The position numbers and the translations under genes were made by a program. This document shows, one piece after another, positions 1 through 64,000 of a stretch of DNA of 64,000 nt. Numbering within the stretch: position 1 is the stretch's first letter; every line of letters begins with the position of its first letter. This DNA is from Oligoflexia bacterium. GTDB taxonomy: Bacteria; Bdellovibrionota; UBA1018; CAIPTA01. The stretch lies in contig JAMLID010000007.1 in the NCBI GenBank assembly GCA_023954355.1, forward strand, positions 48,582 through 112,581, given 5' to 3'. Below the pieces are notes generated by a model, which was not told where the DNA came from, made no database searches, and was given only the letters and a program-made list of their open reading frames with translations.

Positions 1-519
1 TTAAACCCAACCCTTGTCGGCAAATTGGTATCAATACGCCCACTATGTACTGATGACTTTGACAACCTTTATGAATGCGCATCTGATCCTAAAATATGGG
101 AGCAGCACCCTCAAAAAAATCGATACGAAAAACCTATTTTTCAAAAGTTCTTTGATGATGCCATAAACTCAAAAGGCGCTTTTGCCATTATTGACATTCA
201 GAGTAGTGAGATCATTGGCAGTTCAAGATATTACAATTTAGATGTAATAAAAGAACAAATAACTATTGGTTATACTTTCTTATCTAGAAAATACTGGGGG
301 GGCATCTATAATCGCGAGCTAAAACTTTTAATGCTAGAGCACGCGTTTTCATTTGTTGAATCAGTACAATTCGAGATCGGAAGCTACAATAAACGCTCTA
401 GAAGAGCTATCGAAAAAATTGGTGCTTCTTTGAATGATGAGCTTGCGCTTGATGGCAAAGATCATGTTATTTATATTATAAAGAGGTCTCAGCTTAAAGA
501 GTTAGCTAGTTTAAAATAA
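1..519 (+). CDS. GNAT family N-acetyltransferase (RimJ/RimL type), 5' truncated
   Basis: The reading frame is open to the first base of the window, and the residues before the apparent TTG start (NPTLVGKLVSIRPL) already match the first strand of RimJ/RimL-type acetyltransferases. The true start therefore lies upstream of the window and the TTG at 25 is internal. The C-terminal part (YNKRSRRAIEKIGA) is the typical GNAT segment in which the side-chain-rich helix precedes the last strands. The family transfers acetyl groups from acetyl-CoA to amines; the substrate cannot be told here. It ends 4 bases from the convergent spoVR stop codon. Confidence 0.75.
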   Translation, partial: LNPTLVGKLVSIRPLCTDDFDNLYECASDPKIWEQHPQKNRYEKPIFQKFFDDAINSKGAFAIIDIQSSEIIGSSRYYNLDVIKEQITIGYTFLSRKYWGGIYNRELKLLMLEHAFSFVESVQFEIGSYNKRSRRAIEKIGASLNDELALDGKDHVIYIIKRSQLKELASLK

Positions 520-523
520 GTTG

Positions 524-2002
524 TTACTTCATTTCTGAAAACTCGCCATTCACTACAGAATACGTCTTTATCGCACCCTCAGATTCTGTTTCAATATGAA
601 CAGGGCGTTTCCACAACTTTTCTAAATTTGTAAGCGTAGCCTGGCAATAACGAACATCTAAGTCTTGGCCATGGTGTTCATGCTTAAGTAAAAGCTCGCC
701 CCTATTTTTAAAATTCGCATTTTGCACACGAATCAAAGGTTGACCACCATTTGTAAGCATATTCAGCATACGCTCTTTCACTTCTTTCCAATCTTTACTT
801 TTGATTTCGTACTTTTTCGTACGAGGATTTAAATCATACGTATAAAGCTTTTGTTCTTCACAAAACTCTTCTGTAAAAAACTCATCAATAAAAGTCACAT
901 CATTATGCGATCGACGTACATCAAATATTTTATTCCTACCTAAACCTAATTTTTTATCCCAATTTTTTTTCTGCACCATATCGTCACAGGTATCATAATC
1001 TTTACCGAATTTACCTTTGTTCCAGCGGTCTTCTATGTGACGAAAAAGCTCGATTCCAAGCTTATAAGGATTCATTCCTCCAGGCTGCGTTACCATCACT
1101 CCTGCATGGCGATCGGCAAAATCTATAAACTCAGAAGAATGTAAAACTCTCTCGGTAAGAATTTTAGAGTGCCAATAAGATGCCCATCCCTCGTTCATGA
1201 TTTTTGTCATTCTCTGAGGTACGAAATAATAACTTTCTTCACGAATCATAGACAAAACATCTGCCTGCCAGTCCTCTAGAGGTGCATGTTCTATATGAAA
1301 CAATAAAATATCTCTCTCAGGTTGTGCAGGAAAAGCCTGTTTTTCTTGTTTTTTCTGCTCTTTGATTGCCGTCTTTTCTTTTTCGATTACCTCTTTTGGA
1401 TTCATAAAAGTATCGAGATAATTTCTAGGAGCCTGAAACTTTATAGTATCTGTTTTTTCTTCTTCTGGCTTTTTTTCTTTTTGCTCCATTCGAAATGGCA
1501 TGTACGGATCAATTAAATCTTCAACCGATAAACAAACATCAATAAATGACTCGACTACATCTTCTCCATGTTTGTCCATATAGCGCTTCACTCGAGAGGC
1601 GTGATTTGCCATTTGGTCGATCATTTTACGATTTGTTTTTGAAAACCAAATATTATTTTTAAAAAAATCACAGTGACCATATACGTGAGCCATTACAAGT
1701 TTTTGGTCTATATACGGATTAGAATTCAATAAATAGGCATAGCAAGGATCAGTATTGATCACCATTTCGTAAATTTTTTGCATTCCCCACTCATAACCTT
1801 TGGAGAGCTGATCATACTGCATTCCAAATCGCCAGTGTGGATATCTTTTAGGGAATCCACCACCAGCAGCAATCTGGTTTACTTGATCGTAGTCAAGCAT
1901 TTCAAATATTACATCAAAGCATTCTAGACCAAACTCTTCCGCAGCAGACTTAACCTTTGCCTGTAGAGCCTGTAGTTCTGGTGGCAAACCCGTAGAGTTC
2001 AT
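524..2002 (-). CDS. spoVR: SpoVR family protein
   Basis: This 492-residue protein has the length and hallmark blocks of the SpoVR/YcgB family: an N-terminal segment around a HVYGHCDFFKNN block and a central NEGWASYWH motif. SpoVR was named for Bacillus spore cortex formation, but in non-sporulating bacteria it is linked with YeaH and PrkA in stress and stationary-phase responses; its biochemistry is unresolved. It is the last gene of a minus-strand operon (prkA, secreted protein, yeaH, spoVR) and begins directly after the yeaH stop codon, which suggests translational coupling. A Lys/Glu-rich insert near residues 175-225 is probably a flexible linker. Confidence 0.93.
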   Translation of the reverse strand: MNSTGLPPELQALQAKVKSAAEEFGLECFDVIFEMLDYDQVNQIAAGGGFPKRYPHWRFGMQYDQLSKGYEWGMQKIYEMVINTDPCYAYLLNSNPYIDQKLVMAHVYGHCDFFKNNIWFSKTNRKMIDQMANHASRVKRYMDKHGEDVVESFIDVCLSVEDLIDPYMPFRMEQKEKKPEEEKTDTIKFQAPRNYLDTFMNPKEVIEKEKTAIKEQKKQEKQAFPAQPERDILLFHIEHAPLEDWQADVLSMIREESYYFVPQRMTKIMNEGWASYWHSKILTERVLHSSEFIDFADRHAGVMVTQPGGMNPYKLGIELFRHIEDRWNKGKFGKDYDTCDDMVQKKNWDKKLGLGRNKIFDVRRSHNDVTFIDEFFTEEFCEEQKLYTYDLNPRTKKYEIKSKDWKEVKERMLNMLTNGGQPLIRVQNANFKNRGELLLKHEHHGQDLDVRYCQATLTNLEKLWKRPVHIETESEGAIKTYSVVNGEFSEMK

Positions 2003-3121
2003 CTACTTTCCCTTTCCTAAAAATTCTTTTATCGATTTCATAATGCCTTCTTTATTTTCAATTTTTGAAAGGGCTAATTTTTCGTTTCCATCTTTAAATT
2101 GCTCTTGTAAATCTTTTAAAAATTGCCCAGACCCGTATCGACTTTCTACTTGCCCGTAACAAAACATATTAATTCTTGGAAAAAGATAGTTTTCCAATAA
2201 ATCAAAACAAACTTTCGTATCTTCACCACTCCAATTATCTCCATCAGAAAAATGAAATGGGTAAATATTCCATTGATCTGGTGGATATTCGGTCTCAATC
2301 ATTTTTTGGCAAAGCTTATAGGCACTAGAAATTAAAGTACCTCCGCTCTCTCTTGTAGAATAAAAGGTTTTTTCATCTACTTCTTTTGCAATAGTATCGT
2401 GAATGATATAGCGAGTTTCAATTCCCTTGTATTGAGAGCGAAGCCAGGTATCAATCCAAAAACTTTCCGTACGAACTATTTCTTTTTGTTCATCACCCAT
2501 AGAACCTGAAACGTCCATCATATAAATAATTACAGCATTCGCATCAAACTCTTCGGTTGTCTTCCAAGAACGATAGCGCATATCTTTTCGAATTGGCACA
2601 ATCACAGGATTTTCAGAATCATATGTTCCTGTTGCAATTTGACGCTTTAAGGCCTCTCTAAAAGAACGGCGAAAGTTTCTTAATGAATTGGGGCCTTGAT
2701 GAGCGATTCCTGTGTAGCGATCTTTTTGTTTTTCTAAAATCTCTTTTCCCTTAGCTTCAATTTTAGGAAGCTCAAGTTCCTCAGCCAAAATCTCTGCTAA
2801 CTCTTGCAATGTTAAATCAACCTCTAATGCATGATCACCAGGTTGATTTCCCGCCTCACCTTGACCATCACCCTCTTGAGGCTGTCCATCAGAGCCCACC
2901 TCATCACCCACATCTCCATCGCCCTGACCTACGCCCCCTTCGTTACTTCCAAATTTAAATCTTGGAATATCAATTTGTGGCATAGGAATAGAGACAGTGT
3001 CTTTTCCTTTTTTTACAATCATATCTCCATTGGAAATATATTTTTTTAAATCCTGCTTAATCTTGCCCTTAATGATATTTTTGAATCGAGCATGATCTCG
3101 TTGGATATTATAAAGTGACAT
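2003..3121 (-). CDS. yeaH: YeaH/YhbH family protein (DUF444) with VWA-like domain
   Basis: This 372-residue protein matches the DUF444 family. Residues about 58-97 form a Gly/Asp/Gln-rich linker. From about residue 195 there is a von Willebrand A-like fold with a MIDAS signature, D203-x-S205-x-S207 in MMDVSGSMG, which would bind a divalent metal. In other bacteria yeaH is co-transcribed with the kinase gene yeaG (prkA) and often with spoVR, exactly as here. Its start overlaps the end of the upstream secreted-protein gene by 14 bases, so translation is probably coupled. The biochemical role of the family is unknown. Confidence 0.93.
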
Positions 3122-3515
3122 AGCGTCCAGACTCCCTAAGCGTTTTTCTTACGGATTGAAAAATAGATGACTCTGACATTTCTTCAGAACGTACACTCAA
3201 ATACGTTCCATTTGATTCATCATAGAAAAAAAAGTCGCATCCTCTTGGCAGATCTGCGTTCTTTTTGGACAAAATCCAACCTTCACAGTCAGCTGGCCCT
3301 TTAATTTCCGACAATTCTAATAACAACCCACTGGGATTTCTTAAAAGAACAAGATGAGAGTCTTTGCTTTTTGCGAAATGCACTTCTCCTCTTGGACTCT
3401 CGTAGATTTTTTCAATTACCTGAGGGGACTCTTCACCTGTTGGTAGCCCTCTATTGGACCAACCTTCAGATGCGAAAAACACCCCCACTACTAATAAAAA
3501 GAAAATGGACTTCAT
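3108..3515 (-). CDS. small secreted protein of unknown function inside the prkA-yeaH-spoVR operon
   Basis: This 135-residue protein has a clear N-terminal signal peptide ([20 protein letters not shown], cleavage near residue 20) and two cysteines in the mature part that could form a disulfide. I do not recognise a family. The start codon follows the prkA stop codon immediately, with a strong GAGAGGGG ribosome site within the end of prkA, and its end overlaps yeaH by 14 bases, so it is clearly part of the operon. A periplasmic or secreted product between two cytoplasmic stress proteins is unusual; it may be a lineage-specific partner or an envelope output of the pathway. Confidence 0.75.
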
Positions 3516-5582
3516 TTATCCCCTCTCTTTTGCATCTCCACGAGCAAAAATCGAAGCAACATAATTTAAGATATCTGTGGCAGAAATATCGTCATAGCCA
3601 AAATCACGAATCAATCGAGTTTTAACTACATCGATTTTTTCCTGCATATTTTTATCAACAACATTAGAAACCAAGCTAGACAGCTTAATTGAATCTTTTT
3701 GATCTTCAAAAAGTTTCAACTCTAATGCTCTATGTAAACGCTCGTTTGTTTTATAATCAAACTGCTTACCTTCGATGGCTAAAGCACCTATATAGTTCAT
3801 GATCTCTCTTCTAAAATCATCTTTTCTTGATTCTGGAATTTCGATTTTCTCTTCTATAGTTCTCATCAATCGTTCATCTGGCTGTTCTAGTTGTCCCGTA
3901 TATCGGTTGCGTACCTTTTCTTTCTGCGTATAGGCTTTGATATTATCAATATAATTACCGCAAAGATTAGAAATCGCAGACTCATCAGCTGAGATGGCTC
4001 TTTGCACCTCATTCTTGATAATATCTTCGTATTCTTGTTTTACCGCAGAAAGAAGCTCTCTATATTCTCTTCTCTTTTCTTCACTAGAAATTAAAGTGTG
4101 GTGTCGTAAACCCGATTCAAGCTCATTAAATAGCATGAACGGATTAATACAACCCAGATGACCATACTTTACTAAAGTATTAGAAATTTTATCCTGAATA
4201 TAACGTGGACTGACCCCTTCTAATCCCTCGCGTATCGCCTCTTTTCTCAGCTCTTTTACGTTATCTTCGGTATATCCCGATAGGGTCTTCCCATTATAAA
4301 GCTTTAATTTTTGCATAAGTGATAGGTCACTTTTCTTAGGCGCTTCTAGTCTTGTTAAAATCGCCCACATAGCGGCCATCTCAATGGTATGAGGAGCAAT
4401 AAAAACTCCCTGCACCTTACCCTTACCGAAATCTTTTTCGTAGATCTTAATCTCTTCATGAAGCTTTGTAATATAGGGAATGTCAATTTTCACCGTACGA
4501 TCCCTGAGCGCTTCCATAAATTCGTTATTTTGCAATTTACGAAACTCGGGTTCGTTCGTATGCCCAACAATCACTTCATCGATATGCGTTTGCGCAAACT
4601 TCTTTGGCTTAACCACGTGCTCTTGCGAGGCACCTAGCAAATCGTACAAGAAAGCCACGTCTAGTTTTAATACCTCTACAAATTCTATAAGTCCGCGGTT
4701 AGCTACTTGAAACTCACCATCAAAATTAAAAGCTCTTGGGTCAGAGTCTGAACCAAATTCTGCAATTTTTCGGTAATTGATATCACCAGTAAGCTCTGTA
4801 GAGTCTTGGTTTTTTTCGTCCTTGGGTTGAAAAGTACCAATACCGATACGATCTTTTTCTGATAGTAAAAATCTAAACACACGAACGTGCTCTAGAACCT
4901 TTGACCAATCTCCTTTGTAGCGAGACATCAGCTCACGATAGATCATTCTCATAGGAGGCGAGAGCTCTCCTTTAATTTTCATTTTATAATTTCCATCTCC
5001 TGATTTATTTAATTCGTCTTCAAACCCTCTACGCGCACTTTCAGGAATCAATAAAAGTGGATCTTCATTCATGGGTGAGCGCATTTCACCAGACTGACCG
5101 ACGAGCCCGTATTTGGGATCGTCAACAAACTTAAATGTATATAGCGCTCCCTCACTGGTGTGCGAATATCTCTCAATGCCCTTTTTTAGCAACCTAGCAA
5201 TCGTCGACTTTGCTGACCCTACTGGACCATGCAGCAAGAGAACTCTTTTTTCTGTTCCATAACCCAGGGCTGCTGATCGCAAAAAATTCACTAACTTCAT
5301 TAAATGAACATCTAGACCGAAAACAGCATCTTTACCTTGATCGATTGGGTCTTCAAAAAATTTATAATGCGTAACCTCTTTCTTGTATTCCATGAACTGC
5401 GTTGAGCCAAAGCTCATGATCATGTCATACATTCTTTGAAACGCATTTCTTGTGAGATTCGGATTTCCCTTAACTAAATCTAGATATTCCGAAAAGTCTC
5501 CCTCCCAATGAAGCTCTTGGTAACTCTTGGGACTGTGCAAGCCAGCAATTAATCCTACTAAATCTTTATTTGATCCACTCAT
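3516..5582 (-). CDS. prkA: PrkA family serine protein kinase / AAA+ ATPase
   Basis: This 688-residue protein has an N-terminal AAA+ module with Walker A GPVGSAKS at residues 119-126 and a C-terminal PrkA domain distantly similar to eukaryotic kinases. The family (YeaG in E. coli, PrkA in Bacillus) is associated with stress and starvation; both kinase and protease-like activities have been reported for members. It is the first gene of the operon with a secreted protein, yeaH and spoVR. It faces a PP2C phosphatase gene across about 120 bases, so a kinase/phosphatase pair under a shared intergenic region is plausible. Confidence 0.93.
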
Positions 5583-5650
5583 AGATTCCCCTCTCCTTGG
5601 GCTTGAAAGGATTGCCCTTTCTTATTTTTATTATCCGATTGCTAACCCAC

Positions 5651-5674
5651 GAAGTCAAAGCCTTAGTTGACTTC
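5651..5674. promoter_or_regulatory. perfect 8-bp inverted repeat between prkA and the PP2C gene
   Basis: GAAGTCAA and TTGACTTC are exact reverse complements separated by 8 bases. They are flanked by a weaker outer pair, GCTAAC at 5641-5646 and GTTAGC at 5687-5692. The site lies in the divergent region between prkA (minus) and the phosphatase gene (plus). A dimeric repressor or activator site, or a hairpin in the phosphatase leader, would both fit; which one cannot be decided from sequence. Confidence 0.4.
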
Positions 5675-5704
5675 TTTGGCCCCTTTGTTAGCCTATTGAT
5701 ATCT

Positions 5705-6451
5705 ATGAAGATTGTAAGCTCTGGAATCACCGATATTGGCCGAAAACGTAAGGTAAATCAGGATTCCTTTCTAATGGAACCCGAAAATAACCTATTTGTG
5801 GTCGCCGACGGCATGGGAGGGCACGCTGGAGGCGAAACCGCCTCACGCTTAACGGTAGAAACTGTAGTTAAGTCTATATTAACTGATAAATCTACCATGC
5901 TATCTGCAGAGCCCAGCGACTTAGTTATGGGTGCTATTCATAGAGCAAATACTGCCGTTTTCAGTACTGCTGAAAAAAACAAAAGCCTCTCGGGCATGGG
6001 AACCACAGTAGTAACAATGTATTTACAGCAAGGAAAACTCTATGTCGGCCACGTAGGAGACAGTAGAGTCTATATGGCTAAAAAAAATCAAATCTGGCAA
6101 CTCACCAAAGACCACTCTCTAGTCAATGAAAAACTAAAAGCCGGTGTCATTACGCGCGAACAAATGAAAAGAGATAAGTCACGAAACGTAATTACCCGCT
6201 CTGTAGGATTTGAAAGCTCTGTTTTGGTAGATATTTACCAAAAAGAAGTAGGCCCTGGTGAGATTTATCTTGCCTGCTCTGATGGGCTTTCGGGAATGGT
6301 TGAAGATGATGAGATGCTAGCAATCTTAAATGAATTAGCCTGGGGAACAGATGATCTAAAACCCTTAGTGCAAACAATGATTGATCGTGCAAATAAAAAT
6401 GGAGGCGACGACAATGTTACTTGCGTTGTCGCAAGAGTAGATACGAATTAG
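5705..6451 (+). CDS. PP2C-type Ser/Thr protein phosphatase (Stp-like)
   Basis: All metal-binding motifs of bacterial PP2C phosphatases are visible: RKVNQDSF near the start, VVADGMGGHAGGE, GTTVV, HVGDSRVY, ACSDGLSGMV and GGDDNVT at the end. These hold two Mn/Mg ions that hydrolyse phospho-Ser/Thr. The open frame extends upstream to 5597, but I chose the ATG at 5705 because family members begin just before the VNQDS motif and the extension covers an inverted repeat. The product is 248 residues, the usual length. It is divergent from prkA, suggesting it may reverse PrkA or other Hanks-type kinase phosphorylation. Its end overlaps the cheD remnant by 4 bases. Confidence 0.93.
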   Translation: MKIVSSGITDIGRKRKVNQDSFLMEPENNLFVVADGMGGHAGGETASRLTVETVVKSILTDKSTMLSAEPSDLVMGAIHRANTAVFSTAEKNKSLSGMGTTVVTMYLQQGKLYVGHVGDSRVYMAKKNQIWQLTKDHSLVNEKLKAGVITREQMKRDKSRNVITRSVGFESSVLVDIYQKEVGPGEIYLACSDGLSGMVEDDEMLAILNELAWGTDDLKPLVQTMIDRANKNGGDDNVTCVVARVDTN

Positions 6452-6896
6452 CTCTTAATTGCCTCTACAGATAATGTATGTAAAGAATTATCAACAACGA
6501 CAATCCTACCAAACCTATCACCTGTATGAGAACCCTCTATAACGATTTTTGACTCATTCAAAACACTCGTAGCAACTAATATATTTTTTTCTCCAACGCC
6601 TTTTTGATTGGAGTCTATCTCATATTCTTCGCTACCACCCAGGATTGTTGCCTTCATCTCTGCTAACTCAGCGCCCTGCGCCAACATTTTTTCTATCAAA
6701 TATCTCGTTGAAATATCTCCATAACGAGTATTTGTATCGCCCTCTGGGCCTTAGGGTGGAGAAAATGATTCATACCCAGAATTTTATTTTTGCGATCAAA
6801 AATCACCACGCAGACACATGTACCTAGAACGGTTTGCGCTATTATAGGATTTTTCGTCACAAGTATTTGACTGGGAAAAACAAAGCGTCTGTTCAT
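6448..6896 (-). pseudogene. cheD: CheD-like chemoreceptor glutamine deamidase, interrupted by one frameshift
   Basis: Two minus-strand frames together give a full CheD. The upstream part contains VLGTCVCVVIFDRKNKILGMNHF, including the conserved TVLGTC cysteine and the GMNHF block. The downstream part reads NTRYGDISTRYLIEKMLAQG and then KATILGG, with the conserved GERN-like and GR motifs later. The frames join by a -1 shift (one missing base) at the GGGCCTTAGG stretch at 6746-6755, giving HPKGPEGDTNTRYGD. Apart from the shift both halves are well conserved, so a sequencing indel or a very recent mutation is more likely than an old pseudogene. CheD deamidates receptor glutamines and interacts with CheC in chemotaxis; no other che genes are in the window. 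Confidence 0.75.
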
Positions 6897-6975
6897 GATT
6901 AAGTTATGTTACATTTTTTTTAATTATGTCCATAGCAGAAATTCATCATACAAGCTTTTATTCGAAATCCTATGT

Positions 6976-7002
6976 TGAGTTAATTTTTCTTAAATTAAAT
7001 AC
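6976..7002. promoter_or_regulatory. candidate operator upstream of the atypical response regulator
   Basis: The element has arms TGAGTTAA (6976-6983) and ATTAAATAC (6994-7002) around a TTAATTTTTCTTAA core (6980-6993). The same two arms in the opposite orientation, and the same 14-base core, occur upstream of the following operon at 7834-7855. Two related elements, each in front of one of two adjacent transcription units, fit autoregulation and target control by the regulator encoded between them. The DNA is AT-rich, so chance similarity remains possible. Confidence 0.35.
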
Positions 7003-7105
7003 CGTGATTTAAACTAGCCCCAGCTAAGACTTGCATTGTCGCTCTCTCTATGAGAAAGCCTTTTATATATACTAACAAGACAAAATTAAGAGATAAATCA
7101 AATAC

Positions 7106-7813
7106 ATGAATCAGGTAGAAAAACCCCAAGTTTGGATATTAGACAATAACAAAAATACATCTCACACTTATCAGCAGGCTCTAGATGATTCGTTCGATTT
7201 TAAGGAGTTCTCTAACATAAACGATTTTAGAGAATATTATTTAAATACTCTTCGTTCTAATAAATCAAGGATTCCTGACTTTATCATCTCAGAGCTCTAC
7301 CTAGATGATGGATGCATGATTGACCTATTCCGTGATCCCAATTTTCCCAAAAACACTCACTCTCAATTTTTTATTGTGTCTCAAGAAAAAGATCCTTCTA
7401 TTATTGAAAATTGCTTAAAGTTCGGTGCCTCAGATTTTTTCGCTAAGCCCGTAGCCCTACCGGTTCTACAGGCAAAATTAAATTTTGCACTTCAAGAAAA
7501 AATAAAACTCGAAAAACAAGACGTCCCCGTGCTTAAAGCCAATACTCTTACTTTTTATAAAAATGATTCTTTTGTAACAACACTCACACCTAAAGAGATT
7601 CGTATATTTTCAATACTTCATGAGGCTAAAGGCGATACAGTTACTCGAGATCAAATCGTAAGTACGGTTTGGAACAATAAGAAAACATGTAACAAAAGCT
7701 TTGATGTTCATCTTTTTAACTTACGAAAAAAATTATGGGCACTAGATATAGAAGTAGATTTTGTACCCCCAAACTCCTACCGTTTAGAAAAAGGCTGCGC
7801 CCTAATTATTTAA
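7106..7813 (+). CDS. atypical OmpR/PhoB-type response regulator
   Basis: This 235-residue protein has an N-terminal receiver-like fold and a C-terminal winged helix (TLTPKEIRIFSILHEAKGDTVTRDQIVSTVW, followed by a DVHLFNLRKKL recognition helix). The receiver keeps the Lys-Pro switch (FFAKP). The aspartate normally phosphorylated is replaced by glutamate: IISELYLDD places E63 at that position. The acidic pair is also reduced to D13-N14. Such receivers are often phosphorylation-independent. No histidine kinase is adjacent. It precedes the GNAT-HDO-desaturase operon in the same direction and probably controls it, since both promoters carry a related sequence element. Confidence 0.8.
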   Translation: MNQVEKPQVWILDNNKNTSHTYQQALDDSFDFKEFSNINDFREYYLNTLRSNKSRIPDFIISELYLDDGCMIDLFRDPNFPKNTHSQFFIVSQEKDPSIIENCLKFGASDFFAKPVALPVLQAKLNFALQEKIKLEKQDVPVLKANTLTFYKNDSFVTTLTPKEIRIFSILHEAKGDTVTRDQIVSTVWNNKKTCNKSFDVHLFNLRKKLWALDIEVDFVPPNSYRLEKGCALII

Positions 7814-7833
7814 ACTAGTTAGACACAACGACT

Positions 7834-7855
7834 GTATTTAATTTTTCTTAACTCA
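7834..7855. promoter_or_regulatory. candidate operator upstream of the GNAT-HDO-desaturase operon
   Basis: GTATTTAAT (7834-7842) and TTAACTCA (7848-7855) are the reverse complements of the two arms of the element at 6976-7002, and the shared core TTAATTTTTCTTAA lies at 7838-7851. It sits about 60-80 bases before the first operon gene, between the regulator gene and the operon, where an activator site would be expected. Binding by the neighbouring regulator is inferred only. Confidence 0.35.
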
Positions 7856-7912
7856 TGTTTTAAAAAAGTATTCCGATCAATTCATCACTTCCTTTCATCT
7901 AAAAGAGGTCTT

Positions 7913-8623
7913 ATGTCGGTGAATCAAGAGTTAATAAAAAATATTCAATGCACTATCTTACCAGGAAAATACAAACTCAATCAAAAAATCCCAGAAATAT
8001 ACAATAAAATGTATTTATACTGGAAAAACACCTGGTCGGATTTTTTTGAAAAATCAGGTAGCCCCAAAGGATCCCTAAACATAGAAAATTTTCATCGGCA
8101 TGATTTTTTGATCGTGCTTCATACCAAAGACGAACATCAAATTGCGGGTTCTTTGCTTTCTACTTCATTTCCACTTAAAGCGCTAAGTACATATGATCAC
8201 CCATGCGTTAGTCTTTTTCCATCATCAATCACAACCACGCTAAAGGAGATGTCAAAAGGCTTCTGCATTACTGCAGAATATTTATCAGTCCATCCAGAAT
8301 TCAGAAAATCATTAATAGGAGTTTCACTCGCTGATATACTGGTAGGTTTACAAATGCAGTTATTCGAAGATATTCAGGCAGATATTTCGTTAGCAACTAC
8401 TGTACGGAAAGCAAAGGTCGATGAAATAGGCGCAAGCTATGGCTATAAACCGCTAGGCTCTTATGAAAAATGTGGAGTCGATTGCATTATGATGGTCAAT
8501 ACAAAAGAAACGAATAAAAGACATAAAGATCCCTTAGTTGCAAATCTAGTTGATCTTCTATGGAAAAATAAAATAGACGAAACACATTCACTTCAAAAAA
8601 CAATAACAAGCATAGCAGCCTAG
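7913..8623 (+). CDS. GNAT-fold acyltransferase-like protein, possibly N-acyl amino acid synthase-like
   Basis: The 236-residue protein resembles the GNAT fold of FeeM-type N-acyl amino acid synthases and autoinducer synthases. A core of strands carries HRHDFLIVLHTKDEHQIAGSLL (shown in part, residues about 61-82), then ITAEYLSVHPEFRK (about 119-132) followed by a long helix and a GYKPLGSYEKCG segment typical of GNAT C-termini. I am confident only of the fold class; the acyl donor and acceptor are unknown. A strong AAAGAGGT ribosome site precedes the ATG. It is followed at 15-base spacing by a diiron-oxidase-like gene and a fatty-acid desaturase gene, which argues for an acyl-chain substrate. 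Confidence 0.6.
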   Translation: MSVNQELIKNIQCTILPGKYKLNQKIPEIYNKMYLYWKNTWSDFFEKSGSPKGSLNIENFHRHDFLIVLHTKDEHQIAGSLLSTSFPLKALSTYDHPCVSLFPSSITTTLKEMSKGFCITAEYLSVHPEFRKSLIGVSLADILVGLQMQLFEDIQADISLATTVRKAKVDEIGASYGYKPLGSYEKCGVDCIMMVNTKETNKRHKDPLVANLVDLLWKNKIDETHSLQKTITSIAA

Positions 8624-8638
8624 AAGAGAGGTAGTACC

Positions 8639-9280
8639 ATGACAAAAGACGATGTTAAAAAAGTGTTCAAACAAACGCACGAAAGAATGAATAAAGTAGC
8701 ACAAGAGTTTCCCTGGGAAAATAAAGAAGCTTACTTATCGTGGCTAGCTCAAACAATGGAATATGTAACTTATGGTACACGTATTTTAGCCTTAACGGCC
8801 GGAACTTTTCCTCTAGATCAAACTCCCCTAACTGCGCGATTTATTCAGCATGCTACAGAAGAAAAAGGCCACGAAAAACTTCTTATAAATGATGCAAAAG
8901 CCCTAGGCATGAATATTGAAAAAATTGCCATCTTACCTGAAGCAGAAGCTTTTCATAAAAGCGTTTATTATTGGATCTACCAACATAGACCCGCTGTAAT
9001 TATGGGTTGGATTTTATTTTTAGAAGGCTTTGCTATAATCAGTGGACCGGGGATTCACAAACGAGTCGAAGCTGCCTACGGAAAAAAACCAACGAGCTTT
9101 GCAAGAGTACATACAAACGAAGACCCTGATCATGTAGATAAAGCGATGGATATTCTAGATTATTTTTCAGCCTATGAGCTCAAAGATATTATTCATGGCT
9201 TAGAGCTTTACTCGTCACTCTATACAAATATTTTAAAGGCTGTACCTGCTAATTTAAAAAAGCAGTCAGTCGCTGCATAA
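8639..9280 (+). CDS. heme-oxygenase-like diiron/iron oxidase (HDO, iron-containing redox enzyme family)
   Basis: This 213-residue all-helical protein shows the ligand pattern of heme-oxygenase-like iron oxidases: E74/E75 with H78 in ATEEKGH, E129 in ILFLEGF, and H158, D162 and H165 in VHTNEDPDHVDKAM. This family includes UndA (fatty acid to terminal alkene), BesC and other O2-dependent enzymes that desaturate, cleave or hydroxylate amines and acids. With a GNAT-fold protein upstream and a fatty-acid desaturase 14 bases downstream, an acyl or acyl-amine substrate is likely. The ribosome site GAGAGGT precedes the ATG. A plain TenA thiaminase or heme oxygenase is less likely, given the DPDHV block. 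Confidence 0.75.
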   Translation: MTKDDVKKVFKQTHERMNKVAQEFPWENKEAYLSWLAQTMEYVTYGTRILALTAGTFPLDQTPLTARFIQHATEEKGHEKLLINDAKALGMNIEKIAILPEAEAFHKSVYYWIYQHRPAVIMGWILFLEGFAIISGPGIHKRVEAAYGKKPTSFARVHTNEDPDHVDKAMDILDYFSAYELKDIIHGLELYSSLYTNILKAVPANLKKQSVAA

Positions 9281-9294
9281 CTATAGGGATTCCT

Positions 9295-10158
9295 GTGGAT
9301 CAAAATATTTTTCAATTTTCTAAACCTTCTTTTTTGAAATTTGTTCCCTACTTAGTTTTAGACTGGATAGGGATTTCTGCAGGCATTTTACTTTTTTACC
9401 ACCAAAAGAATGTTATTGGTTTTTTCTTAGCCTCAATCATTATTGGGCATTTTCAACACTCACTTGCTATTTTAGGGCACGAGGCCGTACATTTCAGAAT
9501 TTCTAAAAATCGAACCTTAAATGAGTGGATTGGCAGAATTTTTTGTTTTTTCCCTGTAACAATCACGGTTAGCACCTACAGGGATTTTCATTTTCCGCAC
9601 CATAAAAGCCCAAATGGCATCATTGATCCAGAAATTCCCATACGTAAAGCCATGGGTAAAAACTGGGTAGCTCCATTCAGTATTACTAGAGGCATAAGGC
9701 TTTGGACGTTAAGTTTTATAGGCTTTTCATTACGTGAATTGGCTATATTTAGCTTTATGCTACCTAGTGGGTCAAAAAAAGAAAAAATTCTTTTAACAAC
9801 TTATTGGTCGGTCATTGGATATTGTGCTTATAGGTTTCAGGCTGCCAGCTACCTAGGATTGTGGTTTTATGCTATCGCCACTACTTACTTTTCAAAACTA
9901 AGGGTCCAAGCGTGGTACGAACACAGCCTCGATACTGAGTATGCAAACAGATACCAGCTTCCTAATACTTTCTATCGACTCATATTTCCACATAATATTT
10001 GGGTGCATTATGAACACCATAAATATCCCACTGTGCCTTTTTACCATTTAGAAAACGTACGCACATTAGATGAGAATGAAAAGATTTATACCTTTAAGGA
10101 AATGAATAATAAAATAAGAAATAACTTAAATGCATCTCAAGCAACAAAAGCTGCTTGA
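9295..10158 (+). CDS. membrane-bound fatty acid desaturase
   Basis: The 287-residue protein contains the three histidine boxes of membrane diiron desaturases: H62-E-A-V-H66, H99-F-P-H102-H103, and H238-Y-E-H241-H242. Hydrophobic segments at about 20-65, 82-92 and 125-200 would place it in the inner membrane. The start is a GTG with a TAGGGA ribosome site. The enzyme uses O2 and reduced electron carriers to introduce a double bond or hydroxyl into an acyl chain. It is the last gene of the GNAT-HDO-desaturase operon, so it may tailor the same product instead of serving bulk membrane lipids. It ends 2 bases from a convergent gene. Confidence 0.88.
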   Translation: MDQNIFQFSKPSFLKFVPYLVLDWIGISAGILLFYHQKNVIGFFLASIIIGHFQHSLAILGHEAVHFRISKNRTLNEWIGRIFCFFPVTITVSTYRDFHFPHHKSPNGIIDPEIPIRKAMGKNWVAPFSITRGIRLWTLSFIGFSLRELAIFSFMLPSGSKKEKILLTTYWSVIGYCAYRFQAASYLGLWFYAIATTYFSKLRVQAWYEHSLDTEYANRYQLPNTFYRLIFPHNIWVHYEHHKYPTVPFYHLENVRTLDENEKIYTFKEMNNKIRNNLNASQATKAA

Positions 10159-10160
10159 TC

Positions 10161-10895
10161 TCATTCGGCTAAATATAAATTTCTCTCTCTACTAGCCGTA
10201 GGAATACTAATCTCTTTCTGACCAATAATGTCTGCAGAAGTAACCACCATCCATGCCTTAGGCGTGCCACGAACTTTATCTTTTAATATACACAACAAAT
10301 CATACTTAACATCCAAAACAAGCCTAGAACTAGAGCTAGTTTCTTCAAGCTTATGTCTTGGAATGTCAGGGCAGTACATATCTCCAGAAATTTGTCCCGT
10401 TAACAAAGCGTTTACTTTTTTAAAACAAAGCTCATTTACGCTTTCATCTCTTCTATACCTCTTATACCACTCTAAACAGTGAACCTCTTCAAGAGTGTAT
10501 GAGCAGTACTTCATAAACTGAAAATTCCGCCAAATTTGGTGCCCTTCAAAATCATAAATCTCAATAAGTGAACTAGACTTTATATGGCTAAATAAATTAC
10601 TCGGTGGAGTTAGTTCCATTGTCACTAATGCGTGCCAAGCTGATTTATCACTACTATCAACACGCTCACCAAAGGACTCTGCTTCTTCTAAAGAATCCAA
10701 AAAGACACGTAAACGAAGGAGAACTTCTTTTTGCACACTTTCTGAGAGCGCACTAAATAAAGGTAGGTCTCTGGACCTATAACCAGATATTTGCAAACCA
10801 TAAGAACGGTAAATTTCTTTGATCCGATCAGCGGACTCACAAAATAAATTTCGTCTCTTAGTTAATGCATCGTCATCTTTAAGATAAAGTGACAT
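10161..10895 (-). CDS. hypothetical protein with PAS-like segment
   Basis: A frame opens with a TTG at 10910, but I prefer the ATG at 10895, which is directly preceded by an 8-G run. The product is 244 residues. The central part (SSLIEIYDFEGHQIWRNFQFMKYCSYTLEEV, given in outline at about 115-145) reads like a PAS sensory fold in which a target residue and F-helix are recognisable, but I cannot assign it firmly. It has no signal peptide or membrane segment. It follows the small XRE regulator gene at a spacing of 25 bases and is probably co-transcribed with it. It is convergent with the desaturase gene. Confidence 0.6.
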   Translation of the reverse strand: MSLYLKDDDALTKRRNLFCESADRIKEIYRSYGLQISGYRSRDLPLFSALSESVQKEVLLRLRVFLDSLEEAESFGERVDSSDKSAWHALVTMELTPPSNLFSHIKSSSLIEIYDFEGHQIWRNFQFMKYCSYTLEEVHCLEWYKRYRRDESVNELCFKKVNALLTGQISGDMYCPDIPRHKLEETSSSSRLVLDVKYDLLCILKDKVRGTPKAWMVVTSADIIGQKEISIPTASRERNLYLAE

Positions 10896-10920
10896 TCCCC
10901 CCCCAAACAAAGAACAATCC

Positions 10921-11184
10921 CTATTGCTCTAACACCTCTACACCATCGACCATCTTCAAAATAAACTTCGGATCAATATTTAAGCAATTAGACAACGCAT
11001 ATAATTGATTAAGTGGAGGACTCATTCTTCCCCCCTCTATTGTACGCAACTCATCAACACTTACACCCAAATAGCGTGCTACATCATCTTCACAAAACCC
11101 GAGTTGCTCTCTTTTACTTTTAACAAAGCTTCCAAACTGCTCTGCTAGACCGATTTGCTCTTCTAACTTCTTATTAATTGACAT
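10921..11184 (-). CDS. XRE-family helix-turn-helix regulator
   Basis: The 87-residue protein is essentially one Cro/C1-type HTH domain. The VKSKREQLGFCEDDVARYLG segment is helices 1 to 2, followed by VSVDELRTIEGGRMSPPLNQL, where the recognition helix lies, and by YALSNCLNIDPKFIL. The length is typical of stand-alone regulators. It probably controls itself and the PAS-like protein gene immediately downstream. No phage genes are nearby, so it need not be a prophage repressor. Confidence 0.85.
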   Translation of the reverse strand: MSINKKLEEQIGLAEQFGSFVKSKREQLGFCEDDVARYLGVSVDELRTIEGGRMSPPLNQLYALSNCLNIDPKFILKMVDGVEVLEQ

Positions 11185-11254
11185 ATTTAGGAGATACCAA
11201 AAAATACAAAAACTTTATAGAGAAAACGGCTCTCATCTCAATAAAAAGTCTTTA

Positions 11255-11755
11255 CTATTTACGGTATTTTGTTGCGATTAACTTTTCATGGGCCTCAGAG
11301 TACGCACGCCTACGCTCTTCAGTAGTTCCCTTAGTTAAGATTTCTTTAGTCAGTTCACCTAACGAGTATATGGCAGCACCATGCTCTACTGCCAAGCTAA
11401 CAGCATCGATAATTTCTTGGTTCTTAACAGGTTTTTCTAGAAAACTATAAGCCCCAAGATCAACCGCTTTCATTAACTTTTCTTTATCTCCATAACCACT
11501 TAAGAAAACAAATGGAGTTTCATAACCCTTGGTTCGCAATTCCTGTAAAAATTCTATGCCCCCCAGCTCAGGCATATTGATATCGCTCATAATAGCTACT
11601 ATGGGATCGACCTCTTGGCATTCTTCAAAAATGTTAAGGGCAGCTCTACCATTATTAGCCTTTGTGCAGCGGAATCCTTTTTCTTCCAACACACAAGAAA
11701 TAGCCTCTAATAAATCAACTTCATCATCAACAATAAGCACATGTATATTTTTCAT
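11255..11755 (-). CDS. CheY-like response regulator receiver protein with C-terminal extension
   Basis: Residues 1-125 form a canonical receiver: the acid pair D10-D11, phospho-acceptor D58 in IMSDINMP, S86 in FLSGYG and K108-P109. A roughly 40-residue helical, charged tail follows and shows no DNA-binding or enzymatic domain. It therefore acts by protein interaction or as a phosphorelay intermediate. A membrane protein with a dimerisation/phospho-acceptor domain but no kinase domain is encoded two genes upstream on the same strand and could be a partner, though this is only positional evidence. Confidence 0.9.
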   Translation of the reverse strand: MKNIHVLIVDDEVDLLEAISCVLEEKGFRCTKANNGRAALNIFEECQEVDPIVAIMSDINMPELGGIEFLQELRTKGYETPFVFLSGYGDKEKLMKAVDLGAYSFLEKPVKNQEIIDAVSLAVEHGAAIYSLGELTKEILTKGTTEERRRAYSEAHEKLIATKYRK

Positions 11756-11773
11756 TCAACTTCCTAACTTAAT

Positions 11774-12196
11774 TCAAAAATTCAACTGACATCCCGCATC
11801 AAGACAGGCGTTTGACTTAAAATGCTTTGAGCAATTTTGTCGAGCCACACCCATAGCCTCTAACTGACTATCGGCAACACCTGTAAAAATTTTTCTCTCT
11901 CCCTCAACTTCACATAGCCACTTTTTCTGCGATGAAACCGCTCTCACTACACCACCTAGAGAATTCATTTTTTTTCTTCTCTCTTCTAATCCTCTTAGGT
12001 AAGCCTCTTTAGCATCCTTGCGATTTGAACCAGCACAAAATGAATTCCAAACTACTTCAGGATCTTCGTTTTGGTTAAGCGCAAGCCCTTTTTTATATGC
12101 CGTTTCTGCCGTACAGGTATTATTGGTCGTTGGCTTGTGAGCTGTCGCACAAGCCTGCAAAAACAGAACAACTGCTATTAAGTAATTCTTTCTCAT
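11774..12196 (-). CDS. small lipoprotein with DUF2799-like repeats
   Basis: A GTG opens the frame at 12202, but the ATG at 12196 gives a better signal peptide (MRKNYLIAVVLFLQAC) with lipobox LQAC. The mature part has two related segments, AETAYKKGLALNQ and KEAYLRGLEERRK, each associated with a cysteine, and a C-terminal block with four more cysteines. The pattern of short helical repeats with a Tyr-x-x-Gly core resembles the lipoprotein at 43361-44429 and the DUF2799 group. Localisation to the inner or outer membrane is expected; function is unknown. Confidence 0.7.
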   Translation of the reverse strand: MRKNYLIAVVLFLQACATAHKPTTNNTCTAETAYKKGLALNQNEDPEVVWNSFCAGSNRKDAKEAYLRGLEERRKKMNSLGGVVRAVSSQKKWLCEVEGERKIFTGVADSQLEAMGVARQNCSKHFKSNACLDAGCQLNF

Positions 12197-12237
12197 ACCC
12201 ACGAAAATTCTATCGCATCGACTGCATAGAGGAAAGA

Positions 12238-13011
12238 TTATTTTTCTGACTCATCCACGTCCATATGAAGCATAGCAATTCTACCTAGGTACTGAACTTC
12301 TTCATATTTTTTTGCCTGTCGCAACTTTTTAATTAAACCAACTATTCTCTTAAGGTTTCTCTCAAGGGTATTTAATTTTTCACCAGACAAAACCACGCTA
12401 GATTCTTTTTTTTCCAAAATTGACTTCAACAAAATATCACAAATCGCAACAACATTATTAAATTCATGACTTAGCGTTACAACTGTCGCTCGAAACGCTT
12501 CTAATTGTCTATTTTTGACGTTCTCATAGCTCATTTTTTGCCAACCTAGATTGACTACGAATTTCCAGATCAGCAACAATCCCACAGGACCAATAATCAA
12601 CATATTCTGGAAATCGGGAATCCAAAAAATTAGTATAGATGTTTGCATTGCAGAAAAAATATGGTTCATTGTCATTAACCTAGTTGGCATTAAAACTCCA
12701 CAATCTACGACTGCAATCAACATAACAATACAACAAATGATATGCCCCTCACCGCCAAATAAAGGAAAATAAAAAAACGTATTCCCCAAGGTCAATTGGC
12801 AAATTATAAATAACCATAGAGAAAAATAACTTTGTTTTAGTCGCAATGTACTCATACTTAATACAACGCAAATAGATAACATCATTAGGCTAAAATAACC
12901 TACTCCCCTACTAAGAGGCAGATTCAATTCTTTTATAACAATTAAACCCAATAACCCGTATGCAGTAGCTCCTATGAGCATGATGATTGCTTGTTTATTA
13001 AGAAATTTCAT
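12238..13011 (-). CDS. membrane protein with histidine-kinase DHp domain but no ATP-binding domain
   Basis: The first 155 residues contain about six hydrophobic segments. They are followed by a helical hairpin with an H-box, TLSHEFNNVV, in which H182 would be the phospho-acceptor. The protein stops at 257 residues, after the second helix, and lacks the N, G1 and G2 boxes of the HATPase domain; no such domain is encoded next to it in any frame. It may be a phosphotransfer or dimerisation partner of a full kinase, or a truncated kinase. It follows a glycosyltransferase gene at a 3-base gap, so it appears co-transcribed with that operon. Confidence 0.75.
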   Translation of the reverse strand: MKFLNKQAIIMLIGATAYGLLGLIVIKELNLPLSRGVGYFSLMMLSICVVLSMSTLRLKQSYFSLWLFIICQLTLGNTFFYFPLFGGEGHIICCIVMLIAVVDCGVLMPTRLMTMNHIFSAMQTSILIFWIPDFQNMLIIGPVGLLLIWKFVVNLGWQKMSYENVKNRQLEAFRATVVTLSHEFNNVVAICDILLKSILEKKESSVVLSGEKLNTLERNLKRIVGLIKKLRQAKKYEEVQYLGRIAMLHMDVDESEK

Positions 13012-13014
13012 AGA

Positions 13015-14139
13015 TCAGCGCTTTTCTAGCGGAACTGAATCCAACATCGCGTTCCAAATTTTTTTATAATTTAACTGAGAGTTAAAGTTTTTCGTCACAA
13101 AATCTACACCCGCAGCCCCCATACGCAATCGCAAAACTGGGTCTTGCATCAATTTTCTAAGTGCAGACTTATACTCTTCTTTATCCATAAACGTTGTCAA
13201 AAAACCTGATGAACCGGCGTTAACGGCATCTGCGATTCCTCCGTTTAAAAATGCCACTACCGGCAATGCCGATGCCTGAGCCTCAACATAAACCAATCCA
13301 AATCCCTCATCAATGCCCGGGAATGCAAATATGTCCGAAGAAGCCATAACCTCAGCCACTTTACTAGAATCAACACTACCTAAGAGCTGCGCTCTATGGC
13401 CCAGCAAGCGAAAAGCCTTATCTCTAATATACTCTTCTTTCTGACCAGCCCCCATATGCACCCAGCGAAACAATAACCCTTCATCTTTTAGCTCTGCCAA
13501 ACACTCTAATAAAAATTCGACTCCCTCTGTTTTACGATCTGGACGTAACATTGCCACTGTACAAATAACAATTTCTTCAGAAGCAATCCCTAAGGTTTGG
13601 CGACCATTCTTTTTTCTTTGTGGCGTAGAGAAAAAATTTCTTAAATCAATAGAAGGGGGCAAGTACACCACTCTATCTTCAGAAAACCACTGTTTTAAAT
13701 AGTTGTAGTCATCTGTTTTATCGCTAAATATTTTAGTTGCATAAGAGAGCGCAAACTTTGTGAACAAAAATCCGATCCATCGCCCTGGCCTAAGTGCGGC
13801 CTTACGAGCATACATCCCCTCAAAAACAAAATACGGTTTTGAAAACCACCACGCTAAAATACATGCGATTGGATCGGGCGCTTTATAATACAGATGATAA
13901 GTGAAATAAACATCTGGCTGCTCTATCTTTGCTCTGCGAAAAGCTCTCGCAAACGCAATAAAAAAACGCATCCACCTAACAGGAGAGCGATAAAACCATC
14001 TAGTACGAAATTCGGATAAAATAAAAATATTAGCATTCTGTTCAGAAAAATACCGATGAACACTTCGTCCAATCTCTCGATCTCCTGACGGATTTTCATG
14101 AGTAATAGGTTTTAAGGGTGCATAAAATGCGATTTTCAT
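13015..14139 (-). CDS. GT4-family glycosyltransferase
   Basis: The 374-residue protein has the GT-B layout. The N-terminal half begins MKIAFYAPLKP, and the C-terminal nucleotide-sugar-binding half contains IVICTVAMLRPDRKTEG and the donor-site motif PGIDEGFGLVYVEAQASALP, with the paired glutamates of the retaining GT4 EX7E signature. Donor and acceptor are unknown. Its start overlaps the end of the preceding glycosyltransferase gene by 4 bases. It is the last of four glycosyltransferases in an operon with a polysaccharide deacetylase, implying assembly of a surface or secreted glycan. Confidence 0.9.
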   Translation of the reverse strand: MKIAFYAPLKPITHENPSGDREIGRSVHRYFSEQNANIFILSEFRTRWFYRSPVRWMRFFIAFARAFRRAKIEQPDVYFTYHLYYKAPDPIACILAWWFSKPYFVFEGMYARKAALRPGRWIGFLFTKFALSYATKIFSDKTDDYNYLKQWFSEDRVVYLPPSIDLRNFFSTPQRKKNGRQTLGIASEEIVICTVAMLRPDRKTEGVEFLLECLAELKDEGLLFRWVHMGAGQKEEYIRDKAFRLLGHRAQLLGSVDSSKVAEVMASSDIFAFPGIDEGFGLVYVEAQASALPVVAFLNGGIADAVNAGSSGFLTTFMDKEEYKSALRKLMQDPVLRLRMGAAGVDFVTKNFNSQLNYKKIWNAMLDSVPLEKR

Positions 14140-15266
14140 ACACTTTCCAACCTCAATATATACTCAGCAGTCTTTACGCTTCCGTCCAATTTTAAGTCTA
14201 ATTTAGGATACTCTAACGCTAAAGATTTTTTTACTATTTCACTTAGTGTTTTAGGACTTGCAATATCAGATCTTGAAATCACTTTTAAAGTATTCATTGC
14301 CTCTAATTTCTCTGCTCTTGTTCTTTGCTCTTCATTAGCATCATACGGAAAAACCAAGCCGAACGTCTTCGTATTCAAGAGATTCATTACAGTATTGTAT
14401 CCAGCCAAGGAAATAGACAAAGCAGAAGACGAAAGCACATCTTCAAAATTATCAAGCAAGCCACATATTTCTACTCTATCCATTTCTGAAATCACTTGTT
14501 CCTCGATAGCACTTTTTAATCCTGGCTCTGAAAATGGGCCTAAAATAAATTGAAATCTATACTCGGGAAAATCTTTCACAATTTTAGCTACAGCCAAAAC
14601 CAATTCTTCTCCGACGATGCCTCCCCCCATACTAATAACAATTTTTTTCTCTCGAGCTTTGTTTATTAAACGCTGCGATGACTCAGTCACAAATCCAGTA
14701 TAACAAACTTTATGTGCAATATGCACATAGGCAGTGAAGCTATCCGATAATAAGATTAATCTTTCATCTGAGTGTACATATATTTTATCGAAATATTTTT
14801 CGATTAAAGAAACAATTTTTTGATTTCTTATTTCTTCATTTTTTTTACGAACAAGTATATCTCTTAACGAACATACTACTTTTAGCGATTTATTTTTCTT
14901 CTTTAATCCTTCTATTAGATAAATCATTTCAGAAGTAAATTTATTTCTTCCAAATGGCCACAGCTCAATTACCAATAGATCATAAGAATTTAAATCTATA
15001 TGTTGATCTATTATTTGTTTTCTTTGTAAAAAGACATCTTCTACGCTTTGCTTTTCTGAAGGGTCATATAAGCTAGAGTCGTGCTCTCTCATCAATAAAG
15101 GTGGCAATTGAAGAGTACGAACGCTTTGATTGGGCTTTTTTTGAGTCGCCGGACCACCTTGAATATATGTCGTGTCTGCAATTTTAGAAATTTCGTTAAC
15201 CAGCGCTAGTGAGCGGCTTACGTGGCCGATACCCAAAAGATGCTGACAAAAAAACGCAACTCTCAT
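14136..15266 (-). CDS. GT28-like (MurG/MGDG-synthase fold) glycosyltransferase
   Basis: This 376-residue protein begins with RVAFFCQHLLGIGHVSRSLA, a Gly-His acceptor-site loop typical of MurG-like enzymes and of COG4671 glycosyltransferases. The C-terminal half contains IVISMGGGIVGEE and SISLAGYNTVMNLL, which form the UDP-sugar pocket in this fold. It is related in design to the protein at 16462-17670, suggesting a duplication. Start and stop codons overlap both neighbours by 1-4 bases. The acceptor is unknown. Confidence 0.85.
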   Translation of the reverse strand: MRVAFFCQHLLGIGHVSRSLALVNEISKIADTTYIQGGPATQKKPNQSVRTLQLPPLLMREHDSSLYDPSEKQSVEDVFLQRKQIIDQHIDLNSYDLLVIELWPFGRNKFTSEMIYLIEGLKKKNKSLKVVCSLRDILVRKKNEEIRNQKIVSLIEKYFDKIYVHSDERLILLSDSFTAYVHIAHKVCYTGFVTESSQRLINKAREKKIVISMGGGIVGEELVLAVAKIVKDFPEYRFQFILGPFSEPGLKSAIEEQVISEMDRVEICGLLDNFEDVLSSSALSISLAGYNTVMNLLNTKTFGLVFPYDANEEQRTRAEKLEAMNTLKVISRSDIASPKTLSEIVKKSLALEYPKLDLKLDGSVKTAEYILRLESV

Positions 15267-16507
15267 CAGTTACCTCTATAAGGTGCTAATAATTTTTCGC
15301 AAGATGAGATACACATATTAGCATCGAAGCACTTTTGTACTTTCTCTCTAGCGGCTATACCTAGTGCATAAGCAAAATCTGGTTGCTCTATTAGTCTCTT
15401 AATTGCTAGTGCCATCGAGCTAGCATCATTACTTTCTACTAAAAGTCCAGTGCGCTCATGCTCAAGCAACTCGGGGATTCCTGAAATATTTGTGGCGACC
15501 ACAGGTAACTGCATACTCATTGCCTCTGCCATAGAATTAGGAATACCATCGCGATCTCCATTACTTGTTAACCGGCTACCCAAAACAAAAATACCCCCAA
15601 AATTATATGCTTTAATTACTTCATTTTGAGATACTGCCCCATGAAAACGAATACCTTTTGCGATTCCTAAGTTAGCAGCAAGTTCTTTTAAATTCTCTCG
15701 TAATTCTCCATCACCAAAAATTTCGTACTCTAGATTAATACCTTCATCTTTTAAAATTTTTATCGCTTCAAAAACCGTATCATAGCCCTTTTTCTCAACT
15801 AATCTAGCTACAGTTATTAATCGCTTTGGCAAATCGGACTTATCAACCTTAGGCTCTGGCTCAAATGTATGTAAATTCACACCATGATATACTTCATTAA
15901 CTTTAAATTTGTGAGCACCTCCTACAATGCTTTTAATTTTCTCGTAATTAAAATGAGTACAGGTCATTAAAAACTCAGCATTTTCCACACGTTCACGAAT
16001 TTCAGCTTCGGTAATTGTATATATGTCTTTTGCGTGAGCCGAAATGGAATATGTAACTCCAGATATAATCTTCAAATACATTGTCATTTCTGTAGGTGTA
16101 TGAATGAAATGCGAGTGTAAATGACTGATCTCATCCCCCTTGCCAATTTTTTCTTCATCTAAAAGCCATCCTGCCTGAAGTAGCCTTTTTATTGGGCTGT
16201 CGCTTTTACGCACAATAGAGTAATAGATAGCATGCTTAAGTGCACTTAAGTAACCGATTGGAAACTTCAAAAATGTGCGAAAATTTTTATACGGTATCTC
16301 AAGTAAAGGAAACACATCTTCTGGGAGGTATTTCACGCGAGCTTTTATTTTTTTATGAACTGGGTGCAATACTTTATCTCTCGCCGCGCGCATAGAATAA
16401 ATTACTAGAGAAAAGCCACGCTCTTCTAATAATTGCATTTCTTGAGCTATAAAGGTCTCACTTAAGCGGGGATAACCTTTGAGGACGAATCCGATTTGTT
16501 TTTGCAT
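15266..16507 (-). CDS. GT4-family glycosyltransferase (WcaL-like)
   Basis: The 413-residue protein begins KQIGFVLKGYPRLSETFIAQ, the N-terminal signature of colanic-acid-type WcaL and related exopolysaccharide glycosyltransferases. It then carries HLHSHFIHTPTE and, in the C-terminal half, RLITVARLVEKKGYD and the donor-site region DGIPNSMAEAMSMQLPVVAT with its two glutamates. These are features of retaining GT4 enzymes. The start lies 46 bases inside the upstream gene, an unusually long overlap; the conserved N-terminal motif requires this start or one very close to it. Confidence 0.9.
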   Translation of the reverse strand: MQKQIGFVLKGYPRLSETFIAQEMQLLEERGFSLVIYSMRAARDKVLHPVHKKIKARVKYLPEDVFPLLEIPYKNFRTFLKFPIGYLSALKHAIYYSIVRKSDSPIKRLLQAGWLLDEEKIGKGDEISHLHSHFIHTPTEMTMYLKIISGVTYSISAHAKDIYTITEAEIRERVENAEFLMTCTHFNYEKIKSIVGGAHKFKVNEVYHGVNLHTFEPEPKVDKSDLPKRLITVARLVEKKGYDTVFEAIKILKDEGINLEYEIFGDGELRENLKELAANLGIAKGIRFHGAVSQNEVIKAYNFGGIFVLGSRLTSNGDRDGIPNSMAEAMSMQLPVVATNISGIPELLEHERTGLLVESNDASSMALAIKRLIEQPDFAYALGIAAREKVQKCFDANMCISSCEKLLAPYRGN

Positions 16508-17670
16508 TTTTCTAAACTCTCATCTATAAATTTTGTTACATTTTCAATTCCGTTAGTTAAAAAATCAGAAACAGCTGTTCTATCTTTAGTAACGATTGAA
16601 TTAATTTTACTACTCAATCTTTCTGGCGTTAAATCATCGGGATGAATATAGTCACATAGCCCTTTACTAGAGAACGCCTCAGCTCTAATCAATTGCTCTC
16701 TTCTCGGCGTAATTCTAGGAATTATTATAGGGAATTTTTTTAAGTTTAAAAGTTCGACTACAGTATTGTATCCACCCATCGAAACAACCACATCACTTTT
16801 TTGGAAAAGGCCAATAGAGTTAGATAAAAAGCCAAATACTTTGAAATTCTTTAAAAGAGATTCTATTTTTTTTGCTCTTTGAACCAATCGGATATCTGCA
16901 AATGGTCCAGCTAATAAAACATAATTAATCTCGGGATTATATAGACCCTTTTCAAACATCTCTAAATACTTATTAAGATATTCCCAGCCGTCTCCACCAC
17001 CACCAAGAGTGAATGTTACGATAGGTGATTTTTTCTCGAAATTAAGCAAAAAATCTTCCTGCTCTAAATTTTCTTTTGGCTGCACATAACCAGTATAAGT
17101 TATTTTTTCAGCTAATACGTCCGTCAAAGAGTATTCTTGTACGAAATCAAAATTCTTTTTCTCGCCATAAACAAGTATGGAGTCGTAATATTCTTCTAAA
17201 CATCTAAGTACTCCTTTTCTACTCCACTCTTCAGCTACTTTTTCTTTCTCATCTAAAATATCTCTAAATCCACAAACTAATTTTGTTCCTAAATTTTTTT
17301 CCTTTATGTATCTTAATGCCGGCAAAAGCTCACCCTTAACACCTAGTGGCTCTTTATCTACTACCAACATATGCGGTCGAAAGTTTTTTACTGCTGAAAG
17401 CAAAAGAGAAGAACGCAGACTTACGAACTCAGCCAAAGGAATATTCAAAGATCTAGGCAAATATTCACCTGAAACTTGTTTTGCGAATCCTGGCAAATTT
17501 AAATACTCAATCCCTTTTTGCGACAAGTAAGAATTCGCCATTGGTGACGAGCAGGCAATTAAGATAGATGTTTCATCATTAGCAATAGCATTTGCTATTT
17601 TTTGCGTACGTCTAATATGACCTAAACCAAAAGTATCGTGTGAATAAAACATTATTCTTCGACTAGACAT
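16462..17670 (-). CDS. GT28-like (COG4671-type) glycosyltransferase
   Basis: The N-terminus RRIMFYSHDTFGLGHIRRTQ contains the GHIRR loop typical of COG4671 proteins. The C-terminal half shows IVTFTLGGGGDGWEYL and VVSMGGYNTVVELL, corresponding to the nucleotide-binding loops of MurG-like folds. At 402 residues it is complete. It overlaps the upstream deacetylase by 8 bases and the downstream GT4 gene by 46 bases. It is similar in layout to the 14136-15266 protein, so the operon contains two GT28-like/GT4 pairs. Confidence 0.85.
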   Translation of the reverse strand: MSSRRIMFYSHDTFGLGHIRRTQKIANAIANDETSILIACSSPMANSYLSQKGIEYLNLPGFAKQVSGEYLPRSLNIPLAEFVSLRSSLLLSAVKNFRPHMLVVDKEPLGVKGELLPALRYIKEKNLGTKLVCGFRDILDEKEKVAEEWSRKGVLRCLEEYYDSILVYGEKKNFDFVQEYSLTDVLAEKITYTGYVQPKENLEQEDFLLNFEKKSPIVTFTLGGGGDGWEYLNKYLEMFEKGLYNPEINYVLLAGPFADIRLVQRAKKIESLLKNFKVFGFLSNSIGLFQKSDVVVSMGGYNTVVELLNLKKFPIIIPRITPRREQLIRAEAFSSKGLCDYIHPDDLTPERLSSKINSIVTKDRTAVSDFLTNGIENVTKFIDESLEKCKNKSDSSSKVIPA

Positions 17671-18385
17671 GATTTGCCTCTATTTCTAATTTTTGTAGAC
17701 TTCCACCAGGAAGCATCTCTGAAAAAAATACTGATTGAATACATCTTTTACTTAGCTCTTTTAAAAGCAAATCAAGAGTTTCATAATCCTCATCAATCAT
17801 TTTAGTATGATGTAACATCACACCTGTAGACTCTGCTCCACTCTCATATGCCTTTGCTAAACTATGAAAAATCTCTTTCGCTGTTTTCCTGCCTTCTTTT
17901 TTATTCGTATGAAGATCTAAAGAAATATTGAATTCTGGGAGCACCATTTTTCCAGATTTATCTGATTCAGAAACATTTCTAGAAAGCATCTGATACCCAG
18001 CTAGCTCTAATGACGCTAAGTGCTTATTGTCGATTCGATTCCAGGGAGGAACAAAGCAAGCAAAAGAATTTTCAAAATGGTCTTGGATCGTTTTTAGACC
18101 GTCCCTTAACTCATTCAATACTTCTTCTTGTGAGCGTGATGGACCAAACTCGGTGTTTTTACCCTCTTTTTCATAATTTTTGTGGCGATAACCATGAGTT
18201 ACAACCTGCAAATAAGGTGATGCCTGATAAGAATAGGGGATGCTTTTTTCAATAACCTCTTTTGTTAAGTCACAGGGAATAGCAGCCGCATTTAACTTTT
18301 GATCGTGGCGAGCAAAAGTAGTCAGTAACCTAGAGAAAGCCCTCGGCTCCCAACCAAGATCATCATCTCGAAAATATAGCCACAT
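17663..18385 (-). CDS. polysaccharide deacetylase-like protein
   Basis: The 240-residue protein shows motifs of carbohydrate esterase family 4 or its relatives: FRDDDLGWE near the start (metal-binding and catalytic aspartates), THGYRHKNYE (the two metal histidines) and FVPPWNR. No signal peptide is present, so it probably acts in the cytoplasm on a precursor before export. It is the first gene of the glycosyltransferase operon, with a TAGGAG ribosome site 7 bases before the ATG and a good promoter upstream. The exact substrate (GlcNAc-containing intermediate or other N-acyl sugar) is unknown. Confidence 0.85.
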   Translation of the reverse strand: MWLYFRDDDLGWEPRAFSRLLTTFARHDQKLNAAAIPCDLTKEVIEKSIPYSYQASPYLQVVTHGYRHKNYEKEGKNTEFGPSRSQEEVLNELRDGLKTIQDHFENSFACFVPPWNRIDNKHLASLELAGYQMLSRNVSESDKSGKMVLPEFNISLDLHTNKKEGRKTAKEIFHSLAKAYESGAESTGVMLHHTKMIDEDYETLDLLLKELSKRCIQSVFFSEMLPGGSLQKLEIEANHV

Positions 18386-18431
18386 TGGTGTGCTCCTAAA
18401 CTAGACAAGAACATTGAGTTTAACGCACATT

Positions 18432-18460
18432 GTTATACTAAAATTGACCATAGAATGCAA
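18432..18460 (-). promoter_or_regulatory. sigma70-type promoter of the deacetylase/glycosyltransferase operon
   Basis: On the minus strand TTGCAT (18460-18455) and TATAAC (18437-18432) are separated by exactly 17 bases, close to the ideal -35/-10 arrangement. It ends about 47 bases before the ATG of the deacetylase gene. Confidence 0.6.
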
Positions 18461-18518
18461 TAGGCCAAACTTGCTTTTTTATTTTCACCTTCAATTATAA
18501 CTATTTAATATTAAAAGA

Positions 18519-19469
18519 TTATTTTATTTTTGATTTTTTATACTCTTCTCTTAGCCGAAAATGCCTCTCCACAGCTTCTTTTCCAAATTTTTTAAGAAAA
18601 TGCCTTAAATTACCCTCTCCTTTACGCAACTTCTCTGCATTTTCTCCTAAAAACTTAGCCCCATAGAGAGATTCAAACAAATTCACGTAGGCTGCCAGCG
18701 TGTCAGGATTCGACAAATCACCACTCCAGGATTGCGGCTTACCCCTATTGGTATTGACCTCGATGATCTTAAACCCCTCTTTAGCCCTCATAACATCAAA
18801 GCTCCAGGCCTGACGATAAAGGGCTTTTTTAGGTAGTGAATCAAGAAATTTTTGTAAAAATGATTCAGCTGCCACAAGCTCATCTTGAACCCATTTTTGA
18901 TCCCATCTTGTAAAGGTTGCCCCCCTAACCGTTTGATCAAAAAAAGAATGTAAACGATATTCTCTCTCAGGCTCACCAACAATTTTTTGTATTAAATATG
19001 CTTCACCGCTAGAAATAATCCCTGTTAAAGGAGATATTTTTTTTTCCATATAGTCGTGTGAGCGAATAGAAAAATCATGCTCTAGCTCCAGTTTACCCCT
19101 AATAAGTCTACCACCACTAGAATCCATATCAGAACATGGCTTTACGATAAAATCAGGCCCAAAGTCATTTTCAATTTTATCTAAATCAATTCGACCATTT
19201 TTAACATAAGGAGAAACTCCTTTAGTAAGTGGTAAAAAATCATCTATACGATCTGGAGATATCGTTTTAATAAATTCATAAAAAAATAGCTTATCGCTTA
19301 AGTGCGCAGAATACGCGCTATGGTCAATATAATTATTTTTATATATCCAATCTAAAAAACAATTTCTGGTATCTTTCTCTAGAACAACTTCCCCTATAGA
19401 AACTAGACGTAATTGCTCGTCAGAAACCTGATTCATATGCGTAATTGCTTCTTTCAAAGCGATATTCAT
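18519..19469 (-). CDS. ATP-grasp domain protein
   Basis: In this 316-residue protein the segment GPDFIVKPCSDMDSSGG fits the ATP-grasp lysine and glycine-rich loop. YLIQKIVGEPEREYRLH and later FKIIEVNTNRGKP fit the metal-binding end of the fold (Glu-x-Asn-x-x-x-Gly). Such enzymes form acyl-phosphate intermediates and ligate a carboxylate to an amine or thiol. It is the last gene of a minus-strand operon with a histidine phosphatase, an unknown protein and an amidoligase-like protein, at 4-base spacing. The substrate is not predictable. It does not resemble RimK or D-Ala-D-Ala ligase closely. Confidence 0.7.
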   Translation of the reverse strand: MNIALKEAITHMNQVSDEQLRLVSIGEVVLEKDTRNCFLDWIYKNNYIDHSAYSAHLSDKLFFYEFIKTISPDRIDDFLPLTKGVSPYVKNGRIDLDKIENDFGPDFIVKPCSDMDSSGGRLIRGKLELEHDFSIRSHDYMEKKISPLTGIISSGEAYLIQKIVGEPEREYRLHSFFDQTVRGATFTRWDQKWVQDELVAAESFLQKFLDSLPKKALYRQAWSFDVMRAKEGFKIIEVNTNRGKPQSWSGDLSNPDTLAAYVNLFESLYGAKFLGENAEKLRKGEGNLRHFLKKFGKEAVERHFRLREEYKKSKIK

Positions 19470-19473
19470 ACCT

Positions 19474-20055
19474 TTATAAGCTCCTATTCAGCTCTGACAC
19501 CTGAACCAAACCATCTTTATCTAAGTTAAAAATATGCAAACAGGGAAAAAACAACCTAATTTTTGGTTTTGTAAGTAAATCCCAATTCGTCGCGAGTGAA
19601 TATAGAGCCGTGATAGCATTTTTATGAGAGACAACAATAATTCTATCTTCCTTACGCTTTGATAAATCTTGCAGCCAACTGCCCACTCTTACACGAACTT
19701 GTCGCATAGACTCACCATTATGAGGACAGTAGTCAACTCCCATAAAATCTTGAAGAATCGTTTTCTCATCAAGGCTGGCCTCTATTTCTTTGTGAAATCT
19801 ACCCTCCCAATCGCCTAGATCCATTTCTCTAACTCTTGTTTCTATTTCTATAGGAGCATTTTTTGCTATAATAGCGGCTGTTTCTCTTGCTCTCTTTAGT
19901 GGACTAGAAATTACCAAATCGATGTCTGATGGTAGATTCCAAGACTTGGCTTCTTCAATACCAATATCACATAGTGAAAGATCAGTTTTTCCTAAAAACC
20001 TTCCCTCTAAATTCCACTCTGTTTTCGCATGTCGAATTACAAATAACTCTTTCAT
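19474..20055 (-). CDS. histidine phosphatase (phosphoglycerate mutase-like)
   Basis: The 193-residue protein begins with KELFVIRHAKTEWNLEGR, the RHG-type motif in which the histidine is phosphorylated (here RHA). It keeps SPLKRARETA, the EMDLGDWEG acidic region and VVSHKNAI with the second catalytic histidine. This combination marks small phosphatases related to CobC/GpmB instead of true glycolytic mutases. In this operon it presumably removes phosphate from a pathway intermediate. It lies 8 bases downstream of the unknown 246-residue protein and 4 bases upstream of the ATP-grasp gene. Confidence 0.9.
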   Translation of the reverse strand: MKELFVIRHAKTEWNLEGRFLGKTDLSLCDIGIEEAKSWNLPSDIDLVISSPLKRARETAAIIAKNAPIEIETRVREMDLGDWEGRFHKEIEASLDEKTILQDFMGVDYCPHNGESMRQVRVRVGSWLQDLSKRKEDRIIVVSHKNAITALYSLATNWDLLTKPKIRLFFPCLHIFNLDKDGLVQVSELNRSL

Positions 20056-20063
20056 CTGCTGTC

Positions 20064-20804
20064 CTAATGCTTGTTAAAATCCCAAGGAAAATTACTTCCA
20101 GATCGGATATCTTTTGATAGTACTTGTTCTAAAGGCTCCGAGGTCCAATAAATTACAAATGGTAATCTTTTTGCATCAGCTGTTGCGGCAATCCAAGAGG
20201 TAAACCAGCCTGGATTAGTATAAAACGGTAATTCTCTGTCTCCGCCCAATAGCTCTAAAAGTGGTTTATTATTTTCTCCTATTGGAGCTGTAGCTATCCA
20301 AGAGGTGCAATTATGTAAGCCATTTGCTGTACGATTCGCATATAATTCACCTTTAGTATATGCGCTGCTCTCCATAGAGAATCCACCAATAACTTTTCTT
20401 CTTCTTCTCTTTATATTTTTTAAATAAAGATCTAAATTCTTTTTCTCTTGATCACTAAGTAGAATAACTGTTTCCAAAGCTCTAGACCAAGGCGTTCTAT
20501 ACTGTCTTGTACGAAATCGCGGAATCCAATTAATAACAAAACGACCAAAATTATAGACTTTATCATTAATCCGTACTTTTAAGTGTTTTCCTCTTTCTCT
20601 CATAGGAAAAGAAACAGAATGATTCATTAAAGTTTTTAAATATTTTTCTTTTACTTTTTTTGTATCTAAACCGTAAGTCGAAATAACTAATAAATCTCTG
20701 CCTGTTTTTATTTTATTTCCACGAACATTAATTCGAAATTTAACATCTGGCACTACTCGAACGTGCTCATTGCCTAAAGACAAGAATTCTTTTAGTGCGT
20801 CCAT
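20064..20804 (-). CDS. unknown conserved-looking protein of the amidoligase-like operon
   Basis: I do not recognise this 246-residue protein. It has no signal peptide or membrane segment. The N-terminal half is basic (a KRRRRK patch near residue 135) and the C-terminal half contains LHNCTSWIATAPIG, where a cysteine beside Asn and followed by a hydrophobic helix could be a papain/NlpC-like nucleophile; that is a guess. It overlaps the upstream amidoligase-like gene by 13 bases, so the two products are probably made in fixed ratio and may interact. Confidence 0.65.
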   Translation of the reverse strand: MDALKEFLSLGNEHVRVVPDVKFRINVRGNKIKTGRDLLVISTYGLDTKKVKEKYLKTLMNHSVSFPMRERGKHLKVRINDKVYNFGRFVINWIPRFRTRQYRTPWSRALETVILLSDQEKKNLDLYLKNIKRRRRKVIGGFSMESSAYTKGELYANRTANGLHNCTSWIATAPIGENNKPLLELLGGDRELPFYTNPGWFTSWIAATADAKRLPFVIYWTSEPLEQVLSKDIRSGSNFPWDFNKH

Positions 20805-22105
20805 TTTGAAAAATCCTCTACTAAGAACTCTGTAAAAGCCTCTAGAATTCCGCTTTCATAAGCAAATAAACAAATATTTTTTTGTGCAAAACTTCTTGCA
20901 CTTACCGCATTCTTATATGCAGTTATGTTACTCATTCTCAACTTAAAGTCTTCTTGCGCTTTTTGTACTTGTGTAAGTAAATCAGTACAATCTAATAAGC
21001 TTAACCAAACGCTCCAATCTCTCAGGGGATATGAATAGTTTCTAAAAACTTCATGAGAAATTCTCGCCTTATCAAATTCTTTTACCGCTTCTGGGACTTT
21101 ATGCGGAGAAATCTCTATAAGTTTCTCTTGCACATCTAAAGAAAATTGTTCGAATTCTTCTTCAGAATTAAACGGTAAAACTTTTGAAAACTTTTGATAC
21201 TGATTAAGATCAGAGTTCCAAGCGCTTACGATTCGATCAACTTTATGCTTCAGTAAATCTAAATTCTTATGAGCATCACGCACCTCGTAGCATATTCGTG
21301 TTGGTGCGGCTATATCAGGTCGATATGCTGTTGAGCCTACAAACTTAAAGCTATGATCTCTTCTACTTGGACGAATTAAACTTTCATCATCTAAGAGATC
21401 ACCGCTGGCATTTTCTCTTAAAAACTTCTTTTGTAAATGGTGTCGATAATGCACCATTGGACCCAAAAAAGGATGGTCAAAAGAACGTAAAGGAAAAAGA
21501 CTTTTTCTTTCATATCCATCTAACAAACGCTGAAGCACATCGAATTCTTGAACAAAATTCAGCCAACCCAAATGCATACGATAAGAATCACTTCCCCAGG
21601 CCTGAAAAAATAAGTCCCTAGGTATGCTAACCATGGCTTGCATAGAGCCAAAGCCTAATTTACTTCCGATAGATTCGATTTTTTGAAAAAAAGCCCGATA
21701 ATCAGAAGTAGGCTCTAAGATAACTTCTATATTCTTTGTATCATCTCTATATATATATTTAGGCAAACTTTCATCAGCCCCTCTCTGAACAAGAATTGCC
21801 CCTTTATTTCCATGCCCCATAGATTCAATTGTACTCTTAAGCCAATCCTTCTTTTCACTAAGAGTTTTTTCAGCCCAACAAATAGAAGCTACGCGATCTA
21901 GAGGCTCATACTTTTCTAAAATTTTACCCGACTCTTCAATTGTATATTCAGACTCGAAGCCAAACTGTAGCTCACTCCCTATAGTTTGGGCTGAACCATA
22001 AGAAAAAACTTTTAGCTCTAGCTCTTCTAAAGTCGCTGCTTCAAATAAAAGTCCAGAATTTTCAATAAGTTGCACGAAGCCATCCTCCAACATACCTTGA
22101 GTCAT
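20792..22105 (-). CDS. putative amidoligase-like (glutamine-synthetase/GCS fold) protein
   Basis: A TTG at 22108 opens the frame, but the ATG at 22105 is preferred; a further ATG at 22093 is possible. The 437-residue protein contains ELQFGFESEYTIEES (about residues 45-60), resembling the first metal-binding strand of glutamate-cysteine ligase-like amidoligases, then IEVILEPTSDYRAFF with another acidic strand. The His-x-His strand usual in this group is not evident (SMQAMVSIP sits there), so the assignment is tentative. A neighbouring ATP-grasp gene, another amide-forming class, supports a peptide or amide biosynthetic role. Confidence 0.45.
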   Translation of the reverse strand: MTQGMLEDGFVQLIENSGLLFEAATLEELELKVFSYGSAQTIGSELQFGFESEYTIEESGKILEKYEPLDRVASICWAEKTLSEKKDWLKSTIESMGHGNKGAILVQRGADESLPKYIYRDDTKNIEVILEPTSDYRAFFQKIESIGSKLGFGSMQAMVSIPRDLFFQAWGSDSYRMHLGWLNFVQEFDVLQRLLDGYERKSLFPLRSFDHPFLGPMVHYRHHLQKKFLRENASGDLLDDESLIRPSRRDHSFKFVGSTAYRPDIAAPTRICYEVRDAHKNLDLLKHKVDRIVSAWNSDLNQYQKFSKVLPFNSEEEFEQFSLDVQEKLIEISPHKVPEAVKEFDKARISHEVFRNYSYPLRDWSVWLSLLDCTDLLTQVQKAQEDFKLRMSNITAYKNAVSARSFAQKNICLFAYESGILEAFTEFLVEDFSKWTH

Positions 22106-22141
22106 CAAGGGCTATAGCTAAAAAAATTCACTTAACCCTAT

Positions 22142-22189
22142 ATAACGCTTCTCTGCGTTAAAATAAAATGTTATTACGTGATGCGTTAT
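22142..22189. promoter_or_regulatory. repeated GCGTTA/TAACGC motifs in a divergent promoter region
   Basis: ATAACGC (22142-22148), GCGTTA (22155-22160) and GCGTTAT (22183-22189) occur within 48 bases of the 115-base region between the amidoligase-like operon (minus) and the exporter operon (plus). The first and last form a 7-bp inverted repeat; the first two form a short hairpin with a 6-base loop. A shared operator controlling both operons would fit. No regulator gene is adjacent. Confidence 0.35.
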
Positions 22190-22223
22190 TTTTATATACA
22201 ACTAAACCCAATAGGAATGCTAC

Positions 22224-24131
22224 ATGATATTTTTCTCACCTAAGAAAAATCCCTATTTATGGAAATTTTTTCTACCCTATCTACCCTCGTATATAGTGGT
22301 AACTACTTCGCTATTACTTCAAATTGCCTTAAATATTGCGTTTCCTGTCCCTACAAAAGTTTTATTCAACGATATCATTCAAGGTAAAGCAGATACCATA
22401 CACAATATTCAACTCTTAGGGCTTTCTTTTCAGCAAGTCACTGGAATGCAAGCCTTAGCGATACTAACTGCCATTTTAGCAATCATTTGCTTACTAATTA
22501 TTCTATTTTCTACCCTAGATGTATACGTCAATACGAATATTGCTTATTCAGCCTCTGAAGAAATTCGAAAAGACCTCTTTCGAAAAGTTTTTTCAAGATC
22601 TCAAGCCTATTTAGACCGAAACAAAAAAATAGATATCATGAGTAGAATTTCTGCCGACGTAGCAAATCTGATGATTCTTATGGAAAATGGCTTTTCTATT
22701 ATCGTACGCGATATTCCAATGATACTCATTCTGATCACAGCTATGTTCTTGGTAGATGTGAGAATAACTCTCATGTTTATTATTTGTGTGCCTGCATTCT
22801 TTTTTATAATTCGCTTCTTCTCTTTGTGGCTCAATCGAGAGACAAGAGTTTGGAGAAGAAGATCTGTTGCGTTTGAAGAAGTTACCTATGAAGCAATTTC
22901 TTCAATGTCAGTAATCAAAAGCCTAAGAGGAGAAGAAAGGCTACTAACGAAATTAATTGAAAGGGTTATTGAGTTAACGACATTAGGTCATAAAATGAGA
23001 AATGCTGACTTGGGACTTCAGCAAGCTAATAATTTTTCATATTATACAATACGAGCTATTTTTATTGCTGCCGGAACATGGGCGATATTTGCCGGATTAC
23101 TAAAGCTTGGTGATCTTTTACAAATTTTTACGTATATGGAAATGGTCTATCGTTATAGCAACAATATAGTTAAATTTTTGACCAAGTTTTCTAAATGTAA
23201 AGCGAGTATGGACAGGCTAGAAGAACTAGACTTGGAACTAAGCAAAAATCCTGAAATTTCTGGTATTCGAGAACTTCCAACAAATCTTTTAGAAAATACG
23301 AAAAAATCTTTCGAATTTAAAGACGTTACTTTCTCTTATCTTGAAAGCGACAATATTTTAACGAACTATTCGTTCGAATATGAAAAATCAAAGCTGATTA
23401 CGCTTGTTGGACAAAGTGGAATGGGAAAATCTACATTTTCTCGTCTATTGAATAGATTAAATGACCCTAATTCAGGTGAAATTAAACTAGCCGGAATCGA
23501 TTTAAAAGATTTTAAAATTCAAGAATTACGAAAATTTGTTCGTGTAATTTCACAAGATGTCTTTCTTATTTCAGGCACTATTCGTGAAAATCTCATGTTA
23601 GCCAGCTCGAAAATACTGAGTGATGAAAACCTAATCGAAGCATTACAGCAAACAAATGCCATGGAATTTATACAAACCTTACCAAAAGGACTAGACACTT
23701 TAATTGGCGAAGGAGGAATTCAGCTATCAGGTGGACAAGCAAAGAGAATACACTTGGCTCGAGCATTTTTAGAAGATGAATCAAAAATTTTAGTATTTGA
23801 CGAACCCACCACTGGGCTAGACACGTTATCGTGCGAATTTATCCTTAAGGCTGTAAAAAAATTATCAAAATCAAAAGATTTGGTTTTTTGGATTACTCAT
23901 CGAATGCAAGAAGTTCATCATTCTGATAATGTTTTGTTTTTTGTCAAAAACGGAAATCCTATATACTCTACACATGAAGAATTGTTGAAAACCTCTGATT
24001 TGTATAGAGCATTAATGGAGCAAACAGGCAGCAGCCCAAAAAGAAAAACTAAAGCTAATGAAGATACTCCTCTTACACAAAAAGAAACTGACGAAGATAT
24101 TATTGATCCAGTTTTACCGGTACTGATATGA
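22224..24131 (+). CDS. ABC exporter, fused membrane and ATP-binding domains
   Basis: The 635-residue half-transporter has about six transmembrane helices in the first 310 residues and a nucleotide-binding domain from about 345. The latter shows Walker A LVGQSGMGKST, signature LSGGQAKR, Walker B KILVFDEP and the H-loop WITHR. The MsbA/multidrug type exports lipids, peptides or drugs as a dimer. A charged tail of about 35 residues follows. Its stop codon overlaps the start of the TolC-like gene by 4 bases, tying it to an outer-membrane channel, which suggests its substrate leaves the cell. Confidence 0.93.
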   Translation: MIFFSPKKNPYLWKFFLPYLPSYIVVTTSLLLQIALNIAFPVPTKVLFNDIIQGKADTIHNIQLLGLSFQQVTGMQALAILTAILAIICLLIILFSTLDVYVNTNIAYSASEEIRKDLFRKVFSRSQAYLDRNKKIDIMSRISADVANLMILMENGFSIIVRDIPMILILITAMFLVDVRITLMFIICVPAFFFIIRFFSLWLNRETRVWRRRSVAFEEVTYEAISSMSVIKSLRGEERLLTKLIERVIELTTLGHKMRNADLGLQQANNFSYYTIRAIFIAAGTWAIFAGLLKLGDLLQIFTYMEMVYRYSNNIVKFLTKFSKCKASMDRLEELDLELSKNPEISGIRELPTNLLENTKKSFEFKDVTFSYLESDNILTNYSFEYEKSKLITLVGQSGMGKSTFSRLLNRLNDPNSGEIKLAGIDLKDFKIQELRKFVRVISQDVFLISGTIRENLMLASSKILSDENLIEALQQTNAMEFIQTLPKGLDTLIGEGGIQLSGGQAKRIHLARAFLEDESKILVFDEPTTGLDTLSCEFILKAVKKLSKSKDLVFWITHRMQEVHHSDNVLFFVKNGNPIYSTHEELLKTSDLYRALMEQTGSSPKRKTKANEDTPLTQKETDEDIIDPVLPVLI

Positions 24132-25399
24132 GAAATTTAATTTTATTAATTATACTGCTGACTACAGCTCAACATTCAAATGCCGCAACTCTATCTTGGC
24201 AGCATGCAGTAGATTTAGCCCTTAAGCAAAATCCCTCGCTAGAAGCCTCTAAAAAATCTGTTAGCGCAAGTGAAGCCAACATAAAAAAATCTTATGGTGA
24301 ATTTTTACCAACCGTTTCAGTGTCGGCAAAGCGAGCAAAAAATAAATCGGAAAGCTCTTCTACTCCTGGCGTGACAACAAAAACAACTTCTGACTCTATT
24401 TCTGCTACTGCAACCTTAAATGTATTCAAAGGCTTTTACGATATAGCTACTTTAGCAAAATCTAAAATTTCAAAAGACAAAGCCAAATATGCACAAAAAG
24501 TAGAATCATCTGACATTCGTCTTAAACTTAGACAAGCTTTTGTAAATGCATATATTCAACAAGAAAAAATACGCTTATCGCAAAAAGTATTAGACCGACA
24601 GATTCGTAACGAAAAATTAATTTCTATAAAATATAATTCTGGCACAGAGGCACGCTGGAATGTGAGAAAATCACAATCTGAAACAAAACTTGCTCAATTC
24701 AATTTAGCTTCGGCAAAAGAAGAATTTATGCAAGCAATAGATACTGTATCTTCAATTATTGGAGATCAGTCAATTTCTATACAATCTATCACTGCTCCAA
24801 GCCTCATTGATCCTAAATCGCTGAATAATTATGCTAAGGAATCTCAAGAGAATCACCCTAGTATTCGAAAAACTGAACTTACAGTACTAGAAGCCGAGAA
24901 AGATAAAACAATTGCTAGATCTGCTTTTTATCCAAACGTAGATCTTAATTATTCAAAATCTAGAGAAGATAGCAAGCCAGAGACGACAAGAAGAAGCCGC
25001 ACCGAAGGCTCAGCATTTTCTATAACGGCATCTTGGAATATTTTTAATGGCTTTACTGATTATTATGACACACAAAAAACCAATTTAGCTTACGAAGCCC
25101 AAGAGTTAACCTTTAGAGATACAAAAAATACAATTCAGAACGAAATAGAAAAGTATAAGACATTGTATGAAAATGCTTATGCAAAAATACCACTATCAAG
25201 AGAAGTACGAGAAGCTGCCGAAGAACGATTGAAAACCGTAAGCGCTCAATATCGATCTGGAATTAAAAACTTTATTGAATGGGAACAGGCAGAATCTCAG
25301 CTTGCGCAGGCCGAGCAAACAGAAATCAACTCTATTAGAGATGCTCAAATAAATTTAGCTCAATACGAATACGCATTAGGAAAGACCCTAGAAGAATGA
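24128..25399 (+). CDS. TolC-family outer membrane efflux protein
   Basis: This 423-residue protein has a signal peptide (ending near SNAAT) and two internally similar halves typical of TolC. Each has a coiled-coil helical pair preceded by an outer-membrane strand (LSWQHAVDLALKQNPSLEAS in the first and ENHPSIRKTELTVLEAEKD in the second). SATATLNVFKGFYD and ITASWNIFNGFTDYYD are the matching beta strands. A trimer would form the exit duct for both the preceding ABC exporter and the following MacAB-like pair. Start and stop codons overlap those of both neighbours by 4 bases. Confidence 0.92.
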   Translation: MRNLILLIILLTTAQHSNAATLSWQHAVDLALKQNPSLEASKKSVSASEANIKKSYGEFLPTVSVSAKRAKNKSESSSTPGVTTKTTSDSISATATLNVFKGFYDIATLAKSKISKDKAKYAQKVESSDIRLKLRQAFVNAYIQQEKIRLSQKVLDRQIRNEKLISIKYNSGTEARWNVRKSQSETKLAQFNLASAKEEFMQAIDTVSSIIGDQSISIQSITAPSLIDPKSLNNYAKESQENHPSIRKTELTVLEAEKDKTIARSAFYPNVDLNYSKSREDSKPETTRRSRTEGSAFSITASWNIFNGFTDYYDTQKTNLAYEAQELTFRDTKNTIQNEIEKYKTLYENAYAKIPLSREVREAAEERLKTVSAQYRSGIKNFIEWEQAESQLAQAEQTEINSIRDAQINLAQYEYALGKTLEE

Positions 25400-26340
25400 A
25401 AAATAGTAAAATATATATTGGTATAGCTGTTGTAATTTTAATAGCAATCGGAATTTGGTTTTTTAAGGCTCCTAAAGAAGCTCCTCTTGAGCAATTAGAA
25501 GTTAAAGAAGGTACATTTACTCTATTTGTAGCTGCCGGTGGAACCATACAACCAGAAAATAAAATTACAATTACAGCCCCAATTGCCGGAAGAATAGACC
25601 AAATTCTTGTAGAAGAGGGCGGAGCCGTTAGAAAAGGACAAATCATTGCCTGGATGAGTTCAACAGATCGTGCAGCACTTATGGATAGCGCAAGAGCAAA
25701 AGGCGGAGAACAAATTGAAGACTGGCAGAATGTTTATAAGCCAACACCCATTATTTCTCCTGCAAAAGGTACGATCATTTCAAAAAATATTGTAGTTGGT
25801 CAAACAGTTACTCAACAAACTTCACTGTTTGATTTATCAGATCGCTTAATCGTTATGGCAGATGTAGACGAAACCGATTTAGGCAAAATTAGCTTAGGAC
25901 AAAAAGCCGAAGTACGTGTTGACTCGTACCCAAATCTCATCGTTGAAACTAAAGTCGAGAGAATTGCACATCAATCTGTTGTTAAAAATTCTATCAATAC
26001 TTACGAAGTACTACTTTTAGCTGAAAGCCTACCTGCTGAATTTAGGGCTGGATTAACTGCAGCAATTAAATTTGAATACATAAATAAAGATAAAGCCGTC
26101 TTGTTACCTACCTGGGTTGCTGAAGGTAGAGAAAACTTCACTCAAGAGGTAAGTATTGCGGGAACAGATAAAAAGAAAGAACAACGATCTGTTAAGTTTG
26201 GTTTGTCAAATGGTGAGTGGGTAGAAGTACTAGAGGGCCTTAAACCAGGAGAAAATATTTTAATTAAAAAACAGAACGTATTTTCTGAAAACACGCCCTC
26301 TACCCCATTTGGTGTGCGTGTCCGAGGTGGAAGAAGGTAA
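25396..26340 (+). CDS. MacA-like periplasmic adaptor (membrane fusion protein)
   Basis: The 314-residue protein has an N-terminal membrane anchor (IYIGIAVVILIAIGIWFF). A lipoyl/biotinyl-like half follows (ITAPIAGRIDQILVEEGGAVRKGQ), then a second half (IISPAKGTIISKNIVVGQTV), a beta-barrel domain and a membrane-proximal domain. The helical hairpin between the lipoyl halves is very short compared with MacA of E. coli, so contact with TolC may differ. It joins the TolC-like protein to the MacB-like transporter encoded next. Confidence 0.9.
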   Translation: MKNSKIYIGIAVVILIAIGIWFFKAPKEAPLEQLEVKEGTFTLFVAAGGTIQPENKITITAPIAGRIDQILVEEGGAVRKGQIIAWMSSTDRAALMDSARAKGGEQIEDWQNVYKPTPIISPAKGTIISKNIVVGQTVTQQTSLFDLSDRLIVMADVDETDLGKISLGQKAEVRVDSYPNLIVETKVERIAHQSVVKNSINTYEVLLLAESLPAEFRAGLTAAIKFEYINKDKAVLLPTWVAEGRENFTQEVSIAGTDKKKEQRSVKFGLSNGEWVEVLEGLKPGENILIKKQNVFSENTPSTPFGVRVRGGRR

Positions 26341-26343
26341 TAC

Positions 26344-28344
26344 GTGAAGCCTATTATTCAAGTAGAAGGTTTAAGTAAAGTATATCGGCCCGAAGGACAA
26401 GCTCCAGGCGACGAGCAACTTGAAGTTAAAGCACTTGATAGCATAAGTCTATCCATAGAGCGTGGAGATTTCGTCGCTATTATAGGTCAATCTGGGTCTG
26501 GAAAATCTACTCTAATGCAAATCTTAGGGCTTTTAGATAGAAAATCTTCTGGAAAATATCTATTGGATGGACAAGATATCTCACTTTTTGATGATGAAAC
26601 CTTAGCGGCTCTTCGTTCTAAAAAAATCGGATTTATTTTTCAATTTTTTAATTTACTCCCAAGAACATCAGCAAAAGATAATGTTTCTCTACCAATGCTA
26701 TACGCTGGAGATGATAATCCTTATCCTAGAGCAGAAGAACTATTAAAAAAAGTTGGATTAAACCAGCGATTAGATCATAAGCCACACCAATTATCTGGTG
26801 GGCAACAACAAAGAGTCGCTATCGCTAGAGCACTAGCTAATCGACCTTCAATCATATTTGCAGATGAGCCAACAGGAAATATCTCTTCAGAACAGTCAAA
26901 TGAAATTCTATCGATGCTAGAAACCTTAAATAAAGAAGAAGGTGTAACTGTGATTCTCGTTACTCACGAACCTGACGTGGCTGAGCGAGCAAATAGAATC
27001 ATTACCTTAAAAGACGGAAAAGTAGAAAAGGATGAGAGAAACAAAAAAATCGCTTACCAAAGTGGTTCTGAATCTTTAAACAATGACTCATTTCAAACAA
27101 AAGCATCGGCTGGTTGGTCTAGAATCAAAGAAAACCTTCGAATGGCCGTAGTTGCTTTATCTTTAAACAAAGTGAGAACGGCCTTAGCTACTTTAGGTAT
27201 AGTTATTGGAATCGGCTCTGTTGTTGCAATGGTCTCTGTAGGTAAAGGCGCACAGCAGTCTATAGAAGAACAATTATCTAGCCTAGGTACAAACCTTTTG
27301 ACGATTTGGCCAATAAATCCAAAATCAAATCCTAAGATGACAAACTCACGACCCTTGAGAAAGTTTACCTTAGAGGATTTAGCTGCCTTACAAAGACAAG
27401 TAACACCAAATAGCCCTATCTCAGGCGTAGGATCTACCGTAAGTGGAACTGTTACTGTTTCAAACGGAGCCAACAATAAGTCTACTCGAATCATTGGCGC
27501 TACGTCTTCTTATGAGCAATTACAGAATGCAAGCCTCACTGTAGGTCACTTTTTTACCGAAGAAGATAATAGAAAAAGAGAGCGCGTGGCAATTTTGGGC
27601 CAAACTGTCGTGAAAGAACTCTTTGGTACTGGAGAAAATCCTGTAGGAAAAATTATCAAAGTAAATAAAGTGGAATTTCGTGTCATTGGCGTACTAAGTG
27701 CAAAAGGCGCTAACAGCTTTCAAGATGCCGACGATCAAATCATAGTCCCCATCCTCACCACAATGCATAGAGTGCTAGGAAAACAAAATGTTGATAATCT
27801 AACAGTAGCGGTACGCGAAGATAAACTCATTGATGATGTTACTGAACAAATTCGAAACGTGCTACGCGCAAGAAGAGGCCTAAAAGAAGGTATCGAAGAT
27901 GATTTCTCAGTACGCTCTTTGAATGAAATTAGAGAAGCCGTAAACAAAAGTACTCAAGCTATATCATCTCTACTTGCGGCAATCGCTTCAATTTCACTTC
28001 TTGTCGGTGGCATAGGTATCATGAATGTAATGCTTGTAAGCGTTAAAGAGAGAACCAAGGAGATTGGACTGCGTAAGGCATTAGGAGCGAGAAAAAAAGA
28101 CGTTATGGTTCAGTTTTTAGTAGAGTCCATTTTAATTTGCCTACTTGGCGGCTGCCTAGGGCTATGCGTGGGTTACTCCTTATCCGCTGCTGCTTCACTT
28201 TGGTTTGGCTGGTCGGTAATAGTACCCCTTTCGGCTGCAGTGCTAGCAGTGGTCTTTTCTATGGCCGTAGGATTATTGTTCGGATTGTGGCCGGCTAAAC
28301 AGGCTTCTGACTTGTCTCCGATTGAGGCCTTGCGGTACGAGTAA
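26344..28344 (+). CDS. MacB-like ABC transporter (ATPase plus FtsX-type permease)
   Basis: The GTG start gives 666 residues. The N-terminal ATPase has Walker A GQSGSGKS (48-55), signature LSGGQQQR, Walker B IIFADEP and the TVILVTHE switch. A membrane helix near 280 is followed by a periplasmic domain of about 230 residues, and three C-terminal helices carry the FtsX/MacB signature ERTKEIGLRKALGA. MacB acts as a mechanotransmitter that drives periplasmic substrates, such as peptides, heme, toxins or lipopeptides, through TolC. It is the last of four overlapping or closely spaced exporter genes. The insertion sequence downstream begins 2 bases after its stop codon. Confidence 0.93.
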   Translation: MKPIIQVEGLSKVYRPEGQAPGDEQLEVKALDSISLSIERGDFVAIIGQSGSGKSTLMQILGLLDRKSSGKYLLDGQDISLFDDETLAALRSKKIGFIFQFFNLLPRTSAKDNVSLPMLYAGDDNPYPRAEELLKKVGLNQRLDHKPHQLSGGQQQRVAIARALANRPSIIFADEPTGNISSEQSNEILSMLETLNKEEGVTVILVTHEPDVAERANRIITLKDGKVEKDERNKKIAYQSGSESLNNDSFQTKASAGWSRIKENLRMAVVALSLNKVRTALATLGIVIGIGSVVAMVSVGKGAQQSIEEQLSSLGTNLLTIWPINPKSNPKMTNSRPLRKFTLEDLAALQRQVTPNSPISGVGSTVSGTVTVSNGANNKSTRIIGATSSYEQLQNASLTVGHFFTEEDNRKRERVAILGQTVVKELFGTGENPVGKIIKVNKVEFRVIGVLSAKGANSFQDADDQIIVPILTTMHRVLGKQNVDNLTVAVREDKLIDDVTEQIRNVLRARRGLKEGIEDDFSVRSLNEIREAVNKSTQAISSLLAAIASISLLVGGIGIMNVMLVSVKERTKEIGLRKALGARKKDVMVQFLVESILICLLGGCLGLCVGYSLSAAASLWFGWSVIVPLSAAVLAVVFSMAVGLLFGLWPAKQASDLSPIEALRYE

Positions 28345-28345
28345 A

Positions 28346-28368
28346 AGCTGGCCTACATGATTGTGCGT
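28346..28368 (+). repeat. left terminal inverted repeat of the insertion sequence
   Basis: It begins AGCTGGCCTACATGATTG and is the exact reverse complement of 29339-29361 over 23 bases. Confidence 0.9.
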
Positions 28369-28430
28369 TGAAATTAAAAAAAGATTTTTTTTAAGAAATT
28401 GGCTTATCATTTGCTATTTAAAGACAAGAA

Positions 28431-29297
28431 ATGAACGTTTGCTGTAGAAAATGCCAATCAGAAAATAAACCCGGACTGAATTTCCAAAAACGTGGGTTCT
28501 TTTATCGAACTTCGGATTCTAAGAAGGTACAAAAATACGTTTGCAATGACTGCCGAAATTACTTCTCTGCTGCAAGCTTTCAGATCTGTTATCGACAAAA
28601 GAAGCGCCAGAAGAACGAGCTTTTACGAAAACTACTCGCTTCAGGTAATTCTCTAAGGCGAGCATCACTAATTTTAAATATTCACCGAACCACAACAGTG
28701 AGAAAATTTTTATTTTTATCTTTAAAAAGTGAGTTTTCTTTTCGCTCCAATAATTTAAAAATCGACAAGGCCTCAATAATCCAATTTGACGACTTAGAAA
28801 CATTTGAAAGTACTAAGTATAAGCCTCTATCTGTGACATTAGCCGTTGAGCATAAAACAAGACGTATACTGGGAGTAGAAGTTTCTCAAATGGCAGCTCA
28901 TGGATTAATCGCTAAAAAAGCTAGATTACGTTACGGACAGCGTAAAGACGAACGAAGAGAAGGCAGAATACGCCTTTTTAAAAAATTAAAGTCTCTAATT
29001 ACAGAAAATGCACTGATTTATTCTGATTCAAACCCGTATTATAAATCTGATGTTAGTAGTTATTTTCCCAAAGCAGCGCACTTGCAATATAAGGGAAGAA
29101 AGGCTGCTAGTTCTGGTTTAGGAGAATTAAAAAAAGGATATCACGATCCTTTGTTTAGTCTAAATCATACTTGTGCCATGTTAAGAGCAAATATTAATCG
29201 TTTGTTTCGCAAAACATGGTGTACGACTAAGAAGCCCGAAAATCTTTATGCTCATCTCATGATTTACGCTGACTTTCATAATCAAACTCTAATCTGA
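28431..29297 (+). CDS. transposase (zinc-ribbon N-terminus, DDE-type)
   Basis: The 288-residue protein starts with a zinc ribbon (C5-x2-C8 and C38-x2-C41) and a helix-turn-helix-like region (SGNSLRRASLILNIHRTTTVRK, residues about 71-92). The catalytic core starts with D120 in IIQFDDLETFE; D199 lies in IYSDSNPYY, and the third acidic residue is probably in the GLGELKKGYHDP block. The tail motif CTTKKPENLYAHL is shared with a family of single-ORF transposases. The gene is intact and centred between the inverted repeats. Assignment to IS1 or a related family needs a database comparison. Confidence 0.85.
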   Translation: MNVCCRKCQSENKPGLNFQKRGFFYRTSDSKKVQKYVCNDCRNYFSAASFQICYRQKKRQKNELLRKLLASGNSLRRASLILNIHRTTTVRKFLFLSLKSEFSFRSNNLKIDKASIIQFDDLETFESTKYKPLSVTLAVEHKTRRILGVEVSQMAAHGLIAKKARLRYGQRKDERREGRIRLFKKLKSLITENALIYSDSNPYYKSDVSSYFPKAAHLQYKGRKAASSGLGELKKGYHDPLFSLNHTCAMLRANINRLFRKTWCTTKKPENLYAHLMIYADFHNQTLI

Positions 29298-29338
29298 AAC
29301 CCATTAAACTTTAATTAAATACAAACTCTCTGTCTTTC

Positions 29339-29361
29339 ACGCACAATCATGTAGGCCAGCT
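29339..29361 (-). repeat. right terminal inverted repeat of the insertion sequence
   Basis: It ends in GTAGGCCAGCT and pairs exactly with the left end at 28346-28368. Confidence 0.9.
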
Positions 29362-29362
29362 A

Positions 29363-29830
29363 TTAGAAAACATAAAAACGAACTCCAACCCCCGCATCCA
29401 CATAAAAATCAGTCGATGGAATCACCCCCAAGTTTACTGCTCCCTGAGCAAAAACCTCTAAATTAGGTTCTTCGAATTCGTAACTGACTCCGACTGGTAC
29501 TCTTGGACCGAACACAAGCTCTCCATCTGCTCTACCAGACTTAGAGCGTAAACCTAAACCAGCACCAAAATATAAATCAAAGGGCTCGCCCTTAACTTCA
29601 AGCATACCGTTTCTACTAAATAAAAAGTCAGCATGGAGATGAAATTTTGAGGCACCGAAAACTGTCCAGCCAGCAGCCATATCTATTGAGTGCTCATCAT
29701 TCAACCAGTAGCGAGCCGTTGCGCCTGTAGGTGAACCTAAAAGCACTCCCGCTCCTAAAGGTAAATCCGCGTATGACTTTATAGGAAGCAAAAAAAACAA
29801 GGACAATAAAAAGCAAACGATTATCTTCAT
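29363..29830 (-). CDS. small outer-membrane beta-barrel-like protein
   Basis: A signal peptide (MKIIVCFLLSLFFLLPIKSYA) is followed by about 130 residues of alternating hydrophobic, Gly-rich strands ending in an aromatic residue (GVGVRFYVF), the hallmark of outer-membrane barrels. I count roughly eight candidate strands, similar to small OmpW/OmpA-like or DUF3996 barrels. Its start overlaps the end of the upstream peroxiredoxin gene by 4 bases, so they are co-transcribed, although a functional link is not obvious. Confidence 0.7.
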   Translation of the reverse strand: MKIIVCFLLSLFFLLPIKSYADLPLGAGVLLGSPTGATARYWLNDEHSIDMAAGWTVFGASKFHLHADFLFSRNGMLEVKGEPFDLYFGAGLGLRSKSGRADGELVFGPRVPVGVSYEFEEPNLEVFAQGAVNLGVIPSTDFYVDAGVGVRFYVF

Positions 29831-30288
29831 ACATTATCTCCATCTATTTTTTTCTTAATCTCGCTGAGTAAATCTTTAGAATTCATATGAGTAATTGGAA
29901 TAAACTCTTTTTTCTGAAACAAAATATTCCCGTCTTTATCTATTAAAAAAACAGCTCTAGAGTTCATATTAAATAGAATTTTTGACTTAACTCCATACAG
30001 GCTGAATACCTCACGCTTAGGGTCAGAAAGAAAGATAAAAGGAAACTGATAAGATTCAGAAAATTTTTTATGCGAATCTATAGAATCAGAACTTATCCCA
30101 ACTACTTGAACTCCAAGAGAGGAAAATTCAGAAAAATTATCTCTGTAATCACATAGTTGCTTTGTGCATGTTGGAGTAAAATTTCCAGGATAAAAGGCCA
30201 AAAGAGTTGTGCCTTTTTTTAAAAGCTCATATAGAGAAACTTTTCTTCCCTCTGAACTAAAAAGAGAAAAATCTTGTGCTTTATTCAT
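29827..30288 (-). CDS. BCP/PrxQ-type peroxiredoxin
   Basis: The 153-residue thioredoxin-fold protein has the peroxidatic motif FTPTCTKQLCDYRD. The first cysteine is peroxidatic and the second, five residues later, matches the resolving cysteine of alpha2-type BCP/PrxQ enzymes. The conserved LLAFYPGNFTPTC and FLSDPKREVFSLYGV segments confirm the family. It reduces hydrogen peroxide or lipid hydroperoxides with thioredoxin as donor, in the cytoplasm. It overlaps the beta-barrel gene by 4 bases. Confidence 0.92.
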   Translation of the reverse strand: MNKAQDFSLFSSEGRKVSLYELLKKGTTLLAFYPGNFTPTCTKQLCDYRDNFSEFSSLGVQVVGISSDSIDSHKKFSESYQFPFIFLSDPKREVFSLYGVKSKILFNMNSRAVFLIDKDGNILFQKKEFIPITHMNSKDLLSEIKKKIDGDNV

Positions 30289-30334
30289 ACATTCTCTTCT
30301 ACCCTAGTACGCAATTTTAGAATACAATTTTCCT

Positions 30335-31102
30335 GTGATTGCCTCTATTCAACAACCGCATTATTTTCCATGGATAGGCTATTTTGAGCAAATCTCTAAT
30401 TCTGATCATTTTATTTTTTTGGACACCGTGCAGTGGATCAAGCAGGGACGACAGCATAGGGCAAAAATAACTCCACCCAAATCAAGGAGTAGCTCAGCTT
30501 TTTACCTAACCATACCTATTCAATCAAAAAACCATAGAGACAAGCCATTTCATGAAATCAAAATAGATGACCAGCAAAACTGGCAAAAACATCATTGGAG
30601 TACTATTCAGTCTATCTACGGCAAAGCCCCCTATTTTCACACGCAGCTAGAGCCAATATGTAAAAATTTTTTCGAAAAATCTCGTAACAAAACCTTCTTA
30701 ATCGATTTATGCACCGAAAGTATTTATTCTCTTTGGGATGCACTACAACTTAGCGCATCTATACATTACGCTACTGACTATGAACTTATAGAGCCTAAAG
30801 CTAGGCCAGATAAAAATCTCCGCCTGATTAATTTGTGCAATTGTGTATCAGCATCTACTTACTATTCGACCATAGGATCTGCACGATATATGAATTTAGA
30901 ACTATTTCGAGAAAATGGAATCAGGGTACAGCAACAAAATTTGAGGCATCCTCAAATTCTTGATCGTCCATTAGACATTTCGATCATAGATTGGATCGCA
31001 CATTTAGAGTTCTCTAAAATTATTTATTTACTAAATTACAGAAAACAACTAATGACAAACTCTACAAATGTCACAAACGATAAAATTATTTATAATAAAT
31101 AG
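30335..31102 (+). CDS. WbqC-like family protein
   Basis: The GTG-started 255-residue protein begins with IASIQQPHYFPWIGYFEQ and DHFIFLDTVQWIKQ, the clear signature of WbqC-like proteins. They are often found in O-antigen or surface-polysaccharide loci and proposed to act in amino-sugar modification, though the activity is not established. Unlike typical cases it is not inside a polysaccharide operon here. It overlaps the convergent methyltransferase gene by 17 bases. Confidence 0.9.
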   Translation: MIASIQQPHYFPWIGYFEQISNSDHFIFLDTVQWIKQGRQHRAKITPPKSRSSSAFYLTIPIQSKNHRDKPFHEIKIDDQQNWQKHHWSTIQSIYGKAPYFHTQLEPICKNFFEKSRNKTFLIDLCTESIYSLWDALQLSASIHYATDYELIEPKARPDKNLRLINLCNCVSASTYYSTIGSARYMNLELFRENGIRVQQQNLRHPQILDRPLDISIIDWIAHLEFSKIIYLLNYRKQLMTNSTNVTNDKIIYNK

Positions 31103-31745
31103 AATAATTAATGGAATGTTTTGTTCTATACGTTTGCAACCAAGGATGATTTTTTTCAATAATCTTTCTTACAGATCCTCCTCTAGCAATTAAAATAAAT
31201 GAATGTGTTAATTTTTTCATTTTTTCTAAAATTTTTTCTATATCTTTTTGTAAACCAAAATCATAAATCACATATAGATCGGCGAAGGGCAACTCAATAG
31301 ATTTTAAATCTGCCGCAAAAAACTCTGTATTTGCAAGGCCTAGCATTTCAAAAATTCGTCTACCTTCTTTTACTCTCTCTTCTTCAATTTCATAGCCAAT
31401 GAATTTACCATCAGGAAAAAATATTTTAAAAACTATCCCCCACCTGCCGTAAGCAGCACCTAAATCAGCCAGAGTTGCATTTTTCTCTATATCAAGAGAT
31501 AGTAAAATTTCCTGACACTCTTCGTATGGTGTTGAAAAACGGCTACACCCAATATGGCTCCAATTTTCATAATCCTGTCTTCTTAGGATTCTATTTTCTA
31601 TTTTACTGATTTCAAAACCAATGGCTTTATCTATTGCTTCTGAGCTTGTTTTTCGCATCTCATACTGCAATGGATCTTTGTGATTTTGAAAAAAAACTCT
31701 TAATTCATCAATCTTCATTACAGGAATCAATGTAACGCAATCCAT
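31086..31745 (-). CDS. class I SAM-dependent methyltransferase-like protein
   Basis: The core motif LADLGAAYGRWGIVFKIFFP matches the SAM-binding loop (motif I), followed by FIGYEIEEERVKEGR with the acidic residue at the end of strand 2 and FFAADLKSIELPFADLYVIYDF for motifs II-III. A GTG at 31757 could extend the protein by four residues; I chose the ATG at 31745, with MKIDEL further inside as a third option. None has a convincing ribosome site. Substrate unknown. Its 3' end overlaps the convergent WbqC-like gene. Confidence 0.7.
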   Translation of the reverse strand: MDCVTLIPVMKIDELRVFFQNHKDPLQYEMRKTSSEAIDKAIGFEISKIENRILRRQDYENWSHIGCSRFSTPYEECQEILLSLDIEKNATLADLGAAYGRWGIVFKIFFPDGKFIGYEIEEERVKEGRRIFEMLGLANTEFFAADLKSIELPFADLYVIYDFGLQKDIEKILEKMKKLTHSFILIARGGSVRKIIEKNHPWLQTYRTKHSINYSIYYK

Positions 31746-31823
31746 CTTAAATAACACATAAGATAAGAAATTTTCTCTGTCGGTTACTAGATTGAGATCG
31801 GCCTTTCCGATAAACTGATATGG

Positions 31824-32582
31824 ATGAAAAAAAGTGATGGAATACTTGTATTAGAAGGCTTAGATCATCTGTCTACCAGATTCGGCACGAAAAATAAGTG
31901 GCATAATCAATGTATTTACTTTTTTTCAAAAGAACCAATAGCCAGTGAATTCATCACACTTGATCCACCTTGCTACGAAGCCATTGGACTAAGCGAAGCC
32001 AATCAGCAAGTTTTCACTGATTTATGCTCATTTTTAAAGTGGCCAGAAAAAGATTGCCTACTTATACATTTAGAAAAAAACATCCCACCAAAACTGACTA
32101 ATTTAAAAGAATTGCAGTATTTAGGTGAATGGCGCGTCTGGGAATTTATGATCCCCTCTGAGGTGCAGCCAATGACAAGAATAACAATCCATCGAGTAGA
32201 AGAAGTACCCGACATTAAAGAATATGAATCACTAGAACCAGACGATCAGATCGGCGGCCAAGGACCTCATGACGCATATACCGAGTGGTATCTATGTAAA
32301 GAGGGAAATAAAGATATTGTTGGAAAATTTAGGCTCACTTCTTTAGAAGAATCTACAGTGCTTCTTAGTAGATACTATTTAACTGCAAAAGGAAAAAATT
32401 TTGAATCTCAAATTTTTTCAAGCATCGAAAATCACCTATATTTTAAGAAAAAGAAACGTATACTCGCCTTTGAAACAAAAACGTTACAAGAGAAAAACCT
32501 ATTAGAAAATCGCTTTCAAAATTGTTTGTCGATCTATGCATCGCGCATCAAAATTAACGATTCGCATTTAAGAAAACTGTAA
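31824..32582 (+). CDS. hypothetical cytoplasmic protein
   Basis: I do not recognise this 252-residue protein. It lacks a signal peptide and membrane segments. The second half (IVGKFRLTSLEESTVLLSRY, then a helix and a KRILAFETKTLQEKNLLENRF segment) has the strand-helix-strand rhythm of the GNAT fold, but the pyrophosphate-binding loop is not clear. It is divergent from the methyltransferase gene and its 3' end overlaps the convergent membrane-anchored protein gene by 29 bases. Confidence 0.6.
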   Translation: MKKSDGILVLEGLDHLSTRFGTKNKWHNQCIYFFSKEPIASEFITLDPPCYEAIGLSEANQQVFTDLCSFLKWPEKDCLLIHLEKNIPPKLTNLKELQYLGEWRVWEFMIPSEVQPMTRITIHRVEEVPDIKEYESLEPDDQIGGQGPHDAYTEWYLCKEGNKDIVGKFRLTSLEESTVLLSRYYLTAKGKNFESQIFSSIENHLYFKKKKRILAFETKTLQEKNLLENRFQNCLSIYASRIKINDSHLRKL

Positions 32583-33075
32583 TCCTTTGATCTGCGATTG
32601 CTGAGCCATCTTTAACCCAAAGAAATTTTCCTTCTGCTGATGGAGCTCCATCTCCCGCTGGCAACCAAGTACCACTAAAAGACAACGAACCTAAGTTAGA
32701 ACTTACGCAACGTAAAAATAATTCTGCTTCACTTGCTTTTACATCATTACATTCAAAATACTCTGGAGATCCACCACCAATAGGCTCCATTTTTGCACTT
32801 CCTAAATAGCCACCTTCATCTTTTTTATTGACGGTAAAAAATGAAAACCGATGCTCAATAGCCTCTATAGGGCTCGTAGGAGAATATGTTCCTACATAGG
32901 AATTTACACCTTCTCTTGGTTCAGAAATTTCTACATGATCAGATAGATCAATATCTGCTTCGTTTACTCTTGATCGCTCTTTATATTTATAAAAAGCAAC
33001 CATTGCAGCTGCCAAAACAGCTATTCCGATAAAACCATAAGTAAATGCACTACCGCTATTATTAGATTTAGCCAT
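32554..33075 (-). CDS. membrane-anchored hypothetical protein
   Basis: One transmembrane helix (FTYGFIGIAVLAAAMVAFYKY, residues about 11-31) is followed by a basic stop-transfer stretch and a soluble domain of about 130 residues containing two cysteines (FECNDVKASEAELFLRCVSS). I cannot assign the family. A short Asn/Ser-rich head precedes the anchor. Topology (inside or outside) is unclear: the positive residues after the helix would favour the C-terminus in the cytoplasm, the cysteine pair the periplasm. Confidence 0.65.
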   Translation of the reverse strand: MAKSNNSGSAFTYGFIGIAVLAAAMVAFYKYKERSRVNEADIDLSDHVEISEPREGVNSYVGTYSPTSPIEAIEHRFSFFTVNKKDEGGYLGSAKMEPIGGGSPEYFECNDVKASEAELFLRCVSSNLGSLSFSGTWLPAGDGAPSAEGKFLWVKDGSAIADQRITVFLNANR

Positions 33076-33157
33076 GGTTTAATTTTACTTTATTCGATAG
33101 AAATCGTCACCACTAAATCAAGATCCTAAAAAATCAGACCTTTTAGCGGATGAGCCT

Positions 33158-34279
33158 TTAGTTGCTAGCTACTTTTTCACATGATTGCGTTTTTGAAACT
33201 TCGACTACAAAAGAATGTATAGTTGTTTTTTCGGCTTTCAGACCAGACATCATAGAAACCAAATCTGATTGTAACTTCTTATACTGAACTCTACCGTCCA
33301 AATAGGCGTTTTGTCCAGTTAAGCACTCTTGCTTATCTGGAGAGTTATACAGATATAAAATCTTGCTATGTTTTTCGTCCAGCTGCTTGTCTATTTTTAC
33401 TAAAAAATTATACTCTGATTTTAATCTTAGTTCAGCCTTAGATAGGCCACCTGAGATGGGCTGCTCTAAAGAATTAGAAAGTTGTTTAGCGATTTCTTTA
33501 CCACACACTGCTCCACCGCTTATTGAAGCAGAGGCAGCAGAATCTTTCATGGTTTTATCAAGTTCGTTAATCGCAGCACTCACTCTTTTAGCATGTGCTT
33601 TAAGCTCAGTTTTCGCCGGATCAAGCACTTCTTTTAATTTATTACCATGCATTGGAGCACAAGATTCTAAAGTAGTTTTTGATCCAACTTTAGTGTTCAT
33701 CTTTTCAAGATCATTCTCAAGACGCTTTACTATTGCTAAATAATTTGCAAGACGACCCTTTAAATCTAATCCATCTTTATATGTTGCTGGTTTTTTGTCT
33801 GCTGCCTTTTTCACTTTCGGAGCTTCTTCTTCAGCAACTAATTCCTCTTGTTTCTTTGCATTTTCCGCAGCCTCTGCTGCCTTTGCTTTAGCTACAATCT
33901 CTTCCCAATTTTCTGGTTTAAATTGAGGGGCAGGAACATTTTTATCATCAAGACCGCTCACGACACTTTCTTCTGGTTTGTAGTCTGGTCTAAATTGGGG
34001 TGTTGGTATTTTTTCGGCTATAGCTTCATCCTGCACTACTGCACTATCTTCACGAAATTTTGGAATGGGTACTCCTCTTGTTATTTCTTGTTCTTTTTTC
34101 TTTGCCTTATAAATCGCATCAATTAATTGTGCTTGAACCGAAGGCTCGCCTGGACGAGAGCCTTCTCCGTCGCCACCTACATATAAAGTGGTTTCTCCTC
34201 CGTCAGCTGCCATAGCCGTAGAAATTAGTACCATGCTTATGGCAAACAAAAATCCTATTTGTAATTGTATTATCTTCAT
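33158..34279 (-). CDS. secreted protein with P-x-P-x-F repeats and coiled-coil segments
   Basis: A GTG at 34285 opens the frame, but the ATG at 34279 has an AAGGTGG ribosome site and gives the signal peptide MKIIQLQIGFLFAISMVLIS through AMAA. After a Gly-rich start, three imperfect repeats appear: GVPIPKFRED, KIPTPQFRPD and NVPAPQFKPE. An Ala/Lys/Glu-rich helical stretch (about residues 130-170) follows, then an all-helical C-terminal domain with several cysteines that may pair. The family is not recognised. The repeats could be docking peptides for a partner in the envelope. Confidence 0.7.
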   Translation of the reverse strand: MKIIQLQIGFLFAISMVLISTAMAADGGETTLYVGGDGEGSRPGEPSVQAQLIDAIYKAKKKEQEITRGVPIPKFREDSAVVQDEAIAEKIPTPQFRPDYKPEESVVSGLDDKNVPAPQFKPENWEEIVAKAKAAEAAENAKKQEELVAEEEAPKVKKAADKKPATYKDGLDLKGRLANYLAIVKRLENDLEKMNTKVGSKTTLESCAPMHGNKLKEVLDPAKTELKAHAKRVSAAINELDKTMKDSAASASISGGAVCGKEIAKQLSNSLEQPISGGLSKAELRLKSEYNFLVKIDKQLDEKHSKILYLYNSPDKQECLTGQNAYLDGRVQYKKLQSDLVSMMSGLKAEKTTIHSFVVEVSKTQSCEKVASN

Positions 34280-34358
34280 ATCCACCTTAGATAAGTAGAT
34301 TCAACCTTCTTGCCAAGTTTCATAACCTACAACTATTCAGATTTGTTATGAAAAAAGC

Positions 34359-34390
34359 AAAAAACCCCTGTATCTAAAAAGAGACAGGGG
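34359..34390 (-). terminator. rho-independent terminator after the citrate synthase gene
   Basis: On the minus strand an 11-bp stem with one mismatch (CCCCTGTCTCT pairing with AGATACAGGGG) and a loop of four T bases is followed by TTTTTTGCTTTTTT. It lies about 40 bases after the citrate synthase stop codon. A run of T also follows on the plus strand (ATCATTTTTT), so it could work weakly in both directions. Confidence 0.88.
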
Positions 34391-34430
34391 GGATCATTTT
34401 TTACACAACTGTATATTTTATAAACAGATT

Positions 34431-35750
34431 TTATAGTTTTTCTTTACCCTCTATCCAAGCAAATACTTTTTCAGAGGTCAACGACTTGGGTCTCTCTAAA
34501 GGAAACCCTAGGCCCCTTGCCCAAACTTGAGCAGCTAAAACACCTAGAGCTCGAGAAACTCCAAATAGCACTGTATAAAAGTCATATTCTTTCATTCCAT
34601 AATGTAGCAACAAGGCTCCAGAATGCGCATCAACATTTGGCCACGGATTTTTAATTTTACCAAGCGACTCTAATATTGGAGGAACACACTCATAGATTCT
34701 CCAAACTGTATTCACTAACTCGTCGTCAGGCATATGCTCTTTAGCAAACTCCATTTGAGCCGTAAAACGCGGATCCGTTTTTCTCAATACGGCATGACCA
34801 TAGCCAGGGACAACCTTACCTTCGCTAATTGTTTTCTTAACATACTCTTCAATTTGCTCTTTCGAAGGTGTTTTAGATCCAATAGATTCTTGCATCTCAA
34901 AAATCCATTTAATTACTTCTTGGTTAGCTAAACCATGTAGTGGTCCAGCTAGACCCGCCATACCGGCAGCAAACGATAAATAAGGATCAGAAAGCGCAGA
35001 TCCTACTAGATGAACAGCATGAGCAGAAACGTTCCCACCTTCGTGGTCAGCATGTATAGTTAAATAAAGACGCATCAACTTGGTGAAACCGTCATTTTCT
35101 ATTCCTAACATTTTTGTAAAATTAGCAGACCAGTCTAAGCCTTCCTTAGGCTCAATTTTTTTGCCGCCATGGTATTTTTTACGAAATACGTAAGCAGCTA
35201 TCACTGGCAGTTGAGCAATTAAGGTCATAGAGTCTTCAAAAACATATTCCCAATAATCTTTTTTATTTAATCCTTCGCTATATTTTTGAGCAAATACAGA
35301 TTGTGGCTGAGCGGCGACAATTCCAGCAATAAACATCGTCATCGGGTGGCTATCATTAGGAAAGGCATCAATAGCAGTGAAAACTTGCTTAGGCGTTTTT
35401 TTTGAGCGCTCAAACCAGTCTTTAGAGAGCATCTCAACATCTTGTTGACTTGGAATTTCACCAGTAACAAGCAAGTAAAACAATCCTTCAGGTAGAGGTT
35501 CTGTTCCGCCCTTAATTTTTGGTAATTTTTCTCTTAACTCTGGAATCGAATACCCACGAAAACGAATGCCTTCTTGCGAGTCCAAAAGAGAGGTCTCATA
35601 GATCATTCCTGTTATGCCTCTCATCCCTTGGTAGATTTGAGCCAGCTGAACTTCGCCTATATTTTTCTCACCATGCTCTTTTAAAAGAGTTTTTAATTTT
35701 ATGTTTTGTTGTTCTGATTTTTCTTTAAAGATTTTTTTTAGCTTTTCCAT
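34431..35750 (-). CDS. gltA: citrate synthase, mitochondrial/eukaryotic-like type
   Basis: The 439-residue enzyme condenses acetyl-CoA and oxaloacetate to citrate. Catalytic residues are evident: H272 in GPLHGLANQEV, H319 in VPGYGHAVLRKTDPRF and D374 in WPNVDAHSG. Long blocks (GLFYLLVTGEIP, DHEGGNVSAHAVHLVGSALS, FGVSRALGVLA) match animal mitochondrial citrate synthase far better than the NADH-regulated hexameric enzymes of most Gram-negative bacteria. A eukaryotic-like citrate synthase is known in Geobacteraceae, so this is a recognised bacterial branch. No mitochondrial-type presequence is present. It is monocistronic with a strong terminator. Confidence 0.95.
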   Translation of the reverse strand: MEKLKKIFKEKSEQQNIKLKTLLKEHGEKNIGEVQLAQIYQGMRGITGMIYETSLLDSQEGIRFRGYSIPELREKLPKIKGGTEPLPEGLFYLLVTGEIPSQQDVEMLSKDWFERSKKTPKQVFTAIDAFPNDSHPMTMFIAGIVAAQPQSVFAQKYSEGLNKKDYWEYVFEDSMTLIAQLPVIAAYVFRKKYHGGKKIEPKEGLDWSANFTKMLGIENDGFTKLMRLYLTIHADHEGGNVSAHAVHLVGSALSDPYLSFAAGMAGLAGPLHGLANQEVIKWIFEMQESIGSKTPSKEQIEEYVKKTISEGKVVPGYGHAVLRKTDPRFTAQMEFAKEHMPDDELVNTVWRIYECVPPILESLGKIKNPWPNVDAHSGALLLHYGMKEYDFYTVLFGVSRALGVLAAQVWARGLGFPLERPKSLTSEKVFAWIEGKEKL

Positions 35751-35864
35751 TTTACCTACCCTAAAAGAAAGGTCGGAATTTCTCTAGAGATTTATGAGAG
35801 AAAAAGGGCATAATTTGGACAAAACCGCCATTGCCGCACCAAGTAAAAACAAAGACACCAGTAT

Positions 35865-37001
35865 TTAATATTTTTCTACACTAAATAATCGCTCCGGAAC
35901 CTCACCCTCAATCTTTTCTACCTGAAAATAAATACGCCCAATTTCTGTACCGCCACGCGTTTCTACAGAAATTCTCCAGTCTCCTTCTTGGTAATGTTTT
36001 TTTACCGCATTTCCTCTATAACCACCCGCACGACCACCTAAAATATTCATGGGAATTTTGTCCGTAGATACCCAGCCCTGTTTTTCGTCTTTAAAAAACC
36101 AGTGCAAAATTACCGTATCGTCAAAACGCGCAGGTGAAAACACACTAGCAAATACGTAGATTCTATCCCCTGGTAAGGCACGAAAATCTTGGTCGCCTTT
36201 TTGCCAAAATTTCCACCAAGCTCTTTCGTGATAAAGCTCATAAACACCGTCCACCTTTTTAATATCATGATAAATTCCCATTTTCTCGACGGATAAAGGC
36301 ACTGGGGGAATCCATCCAAGTGCGTAAAATATGGTAAAACAAGCAACAACGCCTCCTCCAGCGCCAAAAAAACTCGTAAATAATTTTTTCTTATCATCAA
36401 CACGAGAAGCTAATCTCTTATAGGAAATCCATATCCACAATAGAGTAAACACCACAGACAAGATAAAAGGAATCCATCCTACAAACCCTAAAATTACAGG
36501 AAACAAAATGGCAAAAAATGAAAATATGCAGAGAACAAAAAGCGCTATTTTTAAATTAAAAGAACTCTCTTGCAGTAGTTTTGATTCATTCGCCACAAGA
36601 ATGAGCAACATAAAAACAAGAAAACCAGCTGAAGCAAAAATAGAAGCGCTTTTGATATAAAATAAAGAATATACGCTAAGCAAACTCCCTAATAAAAAGT
36701 GAAGTACGAAAACTCTATACTTCCACAGTTGTATGAAAATCCTAGATTTTGGGCCATTCCAAGAACCAAAGTCGATTAAAAGATTTCTTTCTAAAATCCA
36801 ACCGACTATCACAAGATAAAAAAATTGCTGCCCTATAGATAAAGGATCATCAATATCTGATAGCAGAAAAATATCCCACAAAAAGCCTCCTATAAAGAAA
36901 GCCGCTGAGAGCTGGAGATCATATTTTTCTGCAAACGTAGATATTTTTTCTTTCCATGCTTTCATAAGGAAATTTAACCTCGACTTCGACATTTTTGCCA
37001 C
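35865..37001 (-). CDS. DUF2914 domain membrane protein
   Basis: The N-terminal 230 residues contain about seven or eight hydrophobic helices. The C-terminal domain, with GDRIYVFASVFSP, VILHWFFKDEKQGWVSTDKI and EGDWRISVETRGGTEIGRIYF, matches DUF2914, which is predicted to be an extracytoplasmic beta-sandwich. The GTG at 37001 has a GAGA ribosome site at fair spacing; the ATG at 36992 is an alternative start. The role is unknown. It is divergent from the RND pump across about 70 bases. Confidence 0.85.
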   Translation of the reverse strand: MAKMSKSRLNFLMKAWKEKISTFAEKYDLQLSAAFFIGGFLWDIFLLSDIDDPLSIGQQFFYLVIVGWILERNLLIDFGSWNGPKSRIFIQLWKYRVFVLHFLLGSLLSVYSLFYIKSASIFASAGFLVFMLLILVANESKLLQESSFNLKIALFVLCIFSFFAILFPVILGFVGWIPFILSVVFTLLWIWISYKRLASRVDDKKKLFTSFFGAGGGVVACFTIFYALGWIPPVPLSVEKMGIYHDIKKVDGVYELYHERAWWKFWQKGDQDFRALPGDRIYVFASVFSPARFDDTVILHWFFKDEKQGWVSTDKIPMNILGGRAGGYRGNAVKKHYQEGDWRISVETRGGTEIGRIYFQVEKIEGEVPERLFSVEKY

Positions 37002-37072
37002 AGAAGAATTCTCTTTTAGAAACTCTATCTTTTTAGCATCATACTATCAGTACTAAAAAAGAGGGAATCATT

Positions 37073-40000
37073 GTGGATCTAATTAAAATTTCCATCAACC
37101 GCCCAGTATTTGCTTGGGTACTCATGTTTACTTTGATTGTATTTGGTGCCGTATCTCTGAATCGCTTAGGTATCAGCCAAATGCCAGACGTAAACTTTCC
37201 TGTGCTCTCGATATCTCTTACTTATGAGGGTGCTGCTCCTGAAGTTGTTGAGGCAGATCTTCTTGATCCAGTAGAAGCGAAACTACTCTCCGTAGAAGGC
37301 ATTAAAGAAATGAGATCTTCCGCATCTCAGGGTCAAGGCCGAGTGACTCTAGAGTTTGGCATTGAAAGAAATATTGATATCGCTCTACAAGAAGTACAAT
37401 CTGCGCTGAGCCAGCTACGACTACCGACGGGCGTAGACCCTCCGGTTATCAGAAAGCAAAACCCAGAAGAAGATCCTATTCTGTATATGTCTGTCTACGG
37501 GGGAGCAAATCTAAAAGAAATGATTTCATTTGTTGATGGATACTTACTAGACCAAATTCGATTTCTACCTGGTGTTGGTGAAGTTAGTATTCAGGGCTTT
37601 AGTGAAAGAAACCTAAGGATATGGCTCGACGCAAAAAAACTCGAAGAAAATTATCTTACTATATCAGACGTAATCGAAGCTCTACGTACTCAACATATTG
37701 AAAGTGCCGCTGGAGATTTCACTGAGGGGAATCGTGAGTTGCGTGTGCGTTGGCTAGGAGAAGCTGCAGACATTGACGAAGTAAGTAAAATTCAAATCTT
37801 AAAGCGTGGTGGACAAATTATTCACAACCGCACGATCTATATTAAAGATGTAGCTGTAGTCGAAGACGGACTTTCAGATATTAAAAGAGTTGCTCGTGTT
37901 GATGGAAAAAATTCAGTAAATATTTCTATTAAAAAACAAAGAGGAACAAATGAGGTTGTTGTCGCAAAAACGGTTCGAGCAAAAATGGAAGAACTTAAAG
38001 AGCGATTCCCTCAAGGCTTTGACTATAGAATTAATGTTGACTTTACAAAATCCACAGAATCAACCGTTTCTTTGACAATAGAAAAACTATGGGTAGCAGC
38101 TTTAATCACCATTATTGTTTGCTTTTTATTTTTAGGAAGCTTCCCTGCAGCAATAAATATTCTTTTTTCCATTCCTACCTCTATTGTAGGAACATTTTCT
38201 ATACTTTTACTTTCAGGTTTTACACTGAACCTATTTACCCTCTTGGCGTTAACTCTATCAATTTCGATCGTAGTAGACGATGCAATCATGCTGTTAGAAA
38301 ATATCATGCGGCACTACCGTATGAAAAAACCTTCTCATATCGCTTCTTATGACGGGTCCAGAGAAGTATTGCCAGCTGCTATCGCCTCTTCTTTGGCAGT
38401 TGTAGCCGTATTTATGCCAGTTATTTTCATGGATGGAGTTATTGGAAAATTCTTTTTTCAATTCGGTGTAACCATGTCTGCAGCCGTAATGCTTTCGCTC
38501 TTAGAGGCGATAACAATTACTCCGATGAGAGCTGCGGCCTTTTTAAAAGCAGAACCAAAAACAAACCGATTTGAAGAGTTTTTAGATCATAAGTTTCATT
38601 TTTTTAGGAGATAGATACGGAAAAATTCTCCAAAGCCTTAAATTTTCGCTGGGCTGTTCTAATCGTCTCAACAGCAATTTTTATCGCCTTTATTTCTATC
38701 ACAAAAAAAATCAGTCAAGAGTTTGAAGCCTCACAGGACCAAAACGTCATTCTGGTAATTTCTTCTCCTCCTCCCGGAACATCACTAAATGCAGCAATCG
38801 ATCTGTCGCAAAAAATTGAAGCTGTAGCTAAGGCAAATCCTTACGTAAAAGGCTTCTTTGTTTCTGTTGGCTCTGTGGAAATACCAGGCGGTGGAGCTAT
38901 GAATATTTTCATGCCACTAGAATTAATGCCAAGAGCAGAACGAGACAAAAATCACCAAGAAATTATGAGTGACCTTAGAAAAGAATTTCAAAAATCAAAG
39001 GCACTCGAGTGGTCATGAGAGATATTTCAGCGAGAAATTTAGTTTCTGGTAGAAACAACCCCATTGCTTTTAGCTTAAGAGGACCAAACCTTGATGAACT
39101 TAATAAACAGGCAGACCAATTCATTGAATATTTGAAAAGTCTGGTTTAGGCGTAGATATGGACAAAGACTTCCGCACAGGAATGTCTGAGTTAACCATTG
39201 TCCCCAACCGAAGCAGTATGGCAGCTAGAGGCGTAAGCATTGAATCCGTTGGTCAAATTTTGGCTGCTGCAGTCGGTGGAATCACCCAGGGTCGTTATAC
39301 CTCCGATGGCCGTAGATATGATGTACGCTTTAAAACTAAAAGAAGGCAGCATTAAGTCTCCTAAAGACCTAGAACGCCTTTATGTAAGAAATATCGCTGG
39401 CAATTTGATTCCCCTCTCAGAGCTTGTTTCTATTAAAGAGCAAAAAACATCTGTATCTATTAGCAGGGTAAATCGCCAAAGAGCCGTTGCTGTTTATGGA
39501 AACTTACCCCCTAAAGGCTCACAAAGCGCTGCAATCAATGCTTCTGAAGACTTTCTTAAAAAGAACCTACCTCCTGGCTACACTTTTGCGCTAGAGGGTG
39601 CCGCCGCTGGCTTTGCTGAATCTTTTCGTTCTTTATTTCAAGCGCTCATAGTAGGAATTCTAGTTGCTTACCTCATATTAGCAGTCCAGTTTAACTCGTT
39701 CATCCACCCCATTTCCGTTCTTATGGCTCTTCCCTTTAGTGTGAGTGGTGCCTTTCTTACGCTTTGGTTGACTAACCAATCCCTAAGCATTTTTAGCTTT
39801 ATTGGGCTCATCGTTCTTATGGGAATTGCTAAGAAGAACTCTATTATGCTCGTAGAGTTTGCGAATCAATTACGCGAAAAAGATCACTCCTCTGTACGTG
39901 ATGCCCTTATTAAATCAGGGGAAGTGCGACTTCGCCCAATTCTTATGACTTCAATTGCTACAATCGCTGCAGCAATTCCCCTAGTCATGGGCACAGGACT

Positions 40001-40139
40001 TGGGCACGAAACCAGAGCACCTATGGGATGGGCGATTATAGGTGGATCTTTGATTTCAACAATTTTTACTTTATTTGTAGTTCCGGCTATTTACGAACTT
40101 CTAACGAAGCTAGAGAAAAAATCCAAAGCCTCAATTTGA
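37073..40139 (+). pseudogene. RND-family efflux pump inner-membrane protein, interrupted by five homopolymer indels
   Basis: Read across frames, the gene encodes about 1020 residues of a multidrug/cation RND transporter. It runs from MDLIKISINRPVFAWVLMF through the first large periplasmic domain (VLSISLTYEGAAPEVVE), the SIVVDDAIMLLEN helix, the second periplasmic domain (VVMRDISARNLVSGRNN) and the final helix bundle (GIAKKNSIMLVEFANQ). The frame changes at runs of T near 38599-38605 and 38643-38646 and of A near 38990-38994, 39135-39138 and 39332-39335. Each is repaired by adding or removing one base of the run, and no conserved segment is lost. Sequence error is more likely than decay. The start is GTG; no adaptor gene is adjacent. 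Confidence 0.88.
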
Positions 40140-40189
40140 CATGACGAATCAATCTTGATAGACCCTTTGTCAGGAGAGGGGAAAATCCA

Positions 40190-40582
40190 ATGACAACATT
40201 CTTAATTTTCATTTCTGTGGCTTTTGCTCAAGCAAATATGACTACAGGTACGTTAAACTGTAAAGCCATTCATAGAACCCTAGACCAAAACAATCGTGAT
40301 GTAGTGCAAACAAAAGAAATCCCTATCGTACTGGTTGCCGGCAATATGGTTCGCTACCAAGTAGACTTAGAGGGTAAGTCGTTTTCTATTTTAGAGGATG
40401 TAGTTTCTGGGGAACTTTTAGCACAGCTTACTTTAGCCCCTGACTATACGAAGGGATCCGTCGTAAGAGGCTCTGTCGATGCTACAGGCAGATTCAATTT
40501 AAGTGAGGTAGATGGCACTATTTTACATAAAATGGAGTGTAAAAAAATCAGCCCAACAAACCAACCAAAGATTGACTTATAA
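40190..40582 (+). CDS. small secreted protein of unknown function
   Basis: A short signal peptide (MTTFLIFISVAFAQA) precedes a domain of about 115 residues with two cysteines (TLNCKAIHR near the start and HKMECKK near the end), probably disulfide-bonded, and alternating beta strands. An AGGAGAGG ribosome site lies upstream. I do not recognise the family. It sits alone between the RND gene and the metallopeptidase operon. Confidence 0.65.
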   Translation: MTTFLIFISVAFAQANMTTGTLNCKAIHRTLDQNNRDVVQTKEIPIVLVAGNMVRYQVDLEGKSFSILEDVVSGELLAQLTLAPDYTKGSVVRGSVDATGRFNLSEVDGTILHKMECKKISPTNQPKIDL

Positions 40583-40622
40583 ATAAAAAATATTTTTTGT
40601 TCTGCTCCTATTTTTTTGTTAA

Positions 40623-41678
40623 ATGAACAAAGAAATGAGCAATGAGACCAAGCAACCCAAAATTGATATCAGCACTCTTAGTGATGATGAATTACTAGGT
40701 ACGAAAATATGTGACCTTGATTTATCTATTGAGTCTTCTGATTTATTTCCGATTATTGTAAGCTTCTATCAAGAGTTCGAAGAAAAACACCTACCCCACC
40801 GACCCAAAATCTACTTAGGTGATGAGTGGTTCAGTCCCGAAGGGATGAACGCTATCTCTATCCCGTTTTATTTGGCGCATCCTCGCCTTAAACAACTAGA
40901 GCAAAAAATTATGCTTGAAGTAGAGGGCGGTAGTGAAGATTGGTGTCTTAGACTTCTAAGACATGAGGCAGGGCACTGCTTTGACCATACATACGGATTT
41001 TCTAAACGAAGAAAATGGGCTTCTATATTCGGATCACCTGAGAGGACCTATGCCCCTGAAACGTACCGACCAAGGCCATACAGTAAGTCTTTTGTAAAAA
41101 ACCTAGGGCATTGGTATGCCCAATCACATCCAGATGAAGATTTTGCAGAAACTTTTGCCGTATGGTTGCGCTCAGACCGGTCGTGGAAAGAAGACTACAA
41201 GAACCTCCCCGTAGCTTTAGAAAAGTTACGGTATATCGAACAGCTGGCTCTTGAATGCCCGAAATTACAAACCAAAAATGTGAGTGGCAGACTCCCCTAT
41301 GCAGCTAAAAACAGTAAGATAAGCCTGAAAAAATATTACGATAAAAGAAAAAAAGAAAATGAAGACGAGTATCCCGACTTTTATGATACTGATCTAAAAA
41401 AAATCTTCAATGGAGACACCACTTTACCCAAAAGAGAGTATTCGGCTGAAAGATTTCTTTCTAAAAACAGAAAACATTTAGTGAATGTTTTAGCCTGGGC
41501 CACAAGTGAGAAAAAAATTACTATAGATTCTTTTCTTAAAAAACTTATTGAGCGCTCCAATCGCTTAGATTTGCGATTAGGAAAGCCTGAACTTGAAACC
41601 ATGTCTGAACTTTCCTGCTTTTTAACAAGCTTAGTAAAAAATTATTTATTTACTGGGAAGTTTAAGCGTAAAGTTTAA
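40623..41678 (+). CDS. putative zinc metallopeptidase (HEAGH type)
   Basis: The 351-residue protein has a zinc motif LRHEAGHCFDH (H114, E115, H118) and, about 55 residues on, HPDEDFAETFAVWL, where an acidic residue (E172 or E176) may be the third ligand. This arrangement resembles the group annotated as putative zinc-binding metallopeptidases. No signal peptide is present, so it should act in the cytoplasm. The stop codon is 3 bases from the start of a D-Ala-D-Ala-ligase-like gene, implying a joint role in forming and cleaving a peptide. Confidence 0.75.
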   Translation: MNKEMSNETKQPKIDISTLSDDELLGTKICDLDLSIESSDLFPIIVSFYQEFEEKHLPHRPKIYLGDEWFSPEGMNAISIPFYLAHPRLKQLEQKIMLEVEGGSEDWCLRLLRHEAGHCFDHTYGFSKRRKWASIFGSPERTYAPETYRPRPYSKSFVKNLGHWYAQSHPDEDFAETFAVWLRSDRSWKEDYKNLPVALEKLRYIEQLALECPKLQTKNVSGRLPYAAKNSKISLKKYYDKRKKENEDEYPDFYDTDLKKIFNGDTTLPKREYSAERFLSKNRKHLVNVLAWATSEKKITIDSFLKKLIERSNRLDLRLGKPELETMSELSCFLTSLVKNYLFTGKFKRKV

Positions 41679-41681
41679 CTA

Positions 41682-42683
41682 ATGGCAAAAAAGCTCAAAA
41701 TTCTCTTACTCTTTGATGTCGCCGAAGAAATTGCGGATGGTGAATATACCCCTTACTTTGATCAGCCTGACTGGGTAACAGAAAGAGATGTAAAAAAAGC
41801 GCTTGAACAACTAGATCATGAAGTTATGCCCTTAGGTTTAAGCGATCGAATTGAGCCCCTACTCGATAAAGTAAGAAATGATCGTCCAGACATGGTGTTT
41901 AATTTATGTGAAGCATTTGAGTCTAATCGAGATAATGAACCCTATATCGTTGGCCTCCTTGAATTGCTAAAAGTTCCGTATACAGGAGCAAAACCAAGCA
42001 CACTAAGACTATGCAAAGACAAAGCTCTTACAAAGCTCATACTAGCCCACCATAGAATTAAAACGCCTAAATTCATCGTTTCTCAAAAAAAACGTCCTAA
42101 AAAGGCCTTACACTCTTTTCCTTTTCCAGCGTTTATAAAACCACTACAGTTAGAGTCTTCTGAGGGAATTTCACAAACATCTATTGCCTACTCAGAAAAA
42201 GATGCATTGGAGCGAATCGAGTTCATCCATTCAAAATTAGAATCCGATGCTATAATCGAAGAATTTATTGATGGAAAAGAACTTTATGTTGGAATTATTG
42301 GAAACCAGAAGACCATTGCTTTTCCCCCAAGAGAATTGTTTTTCCGTGAAGTTCCAGAGGGAGAGCCAACCTTTGCAACATATAAAGCCAAGTGGGATGA
42401 AAACTATCGTAAAAAATGGGGTATTGATACAGGTCCATCAGAATCATTTTCTGAAGAGAGTCTGAAAAAAATTGAAATTCAGTGTAAAAAAATCTACCAC
42501 CTATTACAAATGTCTGGCTATGGGCGCATGGATTTACGTGTCAAACCAGATGGTAGTGTTTATTTTATAGAAGCTAACCCAAATCCCTCGCTTGGCAAGG
42601 AAGACGATTTTGCATTAGCCGCAAAAAAATATGGGCTTCCTTATTCTGAATTAATTGCAAAAATTTTATCATTAGCGATATAG
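41682..42683 (+). CDS. D-alanine-D-alanine ligase-like ATP-grasp protein
   Basis: The 333-residue protein has the three-part ATP-grasp layout of Ddl. The N-terminal Rossmann-like part is KILLLFDVAEE with VFNLCEAFESNRDNE, the ATP-binding middle is FIKPLQLESSEGISQ, and the metal-binding end is YGRMDLRVKPDG followed by YFIEANPNPSLG. The N-terminal EAFE segment replaces the usual serine-rich loop of true Ddl, so a different dipeptide or amide is likely. It is encoded directly after a metallopeptidase gene, possibly in one operon with the secreted protein gene downstream. Confidence 0.85.
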   Translation: MAKKLKILLLFDVAEEIADGEYTPYFDQPDWVTERDVKKALEQLDHEVMPLGLSDRIEPLLDKVRNDRPDMVFNLCEAFESNRDNEPYIVGLLELLKVPYTGAKPSTLRLCKDKALTKLILAHHRIKTPKFIVSQKKRPKKALHSFPFPAFIKPLQLESSEGISQTSIAYSEKDALERIEFIHSKLESDAIIEEFIDGKELYVGIIGNQKTIAFPPRELFFREVPEGEPTFATYKAKWDENYRKKWGIDTGPSESFSEESLKKIEIQCKKIYHLLQMSGYGRMDLRVKPDGSVYFIEANPNPSLGKEDDFALAAKKYGLPYSELIAKILSLAI

Positions 42684-42691
42684 CTATAACT

Positions 42692-43246
42692 ATGAAGATT
42701 TTTCTATTTTGCCTTATTAGCCTCTTTTTTTCTGATAATACTTTTGCCAACCATGCAAAGATTTCGATTCATATTCGAAAATCATCTGTCGACTGGAGTG
42801 ACCCAAATGGTCGAATCATTTACGAGTCGGTATGCAGACAAGACACTACTATTGTCGTTCATGATTTTCGCGAACATCCCGAAAGAAGAGCCACAACACC
42901 TCCCACAATATTTAGCTGCCAAAGCACTTATAAAGACCAGCCGTTAGAAATTAAGGTTAGTTTTAGAAACGAAATCGTACTGGCGCGAGAATTTGGACTA
43001 TCTGGTGATGCGGTAAAAAGAATTTACGCTTCACTATACTTAGATGTCGGCTCTGGTTTTCCCTATTTACAAGAAGTGCAAAGCCTAACTGGACAGCAAA
43101 CATTTTATAGAAACATAAATCATAGTGATTCTATATTTACTCTTAGCCCATTTGAATTTTTAGAAATAATATGTTCGGAAGGTAAGTGTCGAGCAACCGG
43201 CCCGGAAGCAATTTTTAGAGCCGATATAGAAATGCAAAATGAGTAA
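42692..43246 (+). CDS. secreted hypothetical protein
   Basis: A signal peptide (MKIFLFCLISLFFSDNTFA) precedes a 165-residue beta-rich mature part with four cysteines (VCRQD, FSCQS, IICSEGKCR) that could form two disulfides. I do not recognise the family. It follows the ligase gene by 8 bases, so it is probably the third gene of the metallopeptidase-ligase operon, which would give that operon a periplasmic component. Confidence 0.65.
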   Translation: MKIFLFCLISLFFSDNTFANHAKISIHIRKSSVDWSDPNGRIIYESVCRQDTTIVVHDFREHPERRATTPPTIFSCQSTYKDQPLEIKVSFRNEIVLAREFGLSGDAVKRIYASLYLDVGSGFPYLQEVQSLTGQQTFYRNINHSDSIFTLSPFEFLEIICSEGKCRATGPEAIFRADIEMQNE

Positions 43247-43360
43247 TTTGCGGTCTTGCGCGCACGCTATGCAACATTATTAATTGCTACCTAAATAAAG
43301 CCCTCAATATTAGAATATTTTTTCTTGCGAATTTACAAAAATTGTTATGCACTCAATGGC

Positions 43361-44429
43361 ATGAAAAAAATTGCTCTTTTATTTTTATGTGTCTTATATA
43401 TTCCCTTTCTTTTCACTTCTTGCGCTGCCTTAACTCGCTACAAATGCAATAGAGAGTATGCAGTTAAAAAAGGCATGGAAGATGCTGATGCGGGCAGACT
43501 TTCTCAGCCCTCTCGAACTGAAGGCAGCAGCTGCGAAGGGGACTATAGTGGGGCTACTTTTTCTAAAGATTATCTATATGGATTTCAGCAAAAAAAGAAT
43601 GAAATTTGCCAAATTACCATGGCATCGCAATTAGGTAAAACAGATGGTGAGCAGGGAAACACAAATAAGCCAAATAAAGGAAAACTTTCTCTCTGTGTTG
43701 ATCTTAAAAACTCGCAAAAACTGCAATCTGCCTACGATAAAGAATTTCAAAAATCTTATTGTTCAGCTTCAAGAGCTAGCAATCTTGGTAGCGCAAGAGC
43801 GCAAGCATGGCAAGAAGAAGACTTCTCTACTGCATTCGCAGACTGTAGCAACCAAAGCTCACTTCGCTCTAGCTATCTCTCTGGCTATAAAAAGTCATTG
43901 AGTGAAATTTGTACCATCTGGAGCAGAAAAGTTTGCTCTTGATGAAGCTCGCGCAAATCGCGGCCCAGAAGAAGGCGTTAGAAGACTTTCCCTTTGTAAA
44001 AGTGTAACAAGGCTAAACCTAGTAGACTCTTTTAAGAACTCCTATGAAAAAACACGTAATCTCATAGCACAAGAAGAGAATGATAGAATCGCCAGAGAGC
44101 AAGAAGCACAAAGAGCAGCTCAGTTAGCCGAATTTCAAAGAACCGTCGCAACCTCTTCTTTTCCCTTAAACTTACGCAATTATGTAGCTCGCTGTTCAGT
44201 AGCAAGCAACCGGTCAAATGTTAATGTAGAAGTCGAAAACCATTACCCAGAGCAGATTCTGATTCAAGGGAATTGGCGTGTAATTTACTACAACTCTGAC
44301 TTTGCAAAAATCACAGAAGATAGAACCCTAGAGGCCGTACTCATTACAGGAAATAACAAAAAATCATTCCAAAAACTTACGCTACCGCAAGGCGCTTCTT
44401 ACTGTAGAGCTGAATATATTGGCGGCTAA
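43361..44429 (+). pseudogene. DUF2799-like repeat lipoprotein, interrupted by one frameshift
   Basis: I place the start at the ATG at 43361, giving MKKIALLFLCVLYIPFLFTSC with lipobox FTSC. The mature part repeats a unit of a cysteine, about eight residues, then Gly/Ala and a helix ending in Tyr-x-x-Gly-(F/Y): NEICQITMASQLG, KSYCSASRASNLG. Near 43905-43912 the frame changes, and the second frame resumes the same repeat (PSGAEKFALDEARAN). Two missing bases in the TGTACCATC stretch would restore both spacing and frame. The final domain of about 100 residues looks beta-rich. Recent mutation or a sequence error explains it better than decay. Confidence 0.65.
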
Positions 44430-44430
44430 G

Positions 44431-46929
44431 CTAGATATTGCATGTAGATTTATAAACCCAACCACCAGGGCCTAAAAATAAGCTTTCAAAATAAGTAGCC
44501 GCCGTTTTTACTAAATTTAAGGCCCAGCCGGCGATCGCATAATTATTCACGCTAGAGCCAGAAAAATTGCCATTGGCTCCTGCGTGCACTGTAGTGCAGC
44601 TAGATACCAATGCACTTGTTACAGTGCACTGCTTTAGGCTTCCAGTGGTTGCTTGGCCGGTAACATATTGAACAACAGCAGTACCTGAATCTGTAAACTC
44701 TAAACCCGCTTGCATGAAATTACTTGTTGTAGTTGTTAAAGTACTCACTCCAGCTGCGTTTTCTATTTCAGTTGCACTAACCCAACCACTAGTGGCACAC
44801 CCTGATAGCGTACTTGTACAAGGAGAGTAGTATACTTTATTGTTTGCCAAATCATAGTATGCAACTGCTGGCTTAGATGTAGCTGGGTTAATTTTAATAG
44901 CGGCTCCTAGACCGTGGCTTAAGGGTGTAATAGAGCTATTGATTGAAAAACTAGACCCACCATTAGAAGTATAACCGTATCTAAGAACAGTATCTGTTAA
45001 GTCATAGTAAGAAAGAACAATGTTTCCTGATGTATCATAATCAGCACTTAGGTCTCTTCCCCCACTTGCTCCACCTAAGGTGATAAGTGGAGTCGTAATA
45101 TTTAAATTAGACCAAGTACCACTAGACAAACTATACATACCCGATCTGATTCCCCTAATCGTATTTGTATTATCTATTACGAATAATACTGGGTATGCTA
45201 CACCTCCCGAATAATACATAGCCATAGCAGTTTCATTTGCCGCTGGTAATGTATATGTACCCGTTGGTGTTAGAGGCATTTGAATAGAATTCCATGTGCC
45301 CGATCCATCCGCTTGCGCGTTGTACACTAAATAAAAACGATCATCGGTATCATCAAAATACCCAATCCAAGGGCGATTTAAATGATCAAAAGCAAGGGAG
45401 GGAAACCTAGGATTGGCACCTGTCGGTATGGTTTGAAAAGTCCAACTTCCATTAGATTTATACCCGTATTTCACAACTGCGCTAGCTAATGCTCCTACTG
45501 AGTAATCTATAAATACCACACCAGGGTTACCAGAGGGCGCAGTATCGGCACCTATATTTTTAATAGGTAGTCCTGTACCAGCCTGCATAATATTACCCGT
45601 ATTATCGGGAAAACTATTTGTAAACGTAGCAGCACTTGAAGCGACGGTAATATCATTCACCTTACTTAAATACATCTGATAAGGTGCTGCGTTCGAACCA
45701 TAAATTCCATAAACGACTCCAGAGCTTGTGTCTATGGCTGCATTACCACTTCCCGCGGTAGCAGCAGGCAATGTAACAGTATTCATAGTGCCTACGGTAT
45801 TCCACGCACCATTGAAAGTAGTAGTTTGGCTATTAAAATAGCCAACAGAGGTAGTTGATATATTGGTTACAATATGAAATTTTCCAGAACCATCTTTTAA
45901 AACATCTGCCCATGAATTGCCTGCATTTGCGCCACCTATGGCAGCGCCTGCAGTAAACGCAGTTGGAGCTGCAGAGCAAGCTGTTGATGCATTCATTAAA
46001 TAAGGAACAATACCAGTTGCCGTTCTTCCAATGACTTTTGGAACATCATCAACTACAGTTGGGTCTAAAATAGGATTTACCATTACGGAATTTGCCATAG
46101 CAGCTATATTTTGCTTAGTCCATGAAGCCGCTGTTAAGCAATTACTAAGATTTGATTGCCTACAAACACCATATCTCATTTGTGCTGTTCCCCCATAGGC
46201 TACTACAGGATAAAAGTCAGTACCTGCAGAATTTACTCTGCACCACGAGATTCCAGGATCCATTTGATTTGAACCAATATTAGCCCCTTCTATATTTTCT
46301 GCTGCGGTCATTCCAAAAAAACTTGAAGGTGAAGAGCAGCCAGCATCACAAAACAACGCCCTTAACCTAGGAGTAGTCGTCGCATGAGTAATATATGTTA
46401 CCAATACTTCATCAAGTGGGTTCACACTAATAGATAGAGCTCTTGTTTGACCAGCTGTAAACGTATCAACTACTGCTGCTGTCCACACTCCAGAACTTGT
46501 AACGGCAGCAGATCTCATGGCTACCTTTACCGTAGTTGCAGTTGTAGAATAGGCAACAATTGGCCTACCATCACTAAAAAAATCTAATCTAACATGAGTA
46601 GCAGATCCGTTACCTGTATTATCTCCTGCAATAATCTCTGTTTGATAAGATACTCCATCAAAATAAGAAAATTTAACGGTATACGAGCTACGGTCATAGT
46701 ATGCAATGGCAGTCCTAGTTGTCCCAGGTATCATTTTCACATCTGCAAAGACTCCCCTCGCCGTTGCAGCAACGTTCCCTTTTGTACCTTGAAAAATACT
46801 AGAACTTGAACAACTTGAAGTTTGGGTATCAACTTGAGGGGTAACTGGGGTAACACCCTCCAGATCGGGAGATCCGCATGAGTATAAGATTATAGAAACG
46901 AATAAAAGTGATTTTTTTAAAACTTCCAT
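44431..46929 (-). CDS. large repetitive surface lipoprotein, probable beta-propeller
   Basis: The 832-residue protein starts with a lipoprotein signal (MEVLKKSLLFVSIILYSCGS, lipobox LYSC). It then consists of Thr/Ser/Gly-rich beta repeats in which a (A/S)-x-YYD or GYFDD core recurs: TAIAYYDRSSYTVKF, WIGYFDDTDDRFYL, IVLSYYDLTDTVLRYGY, PAVAYYDLANNKVYY. The spacing suggests a propeller or stacked-sheet fold exposed on the cell surface. Eleven or more cysteines are present, some as pairs. It overlaps the upstream outer-membrane-barrel gene by 13 bases. Its function could be adhesion or binding of polysaccharide; no enzyme motif is seen. Confidence 0.8.
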   Translation of the reverse strand: MEVLKKSLLFVSIILYSCGSPDLEGVTPVTPQVDTQTSSCSSSSIFQGTKGNVAATARGVFADVKMIPGTTRTAIAYYDRSSYTVKFSYFDGVSYQTEIIAGDNTGNGSATHVRLDFFSDGRPIVAYSTTATTVKVAMRSAAVTSSGVWTAAVVDTFTAGQTRALSISVNPLDEVLVTYITHATTTPRLRALFCDAGCSSPSSFFGMTAAENIEGANIGSNQMDPGISWCRVNSAGTDFYPVVAYGGTAQMRYGVCRQSNLSNCLTAASWTKQNIAAMANSVMVNPILDPTVVDDVPKVIGRTATGIVPYLMNASTACSAAPTAFTAGAAIGGANAGNSWADVLKDGSGKFHIVTNISTTSVGYFNSQTTTFNGAWNTVGTMNTVTLPAATAGSGNAAIDTSSGVVYGIYGSNAAPYQMYLSKVNDITVASSAATFTNSFPDNTGNIMQAGTGLPIKNIGADTAPSGNPGVVFIDYSVGALASAVVKYGYKSNGSWTFQTIPTGANPRFPSLAFDHLNRPWIGYFDDTDDRFYLVYNAQADGSGTWNSIQMPLTPTGTYTLPAANETAMAMYYSGGVAYPVLFVIDNTNTIRGIRSGMYSLSSGTWSNLNITTPLITLGGASGGRDLSADYDTSGNIVLSYYDLTDTVLRYGYTSNGGSSFSINSSITPLSHGLGAAIKINPATSKPAVAYYDLANNKVYYSPCTSTLSGCATSGWVSATEIENAAGVSTLTTTTSNFMQAGLEFTDSGTAVVQYVTGQATTGSLKQCTVTSALVSSCTTVHAGANGNFSGSSVNNYAIAGWALNLVKTAATYFESLFLGPGGWVYKSTCNI

Positions 46930-47768
46930 CCCACCCCCAATGGTACTCGAATTTCATTTTCTATTTCTTTTGCATCTATCGTTCCTCTGGCGCCTGATCC
47001 ATTGAACTTAGTCCAGCTAAAATTATATTCAGTACCTATACTAAGAAACAGATTTTCAAATCTCTTAACCAAATGTAATTCAGGGGTCATACGAAACGAC
47101 TGCCGATAGCTACCGCTAGAAGCCTGCTTTTCTTTATAATCAAAGGGGACTGATGCTTTCAATTTACCCTCTAAATAGAATCGATTTCCTATTTCTTCTT
47201 TTCCGCCCAGACCAAATAATACCGAATGACTATTAAGTGAAGATATCAGCTCATTAGGTGTAGAATGCTCTGAGCTTCTCGAATAAAAGCGATAGCCTAA
47301 TAAAAGATAATAGTCTGAAGAATTGCTAAAATACATTTTCGGATTAAGTTCAAGTAAGTATTCTTTAGAATTTATAGAAGCTCTATTTAGCCCTCTTAAA
47401 TTATCGAAAGTGTATTGTCCATACTCAGCTACTAAATCTATTGATTTTATCCAACCCAAATTTTCTATTGGAAAATCCCAATCAACCCCTAAAAAAATAG
47501 ATCTTTCTGCTGGAAGCGTAGCCTTGAAGCCACTACTAGCAAGATTGTATTTCTTTAACCCCATTCCAAATTTAAAACGAAAGGTATGATCGTAAATTAT
47601 TTCTTCTTTTACTGCTTCAGCATATTTTTTAGCAGGCTCAGAGAAGACATTTTCTAAATTACTACCTTGCTCCCCATCATTTGCTTCAACAGGAGGAGCA
47701 TCTCCAAGAATTGGATCATTTGAAATCGCCAATGAACTCGTCAGCAGAGAAAGCAATAATAGAATCAA
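46917..47768 (-). CDS. outer-membrane beta-barrel protein
   Basis: A signal peptide (ILLLLSLLTSSLA) is followed by a charged linker and about ten amphipathic strands ending in PLGVGWKF, a terminal Phe typical of BAM-assembled barrels. FRFKFGMGLKKYNL and LLLGYRFYSRSS are typical strands. It overlaps the LysM/TPR gene upstream by 4 bases and the repetitive lipoprotein gene downstream by 13. The three are one transcription unit and may form one envelope complex with the barrel as the outer-membrane anchor or pore. Confidence 0.75.
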   Translation of the reverse strand: MILLLLSLLTSSLAISNDPILGDAPPVEANDGEQGSNLENVFSEPAKKYAEAVKEEIIYDHTFRFKFGMGLKKYNLASSGFKATLPAERSIFLGVDWDFPIENLGWIKSIDLVAEYGQYTFDNLRGLNRASINSKEYLLELNPKMYFSNSSDYYLLLGYRFYSRSSEHSTPNELISSLNSHSVLFGLGGKEEIGNRFYLEGKLKASVPFDYKEKQASSGSYRQSFRMTPELHLVKRFENLFLSIGTEYNFSWTKFNGSGARGTIDAKEIENEIRVPLGVGWKF

Positions 47769-49324
47769 TCTGCCTCTCCTTCTCGGTCGATATATTTAAT
47801 CTTCATACCGACCTTTAAATGATCTGGGTCTGAAATAAGTTCTTTATTCCATTCTAAAAGTTTTTTCCAAAGCTTGTGCGTTCCAAAGAGTCGATACGAA
47901 ACTTCAGCTAAACTTTCTCCCTTCTTTACCGTGGTTTTCGAAAATTGCTTTTCGTTGGCTATGCTTCTTTGTTTTTGCGTTAAATAGATTTTATTTCCAA
48001 CTTTTAGATCTTTTGAATTATTTATTCCGTTATTATCCGCTAATTGCTTCCACTTTTTTCTACTTCCCAGATACTTTTTAGCAAGCTTAGGCAGTGTGTC
48101 CCCTGATCTGACTATGACATAATCTAGATTCTTTTTCTCATCAGCATTTTTATTTAAGATTGACCCTTTTTTAGTTTGAACTATTTTTTCTGCATTTGGT
48201 TTCTCTAGTTTAACTAAGTCACTCTCAATGCTTTCTTTTGCCTTAGCAAGTTCTTTAACTTGATCGCTTCCAATTAAATTTTCTGCTTTATCAACGCTGC
48301 CGGCTAAAAAATATAATTTGGCCGATGCTAGCTTTGCCCACGAGTACTTATCAGAAAGTGGTTCTAAATAATTAGCAAGCGACTCTGTCCCCTCTCGCTC
48401 TTTAATTATGATTGCCTTATAGTAATCTGCGCGCTCATCCAAATGCCCACCCTCAGTGAATCGTTTTAATAAAAGATCTGCCTCTTCAATTTTCTTTTCG
48501 CTAAGATAAAACTTAACAAGTGCAAACGTTAACTCAACAGAACAAGATTCTATAGCACATCGCTCTTTTACAAATGAATAAAGCTCAGCTTTATCTTTCT
48601 TTTGCTGAACTAACAATTTGAAAAGCGCTACCTCGGCTGAAGAGTTTGAACTGTCATGCTCTAAAGCTAATTTAAAACTCTTTTCTGCACTTATTAAATC
48701 ATTTTTTAGTATCGCTATTTTTCCTAAACTTACAGATTTAAACGAAAGCATTTTCTTTCCAGAGCTTAGACTTATCTTATTCAAAATTTCAGTCGCCATC
48801 GAAATCTCATTTTTAGCAATTAGGTTTTCTACATAGGCTTTTAGAAGTTTTGGCTTTTTCTCTAGTGCTGGAATTGATTCAGCTACTTTGATGCTAGGAT
48901 TTGAATTATTTTGTTTATCTTTTAATAATTGAAATTTTAGATCATACACCTGAAACTTAGGGTCATTAAAGTGCAATGCCTTCGCTATACTAAATGCATC
49001 TTCTGCTAGATCGAAACTTTCCTGTATAAGGTAAAAATCAATCAAGGCCAGTGACAAATTTAAATTGAAAGGAAGCTCTTTTTTCGCATTTAAAAGAATT
49101 AACTCTACCTCTTTAAAAAGTCCGAGTGAGTACTTCTTTTTTGCTAGTTCAATGAAATAATTTGATTTGGCCGTAGTAGATCGAGCTTCTGAAGCACAAT
49201 CATAAAGATATTCGACGCTTTCAGACTTCCACAAGCCAGAGTGAACTTCATCGTCACAACTTGCAGATGCCTCTATTGAGTGAACAGCAATCAAAATGAT
49301 TAAAAATATTTTCATAAGCTTCAT
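47765..49324 (-). CDS. periplasmic TPR-like protein with two C-terminal LysM domains
   Basis: The frame opens at 49354, but the ATG at 49324 (or 49315) gives a proper signal peptide (MKIFLIILIAVHSIEASA). Residues about 40-360 are helical repeats with TPR-like spacing (AEVALFKLLVQQKKDKAELY and similar). Two LysM domains follow: YVIVRSGDTLPKLAKKYLG and TVKKGESLAEVSYRLFG, each ending in LKVG-(N/M)-K-I. LysM binds peptidoglycan, so the protein would hold a TPR scaffold to the cell wall. It is the first gene of the operon with the outer-membrane barrel and the large lipoprotein. Confidence 0.85.
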   Translation of the reverse strand: MKLMKIFLIILIAVHSIEASASCDDEVHSGLWKSESVEYLYDCASEARSTTAKSNYFIELAKKKYSLGLFKEVELILLNAKKELPFNLNLSLALIDFYLIQESFDLAEDAFSIAKALHFNDPKFQVYDLKFQLLKDKQNNSNPSIKVAESIPALEKKPKLLKAYVENLIAKNEISMATEILNKISLSSGKKMLSFKSVSLGKIAILKNDLISAEKSFKLALEHDSSNSSAEVALFKLLVQQKKDKAELYSFVKERCAIESCSVELTFALVKFYLSEKKIEEADLLLKRFTEGGHLDERADYYKAIIIKEREGTESLANYLEPLSDKYSWAKLASAKLYFLAGSVDKAENLIGSDQVKELAKAKESIESDLVKLEKPNAEKIVQTKKGSILNKNADEKKNLDYVIVRSGDTLPKLAKKYLGSRKKWKQLADNNGINNSKDLKVGNKIYLTQKQRSIANEKQFSKTTVKKGESLAEVSYRLFGTHKLWKKLLEWNKELISDPDHLKVGMKIKYIDREGEAD

Positions 49325-49535
49325 GCCTAAAATGAGCCATTCCTTGACTCTCATAGTCTAGGTTATCCATTTAATTTTTTTTAAGCAAATAAAAACAGTA
49401 AGTTCCAAAAATTTCAGCTGCTACCTTGTAGAAATCTCAGCGATAACGTGTTGAATACACTAAATAATTATCATTAAACATTCCTATATATTGATGCACT
49501 ATAAAATTAAGTACTCATAACTCATGGAGGAGCTT

Positions 49536-50537
49536 ATGTTTCTATCAATACTACTTCTATTCTCTTTACCTACCGAAGCCAAAACACTCATCACACAAAC
49601 ACCGGTAACACAGCTCACGAATCTTCGTCTTCCCGAAAAACTGCAGCACGAAGGCAAAACTCTTGCGGTTCTAGTTATTAAAGACCAAGCACCAGAAAGC
49701 ACCACTGTAAGTATTGATTTACGCCAAGCAAAACTTCATCAATGGATTTTGAATTCAAAAAATCTTATCGTGCAAAATAGTATGCCCTACTATATTGCAA
49801 AAATTCTTTCGACACACGAAAGCAGAAGTGACTTATTGGGTAAAGAATTTTATATTCATATTTCTGATTTAAATCCTAGCTTAGTTATCTCAAATACCTT
49901 TGATAATTCATTGCCTGATGGAGTAACAAAAACCCCTCACCCACTGCCGTGGGATGCCTACAACCCCCAAGGCACTTGGTCTTATTCAATAGATAAATCT
50001 ATAGATAAAAAAGAAAACCAATTTCTACTTAATTCACCACCAAGAGATATTGAATATTTTTGCCCTCGTTATTTTTCCTTAGATAAGACATTACAGTCTT
50101 ATTTGTGGCAATCGCTAATAAGTCATATTGTTCGCTTTGAGTCTTTATACATCCCTCTTACTGCCTCAGATGAAGGGCGATACGACTCTACTAAAAAAGG
50201 TGTTATTAGCTCTGGCCTAACGCAAATTTCGTTACGATCTATTAAGGCCAGCTGTTATCAAAAAAGGGGCTGTTCTTCGATTAAAAACCAGGAAGACTTA
50301 TACAATCCAGAAAAAAATCTTAGCTGTGCTTTGGGTATTATGTCATGTCTAACGCAAAACGATGGATGCATATCTTGTAAATCAGGCGGTCGCTGGCAAG
50401 GCATTGCAAAATACTGGAGCACTCTTCAAGAAGAACGAGAAATATCATGCCCTACTTGTCCTGGGGGAAAAGTAAAAATAGGGAAAAAAGCGCTGATTAA
50501 AGAAGAGTTAAAAAACTCAGCTGCTTTTTGTTTTTAG
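49536..50537 (+). CDS. periplasmic lytic transglycosylase-like protein, cysteine-rich
   Basis: An in-frame ATG at 49524 exists, but the ATG at 49536 has a perfect GGAGG site 5 bases before it and begins the signal peptide MFLSILLLFSLPTEA. In the C-terminal half, SHIVRFESLYIP supplies a candidate catalytic glutamate, SSGLTQISLRS matches the Gly-Leu-x-Gln loop of SLT-type lysozyme folds, and YNPEKNLSCALGIMSCL matches the NP-x-x-N helix. Ten cysteines cluster in this half, many more than usual, implying disulfide stabilisation. It would cleave peptidoglycan between MurNAc and GlcNAc. The first 180 residues are unassigned. Confidence 0.7.
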   Translation: MFLSILLLFSLPTEAKTLITQTPVTQLTNLRLPEKLQHEGKTLAVLVIKDQAPESTTVSIDLRQAKLHQWILNSKNLIVQNSMPYYIAKILSTHESRSDLLGKEFYIHISDLNPSLVISNTFDNSLPDGVTKTPHPLPWDAYNPQGTWSYSIDKSIDKKENQFLLNSPPRDIEYFCPRYFSLDKTLQSYLWQSLISHIVRFESLYIPLTASDEGRYDSTKKGVISSGLTQISLRSIKASCYQKRGCSSIKNQEDLYNPEKNLSCALGIMSCLTQNDGCISCKSGGRWQGIAKYWSTLQEEREISCPTCPGGKVKIGKKALIKEELKNSAAFCF

Positions 50538-51646
50538 TTACTTTTAGGAAGAACCTCAAAAATCTTTTCCGCAGCAAAAGCATGACCCTTTTGGTTTAAA
50601 TGCCCGCCCATTTCTTGATATAGTGAATGTAAGTCTTCGTGTCGCATAAAGCTATGACGCAAACTAAATGAGGGGATTCCTACCTTAGTAGCAATCTCTA
50701 TAAATCTCTTTTCTCCAAGTAACTGATCACTTTCTTTACCCGGAAAACATCTTTCTATTGGATCTTTAATTCTCTTCCAATCATCTAGAGCAATTTCTTC
50801 TTTTACAGGAAAATATACTCCAACTATCGGAACATTCTCTGCATCTAATACTAATTTACGAAACATCCCTTCTGTTGCAATCAGTCCACGATTCCATTCT
50901 TCTGTTGGTTCTTTTAAAAACATTTGAAGCACCGGAGAACATGAAACATGAGGAGCACCTTCGCTCATCCACTTATCCCACTTTAGTCTTGTATACCCCA
51001 TATAAAAGGCGCGAAAAGAGGAAGAATAAAATAACAAATATCTCAAAATAGGATTGCTATACTCTATTTTTGGCGAATTCAATGGGTCTTGTTCAATATT
51101 GTATGGTCGAACAAAATCACTCCATGATTCATTTTTATTAGCATAAACAATATTATTGTTAACATAATCATTGAAGCCTAAAAATTGTAATACAATCATT
51201 TTAGCATCAGTACTTGGTTTTCTATTATGAAAAGCTAGTATAGGCTCCACACTTCCATAATCTGCAGATGCTAAAGAAACTAAATTAATTTTTTTCTGTT
51301 CTCTAACCTCTAATTTAGCTCGCAATAACGATTGGTACGTTAGTTCTAGAGGAATATCATTTGCCTCAGTAAATGAATCTCCCAAAACGATAAGAGAAGA
51401 TGCCTTTTCTTTTTCACTTCTCGTTCGATACCCCCACTCATCATATGTAGACTCAACTCCATATACAAAGACAGTCTTATCCTTTGGTCCAGTATGCCCA
51501 AGCTGTTTATCCAACACCCAATCAATGGCAGCGTCATAGCGATTATAAAAGATATAAGTAAGACCTTCTAAAAGAAGATAAGTTGAAACTATGACAATAA
51601 ATATACGAAGAAAAAATCGTTTCTTTTTTTTATACGTATGATCCAC
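50534..51646 (-). CDS. membrane-anchored SGNH/GDSL hydrolase-like protein
   Basis: An N-terminal transmembrane anchor (IFIVIVSTYLLLEGLTYIF) precedes an SGNH fold. Block I is IVLGDSFTEANDIP with the nucleophile serine, a block III-like part is LQFLGFNDYVNNN, and block V is HSLYQEMGGHLNQKGHAFAAE, where His and a nearby acidic residue complete the triad. Such proteins often O-acetylate or de-acetylate cell-surface polysaccharides. It overlaps the topoisomerase VI A gene by 17 bases, so it appears to share its transcript, although no functional link is apparent. Confidence 0.8.
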   Translation of the reverse strand: MDHTYKKKKRFFLRIFIVIVSTYLLLEGLTYIFYNRYDAAIDWVLDKQLGHTGPKDKTVFVYGVESTYDEWGYRTRSEKEKASSLIVLGDSFTEANDIPLELTYQSLLRAKLEVREQKKINLVSLASADYGSVEPILAFHNRKPSTDAKMIVLQFLGFNDYVNNNIVYANKNESWSDFVRPYNIEQDPLNSPKIEYSNPILRYLLFYSSSFRAFYMGYTRLKWDKWMSEGAPHVSCSPVLQMFLKEPTEEWNRGLIATEGMFRKLVLDAENVPIVGVYFPVKEEIALDDWKRIKDPIERCFPGKESDQLLGEKRFIEIATKVGIPSFSLRHSFMRHEDLHSLYQEMGGHLNQKGHAFAAEKIFEVLPKSN

Positions 51647-52793
51647 GTTTTATTTTTTCTAAAATAATTTTTTCCATTTTAATAGGATCTTTCGGATCCA
51701 CAGAAAATAAAGACTGCTGCTCGCAACGAATTTTTTCTTTTAAGAGCCAACGTAAAATATCTGTTAACCCCTTATTTTTTTTATCCTGAAAAAATGGGTC
51801 GTTCTCAATAGCATCTTTTGCTTTTTTCAAAGATCTTTGTTCAGAGGGATCGCTCTCTTTCACGTTATAATATGGTAAATCATATTTTTTCACATCATCA
51901 GGAAGCACACCTAAAAATCTAACAGAGGGTGCGCTAAAATCAGCATTTCTGATTAAAGAAGAAGCAGACCCAGCCTTTAGCGTTCTAAAAATATTTTGCA
52001 TCGTGTATGCGTCCAGATCTCCAAAGAAATATATAGGTATATCTATTTGTTCTTGAATCAGCTTACACCATCCACGAACCCCATTCGAAGGAACCCCTCC
52101 AGCGCCTATCAAAATACAGTTATTTCTTTTCGTAAAACCCATACTTTGTAAGGTATTAGCCGTACCTTCTGATTCTATAACTAAACAAAAATCTAATTTC
52201 TTTTTAATTTTTAATTTTAATGACTGTGGCTTATTTTTTGGCTGAAAGGGCGCTGTACCTAAAGTTGAAAGATCAATTACAGCTTTTGACCCATCTAAAA
52301 GAGTTTCTGTAACAATTAAGTTTTGTGAATATGTTTGGCCGCCTCTATCGTTAGCGAAGCAATTTAATTCTTCTCTATATACTCTGAGCATGTCACCAAT
52401 AAAATCTATGATCGCGTCACTCTCTACTTGGTCTTCAAAATCCAGAGGTTTTAGGTTTTTTTCGCCTTTAATTAAACCCTTACAAATATAGTAAAGCTCT
52501 CTTTTTGTATTCACCGCGCCTATGTCTAAATTTCTTAGCATGATCTCTAAAATAAATACGACTCGTGCTAATTTTTGAACAGAGCTCACGTTAAGCTCTG
52601 TTCGCACCACCTTGTCCCCAGGTGTTAAATATCCAATTTTAGGCTCATAAAAAGAATTATCTAAGCTAGTTTTAACTGCCTCCAAAACTGGGCGCTTACT
52701 TTTCTCTAAATCAGAAAGCATTTGCTCAGCCAAGGCCTTTGCCTCTTTGGGAATATCAATTTTTAATTCTCTAATTTTTAATAATTTAGCCAT
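51630..52793 (-). CDS. top6A: DNA topoisomerase VI subunit A (Spo11-like)
   Basis: The 387-residue protein carries the winged-helix catalytic tyrosine motif TKRELYY (Y101/Y102) and a Toprim domain with the glutamate in VIESEGTANTL (E207/E209) and the metal-binding pair GDLDAYT (D259, D261). With subunit B it forms the type IIB topoisomerase that makes ATP-dependent double-strand passage with 2-base overhangs. Topo VI is general in archaea and plants and rare in bacteria. The gene follows top6B by 3 bases, in the usual B-A order. Length is normal and no key residue is missing, so the enzyme is likely active. Confidence 0.93.
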   Translation of the reverse strand: MAKLLKIRELKIDIPKEAKALAEQMLSDLEKSKRPVLEAVKTSLDNSFYEPKIGYLTPGDKVVRTELNVSSVQKLARVVFILEIMLRNLDIGAVNTKRELYYICKGLIKGEKNLKPLDFEDQVESDAIIDFIGDMLRVYREELNCFANDRGGQTYSQNLIVTETLLDGSKAVIDLSTLGTAPFQPKNKPQSLKLKIKKKLDFCLVIESEGTANTLQSMGFTKRNNCILIGAGGVPSNGVRGWCKLIQEQIDIPIYFFGDLDAYTMQNIFRTLKAGSASSLIRNADFSAPSVRFLGVLPDDVKKYDLPYYNVKESDPSEQRSLKKAKDAIENDPFFQDKKNKGLTDILRWLLKEKIRCEQQSLFSVDPKDPIKMEKIILEKIKRGSYV

Positions 52794-52796
52794 AAC

Positions 52797-54536
52797 CTAC
52801 TTCTTATTTGCTTTCTTCTTTGGTGCATTAGCTTTGGATTTTTTAGGAGATTCATTTACTTCACCCTCATCTTCTGAAGAACCTTCACTCTCTGCTGCTT
52901 CTTCACCAAAAATATGAGCATGTTTAGCTTTTTGCTCTGCTAGGCGTGATTCCGCAATCTTTAACTCTTCTTCAGCGTCTTTTGAATCTCGTCCTAATAA
53001 TTTTTTTAATCCTTCTTCAGCTCTCTTTTTTCTACTGTCATTAGATTTTGTGATTCGAACAAGTGCCTCTACTAAAATAGGGCCAAACTGCTCAATATGT
53101 TGCAGTTTTCTTTCTAAATCAGCTTCTTTAAATTCTTTCTTAATATGGCGCGACAGTCGTTGACCCGCTTGAATCAAGGCTCTGCGAATTTCATCTACCA
53201 ATTCATCACTGGCATCGATTGTTTCTTTAGAGGCATTTTTAAATTTAATAAAAGGTGAAACTACCGATACAGCAAAAACATAAGGCCCCAAAGGCAGTGA
53301 GTTCTTTGGCTGCTGTAGTCCATAGGTTTTCCAATTCACAGATTCAATTGCTCTCGTGATCGCACATCCAGACTTATCAAACTGTAGAGGTACACGGTTT
53401 GCAAATCTAAGCAACTGAACTGGCGTATCCCCTTCACCTCGATTCATAAATCTAGCAAGAGCTACCTCTACAACCACCGGCTTAAAATCACAAATGCTTG
53501 GTCTTCTCGTAGCTACAGAAAAAAAGTCTATTTCTCCAAGACGCTGTATTGATTTAGATAATGATTCTTCTCCAACGGTTAATACCGATTTTGTAGATGG
53601 AGCCATTAAGGGCGAATCTTGCACTGCCTGGAATGCCTTTTTAAAATCTGCATCCCCTAGAGTAGTAATTGGCTTCTCTAATAGATTTTTTGGTAATCCC
53701 TTTTCTATAAACTGACTGATTGCCTGTTCACTAACTCGAGAAAAGCCTGTCTTTAAAAATTTCCTTAAGCTGATTTTACCAAATAAAGTGGCGTGGGTAA
53801 TGAACTCACCTAACTTAAACGTATGTGGGTGTGGCAAAGTCGCCTCTGGCACGGAAGGCACTGTATCAGTAACTCGCTCAACGTGTACCCAATCAGCATC
53901 CATCAGCTTATAGTGCAAAGTTAAGTGTGGGTTCACTAAAACAGTTCCCTCTAAATAGGTAATTAGCCCCCCATCACCGTTTAACTGGATTCGACCATCA
54001 ATTTTAAAACTAACCTTTACTCCATGGTCTTTATTCCAGTCGATAGTCTCTTTATTTCTAAGAACGCCTACGTTTGACTTAATATCAACATCTACCTGTC
54101 CATGAATGGCTTTACGCATTTTCTTCGTCTTGGTAGTTACAAATGCTCCTTTCGCATTCGTTAACTGAGCCCAAGTTGTTGCTGCTGAAATACCAATCCC
54201 TTGTTGTCCACGAGAACACTGGCCACGCCCGAATTTTGAAGAAGCAAGATATTCACCAAAAACTTTTGCTAAATCATCAGGCTCAATTCCTGGGCCATTA
54301 TCTTCCACAACAATTTGAATCAAATCTGTATTACGAGAAGATCCGTTCCCAACTTTTTTAATTTCTACAGATAGCTCAGGAAGAATCCCATTCTGCTCAC
54401 ATGCATCTAAAGAGTTATCGACAGCTTCTTTAAGGGTCGTCAAAACTGCCTTTAGAGGAGAAGAAAACCCTACCTGCTGTAGGTTTTTGGCAAAATATTC
54501 TGCGGTACTGCTTTTGGTAATTTTACTCAAGGGCAA
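52797..54536 (-). CDS. top6B: DNA topoisomerase VI subunit B (GHKL ATPase)
   Basis: The GHKL ATPase domain is complete: LKEAVDNSLDA (E37, D40, N41), VVEDNGPGIEP (D79, G81, G83) and CSRGQQGIGISAA with the RGQQGIG loop specific to Topo VI B. A helix-two-turns-helix and a transducer domain follow. The 579-residue length is slightly above archaeal examples because of a Lys/Glu/Ser-rich C-terminal tail (about 530-579), which may be a lineage-specific DNA- or protein-binding tail. It is the first gene of a minus-strand unit with top6A and an SGNH hydrolase. Confidence 0.95.
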   Translation of the reverse strand: MPLSKITKSSTAEYFAKNLQQVGFSSPLKAVLTTLKEAVDNSLDACEQNGILPELSVEIKKVGNGSSRNTDLIQIVVEDNGPGIEPDDLAKVFGEYLASSKFGRGQCSRGQQGIGISAATTWAQLTNAKGAFVTTKTKKMRKAIHGQVDVDIKSNVGVLRNKETIDWNKDHGVKVSFKIDGRIQLNGDGGLITYLEGTVLVNPHLTLHYKLMDADWVHVERVTDTVPSVPEATLPHPHTFKLGEFITHATLFGKISLRKFLKTGFSRVSEQAISQFIEKGLPKNLLEKPITTLGDADFKKAFQAVQDSPLMAPSTKSVLTVGEESLSKSIQRLGEIDFFSVATRRPSICDFKPVVVEVALARFMNRGEGDTPVQLLRFANRVPLQFDKSGCAITRAIESVNWKTYGLQQPKNSLPLGPYVFAVSVVSPFIKFKNASKETIDASDELVDEIRRALIQAGQRLSRHIKKEFKEADLERKLQHIEQFGPILVEALVRITKSNDSRKKRAEEGLKKLLGRDSKDAEEELKIAESRLAEQKAKHAHIFGEEAAESEGSSEDEGEVNESPKKSKANAPKKKANKK

Positions 54537-54676
54537 CTCACTTACTATAATGGCTAAAAATGATTAAGTTGCTAATTATCGTAAGGATTTTCCCAAAAAG
54601 TGCAAGGGGTCACAAAAAAATTTACACGGTTTTCTTTTTCCTGCACCTTTCACTCAAGTCGTCATTTTCCGTATAG

Positions 54677-54715
54677 ATCGCCCTAAGATCAAGCCCTGCT
54701 TGGGCTTAGAGCGAT
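54677..54715 (+). promoter_or_regulatory. long hairpin in the leader of the 54746 gene
   Basis: ATCGCCCTAAG and CTTAGAGCGAT pair over 11 bases with one mismatch. Inside, CAAG and CTTG form a second stem with a CCCTG loop. It ends 31 bases before the ATG and is not followed by a T run, so it is not a typical terminator. It may be an RNA stability or control element, or an operator. Confidence 0.4.
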
Positions 54716-54745
54716 TTCGTGGTTCAATAGAGTTGGAGGCTTTTT

Positions 54746-55561
54746 ATGAAACTTTTTCTTTCTACACTTACTCTTTTCGCACTGCTCAGCACCCCAACCA
54801 TGGCATCTATCAAAGTCGATATGTCGGGATGCGTTCCTTTCATGCGCAATGTGCAAGGGTCATCGTTAGATTTTCAAATCGACCCCCAAGGTAACTTAGT
54901 TTTCAATAATAAAGACCCCATGATCACTAGCTCTAAAAGAACAGATAAAGTTGATTCTATTAAAAAGAAAATCGTCGGACAAAGCGGCCAAGCACATATC
55001 AGCCTAACAAGAACAACAAATGGCTACCCTGCTAAAGTAGAAATTATTGAACCACAATACGACAGCAACAAACCATCAGAAACACTTACATTCAACTTTG
55101 CTTATAAGGATGGGGGCGATGGTAAAAATCATTGCTACGTAAAAGACTATCAAATTCACCAGCACGAAGGCCAATATAAAGGAAAAACCTTTGTATATTA
55201 TAACAATGATTTATGCACCGAACTAGAAGAAGCACTAGATGCAAATACTGATGATTTAATTAAAAGATGCGCCCCTGTGATTGGGCACTTACAAGCTGTA
55301 ATCAACGCACAAAGAACTAGCTATAAAAAGGAAAAGAAAGACTTATATCAGTACATTGATTCAAACGAAGATGGAAGCAACTCTCTAGCAAGGATCATAA
55401 ATACCTTGGGTGATTGCCGCTCTACTAGAAGAGATTTATTTCCAAATTATAAATATCCTATTCCTAGCCGTAGAAAAGGGATAACCATACCCGCCATACA
55501 CATCAGACCAATCCAACTCTTTAACCACGGATCAACAGGAACAGTTGAAGATAGTAGATAG
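54746..55561 (+). CDS. secreted protein of unknown function
   Basis: A GGAGG ribosome site precedes the ATG. The 271-residue protein has a signal peptide (MKLFLSTLTLFALLSTPTMA) and a mature part with six cysteines. The N-terminal half is beta-rich (IDPQGNLVFNNKDP) and a helical segment follows (EEALDANTDDLIKRCAPVIG). The C-terminus (SRRKGITIPAIHIRPIQLF) is basic and Pro-rich. No family is recognised. It is preceded by a structured leader. Confidence 0.7.
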   Translation: MKLFLSTLTLFALLSTPTMASIKVDMSGCVPFMRNVQGSSLDFQIDPQGNLVFNNKDPMITSSKRTDKVDSIKKKIVGQSGQAHISLTRTTNGYPAKVEIIEPQYDSNKPSETLTFNFAYKDGGDGKNHCYVKDYQIHQHEGQYKGKTFVYYNNDLCTELEEALDANTDDLIKRCAPVIGHLQAVINAQRTSYKKEKKDLYQYIDSNEDGSNSLARIINTLGDCRSTRRDLFPNYKYPIPSRRKGITIPAIHIRPIQLFNHGSTGTVEDSR

Positions 55562-55610
55562 CTTTTAGTCTTTTCTTGAATCATTTACCGAATAAGACTA
55601 TGCATACAAT

Positions 55611-56138
55611 ATGAGTCTGTGGGTACGTGAAATCAAAGATACAGATCACCCTATCGTCGTTAAATTAATTAACCGATCTTATCGAGGTGAAGAAAGCCTA
55701 AAAGGCTGGACATCAGAAGCGACCTTCTTATCAGGCCAAAGGATCGATGAATCTTTATTAAAGAAAGAGCTAAGCCCTGAGGCCAATATGCTTTGCTTAT
55801 TTGATAATACAAAACTTATTGGCTGTGTTTATTTAAAAATCTATCAAAACCCTAAAGAAGACATCTGTTATCTTGGAATGCTTACTATTGATCCAAATAT
55901 ACAAGCAAAAGGGCACGGAAAGTTTCTTTTATCCAAAGCCGAAGAATATGCGAAACAAAAAAAAGCAAAGCTAATTTCTCTTGGAGTTATTTACCTAAGA
56001 ACAGAACTTATAAATTGGTATGAGCGTAGAGGGTATAAAAAAACAGGGCAAACCAAGAAGTTCCCCTATGGGCAGCCAGAATTTGGAATCCCCAATCAAG
56101 ACGGACTATATTTTTGTATGATGGAAAAGTTTATTTAA
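55611..56138 (+). CDS. GNAT family N-acetyltransferase
   Basis: The 175-residue protein shows the GNAT core: CYLGMLTIDPNIQAKGHGKFLL, with the acetyl-CoA pyrophosphate loop Q-x-K-G-x-G, a helix, then LISLGVIYLRTELINWYERRGYKKTG, the C-terminal strand-helix segment. An N-terminal extension of about 20 residues completes the fold. The acceptor is unknown; small-molecule or protein amines are possible. Its end overlaps the convergent glutamine amidotransferase gene by 8 bases. Confidence 0.9.
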   Translation: MSLWVREIKDTDHPIVVKLINRSYRGEESLKGWTSEATFLSGQRIDESLLKKELSPEANMLCLFDNTKLIGCVYLKIYQNPKEDICYLGMLTIDPNIQAKGHGKFLLSKAEEYAKQKKAKLISLGVIYLRTELINWYERRGYKKTGQTKKFPYGQPEFGIPNQDGLYFCMMEKFI

Positions 56139-57273
56139 TTAAATTTCCGTACCGACTTACGCAAGACAAATGTAGACCATCACGACTAAAGTATTTTTGT
56201 CTTTTTTCTTTAGCGCCTTGAATTTTAAGAGCAATAAAATCATAAAACTGATTATAGTGCTTTGAGTCCGGCATAAGCTCCATATGAAACTGCGCTCCTA
56301 TCCCTCGCCCATTCGAATACTCAACAAGCTCTATAATATCTTGCCCTTTTGCTCTAGCTATAGCTTTTAATTTGGTATTTGCCTCGTCTACCTTAACCGA
56401 CTGATGATGAATACTATTTACCTCTACCTCTGGTGAGTCGCCAAAAAGTCTATGGAAAGAGTCTTCACTATTCGTGCTTTTTGTTATTTTATGAACTGAA
56501 CGATACGGATGACTAATTTCTAATTCTTTTTCAATATCCTGAAAGAGCTTACACCCATTGGCCACTGCCCCTGCTTGGTGCCCCCTACATGTACCGTAAA
56601 AATAACCATTGCCCTCTTCAAAATAGGCTTTGATTAATTTTAGCTCTTCTTTATCTCTAAACGCATTAAGGTTATAGGCATATCTATTTCTCTCACCGTA
56701 GAACCTGGGATGAATATCATCGCCCCCCATGGCTAAAAGCCCATCAAAATTTTCAGCTATCATTTTATACGTTTCTTTTCTTTCTTCTGGGCTAAACCCC
56801 AACGTCGCTCCTAAAGGTAGAATCAAAGGTTTAAATTTTCTTTGCTCAAAGGGTATTAGCATTTTACGAGCTCTATCTTGAGAGGCGATCATGTCTCCCG
56901 AATGATTTGCTAAGGCCAAAACATTTCCACGATTGTTAAAACCTAAGCTCAGTTTAATTTCACTAGGCAGTACCGGCAAATCACTCAAATCACCTTTGTA
57001 CTCTCTAAGTAATTTATTTTCTTTTAAATTTTTTATATATCGCTGAACGGCTTCTTCTTTTGTTTCACCATCTTTTTTAAGTATAAGATACGAATACTCA
57101 TAGCCCTGTGGACTCCACTCCAAAAATTGAACTCCAGAAAAACAAGGGATTACCCAAAAAATAAAATAAGTAAGTATTTTTAACACATCTCTATTTCGGA
57201 ACCTTTTCTCTGGTAATTTAGCAAGAGCCCAACACGCTAGGGTGTTGTGTTTTTTCTTCTTAATTTTATACAT
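56131..57273 (-). CDS. class-I glutamine amidotransferase-like hydrolase (PuuD/peptidase C26 type), secreted
   Basis: An N-terminal basic region with a hydrophobic stretch (ILTYFIFWVIPCFSGV, about residues 32-48) suggests export or anchoring. The hydrolase domain has FDGLLAMGGDDIHPRFYGE, the nucleophile-elbow GTCRGHQAG and QFHMELMPDS (His and Glu of the triad), which match gamma-glutamyl-gamma-aminobutyrate hydrolases. An internal start near the hydrophobic segment (GTG) is possible. A periplasmic location is unusual for this family; it would cleave gamma-glutamyl bonds outside the cytoplasm. Confidence 0.85.
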   Translation of the reverse strand: MYKIKKKKHNTLACWALAKLPEKRFRNRDVLKILTYFIFWVIPCFSGVQFLEWSPQGYEYSYLILKKDGETKEEAVQRYIKNLKENKLLREYKGDLSDLPVLPSEIKLSLGFNNRGNVLALANHSGDMIASQDRARKMLIPFEQRKFKPLILPLGATLGFSPEERKETYKMIAENFDGLLAMGGDDIHPRFYGERNRYAYNLNAFRDKEELKLIKAYFEEGNGYFYGTCRGHQAGAVANGCKLFQDIEKELEISHPYRSVHKITKSTNSEDSFHRLFGDSPEVEVNSIHHQSVKVDEANTKLKAIARAKGQDIIELVEYSNGRGIGAQFHMELMPDSKHYNQFYDFIALKIQGAKEKRQKYFSRDGLHLSCVSRYGNLIK

Positions 57274-57290
57274 TCAACCGAATAGCTAAT

Positions 57291-57893
57291 ATGAGCTTAT
57301 TTCTATCAATTTTATTCTTCTCTTATGCACATGCTGGCGAGCTTGACTGCGCGTCCTCTTTAATTCGCGCCCACCGATTAGAAGAAAAATTTAGCACTAC
57401 ATTTGCTTCAACCAAGCATGTTATGTATGAAAAAGAAACAAACGTTCTTTATCTAGAATCGAAAACAGATTTCAATTTACTTTATCTTTCGACTGAAAAG
57501 GGACTATTCGCAGTCAAAAAAAGTGGCTTTAAATTTTCGCCCAATCTAGTTCATTCGTTTTATTTTAAAATTAATGGAATAGAAGGGTTAGACAATCTAT
57601 ATGTTTCTCAGACTATTGGCCTTGGAAGCAATTCATTAAAAAGCTACCCCCCTAGTAAAATGAAAGAAGAATCAAAAAAGAAATTTAAACTGCAATTTAC
57701 GGCTGAAGTTATAACCCCAAATGACGACGTAAGAGCAGTTTATAAAAATGCTTTTGAAGGCTTATATCTAAAACTAGACTCTCTTCTAAATGATGATTAT
57801 ATGCGATCCTTAGGGGAGTTTTTAAACTTTAAACAGCCATATGATGAGACTGCTGTAAAAAATGCCAAAGAAAACTGCAGCAATATTTTCTAA
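57291..57893 (+). CDS. secreted hypothetical protein
   Basis: A signal peptide (MSLFLSILFFSYAHA) is followed by 185 residues, alternating beta and helix, with two cysteines at the ends of the mature chain (ELDCASS and KENCSNIF) that may join N- and C-termini. No family is recognised. It is divergent from the glutamine amidotransferase gene across only 17 bases, so their promoters must overlap each other's coding regions or face inward. Confidence 0.65.
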   Translation: MSLFLSILFFSYAHAGELDCASSLIRAHRLEEKFSTTFASTKHVMYEKETNVLYLESKTDFNLLYLSTEKGLFAVKKSGFKFSPNLVHSFYFKINGIEGLDNLYVSQTIGLGSNSLKSYPPSKMKEESKKKFKLQFTAEVITPNDDVRAVYKNAFEGLYLKLDSLLNDDYMRSLGEFLNFKQPYDETAVKNAKENCSNIF

Positions 57894-57916
57894 AAAAAAG
57901 AGCCCAGAAAAGGGCT
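57892..57916 (-). terminator. rho-independent terminator for the 57943-58428 gene
   Basis: On the minus strand AGCCC, a TTTTCT loop and GGGCT form a hairpin followed by CTTTTTTTT. It begins 27 bases after the stop codon of the minus-strand gene and also touches the stop codon of the convergent gene. Confidence 0.8.
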
Positions 57917-57942
57917 ATAAATTTAAGCAATTAAAGATGGAC

Positions 57943-58428
57943 TTATTCTAAGCGACTACCTTCAAATTTAGAAAATGTCTTAATCTCTAAATTATCACCA
58001 CTATAGGTTTCATAGCTAACTTCTGTCGGAGAAAGAGGAGCAAAAGTAGGACATTTATTGTTCGTATTATCTACTACAGTCAATGTTTCATAAAGACTCT
58101 TATTGTATCTTCTAGGTTGAGCCATATATACATCTGTATTGCACATACTACGTCCAATTTTAGTAATTGGTAATTTAACAATACGTAGTTCTGGCATAAT
58201 GGCAGCGCAAACGCGACCCACAGGGCATGTTGGACGAAGACTAAGCTCTAATAGAATATAGCGTTTAGATTTATTTACTATTACCGTACCGCTAATAATG
58301 TCTTTTTCTTGGTACGGTAAACTATCGTCTATATAAAATCTATTTAATACAGATGTTGCTTCACTTTGAATTACAGTTGCATTGCTAAATTGTGAGAGCG
58401 ATAAAATTAGTGAAAGTAAAATTGTCAT
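57943..58428 (-). CDS. secreted hypothetical protein
   Basis: This 161-residue protein has a signal peptide (MTILLSLILSLSQFSNA) and a beta-rich mature domain with cysteines in LRPTCPVGRVCAA, SMCNTD and NKCPTF, which could form two disulfides. No family is recognised. A GGAGCC-like ribosome site lies upstream, and a rho-independent terminator follows, so it is monocistronic. Confidence 0.65.
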   Translation of the reverse strand: MTILLSLILSLSQFSNATVIQSEATSVLNRFYIDDSLPYQEKDIISGTVIVNKSKRYILLELSLRPTCPVGRVCAAIMPELRIVKLPITKIGRSMCNTDVYMAQPRRYNKSLYETLTVVDNTNNKCPTFAPLSPTEVSYETYSGDNLEIKTFSKFEGSRLE

Positions 58429-58513
58429 ATTGGCTCCTTTATATTTTACTCTTACTAATACAATATGTGTGCCAAGCTCTTCTCTTTAATTTGTCTTAGC
58501 TAATCAATGCATA

Positions 58514-58575
58514 AGTACCAAAAAGGGACTTGTATTTAGCCAAAGGCAAATACAAATCCCAATTTAGTACCAAAA
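58514..58575. repeat. hairpin flanked by 10-bp direct repeats
   Basis: AGTACCAAAA occurs at 58514-58523 and 58566-58575, on either side of a long near-perfect palindrome (58525-58560). The layout is that of a small hairpin element with a target duplication, but it also works as a terminator, so it may be just that. Confidence 0.4.
58520..58560 (-). terminator. rho-independent terminator after the 58583-59455 lipoprotein gene
   Basis: On the minus strand a 13-bp stem with one mismatch (GGGATTTGTATTT pairing with AAATACAAGTCCC), extended by GCC/GGC around a short loop, is followed by TTTTT. It lies 22 bases after the stop codon. Confidence 0.78.
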
Positions 58576-58582
58576 CAGAAGT

Positions 58583-59455
58583 TTATTTTCTTTCTAAAGT
58601 GCGTAAAGCATCATCTTGAATTTCAATAATTCTTCTTAGGTAAGGAGAATTTTCAGCCTTAAACTCTGCTGGCATATCTCTCTCAATAGAACGAACTAAT
58701 TTTTTCCACATAAGTTTTGTGGCTTTTGGATCTATCTTTACATCGAAATTAGGCTGAGGATCCATAAAACCTACGGTCTTTAAGCCAATTCGATCTGCAA
58801 ACGAAAAGTTCGCAATGGTCTCATAAGCTTTTAGATATTCGTAAGCTTTCTCTAACTTACCCATATTATTTACTGGGCCAGAGAGAACGCCTGAATCTAA
58901 ATAAAAATCTAATAAGAACATCGCTCTAAGCATTAAGAAGTTATAAGCATAATCTTCGTAACGACCGCCACCACCAGAGATCTGTTGGTTAACAATTTCT
59001 AAAACTGTTGATTCAGGGGTTTGAGCAGCTATTGCTTGAAGAGCTAGAATCTTGATTAGCTTTTCATGATTGAATGCCTTGACCAACTCTGGATAGTCTT
59101 GATTACCTTCTCTTATTGCTGTCTTATCTACCTCTTTAAGAGTCACATAGGTATATTCTACTAACTCTAAAGCTGTTGCTTCTTCAGCAAAAACCTTTGC
59201 TCCAGCCATAAGACCAGACGAAGGGGGAACAACTGCTTTCGTATTTTCAGGAGCATAGATAGTTTTTAGTGCCGCATCTAACTTTTGTAAGTGAATCGCA
59301 CTATTTAGCTTTTTTGTTTCTTCTTGCATTTCTTTTGTAGTTGTAAGCATAGAACTCATTTGTTCTTTCATGCCTATCGTAGCGTCGATAGCATCGTTTG
59401 CTTTACAACCTAAAATTAGAACTGCGGTTACTGGTAGTATGAATAATGACTTCAT
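58583..59455 (-). CDS. helical lipoprotein of unknown function
   Basis: The 290-residue protein has a lipoprotein signal (MKSLFILPVTAVLILGC, lipobox LILGC) and is almost wholly helical afterwards. A heptad-rich coiled coil is at about residues 28-60 (MKEQMSSMLTTTKEMQEET), followed by helical repeats. The family is not recognised. It overlaps the chalcone-isomerase-like gene upstream by one base, so both are expressed together and may work together at the membrane, and it ends at a terminator. Confidence 0.75.
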   Translation of the reverse strand: MKSLFILPVTAVLILGCKANDAIDATIGMKEQMSSMLTTTKEMQEETKKLNSAIHLQKLDAALKTIYAPENTKAVVPPSSGLMAGAKVFAEEATALELVEYTYVTLKEVDKTAIREGNQDYPELVKAFNHEKLIKILALQAIAAQTPESTVLEIVNQQISGGGGRYEDYAYNFLMLRAMFLLDFYLDSGVLSGPVNNMGKLEKAYEYLKAYETIANFSFADRIGLKTVGFMDPQPNFDVKIDPKATKLMWKKLVRSIERDMPAEFKAENSPYLRRIIEIQDDALRTLERK

Positions 59456-60102
59456 TATTGCACTCCTTTAACTAAGTCTTTTTTAAGATCTTCTAAGTGA
59501 GAGTCGGTCATTTCGCCTAACCAAATAGAAAGTATAGAGCGAACAAAGCCGGCCTTACCTTGAATGGTAGTTACAGCGCCTGTAGGGCTTTCGTATGTTA
59601 CTAGCTCGCTACCATTGGCTAATCTTTCGCCAACAATCGCCATTGACTTGCCTTCTGGAGCATCTCCACCTTTTTTAACAGCATTCAAAAATGCCTTAAC
59701 TTCTTCACTTTTGGTGTCAACGTCATTTGCATCTAAGCTGTCTAAATAGGCATTCATAACGTCTTCAGCACCTACGTTTCTTAAGAAAGTCAAATGAACG
59801 GCAACTGAGCCCATTTGGTTTGTAGAATCCAACGCTTGATCTTCATTACGAGTATATTTGTCGATTTGGTCTACTAATAATTGAGCAACATAAACCTTAA
59901 CATTAAATAATGTCTTTTTACGAATACCTGCCCCTGCCAAAGATAAATTAGCAGAACGACCGTCTATACTTGTTACGGCAGTCTTAGCTATGGCTACTTT
60001 TTCAATTTCTTTTCCGCTTGGCTGCATTGTCAAAGTTGCAGAAAATCCAAACGTAGGGATCATGAGTCCCATGACTCCTAAGGTAATTGCTGTTCGAAAC
60101 AT
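59455..60102 (-). CDS. chalcone-isomerase-like periplasmic protein
   Basis: The frame opens at 60162, but the ATG at 60102 has an AAAGGAG ribosome site 6 bases upstream and begins the signal peptide MFRTAITLGVMGLMIPTFGFSA. The core LAGAGIRKKTLFNVKVYVAQL matches the chalcone-isomerase fold found in many bacterial exported proteins, some of which bind fatty acids rather than catalyse isomerisation. The product is 215 residues. It is followed directly by the helical lipoprotein gene. Confidence 0.85.
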   Translation of the reverse strand: MFRTAITLGVMGLMIPTFGFSATLTMQPSGKEIEKVAIAKTAVTSIDGRSANLSLAGAGIRKKTLFNVKVYVAQLLVDQIDKYTRNEDQALDSTNQMGSVAVHLTFLRNVGAEDVMNAYLDSLDANDVDTKSEEVKAFLNAVKKGGDAPEGKSMAIVGERLANGSELVTYESPTGAVTTIQGKAGFVRSILSIWLGEMTDSHLEDLKKDLVKGVQ

Positions 60103-60213
60103 AAGGTACTCCTTTAAATATAATCTATTCTTAAAGGGCAGTTTATACCGCGACATGCGCAATGCGTCAATATATTAAAATACTAATATTTTCATATGGT
60201 TATATATCGCTAC

Positions 60214-61164
60214 CTAAAGACTTATATTCTCTTTATGCTCTTGATTTATGACAAGTGGCTCTCTTGAGCACTTCCACCTTCGATGAATCCAAAGCCATTG
60301 GCTAGGCTTTCTACGAAGCAATTTTTCTACTTCTGTTTGATAGATCTGGGTGTTTACCCACTCTTCTCTAGCTTCTTTCTCTACCGGAGAATAATTTGAA
60401 TCACTAATTTTCTGGTATTCAATTTCTTCGCTCAAATAGAATTGATAGTTCCCGGACTTTTTCCTATATATGGCCACTGAAAATACTTTTGCACCGGTTT
60501 TCTTCACTAGATGCGATATTCCTCGAATAGAAGACGCTGGAACACCTAAAAAGTTTGCCCTAATCCCCTTACTGCCAGTGATATTTTGATCCATCATCAT
60601 GCCGATAAAACGACCTTGGCTTAGCTCTGCTTCCATTTTCTCTAAGGCTTTACCAGAATAAATAATGCCAATACCTGTTCGTTTACGCAGATGACTTATT
60701 AGGTACTGAGAAATCGCGGAATTCATTTTTTTCACTACAATAGATACAGGAAAACCTCTTACCGAAATCCCCATTGGAATTAGCTCCCAGTTTCCGATAT
60801 GACCGCTAATAAAGATTGCACCTTTATTCTCATCAATAATCCGCTTTAATCTTTCGACATCTCTAGAACTAACTTCAAAGGCCGAAAGTATTTCGCTTCT
60901 ATTAAGAGAAAAATTTCTTAAAATTTCGATGAACAAAGTACCTATATGTTGGTAAATAGATTTCTCTAAAATACTCCTACGCTTAGAGTGCTTTGACTTA
61001 CAAAGTGTCATCTCTAGGTTAGTGCGTACTATTTTTTTACGAAATCCTATTAGACTAAGAAATGCCCCAAGCCCACTCCCACAGCATAGCACAGCCCTAT
61101 TGCCTATACTTTTAAACAAATAGGACGAAGAAACTATGAATAAAAAAACAACTCGTGCAATCAC
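60214..61164 (-). CDS. LpxL/HtrB-like lipid A acyltransferase family protein
   Basis: The 316-residue protein has an N-terminal membrane segment and the acyltransferase motif IFISGHIGNWEL (H-x4-E, near residue 115), followed by GMMMDQN and a C-terminal WLWIHRRWK block, as in LpxL, LpxM and related late acyltransferases. It would add a secondary acyl chain to lipid A or another acylated precursor at the inner membrane. The start is a GTG 13 bases after the helicase stop codon, so the two genes are probably co-transcribed. Confidence 0.88.
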   Translation of the reverse strand: MIARVVFLFIVSSSYLFKSIGNRAVLCCGSGLGAFLSLIGFRKKIVRTNLEMTLCKSKHSKRRSILEKSIYQHIGTLFIEILRNFSLNRSEILSAFEVSSRDVERLKRIIDENKGAIFISGHIGNWELIPMGISVRGFPVSIVVKKMNSAISQYLISHLRKRTGIGIIYSGKALEKMEAELSQGRFIGMMMDQNITGSKGIRANFLGVPASSIRGISHLVKKTGAKVFSVAIYRKKSGNYQFYLSEEIEYQKISDSNYSPVEKEAREEWVNTQIYQTEVEKLLRRKPSQWLWIHRRWKCSREPLVINQEHKENISL

Positions 61165-61177
61165 TTCAATGAGTAAC

Positions 61178-62824
61178 TCAGAATTGAGCAGCCTCTACAC
61201 TTGAGAATCTATTTTTTCTAACCGGCCTTTCTCCTCTAGAAAACTTTGATCTTGGAGAGCTATTAAAAGAAGAGCCTTGCCCTCTTTTTTTATCTCCACT
61301 GAACTTTCTGCCTTTAAAAGAAGCGCTTCTTGGTCGATCACCTCGATCATTCCCATCACTTCTCTCTCTACGAGAAAATTTATCTTTAGAAGCAAAATCG
61401 CCCTTATTGCCTCTTGGCTCTCTTCTGCCAAAGCCTTTCTTTTCTCTATCTACATTAGCTTCTCTTGGCTGGCCAAAACGAACTTTATTACCTCGTTTCA
61501 TAGGCTTATCAAAATTTCCCTGATACTCTCTTGGCGAACTTTCTTCACGATCAGACCTAAAGCCTCTTGGTTCTCTATCTTCTCGTGGCCTAGAGTCTTC
61601 ACGTTTTGCACGAAATCCTCTCGACTCTTTTCTATCAAAAGACGGCCTTCTATCTCGACCTCTACCGCCACTAAAGCCGCCCTTATCTCTGCTGCCGCCT
61701 CTGCCTCCACGAGATCTTCTTCTTGGAGGAGCTCCAGCATCGCCACCTTCGCTTTTTTCTCCGCTAATTCTAGACCAAAGATAATTTTCATCAGGACTCA
61801 CTATAGATAAAGCAACGCCCTTTGCTCCAGCACGACCCGTTCTACCTATTCGGTGAATATAATCTTCTTTTGCTTCAGGAAGATCAAAATTCACCACTAA
61901 ATCTACTGAAGGTATATCAAGCCCTCGAGCAGCAATATCAGTTGCAACAAGAATTCGAACTTTTTTTCTACGAAAGCTATCGATTGCTTTCTGTCTTTGT
62001 GCCTGAGAACGATCTCCGTGGATTCTCTCTGCACGCACCCCATACTGCTCTAAAAACATGGCTAATCGATCTGTTCTTCTTTTTGTTCTAGCAAATACCA
62101 ATATACTATTTTCTTCTGTTTTAATGGCATCAAGCAAGGTCTCTTGCTTCATATCATTAGAAACTTTAATGGATTTTTGCTCGATATTTCCATTCATCTC
62201 AGATGGAGGGTCTACATAAATACGCTCAGGATCTTTTAACATTTGATTTAAGAGCTTGCCTAATTCATTAGGTAGCGTAGCCGTAAATAAGAATATCTGT
62301 TTATCATCAGTAAGATGTTTTTCAATATCTTTTACCTGTGGAAGAAATCCCATATCAAGCATTCTATCCGCTTCATCTAATACAAGAAATTTCACAGCAG
62401 ATAAATTTAACTTAGAGTTTCGCAAGTGATCTAAAAGTCGACCAGGTGTCGCTACTATAATCTTTGGCTTTTTTCTTAATGCGTCTAACTGAGGTCTAAA
62501 AGAAACCCCACCGATGAGAACACATGCAGGAGGCATTTTTAAGCTATTAAGCAAACTACTAAGCACAGATTGTACTTGAGTAGCCAACTCTCTAGTGGGA
62601 ACTAGCACAAGTGCCATACTATCTTTTTCCGCATGCAATCGCTGTACAATTGGTAATAAATAAGCAAGAGTTTTGCCTGTACCGGTTTTTGCCGTTACAA
62701 CAATATCTTTATCACCCAAAGCAATAGGGATAGCTTTTTCTTGTACTGGGGTTGGAGACGTGATTTTTTGTTTTTCTAAATAATCACAAACTGCTGGCAA
62801 TACGCCAAGCTCAATAAACTTCAT
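61178..62824 (-). CDS. DEAD-box RNA helicase with Arg/Gly-rich tail (RhlE-like)
   Basis: The RecA-like core (about residues 1-360) has the Q motif (TSPTPVQEKAIP), motif I AKTGTGKT (45-52), Ia VPTRELA, II DEAD, III TAT, and HRIGRTGRAG (VI). The remaining 190 residues are low-complexity Arg/Gly/Ser/Asp with RGG and FRSDRE-type repeats, expected to bind RNA and favour condensate formation. It unwinds RNA in ribosome assembly or mRNA turnover and may be cold-inducible. The tail generates long open frames on other strands that are not genes. Confidence 0.93.
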   Translation of the reverse strand: MKFIELGVLPAVCDYLEKQKITSPTPVQEKAIPIALGDKDIVVTAKTGTGKTLAYLLPIVQRLHAEKDSMALVLVPTRELATQVQSVLSSLLNSLKMPPACVLIGGVSFRPQLDALRKKPKIIVATPGRLLDHLRNSKLNLSAVKFLVLDEADRMLDMGFLPQVKDIEKHLTDDKQIFLFTATLPNELGKLLNQMLKDPERIYVDPPSEMNGNIEQKSIKVSNDMKQETLLDAIKTEENSILVFARTKRRTDRLAMFLEQYGVRAERIHGDRSQAQRQKAIDSFRRKKVRILVATDIAARGLDIPSVDLVVNFDLPEAKEDYIHRIGRTGRAGAKGVALSIVSPDENYLWSRISGEKSEGGDAGAPPRRRSRGGRGGSRDKGGFSGGRGRDRRPSFDRKESRGFRAKREDSRPREDREPRGFRSDREESSPREYQGNFDKPMKRGNKVRFGQPREANVDREKKGFGRREPRGNKGDFASKDKFSRRERSDGNDRGDRPRSASFKGRKFSGDKKRGQGSSFNSSPRSKFSRGERPVRKNRFSSVEAAQF

Positions 62825-63279
62825 TTAGGTTCCTCTCTCTCGAAATATTAACGAGAGTACATTGCTCGAACCCAAAGAAAACCAATGTTAACAAGAGCTC
62901 GCTAATCGCTTTGGAGGCCAAGTGCACTATGCATAGGCTCATCAAAAGTAGCAAAGAAGACAAGTTCTAACATAATCAGACTAGATGTATAGCCTTTTCT
63001 CACATTGCATCAAAATTGATTTGGCAGCTAAACCCTATTTATGCGTACAAAAAAAGTAACTTCCGCTTTCTAATCAAAAACTTGTCACGGATAGTATGAG
63101 ATATTTTCTCTGCTTCTTTGATGTTGATCCCCTTAGAGATGGCTGCTGCAATTTAGATCAAGGAAGGCTCCTAACAGAATCCTAACAAAAAAATAACGCG
63201 CTGCTTTACACTAGAATTAAAAGATGATAATAATACTCAGAATTTTTCTCCGAGACCCTAATTATCGAGGTATTACCAT
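62825..63279. other. 455-base intergenic region without a recognisable gene
   Basis: The stretch lies between two divergent genes, the helicase and the DUF4956 gene. It contains no convincing ORF. I see a Pho-box-like direct repeat and promoter in the last 110 bases and a GAGG ribosome site 9 bases before the ATG at 63280. The first 300 bases may hold the helicase leader, common for cold-inducible RNA helicases, but no clear structure is evident. Confidence 0.5.
63170..63231 (+). promoter_or_regulatory. Pho-box-like direct repeat and promoter before the DUF4956 gene
   Basis: CCTAACA occurs at 63170-63176 and 63181-63187, an 11-base period with a 4-base AT-rich spacer, as in PhoB/PhoP boxes. 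Downstream TTTACA (63205-63210) and GATAAT (63226-63231) are separated by 15 bases and could form the -35 and -10 elements. The gene downstream is typical of polyphosphate operons, consistent with phosphate control. Confidence 0.45.
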
Positions 63280-63963
63280 ATGTTAGATTATTCAGTACTC
63301 TCAAGTACCGTAGCCAACCCAACCTTCTTTTCTGTCTTCTATGCCTTTTTGCTCTCTTTCATTTTAGGTAGCGCTATTGCAATTCTCTATATCAAAACAT
63401 TTAACGGATTATCATATTCTCGAAATTTTCTTCAATGCCTAGTTCTTTGTCCAATATTAACAGCAATCGCGATGCAAGCCATTGGTGATAATATTGCTCG
63501 CGGTATTGGAATGATTGGCACGATTTCACTTTTACGATTCCGCACTAATATAAAGGACCCAAGGGATATGTTCTTTATTTTTGCTTCTCTTGCTATTGGT
63601 TTAGCAAGTGGAGTTCATGCCTACTCTACAGCCGCCCTTGGTACTGTTTGTTTTGGAATTGCTGTAGTTGTTTTAGCAAAAACTCCCTTTGCCTATGGTC
63701 CACAATTTGATGGTTTACTTCGTCTAAATTTACGAACGAATGATCAGCAACAAGGTATATTAGAAAAAGTACTTTCTACGTACTGTAAAGAGTTCAGCCT
63801 GATCTCTCTTAGAGAAATGGGACAAGGCGATGTTTTAGACTATGCCTACCACCTTAAATTCAGAAAAGATGCAGAAAAAGAAAAGCTTATTTCTGAAATA
63901 AAACAAATACCCAACGCTAAATCTGTAAACCTTATGATGCAAGAATCAATAGTGGAGATATAA
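63280..63963 (+). CDS. DUF4956 membrane protein
   Basis: The 227-residue protein has about four transmembrane helices and the characteristic segment GIGMIGTISLLRFRTNIKDPRD followed by IFASLAIGLASGVHAY (shown in parts), which defines DUF4956. A cytoplasmic domain of about 80 residues follows. The family usually neighbours VTC-domain polyphosphate polymerases and sometimes CotH kinases. A new frame begins 3 bases after its stop codon and runs off the window. A Pho-box-like repeat lies upstream. Confidence 0.88.
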   Translation: MLDYSVLSSTVANPTFFSVFYAFLLSFILGSAIAILYIKTFNGLSYSRNFLQCLVLCPILTAIAMQAIGDNIARGIGMIGTISLLRFRTNIKDPRDMFFIFASLAIGLASGVHAYSTAALGTVCFGIAVVVLAKTPFAYGPQFDGLLRLNLRTNDQQQGILEKVLSTYCKEFSLISLREMGQGDVLDYAYHLKFRKDAEKEKLISEIKQIPNAKSVNLMMQESIVEI

Positions 63964-63966
63964 AAA

Positions 63967-64000
63967 GTGCAGTACTTATTAAAATTAATAAAAGATGAAA
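63967..64000 (+). CDS. start of a downstream gene, possibly a VTC-domain polyphosphate polymerase (truncated by the window)
   Basis: A GTG 3 bases after the DUF4956 stop codon opens a frame reading VQYLLKLIKDE to the window end. The identity is suggested only by the usual gene order DUF4956-VTC; 11 residues are too few to judge. Confidence 0.3.
   Translation, partial: MQYLLKLIKDE

Follow-up and report, generated by a model that had tools for sequence, protein, structure and literature searches.

FeeM and the LuxI-type AHL synthases RpaI, BjaI and MesI adopt a GNAT fold, and LuxI-type systems pair with LuxR. The locus described here encodes a protein of the same fold and of similar length, with about 10% identity to these enzymes. 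Its surroundings are different, since the GNAT gene adjoins genes for a PAS-fold and an XRE protein instead, and its operon carries tailoring oxidases, unlike FeeM and the LuxI-type synthases. Two further systems resemble the locus at the ends of its proteins. According to the consulted part of PMC7142297, sigma-AntA of Streptomyces is a ClpXP substrate whose conserved C-terminal Ala-Ala governs a natural-product pathway by proteolysis. There, a single regulator is tagged; here the tail sits on the enzymes and is missing from the PAS and XRE proteins. Aldehyde decarbonylases are enzymes of fatty-chain metabolism whose conserved C-terminus likewise ends in Ala-Ala; this degron, RMSAYGLAAA, is read by ClpAP and Lon and not clearly by ClpX (PMC7325246, consulted in part). 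However, it belongs to a single enzyme family, lacks a basic pair at -3/-4 and, in the consulted sections of PMC7325246, is not shared across an operon.

The operon and its enzymes

The window, i.e., the whole stretch of 64,000 nucleotides that was analyzed, contains three plus-strand genes separated by 15 bases (GNAT-HDO) and 14 bases (HDO-desaturase), in agreement with the spacing given in a preliminary description of this DNA. The first gene (7913..8623) encodes a GNAT-fold acyltransferase of 236 aa from a family without a Pfam model. It is followed by a heme-oxygenase-like dimetal oxidase (HDO; PF14518, 213 aa, 8639..9280) and by a membrane fatty-acid desaturase/hydroxylase family protein (PF00487, 287 aa, GTG start, 9295..10158). 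On the minus strand, convergent with the desaturase gene, lies the gene of a 249-aa PAS-fold protein without a Pfam model (10161..10910), and upstream of it on the same strand that of an 87-aa XRE/Cro-type HTH protein (10921..11184). An OmpR-type winged-helix protein, whose receiver domain stays below the Pfam cut-off, is encoded on the plus strand 99 bases upstream of the GNAT gene (7106..7813); relatives of it (206-241 aa) were found in 8 of the 105 other loci examined.

Sequence comparison of the GNAT protein with Pfam, NCBIfam and PDB yielded no significant match. The AHL-synthase and FeeM models of Pfam did not match the window protein, whose sole Pfam match was DUF3432 (E 0.18), nor were they found for 70 GNAT relatives (eight database matches and, from the loci, 62 out of 78 GNATs of nearly full length) among the 25 of 36 families listed at E up to 1. 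The Pfam GNAT model itself was touched by two of these 70 relatives (best E 0.051). A search of 5.8 billion proteins returned ten matches, query included, and we therefore took the breadth of the family from genome profile searches. Where the sequence searches failed, the predicted structure (pLDDT 89) gave the superfamily and revealed a GNAT fold. The first seven Foldseek matches were FeeM, RpaI, the NcdE acyltransferase domain, BjaI and MesI, with the top matches (FeeM/RpaI) at E ~2e-6. The FeeM-like character proposed in the preliminary description thus stands with respect to Foldseek, but in a second structure alignment (VIA-align) FeeM and the AHL synthases tie with ordinary N-acetyltransferases, and this tie leaves some room for a plain acetyltransferase. 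Among the rows listed, AHL synthases span the longest stretch of the model, 194-203 residues versus 136-175.

The two oxidase assignments proposed earlier from the sequence passed their Pfam checks, the HDO scoring 42.4 bits against PF14518 (cut-off 28.9) and the desaturase 97.6 bits against PF00487 (cut-off 29.7). The HDO residues singled out before (E74, E75, H78, E129, H158, D162, and H165) are invariant in 52/52 aligned HDOs. They include three histidines and three carboxylates (E75, H78, E129, H158, D162, and H165), the putative metal ligands. In the PDB, the single sequence match below 0.001 was 3dde, named as of unknown function. The PF14518 match and the invariant 3H-plus-carboxylate pattern are common to the window HDO and the superfamily of UndA, BesC, SznF and AetD, and the ligand set is of the 3H/3C type (PMC13108848, a review consulted in part). 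Family membership and invariant metal ligands predict an O2-dependent dimetal oxidase. All three His boxes of the desaturase could be located as previously stated (H62xxxH66, H99xxH102H103, and H238xxH241H242). Across 23 aligned desaturases H62, H66, H99, H102, H103 and H238 are invariant, and H241/H242 are nearly so, row P0083 ending short there.

A gene module across Bdellovibrionota

The trio forms the enzyme half of a gene module that comprises further genes and is found across Bdellovibrionota. Among 368 genomes, profiles matched the GNAT in 100, the PAS protein in 123 and the HDO in 152. GNAT and PAS protein co-occur in 89 genomes (Fisher 7e-44, kinship ignored) and GNAT and HDO in 88 (Fisher 6e-30, kinship ignored); this table was compiled by hand from the genome lists of the profile matches, and the loci behind the PAS profile come from the same genomes. 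Within 4 kb of the GNAT gene, an HDO and/or desaturase was encoded in 45 of the 51 loci that extend at least 3 kb beyond this gene in each direction, the PAS-fold protein without a Pfam model in 42 and an XRE regulator in 27. Conservation of the trio, a check suggested in the preliminary description, was observed in part: GNAT and HDO stand side by side repeatedly across the phylum, but the exact GNAT-HDO-desaturase order is confined to a subset. The desaturase, with profile matches to 13 ORFs in the 86 loci described below, is an optional member. HDO and desaturase partly substitute for each other between loci. In one genome GNAT and HDO are fused into a single ORF of 455 aa. The literature matches listed contain no named pathway with this trio, in line with what had been stated before.

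Locus-wide counts refer to a set of 86 loci, which are related to each other and of which several come from one genome. Duplicates (at least the pairs L017/L090, L018/L068, and L019/L096) were kept, as were loci where ORF picking had dropped the GNAT, e.g., L064 and L086. L047, L049, L050, L056, L057, L062, L067, L070, L071 and L073 were counted as longer stretches of the same places, and L001-L014 and L020-L046 lie outside the set.

PAS-family ORFs are present in 65/86 loci and the XRE family in 36/86. For the PAS family, comparison by sequence, with Pfam (58 of 70 ORFs) and with PDB gave nothing consistent, and its identity was settled by the predicted fold, a helical N-terminal half followed by a PAS domain at about residues 102-234. 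Structural neighbors include LOV and NifL PAS domains. The LuxR autoinducer-binding model PF03472 was touched by one of 58 members (E 0.012). Genomes hold up to seven PAS paralogues, and nine genomes encode the PAS protein without a GNAT or HDO match, showing that it is not dedicated to the module. The flanking PAS/XRE pair had been overlooked earlier; the PAS protein co-occurs with the GNAT as strongly as the HDO does. A cluster that contains histidine kinases, seen in 23 loci, is probably incidental (Ala-Ala end in 3/37 ORFs).

C-terminal tails of the module enzymes

All three window enzymes end in Ala-Ala, a feature that had escaped the preliminary description. The GNAT ends in TITSIAA (last four codons S-I-A-A, 8609..8620, plus strand), the HDO in KKQSVAA (S-V-A-A, 9266..9277, plus strand) and the desaturase in SQATKAA (T-K-A-A, 10144..10155, plus strand), and the convergent PAS protein lacks such a tail. 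Considering ORFs of at least 120 aa (XRE at least 70 aa) in the 86 loci, we found Ala-Ala on 81 of the 159 GNAT, HDO and desaturase ORFs (38/81, 36/65, and 7/13, respectively) versus 13/470 other ORFs (Fisher 5e-43, kinship ignored). PAS (0/68) and XRE proteins (0/41) never carried it, which speaks against a mark of the whole locus. The length limit excluded one HDO fragment and two PAS-family fragments, one of which, of 108 aa, ends in Ala-Ala (1/70 PAS ORFs with fragments counted). Exact Ala-Ala occurs on only about half of the enzymes. A looser ending of two small residues was present on 129/159 enzymes, 0/68 PAS, 11/41 XRE and 40/470 other ORFs, and adding the published ClpX C-motif-2 to exact Ala-Ala gave 46/81 GNATs, 40/65 HDOs and 8/13 desaturases.

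Several other readings of the tail were rejected. Genome composition does not account for it, as Ala-Ala ends 1/412 ORFs sampled from the window's own genome (first 20 kb of 20 of the 79 contigs, plus the window) and 0/349 from the one-contig genome G193. A DNA-level element was dismissed because the tails draw on all four Ala codons and on three stop codons, and because the desaturase, encoded last in the window operon, has the tail too; in particular, the use of all four codons indicates that the protein end is what is conserved. Nor is it a general mark of the HDO fold, being absent from the HDO-profile matches in the outgroup loci L006-L014 (0/6).

Conservation is focused on the extreme end. 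In 52 close relatives of the HDO, pair identity at the last two positions is 0.75 and 0.89, versus at most 0.22 from -15 to -3; in the desaturase (21 of 23 rows) it is 0.90 and 0.73, versus at most 0.27 elsewhere. In the GNAT (9 of 10 rows) position -1 alone stands out (0.78). A GNAT row and two desaturase rows were omitted here because their ends were truncated or dissimilar. Lys or Arg occupies -4 in 53% and -3 in 48% of cases. Adjacent enzymes tend to agree in tail status: under the loose pattern, 63 of 80 distinct pairs have the tail on both, 8 on neither and 9 are discordant (p 8e-6).

Operon enzymes of other families also end in Ala-Ala, namely a methyltransferase, two FAD_binding_4 proteins and a DAO-like flavoprotein (4/11 extra operon ORFs versus 9/459 others). 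Among the 13 other Ala-Ala ORFs is one, from locus L016, that probably represents a divergent GNAT. Neighbors outside the operons with this end (an MCP, a Lon protease, a hexapeptide protein, and kinases) were treated as background. A check set comprised 20 loci from genomes with HDO and PAS matches and without a GNAT match, L159 repeating L016. Here the strict motif was less frequent (7/19 HDOs and 5/17 ORFs in the GNAT position, the latter picked by hand from place and size). With filters off in this small set, the GNAT profile scored nine of these 17 ORFs under 1e-5 and 12 under 1e-3.

A candidate degron and a proposed pathway product

According to the published excerpts consulted, ClpX C-motif-1 comprises LAA, NAA, PAA and EAA, and C-motif-2 RRKKAI, RAKKVA, HIKKAS, RVKHPA and HARKVA. 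The module tails resemble both, ending either in Ala-Ala or in small residues preceded by a basic pair, and the three window tails are of the C-motif-1 type. Flexibility of this end was predicted for the GNAT alone, where residues 229-236 have a pLDDT under 50. The window's own genome encodes ClpA, a ClpX that has the GYVG and RKH loops, and a tmRNA whose tag ends in ALAA; SspB was searched for and not found. Judged from these sequences, the tail is likely a pathway-wide degron, and the pathway that it marks likely makes an acyl-amide signal.

We envisage that the GNAT, given its fold, would couple an amine or amino acid to an acyl chain supplied by acyl-ACP or acyl-CoA. The HDO and, where present, the desaturase may then act on this product or on its precursors by oxidation or desaturation, as their families and invariant metal ligands suggest. 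Co-localization and fold point to a PAS protein that might sense the product or a linked cue and, jointly with the XRE protein, act on the enzyme operon. Finally, recognition of the C-terminal tails by ClpX or ClpA would remove all the enzymes at the same time, as the tail pattern suggests. We give even chances to the prediction that, with the module enzymes tail-tagged for ClpXP/ClpAP, the modified acyl-amide signal is made only during fresh enzyme synthesis.

It is possible, albeit doubtful, that the product is a structural or surface lipid (an aminolipid or biosurfactant) and that PAS and XRE proteins only sense redox or the oxygen needed by the oxygenases. FeeM-type products include biosurfactants and aminolipids among the literature matches listed, and the LOV and NifL neighbors of the PAS fold would suit such a sensor. 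However, 42 of the 51 flanked loci encode a PAS protein next to the GNAT, and if the tails make the enzymes short-lived, a switchable product would fit better than a bulk lipid. We consider it unlikely that the tail serves docking or targeting instead of degradation, grouping the pathway enzymes on a scaffold, a membrane site or a carrier protein. The fused GNAT-HDO ORF does suggest that the enzymes act in proximity, the basic residues at -3/-4 could touch lipid or an acidic partner, and the restriction of the tail to enzymes, some tailoring enzymes of other families included, would agree with docking as well. Yet the common ends AA, VA, IA, AS, AG and SA closely match ClpX C-motif-1 and -2 substrates, the organism's own tmRNA tag likewise ends in AA, and none of the 25 largest neighbor families listed resembles a scaffold. 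That the GNAT is an ordinary acetyltransferase in an operon that modifies or detoxifies a small amine is improbable in view of its Foldseek matches, the long coverage by AHL synthases and a partner of the fatty-acid desaturase type.

If the tail is a degron, unrelated enzymes of one pathway would each have gained the same kind of destruction signal. A short C-terminal sequence would then help to predict pathway membership, and further pathway enzymes could be found by their tails. More tentatively, we propose an undescribed signaling system in Bdellovibrionota, including predatory Bdellovibrio. In it, a new GNAT family would make the messenger, an acyl amide, which interchangeable oxidases, desaturases, methyltransferases and flavoenzymes would diversify by lineage; PAS and XRE proteins would read it, and a fold-independent degron barcode would let ClpXP/ClpAP erase the pathway at once. 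Should the pathway indeed make a signal, predatory bacteria would have in it a candidate chemical language; no title among the literature matches listed refers to a Bdellovibrio synthase/receptor pair. In Bdellovibrio sp. HM001, GNAT, HDO and PAS genes occur together with an XRE-like ORF (recognized by eye) on plasmid pBdHM1, where the enzyme tails read NIAA and RLAA.

Gene content and cohesion of the module

The three plus-strand ORFs of the preliminary description were recovered at 7913-8623 (GNAT), 8639-9280 (HDO, heme-oxygenase-like dimetal oxidase) and 9295-10158 (desaturase), with gaps of 15 and 14 bases. In a Pfam check, the middle protein scored above the PF14518 cut-off and the last above the PF00487 cut-off. 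The metal ligands proposed for the HDO are invariant in 52/52 HDO homologues, and the His boxes of the desaturase are kept in a 23-row alignment. The source genome is a 3.15 Mb draft of 79 contigs. Named homologues come from Bdellovibrionota MAGs, Pseudobacteriovorax, Bacteriovorax, Bdellovibrionaceae and Bdellovibrio bacteriovorus strain kdesi, and one remote desaturase homologue from a Planctomycetota MAG. Of the nine other GNAT hits, four (P0002-P0005) sit on contigs of 9629, 6605, 32602 and 2763 bases, and equal sizes recur for HDO and desaturase hits, which suggests that these contigs carry the same trio. Upstream of the trio, the plus strand encodes a winged-helix regulator (7106-7813) whose receiver-domain match is weak, and relatives of this regulator (206-241 aa) were found at eight other loci (L084, L089, L102, L103, L169, L174, L175 and L177). 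Farther upstream, at about 1.5 kb from the trio, a PrkA-type serine kinase (3516-5582, minus strand) and a PP2C-type phosphatase (5597-6451, plus strand) are divergently arranged with a 14-base gap.

The module also includes a PAS protein (10161-10910) and an XRE protein (10921-11184), both on the minus strand. On plasmid pBdHM1 (161 kb, AP029175.1) of Bdellovibrio sp. HM001, an XRE-GNAT-HDO-PAS module lies within 2.4 kb (L179, 84-2483), with profile matches for GNAT (2e-17), HDO (1e-43) and PAS protein (2e-49) and an XRE-like ORF recognised by eye; all of these genes are annotated "hypothetical protein". A 455-aa ORF ending in SAA (L055:817-2184, minus strand) comes from a draft genome whose contamination is 8%; it is matched by both the GNAT and the HDO profile and is a natural single-chain GNAT-HDO version. 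This ORF and the plasmid module link the parts of the module to one another. We also used a check set of 20 genomes selected for HDO and PAS hits without a GNAT hit. An ORF of 178-246 aa, hand-picked by place and size, occupies the GNAT position in 17/20 of these loci; a search restricted to this small set, with the filters switched off, gave GNAT-profile matches for 9/17 under 1e-5 and 12/17 under 1e-3. Genomes G190-G213 (genus g89) hold two to seven PAS-family matches each, usually more than their GNAT matches (one or two).

A shared C-terminal tail

The window enzymes end in TITSIAA (GNAT), KKQSVAA (HDO) and SQATKAA (desaturase). Over 86 module loci, Ala-Ala ends were found in 38/81 GNATs, 36/65 HDOs and 7/13 desaturases, compared with 0/68 PAS-family proteins (1/70 with fragments included), 0/41 XRE proteins and 13/470 other ORFs 120 aa or longer (enzymes versus other ORFs, Fisher 5e-43). 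Among close relatives, the counts are 5/10 GNATs, 42/52 HDOs and 17/23 desaturases. Background was 1/412 ORFs in the own-genome sample plus window, and 0/349 over 400 kb sampled from G193, whose genome is a single contig and whose genus also holds the kdesi-like locus L068. The only other such ORF in the own-genome sample is L021:4496-5404 (minus strand, 302 aa), ending in DSQLAA.

By position, enzyme tails have Ala at -1 (73%) and -2 (63%) and K/R at -3 (48%) and -4 (53%). Within the last 15 residues, conservation peaks at the final two positions in close HDO and desaturase relatives and at the last position alone in GNATs; in HDOs, 16 to 27 residues separate the conserved YxxLY from the C-terminus. 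The tails use each of the four Ala codons, and every stop codon occurs, so it is the protein end that is kept rather than a DNA element. A looser pattern of two small end residues is present in 129/159 enzymes, 0/68 PAS, 11/41 XRE and 40/470 other proteins. Adjacent enzymes of different folds tend to agree in it: among 80 distinct pairs (from 85), 63 have it in both partners, 8 in neither and 9 are discordant (p 8e-6, a value that ignores kinship between loci). The eight loci where GNAT and partner both lack it include L015, L078, L084, L109, L112, L163 and L172, and these seven offer a natural contrast for the tail's role.

Extra operon ORFs end in Ala-Ala in 4/11 cases versus 9/459 other ORFs. 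Inside GNAT operons, such ends occur on a methyltransferase (L099:4196-5119), two FAD_binding_4 proteins (L108:3158-4828 and L130:5725-7326) and a DAO/Trp-halogenase-like flavoprotein (L111:2660-4045), which are likely alternative tailoring enzymes. Two more desaturase-family proteins adjoining check-set modules end in EEAA and EKAA (L174, L176).

Candidate degron and putative product

A review table (PMC9775585) lists LAA, NAA, PAA and EAA as E. coli ClpX C-motif-1, and MuA RRKKAI, YbaQ RAKKVA, PncB HIKKAS, Rsd RVKHPA and PaaA HARKVA as C-motif-2. Module tails including KKAA, KKVA, RKVA and KKAS fall within or next to these tabulated classes. Strict patterns from that table match 46/81 GNATs, 40/65 HDOs and 8/13 desaturases, but 0/68 PAS, 0/41 XRE, 14/470 other, 1/412 own-genome and 1/349 G193 ORFs; the check set gave 7/19 HDOs, 5/17 GNAT-position ORFs, 0/16 PAS and 4/99 other ORFs. 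The terminal Ala-Ala is described as the part of ssrA that matters most for ClpXP (PMC7652416), sigma-AntA is reported as a ClpXP substrate via a C-terminal Ala-Ala kept in 67/71 orthologues (PMC7142297), and aldehyde decarbonylases are reported to have a conserved Ala-Ala-ending degron that ClpAP and Lon recognise (PMC7325246). Genes for ClpX (with GYVG and RKH loops), ClpA and a tmRNA with the tag GNEYALAA are present in the own genome, where SspB was not found. The last eight GNAT residues are flexible by predicted structure. We regard the shared tail as a candidate degron and the enzymes as probably short-lived. Every single module part is of a known kind. Among the matches listed in a literature search of titles and abstract starts, without subscription papers and preprints, none described a degron-like tail on unrelated enzymes of one operon that is absent from its PAS/XRE proteins.

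The gene content, its conservation, the metal ligands and the tail pattern were observed, and the folds are predictions. In the proposed scheme, the GNAT would transfer an acyl group, HDO and desaturase would oxidise, the PAS protein together with the XRE protein would sense, and Clp proteases would remove the enzymes jointly. The module may make a surface lipid or another natural product. A regulated small-molecule signal fits better than a bulk lipid, given the combination of a synthase-like GNAT, tailoring enzymes that vary, a sensor/regulator pair next to them and enzymes that are probably short-lived.
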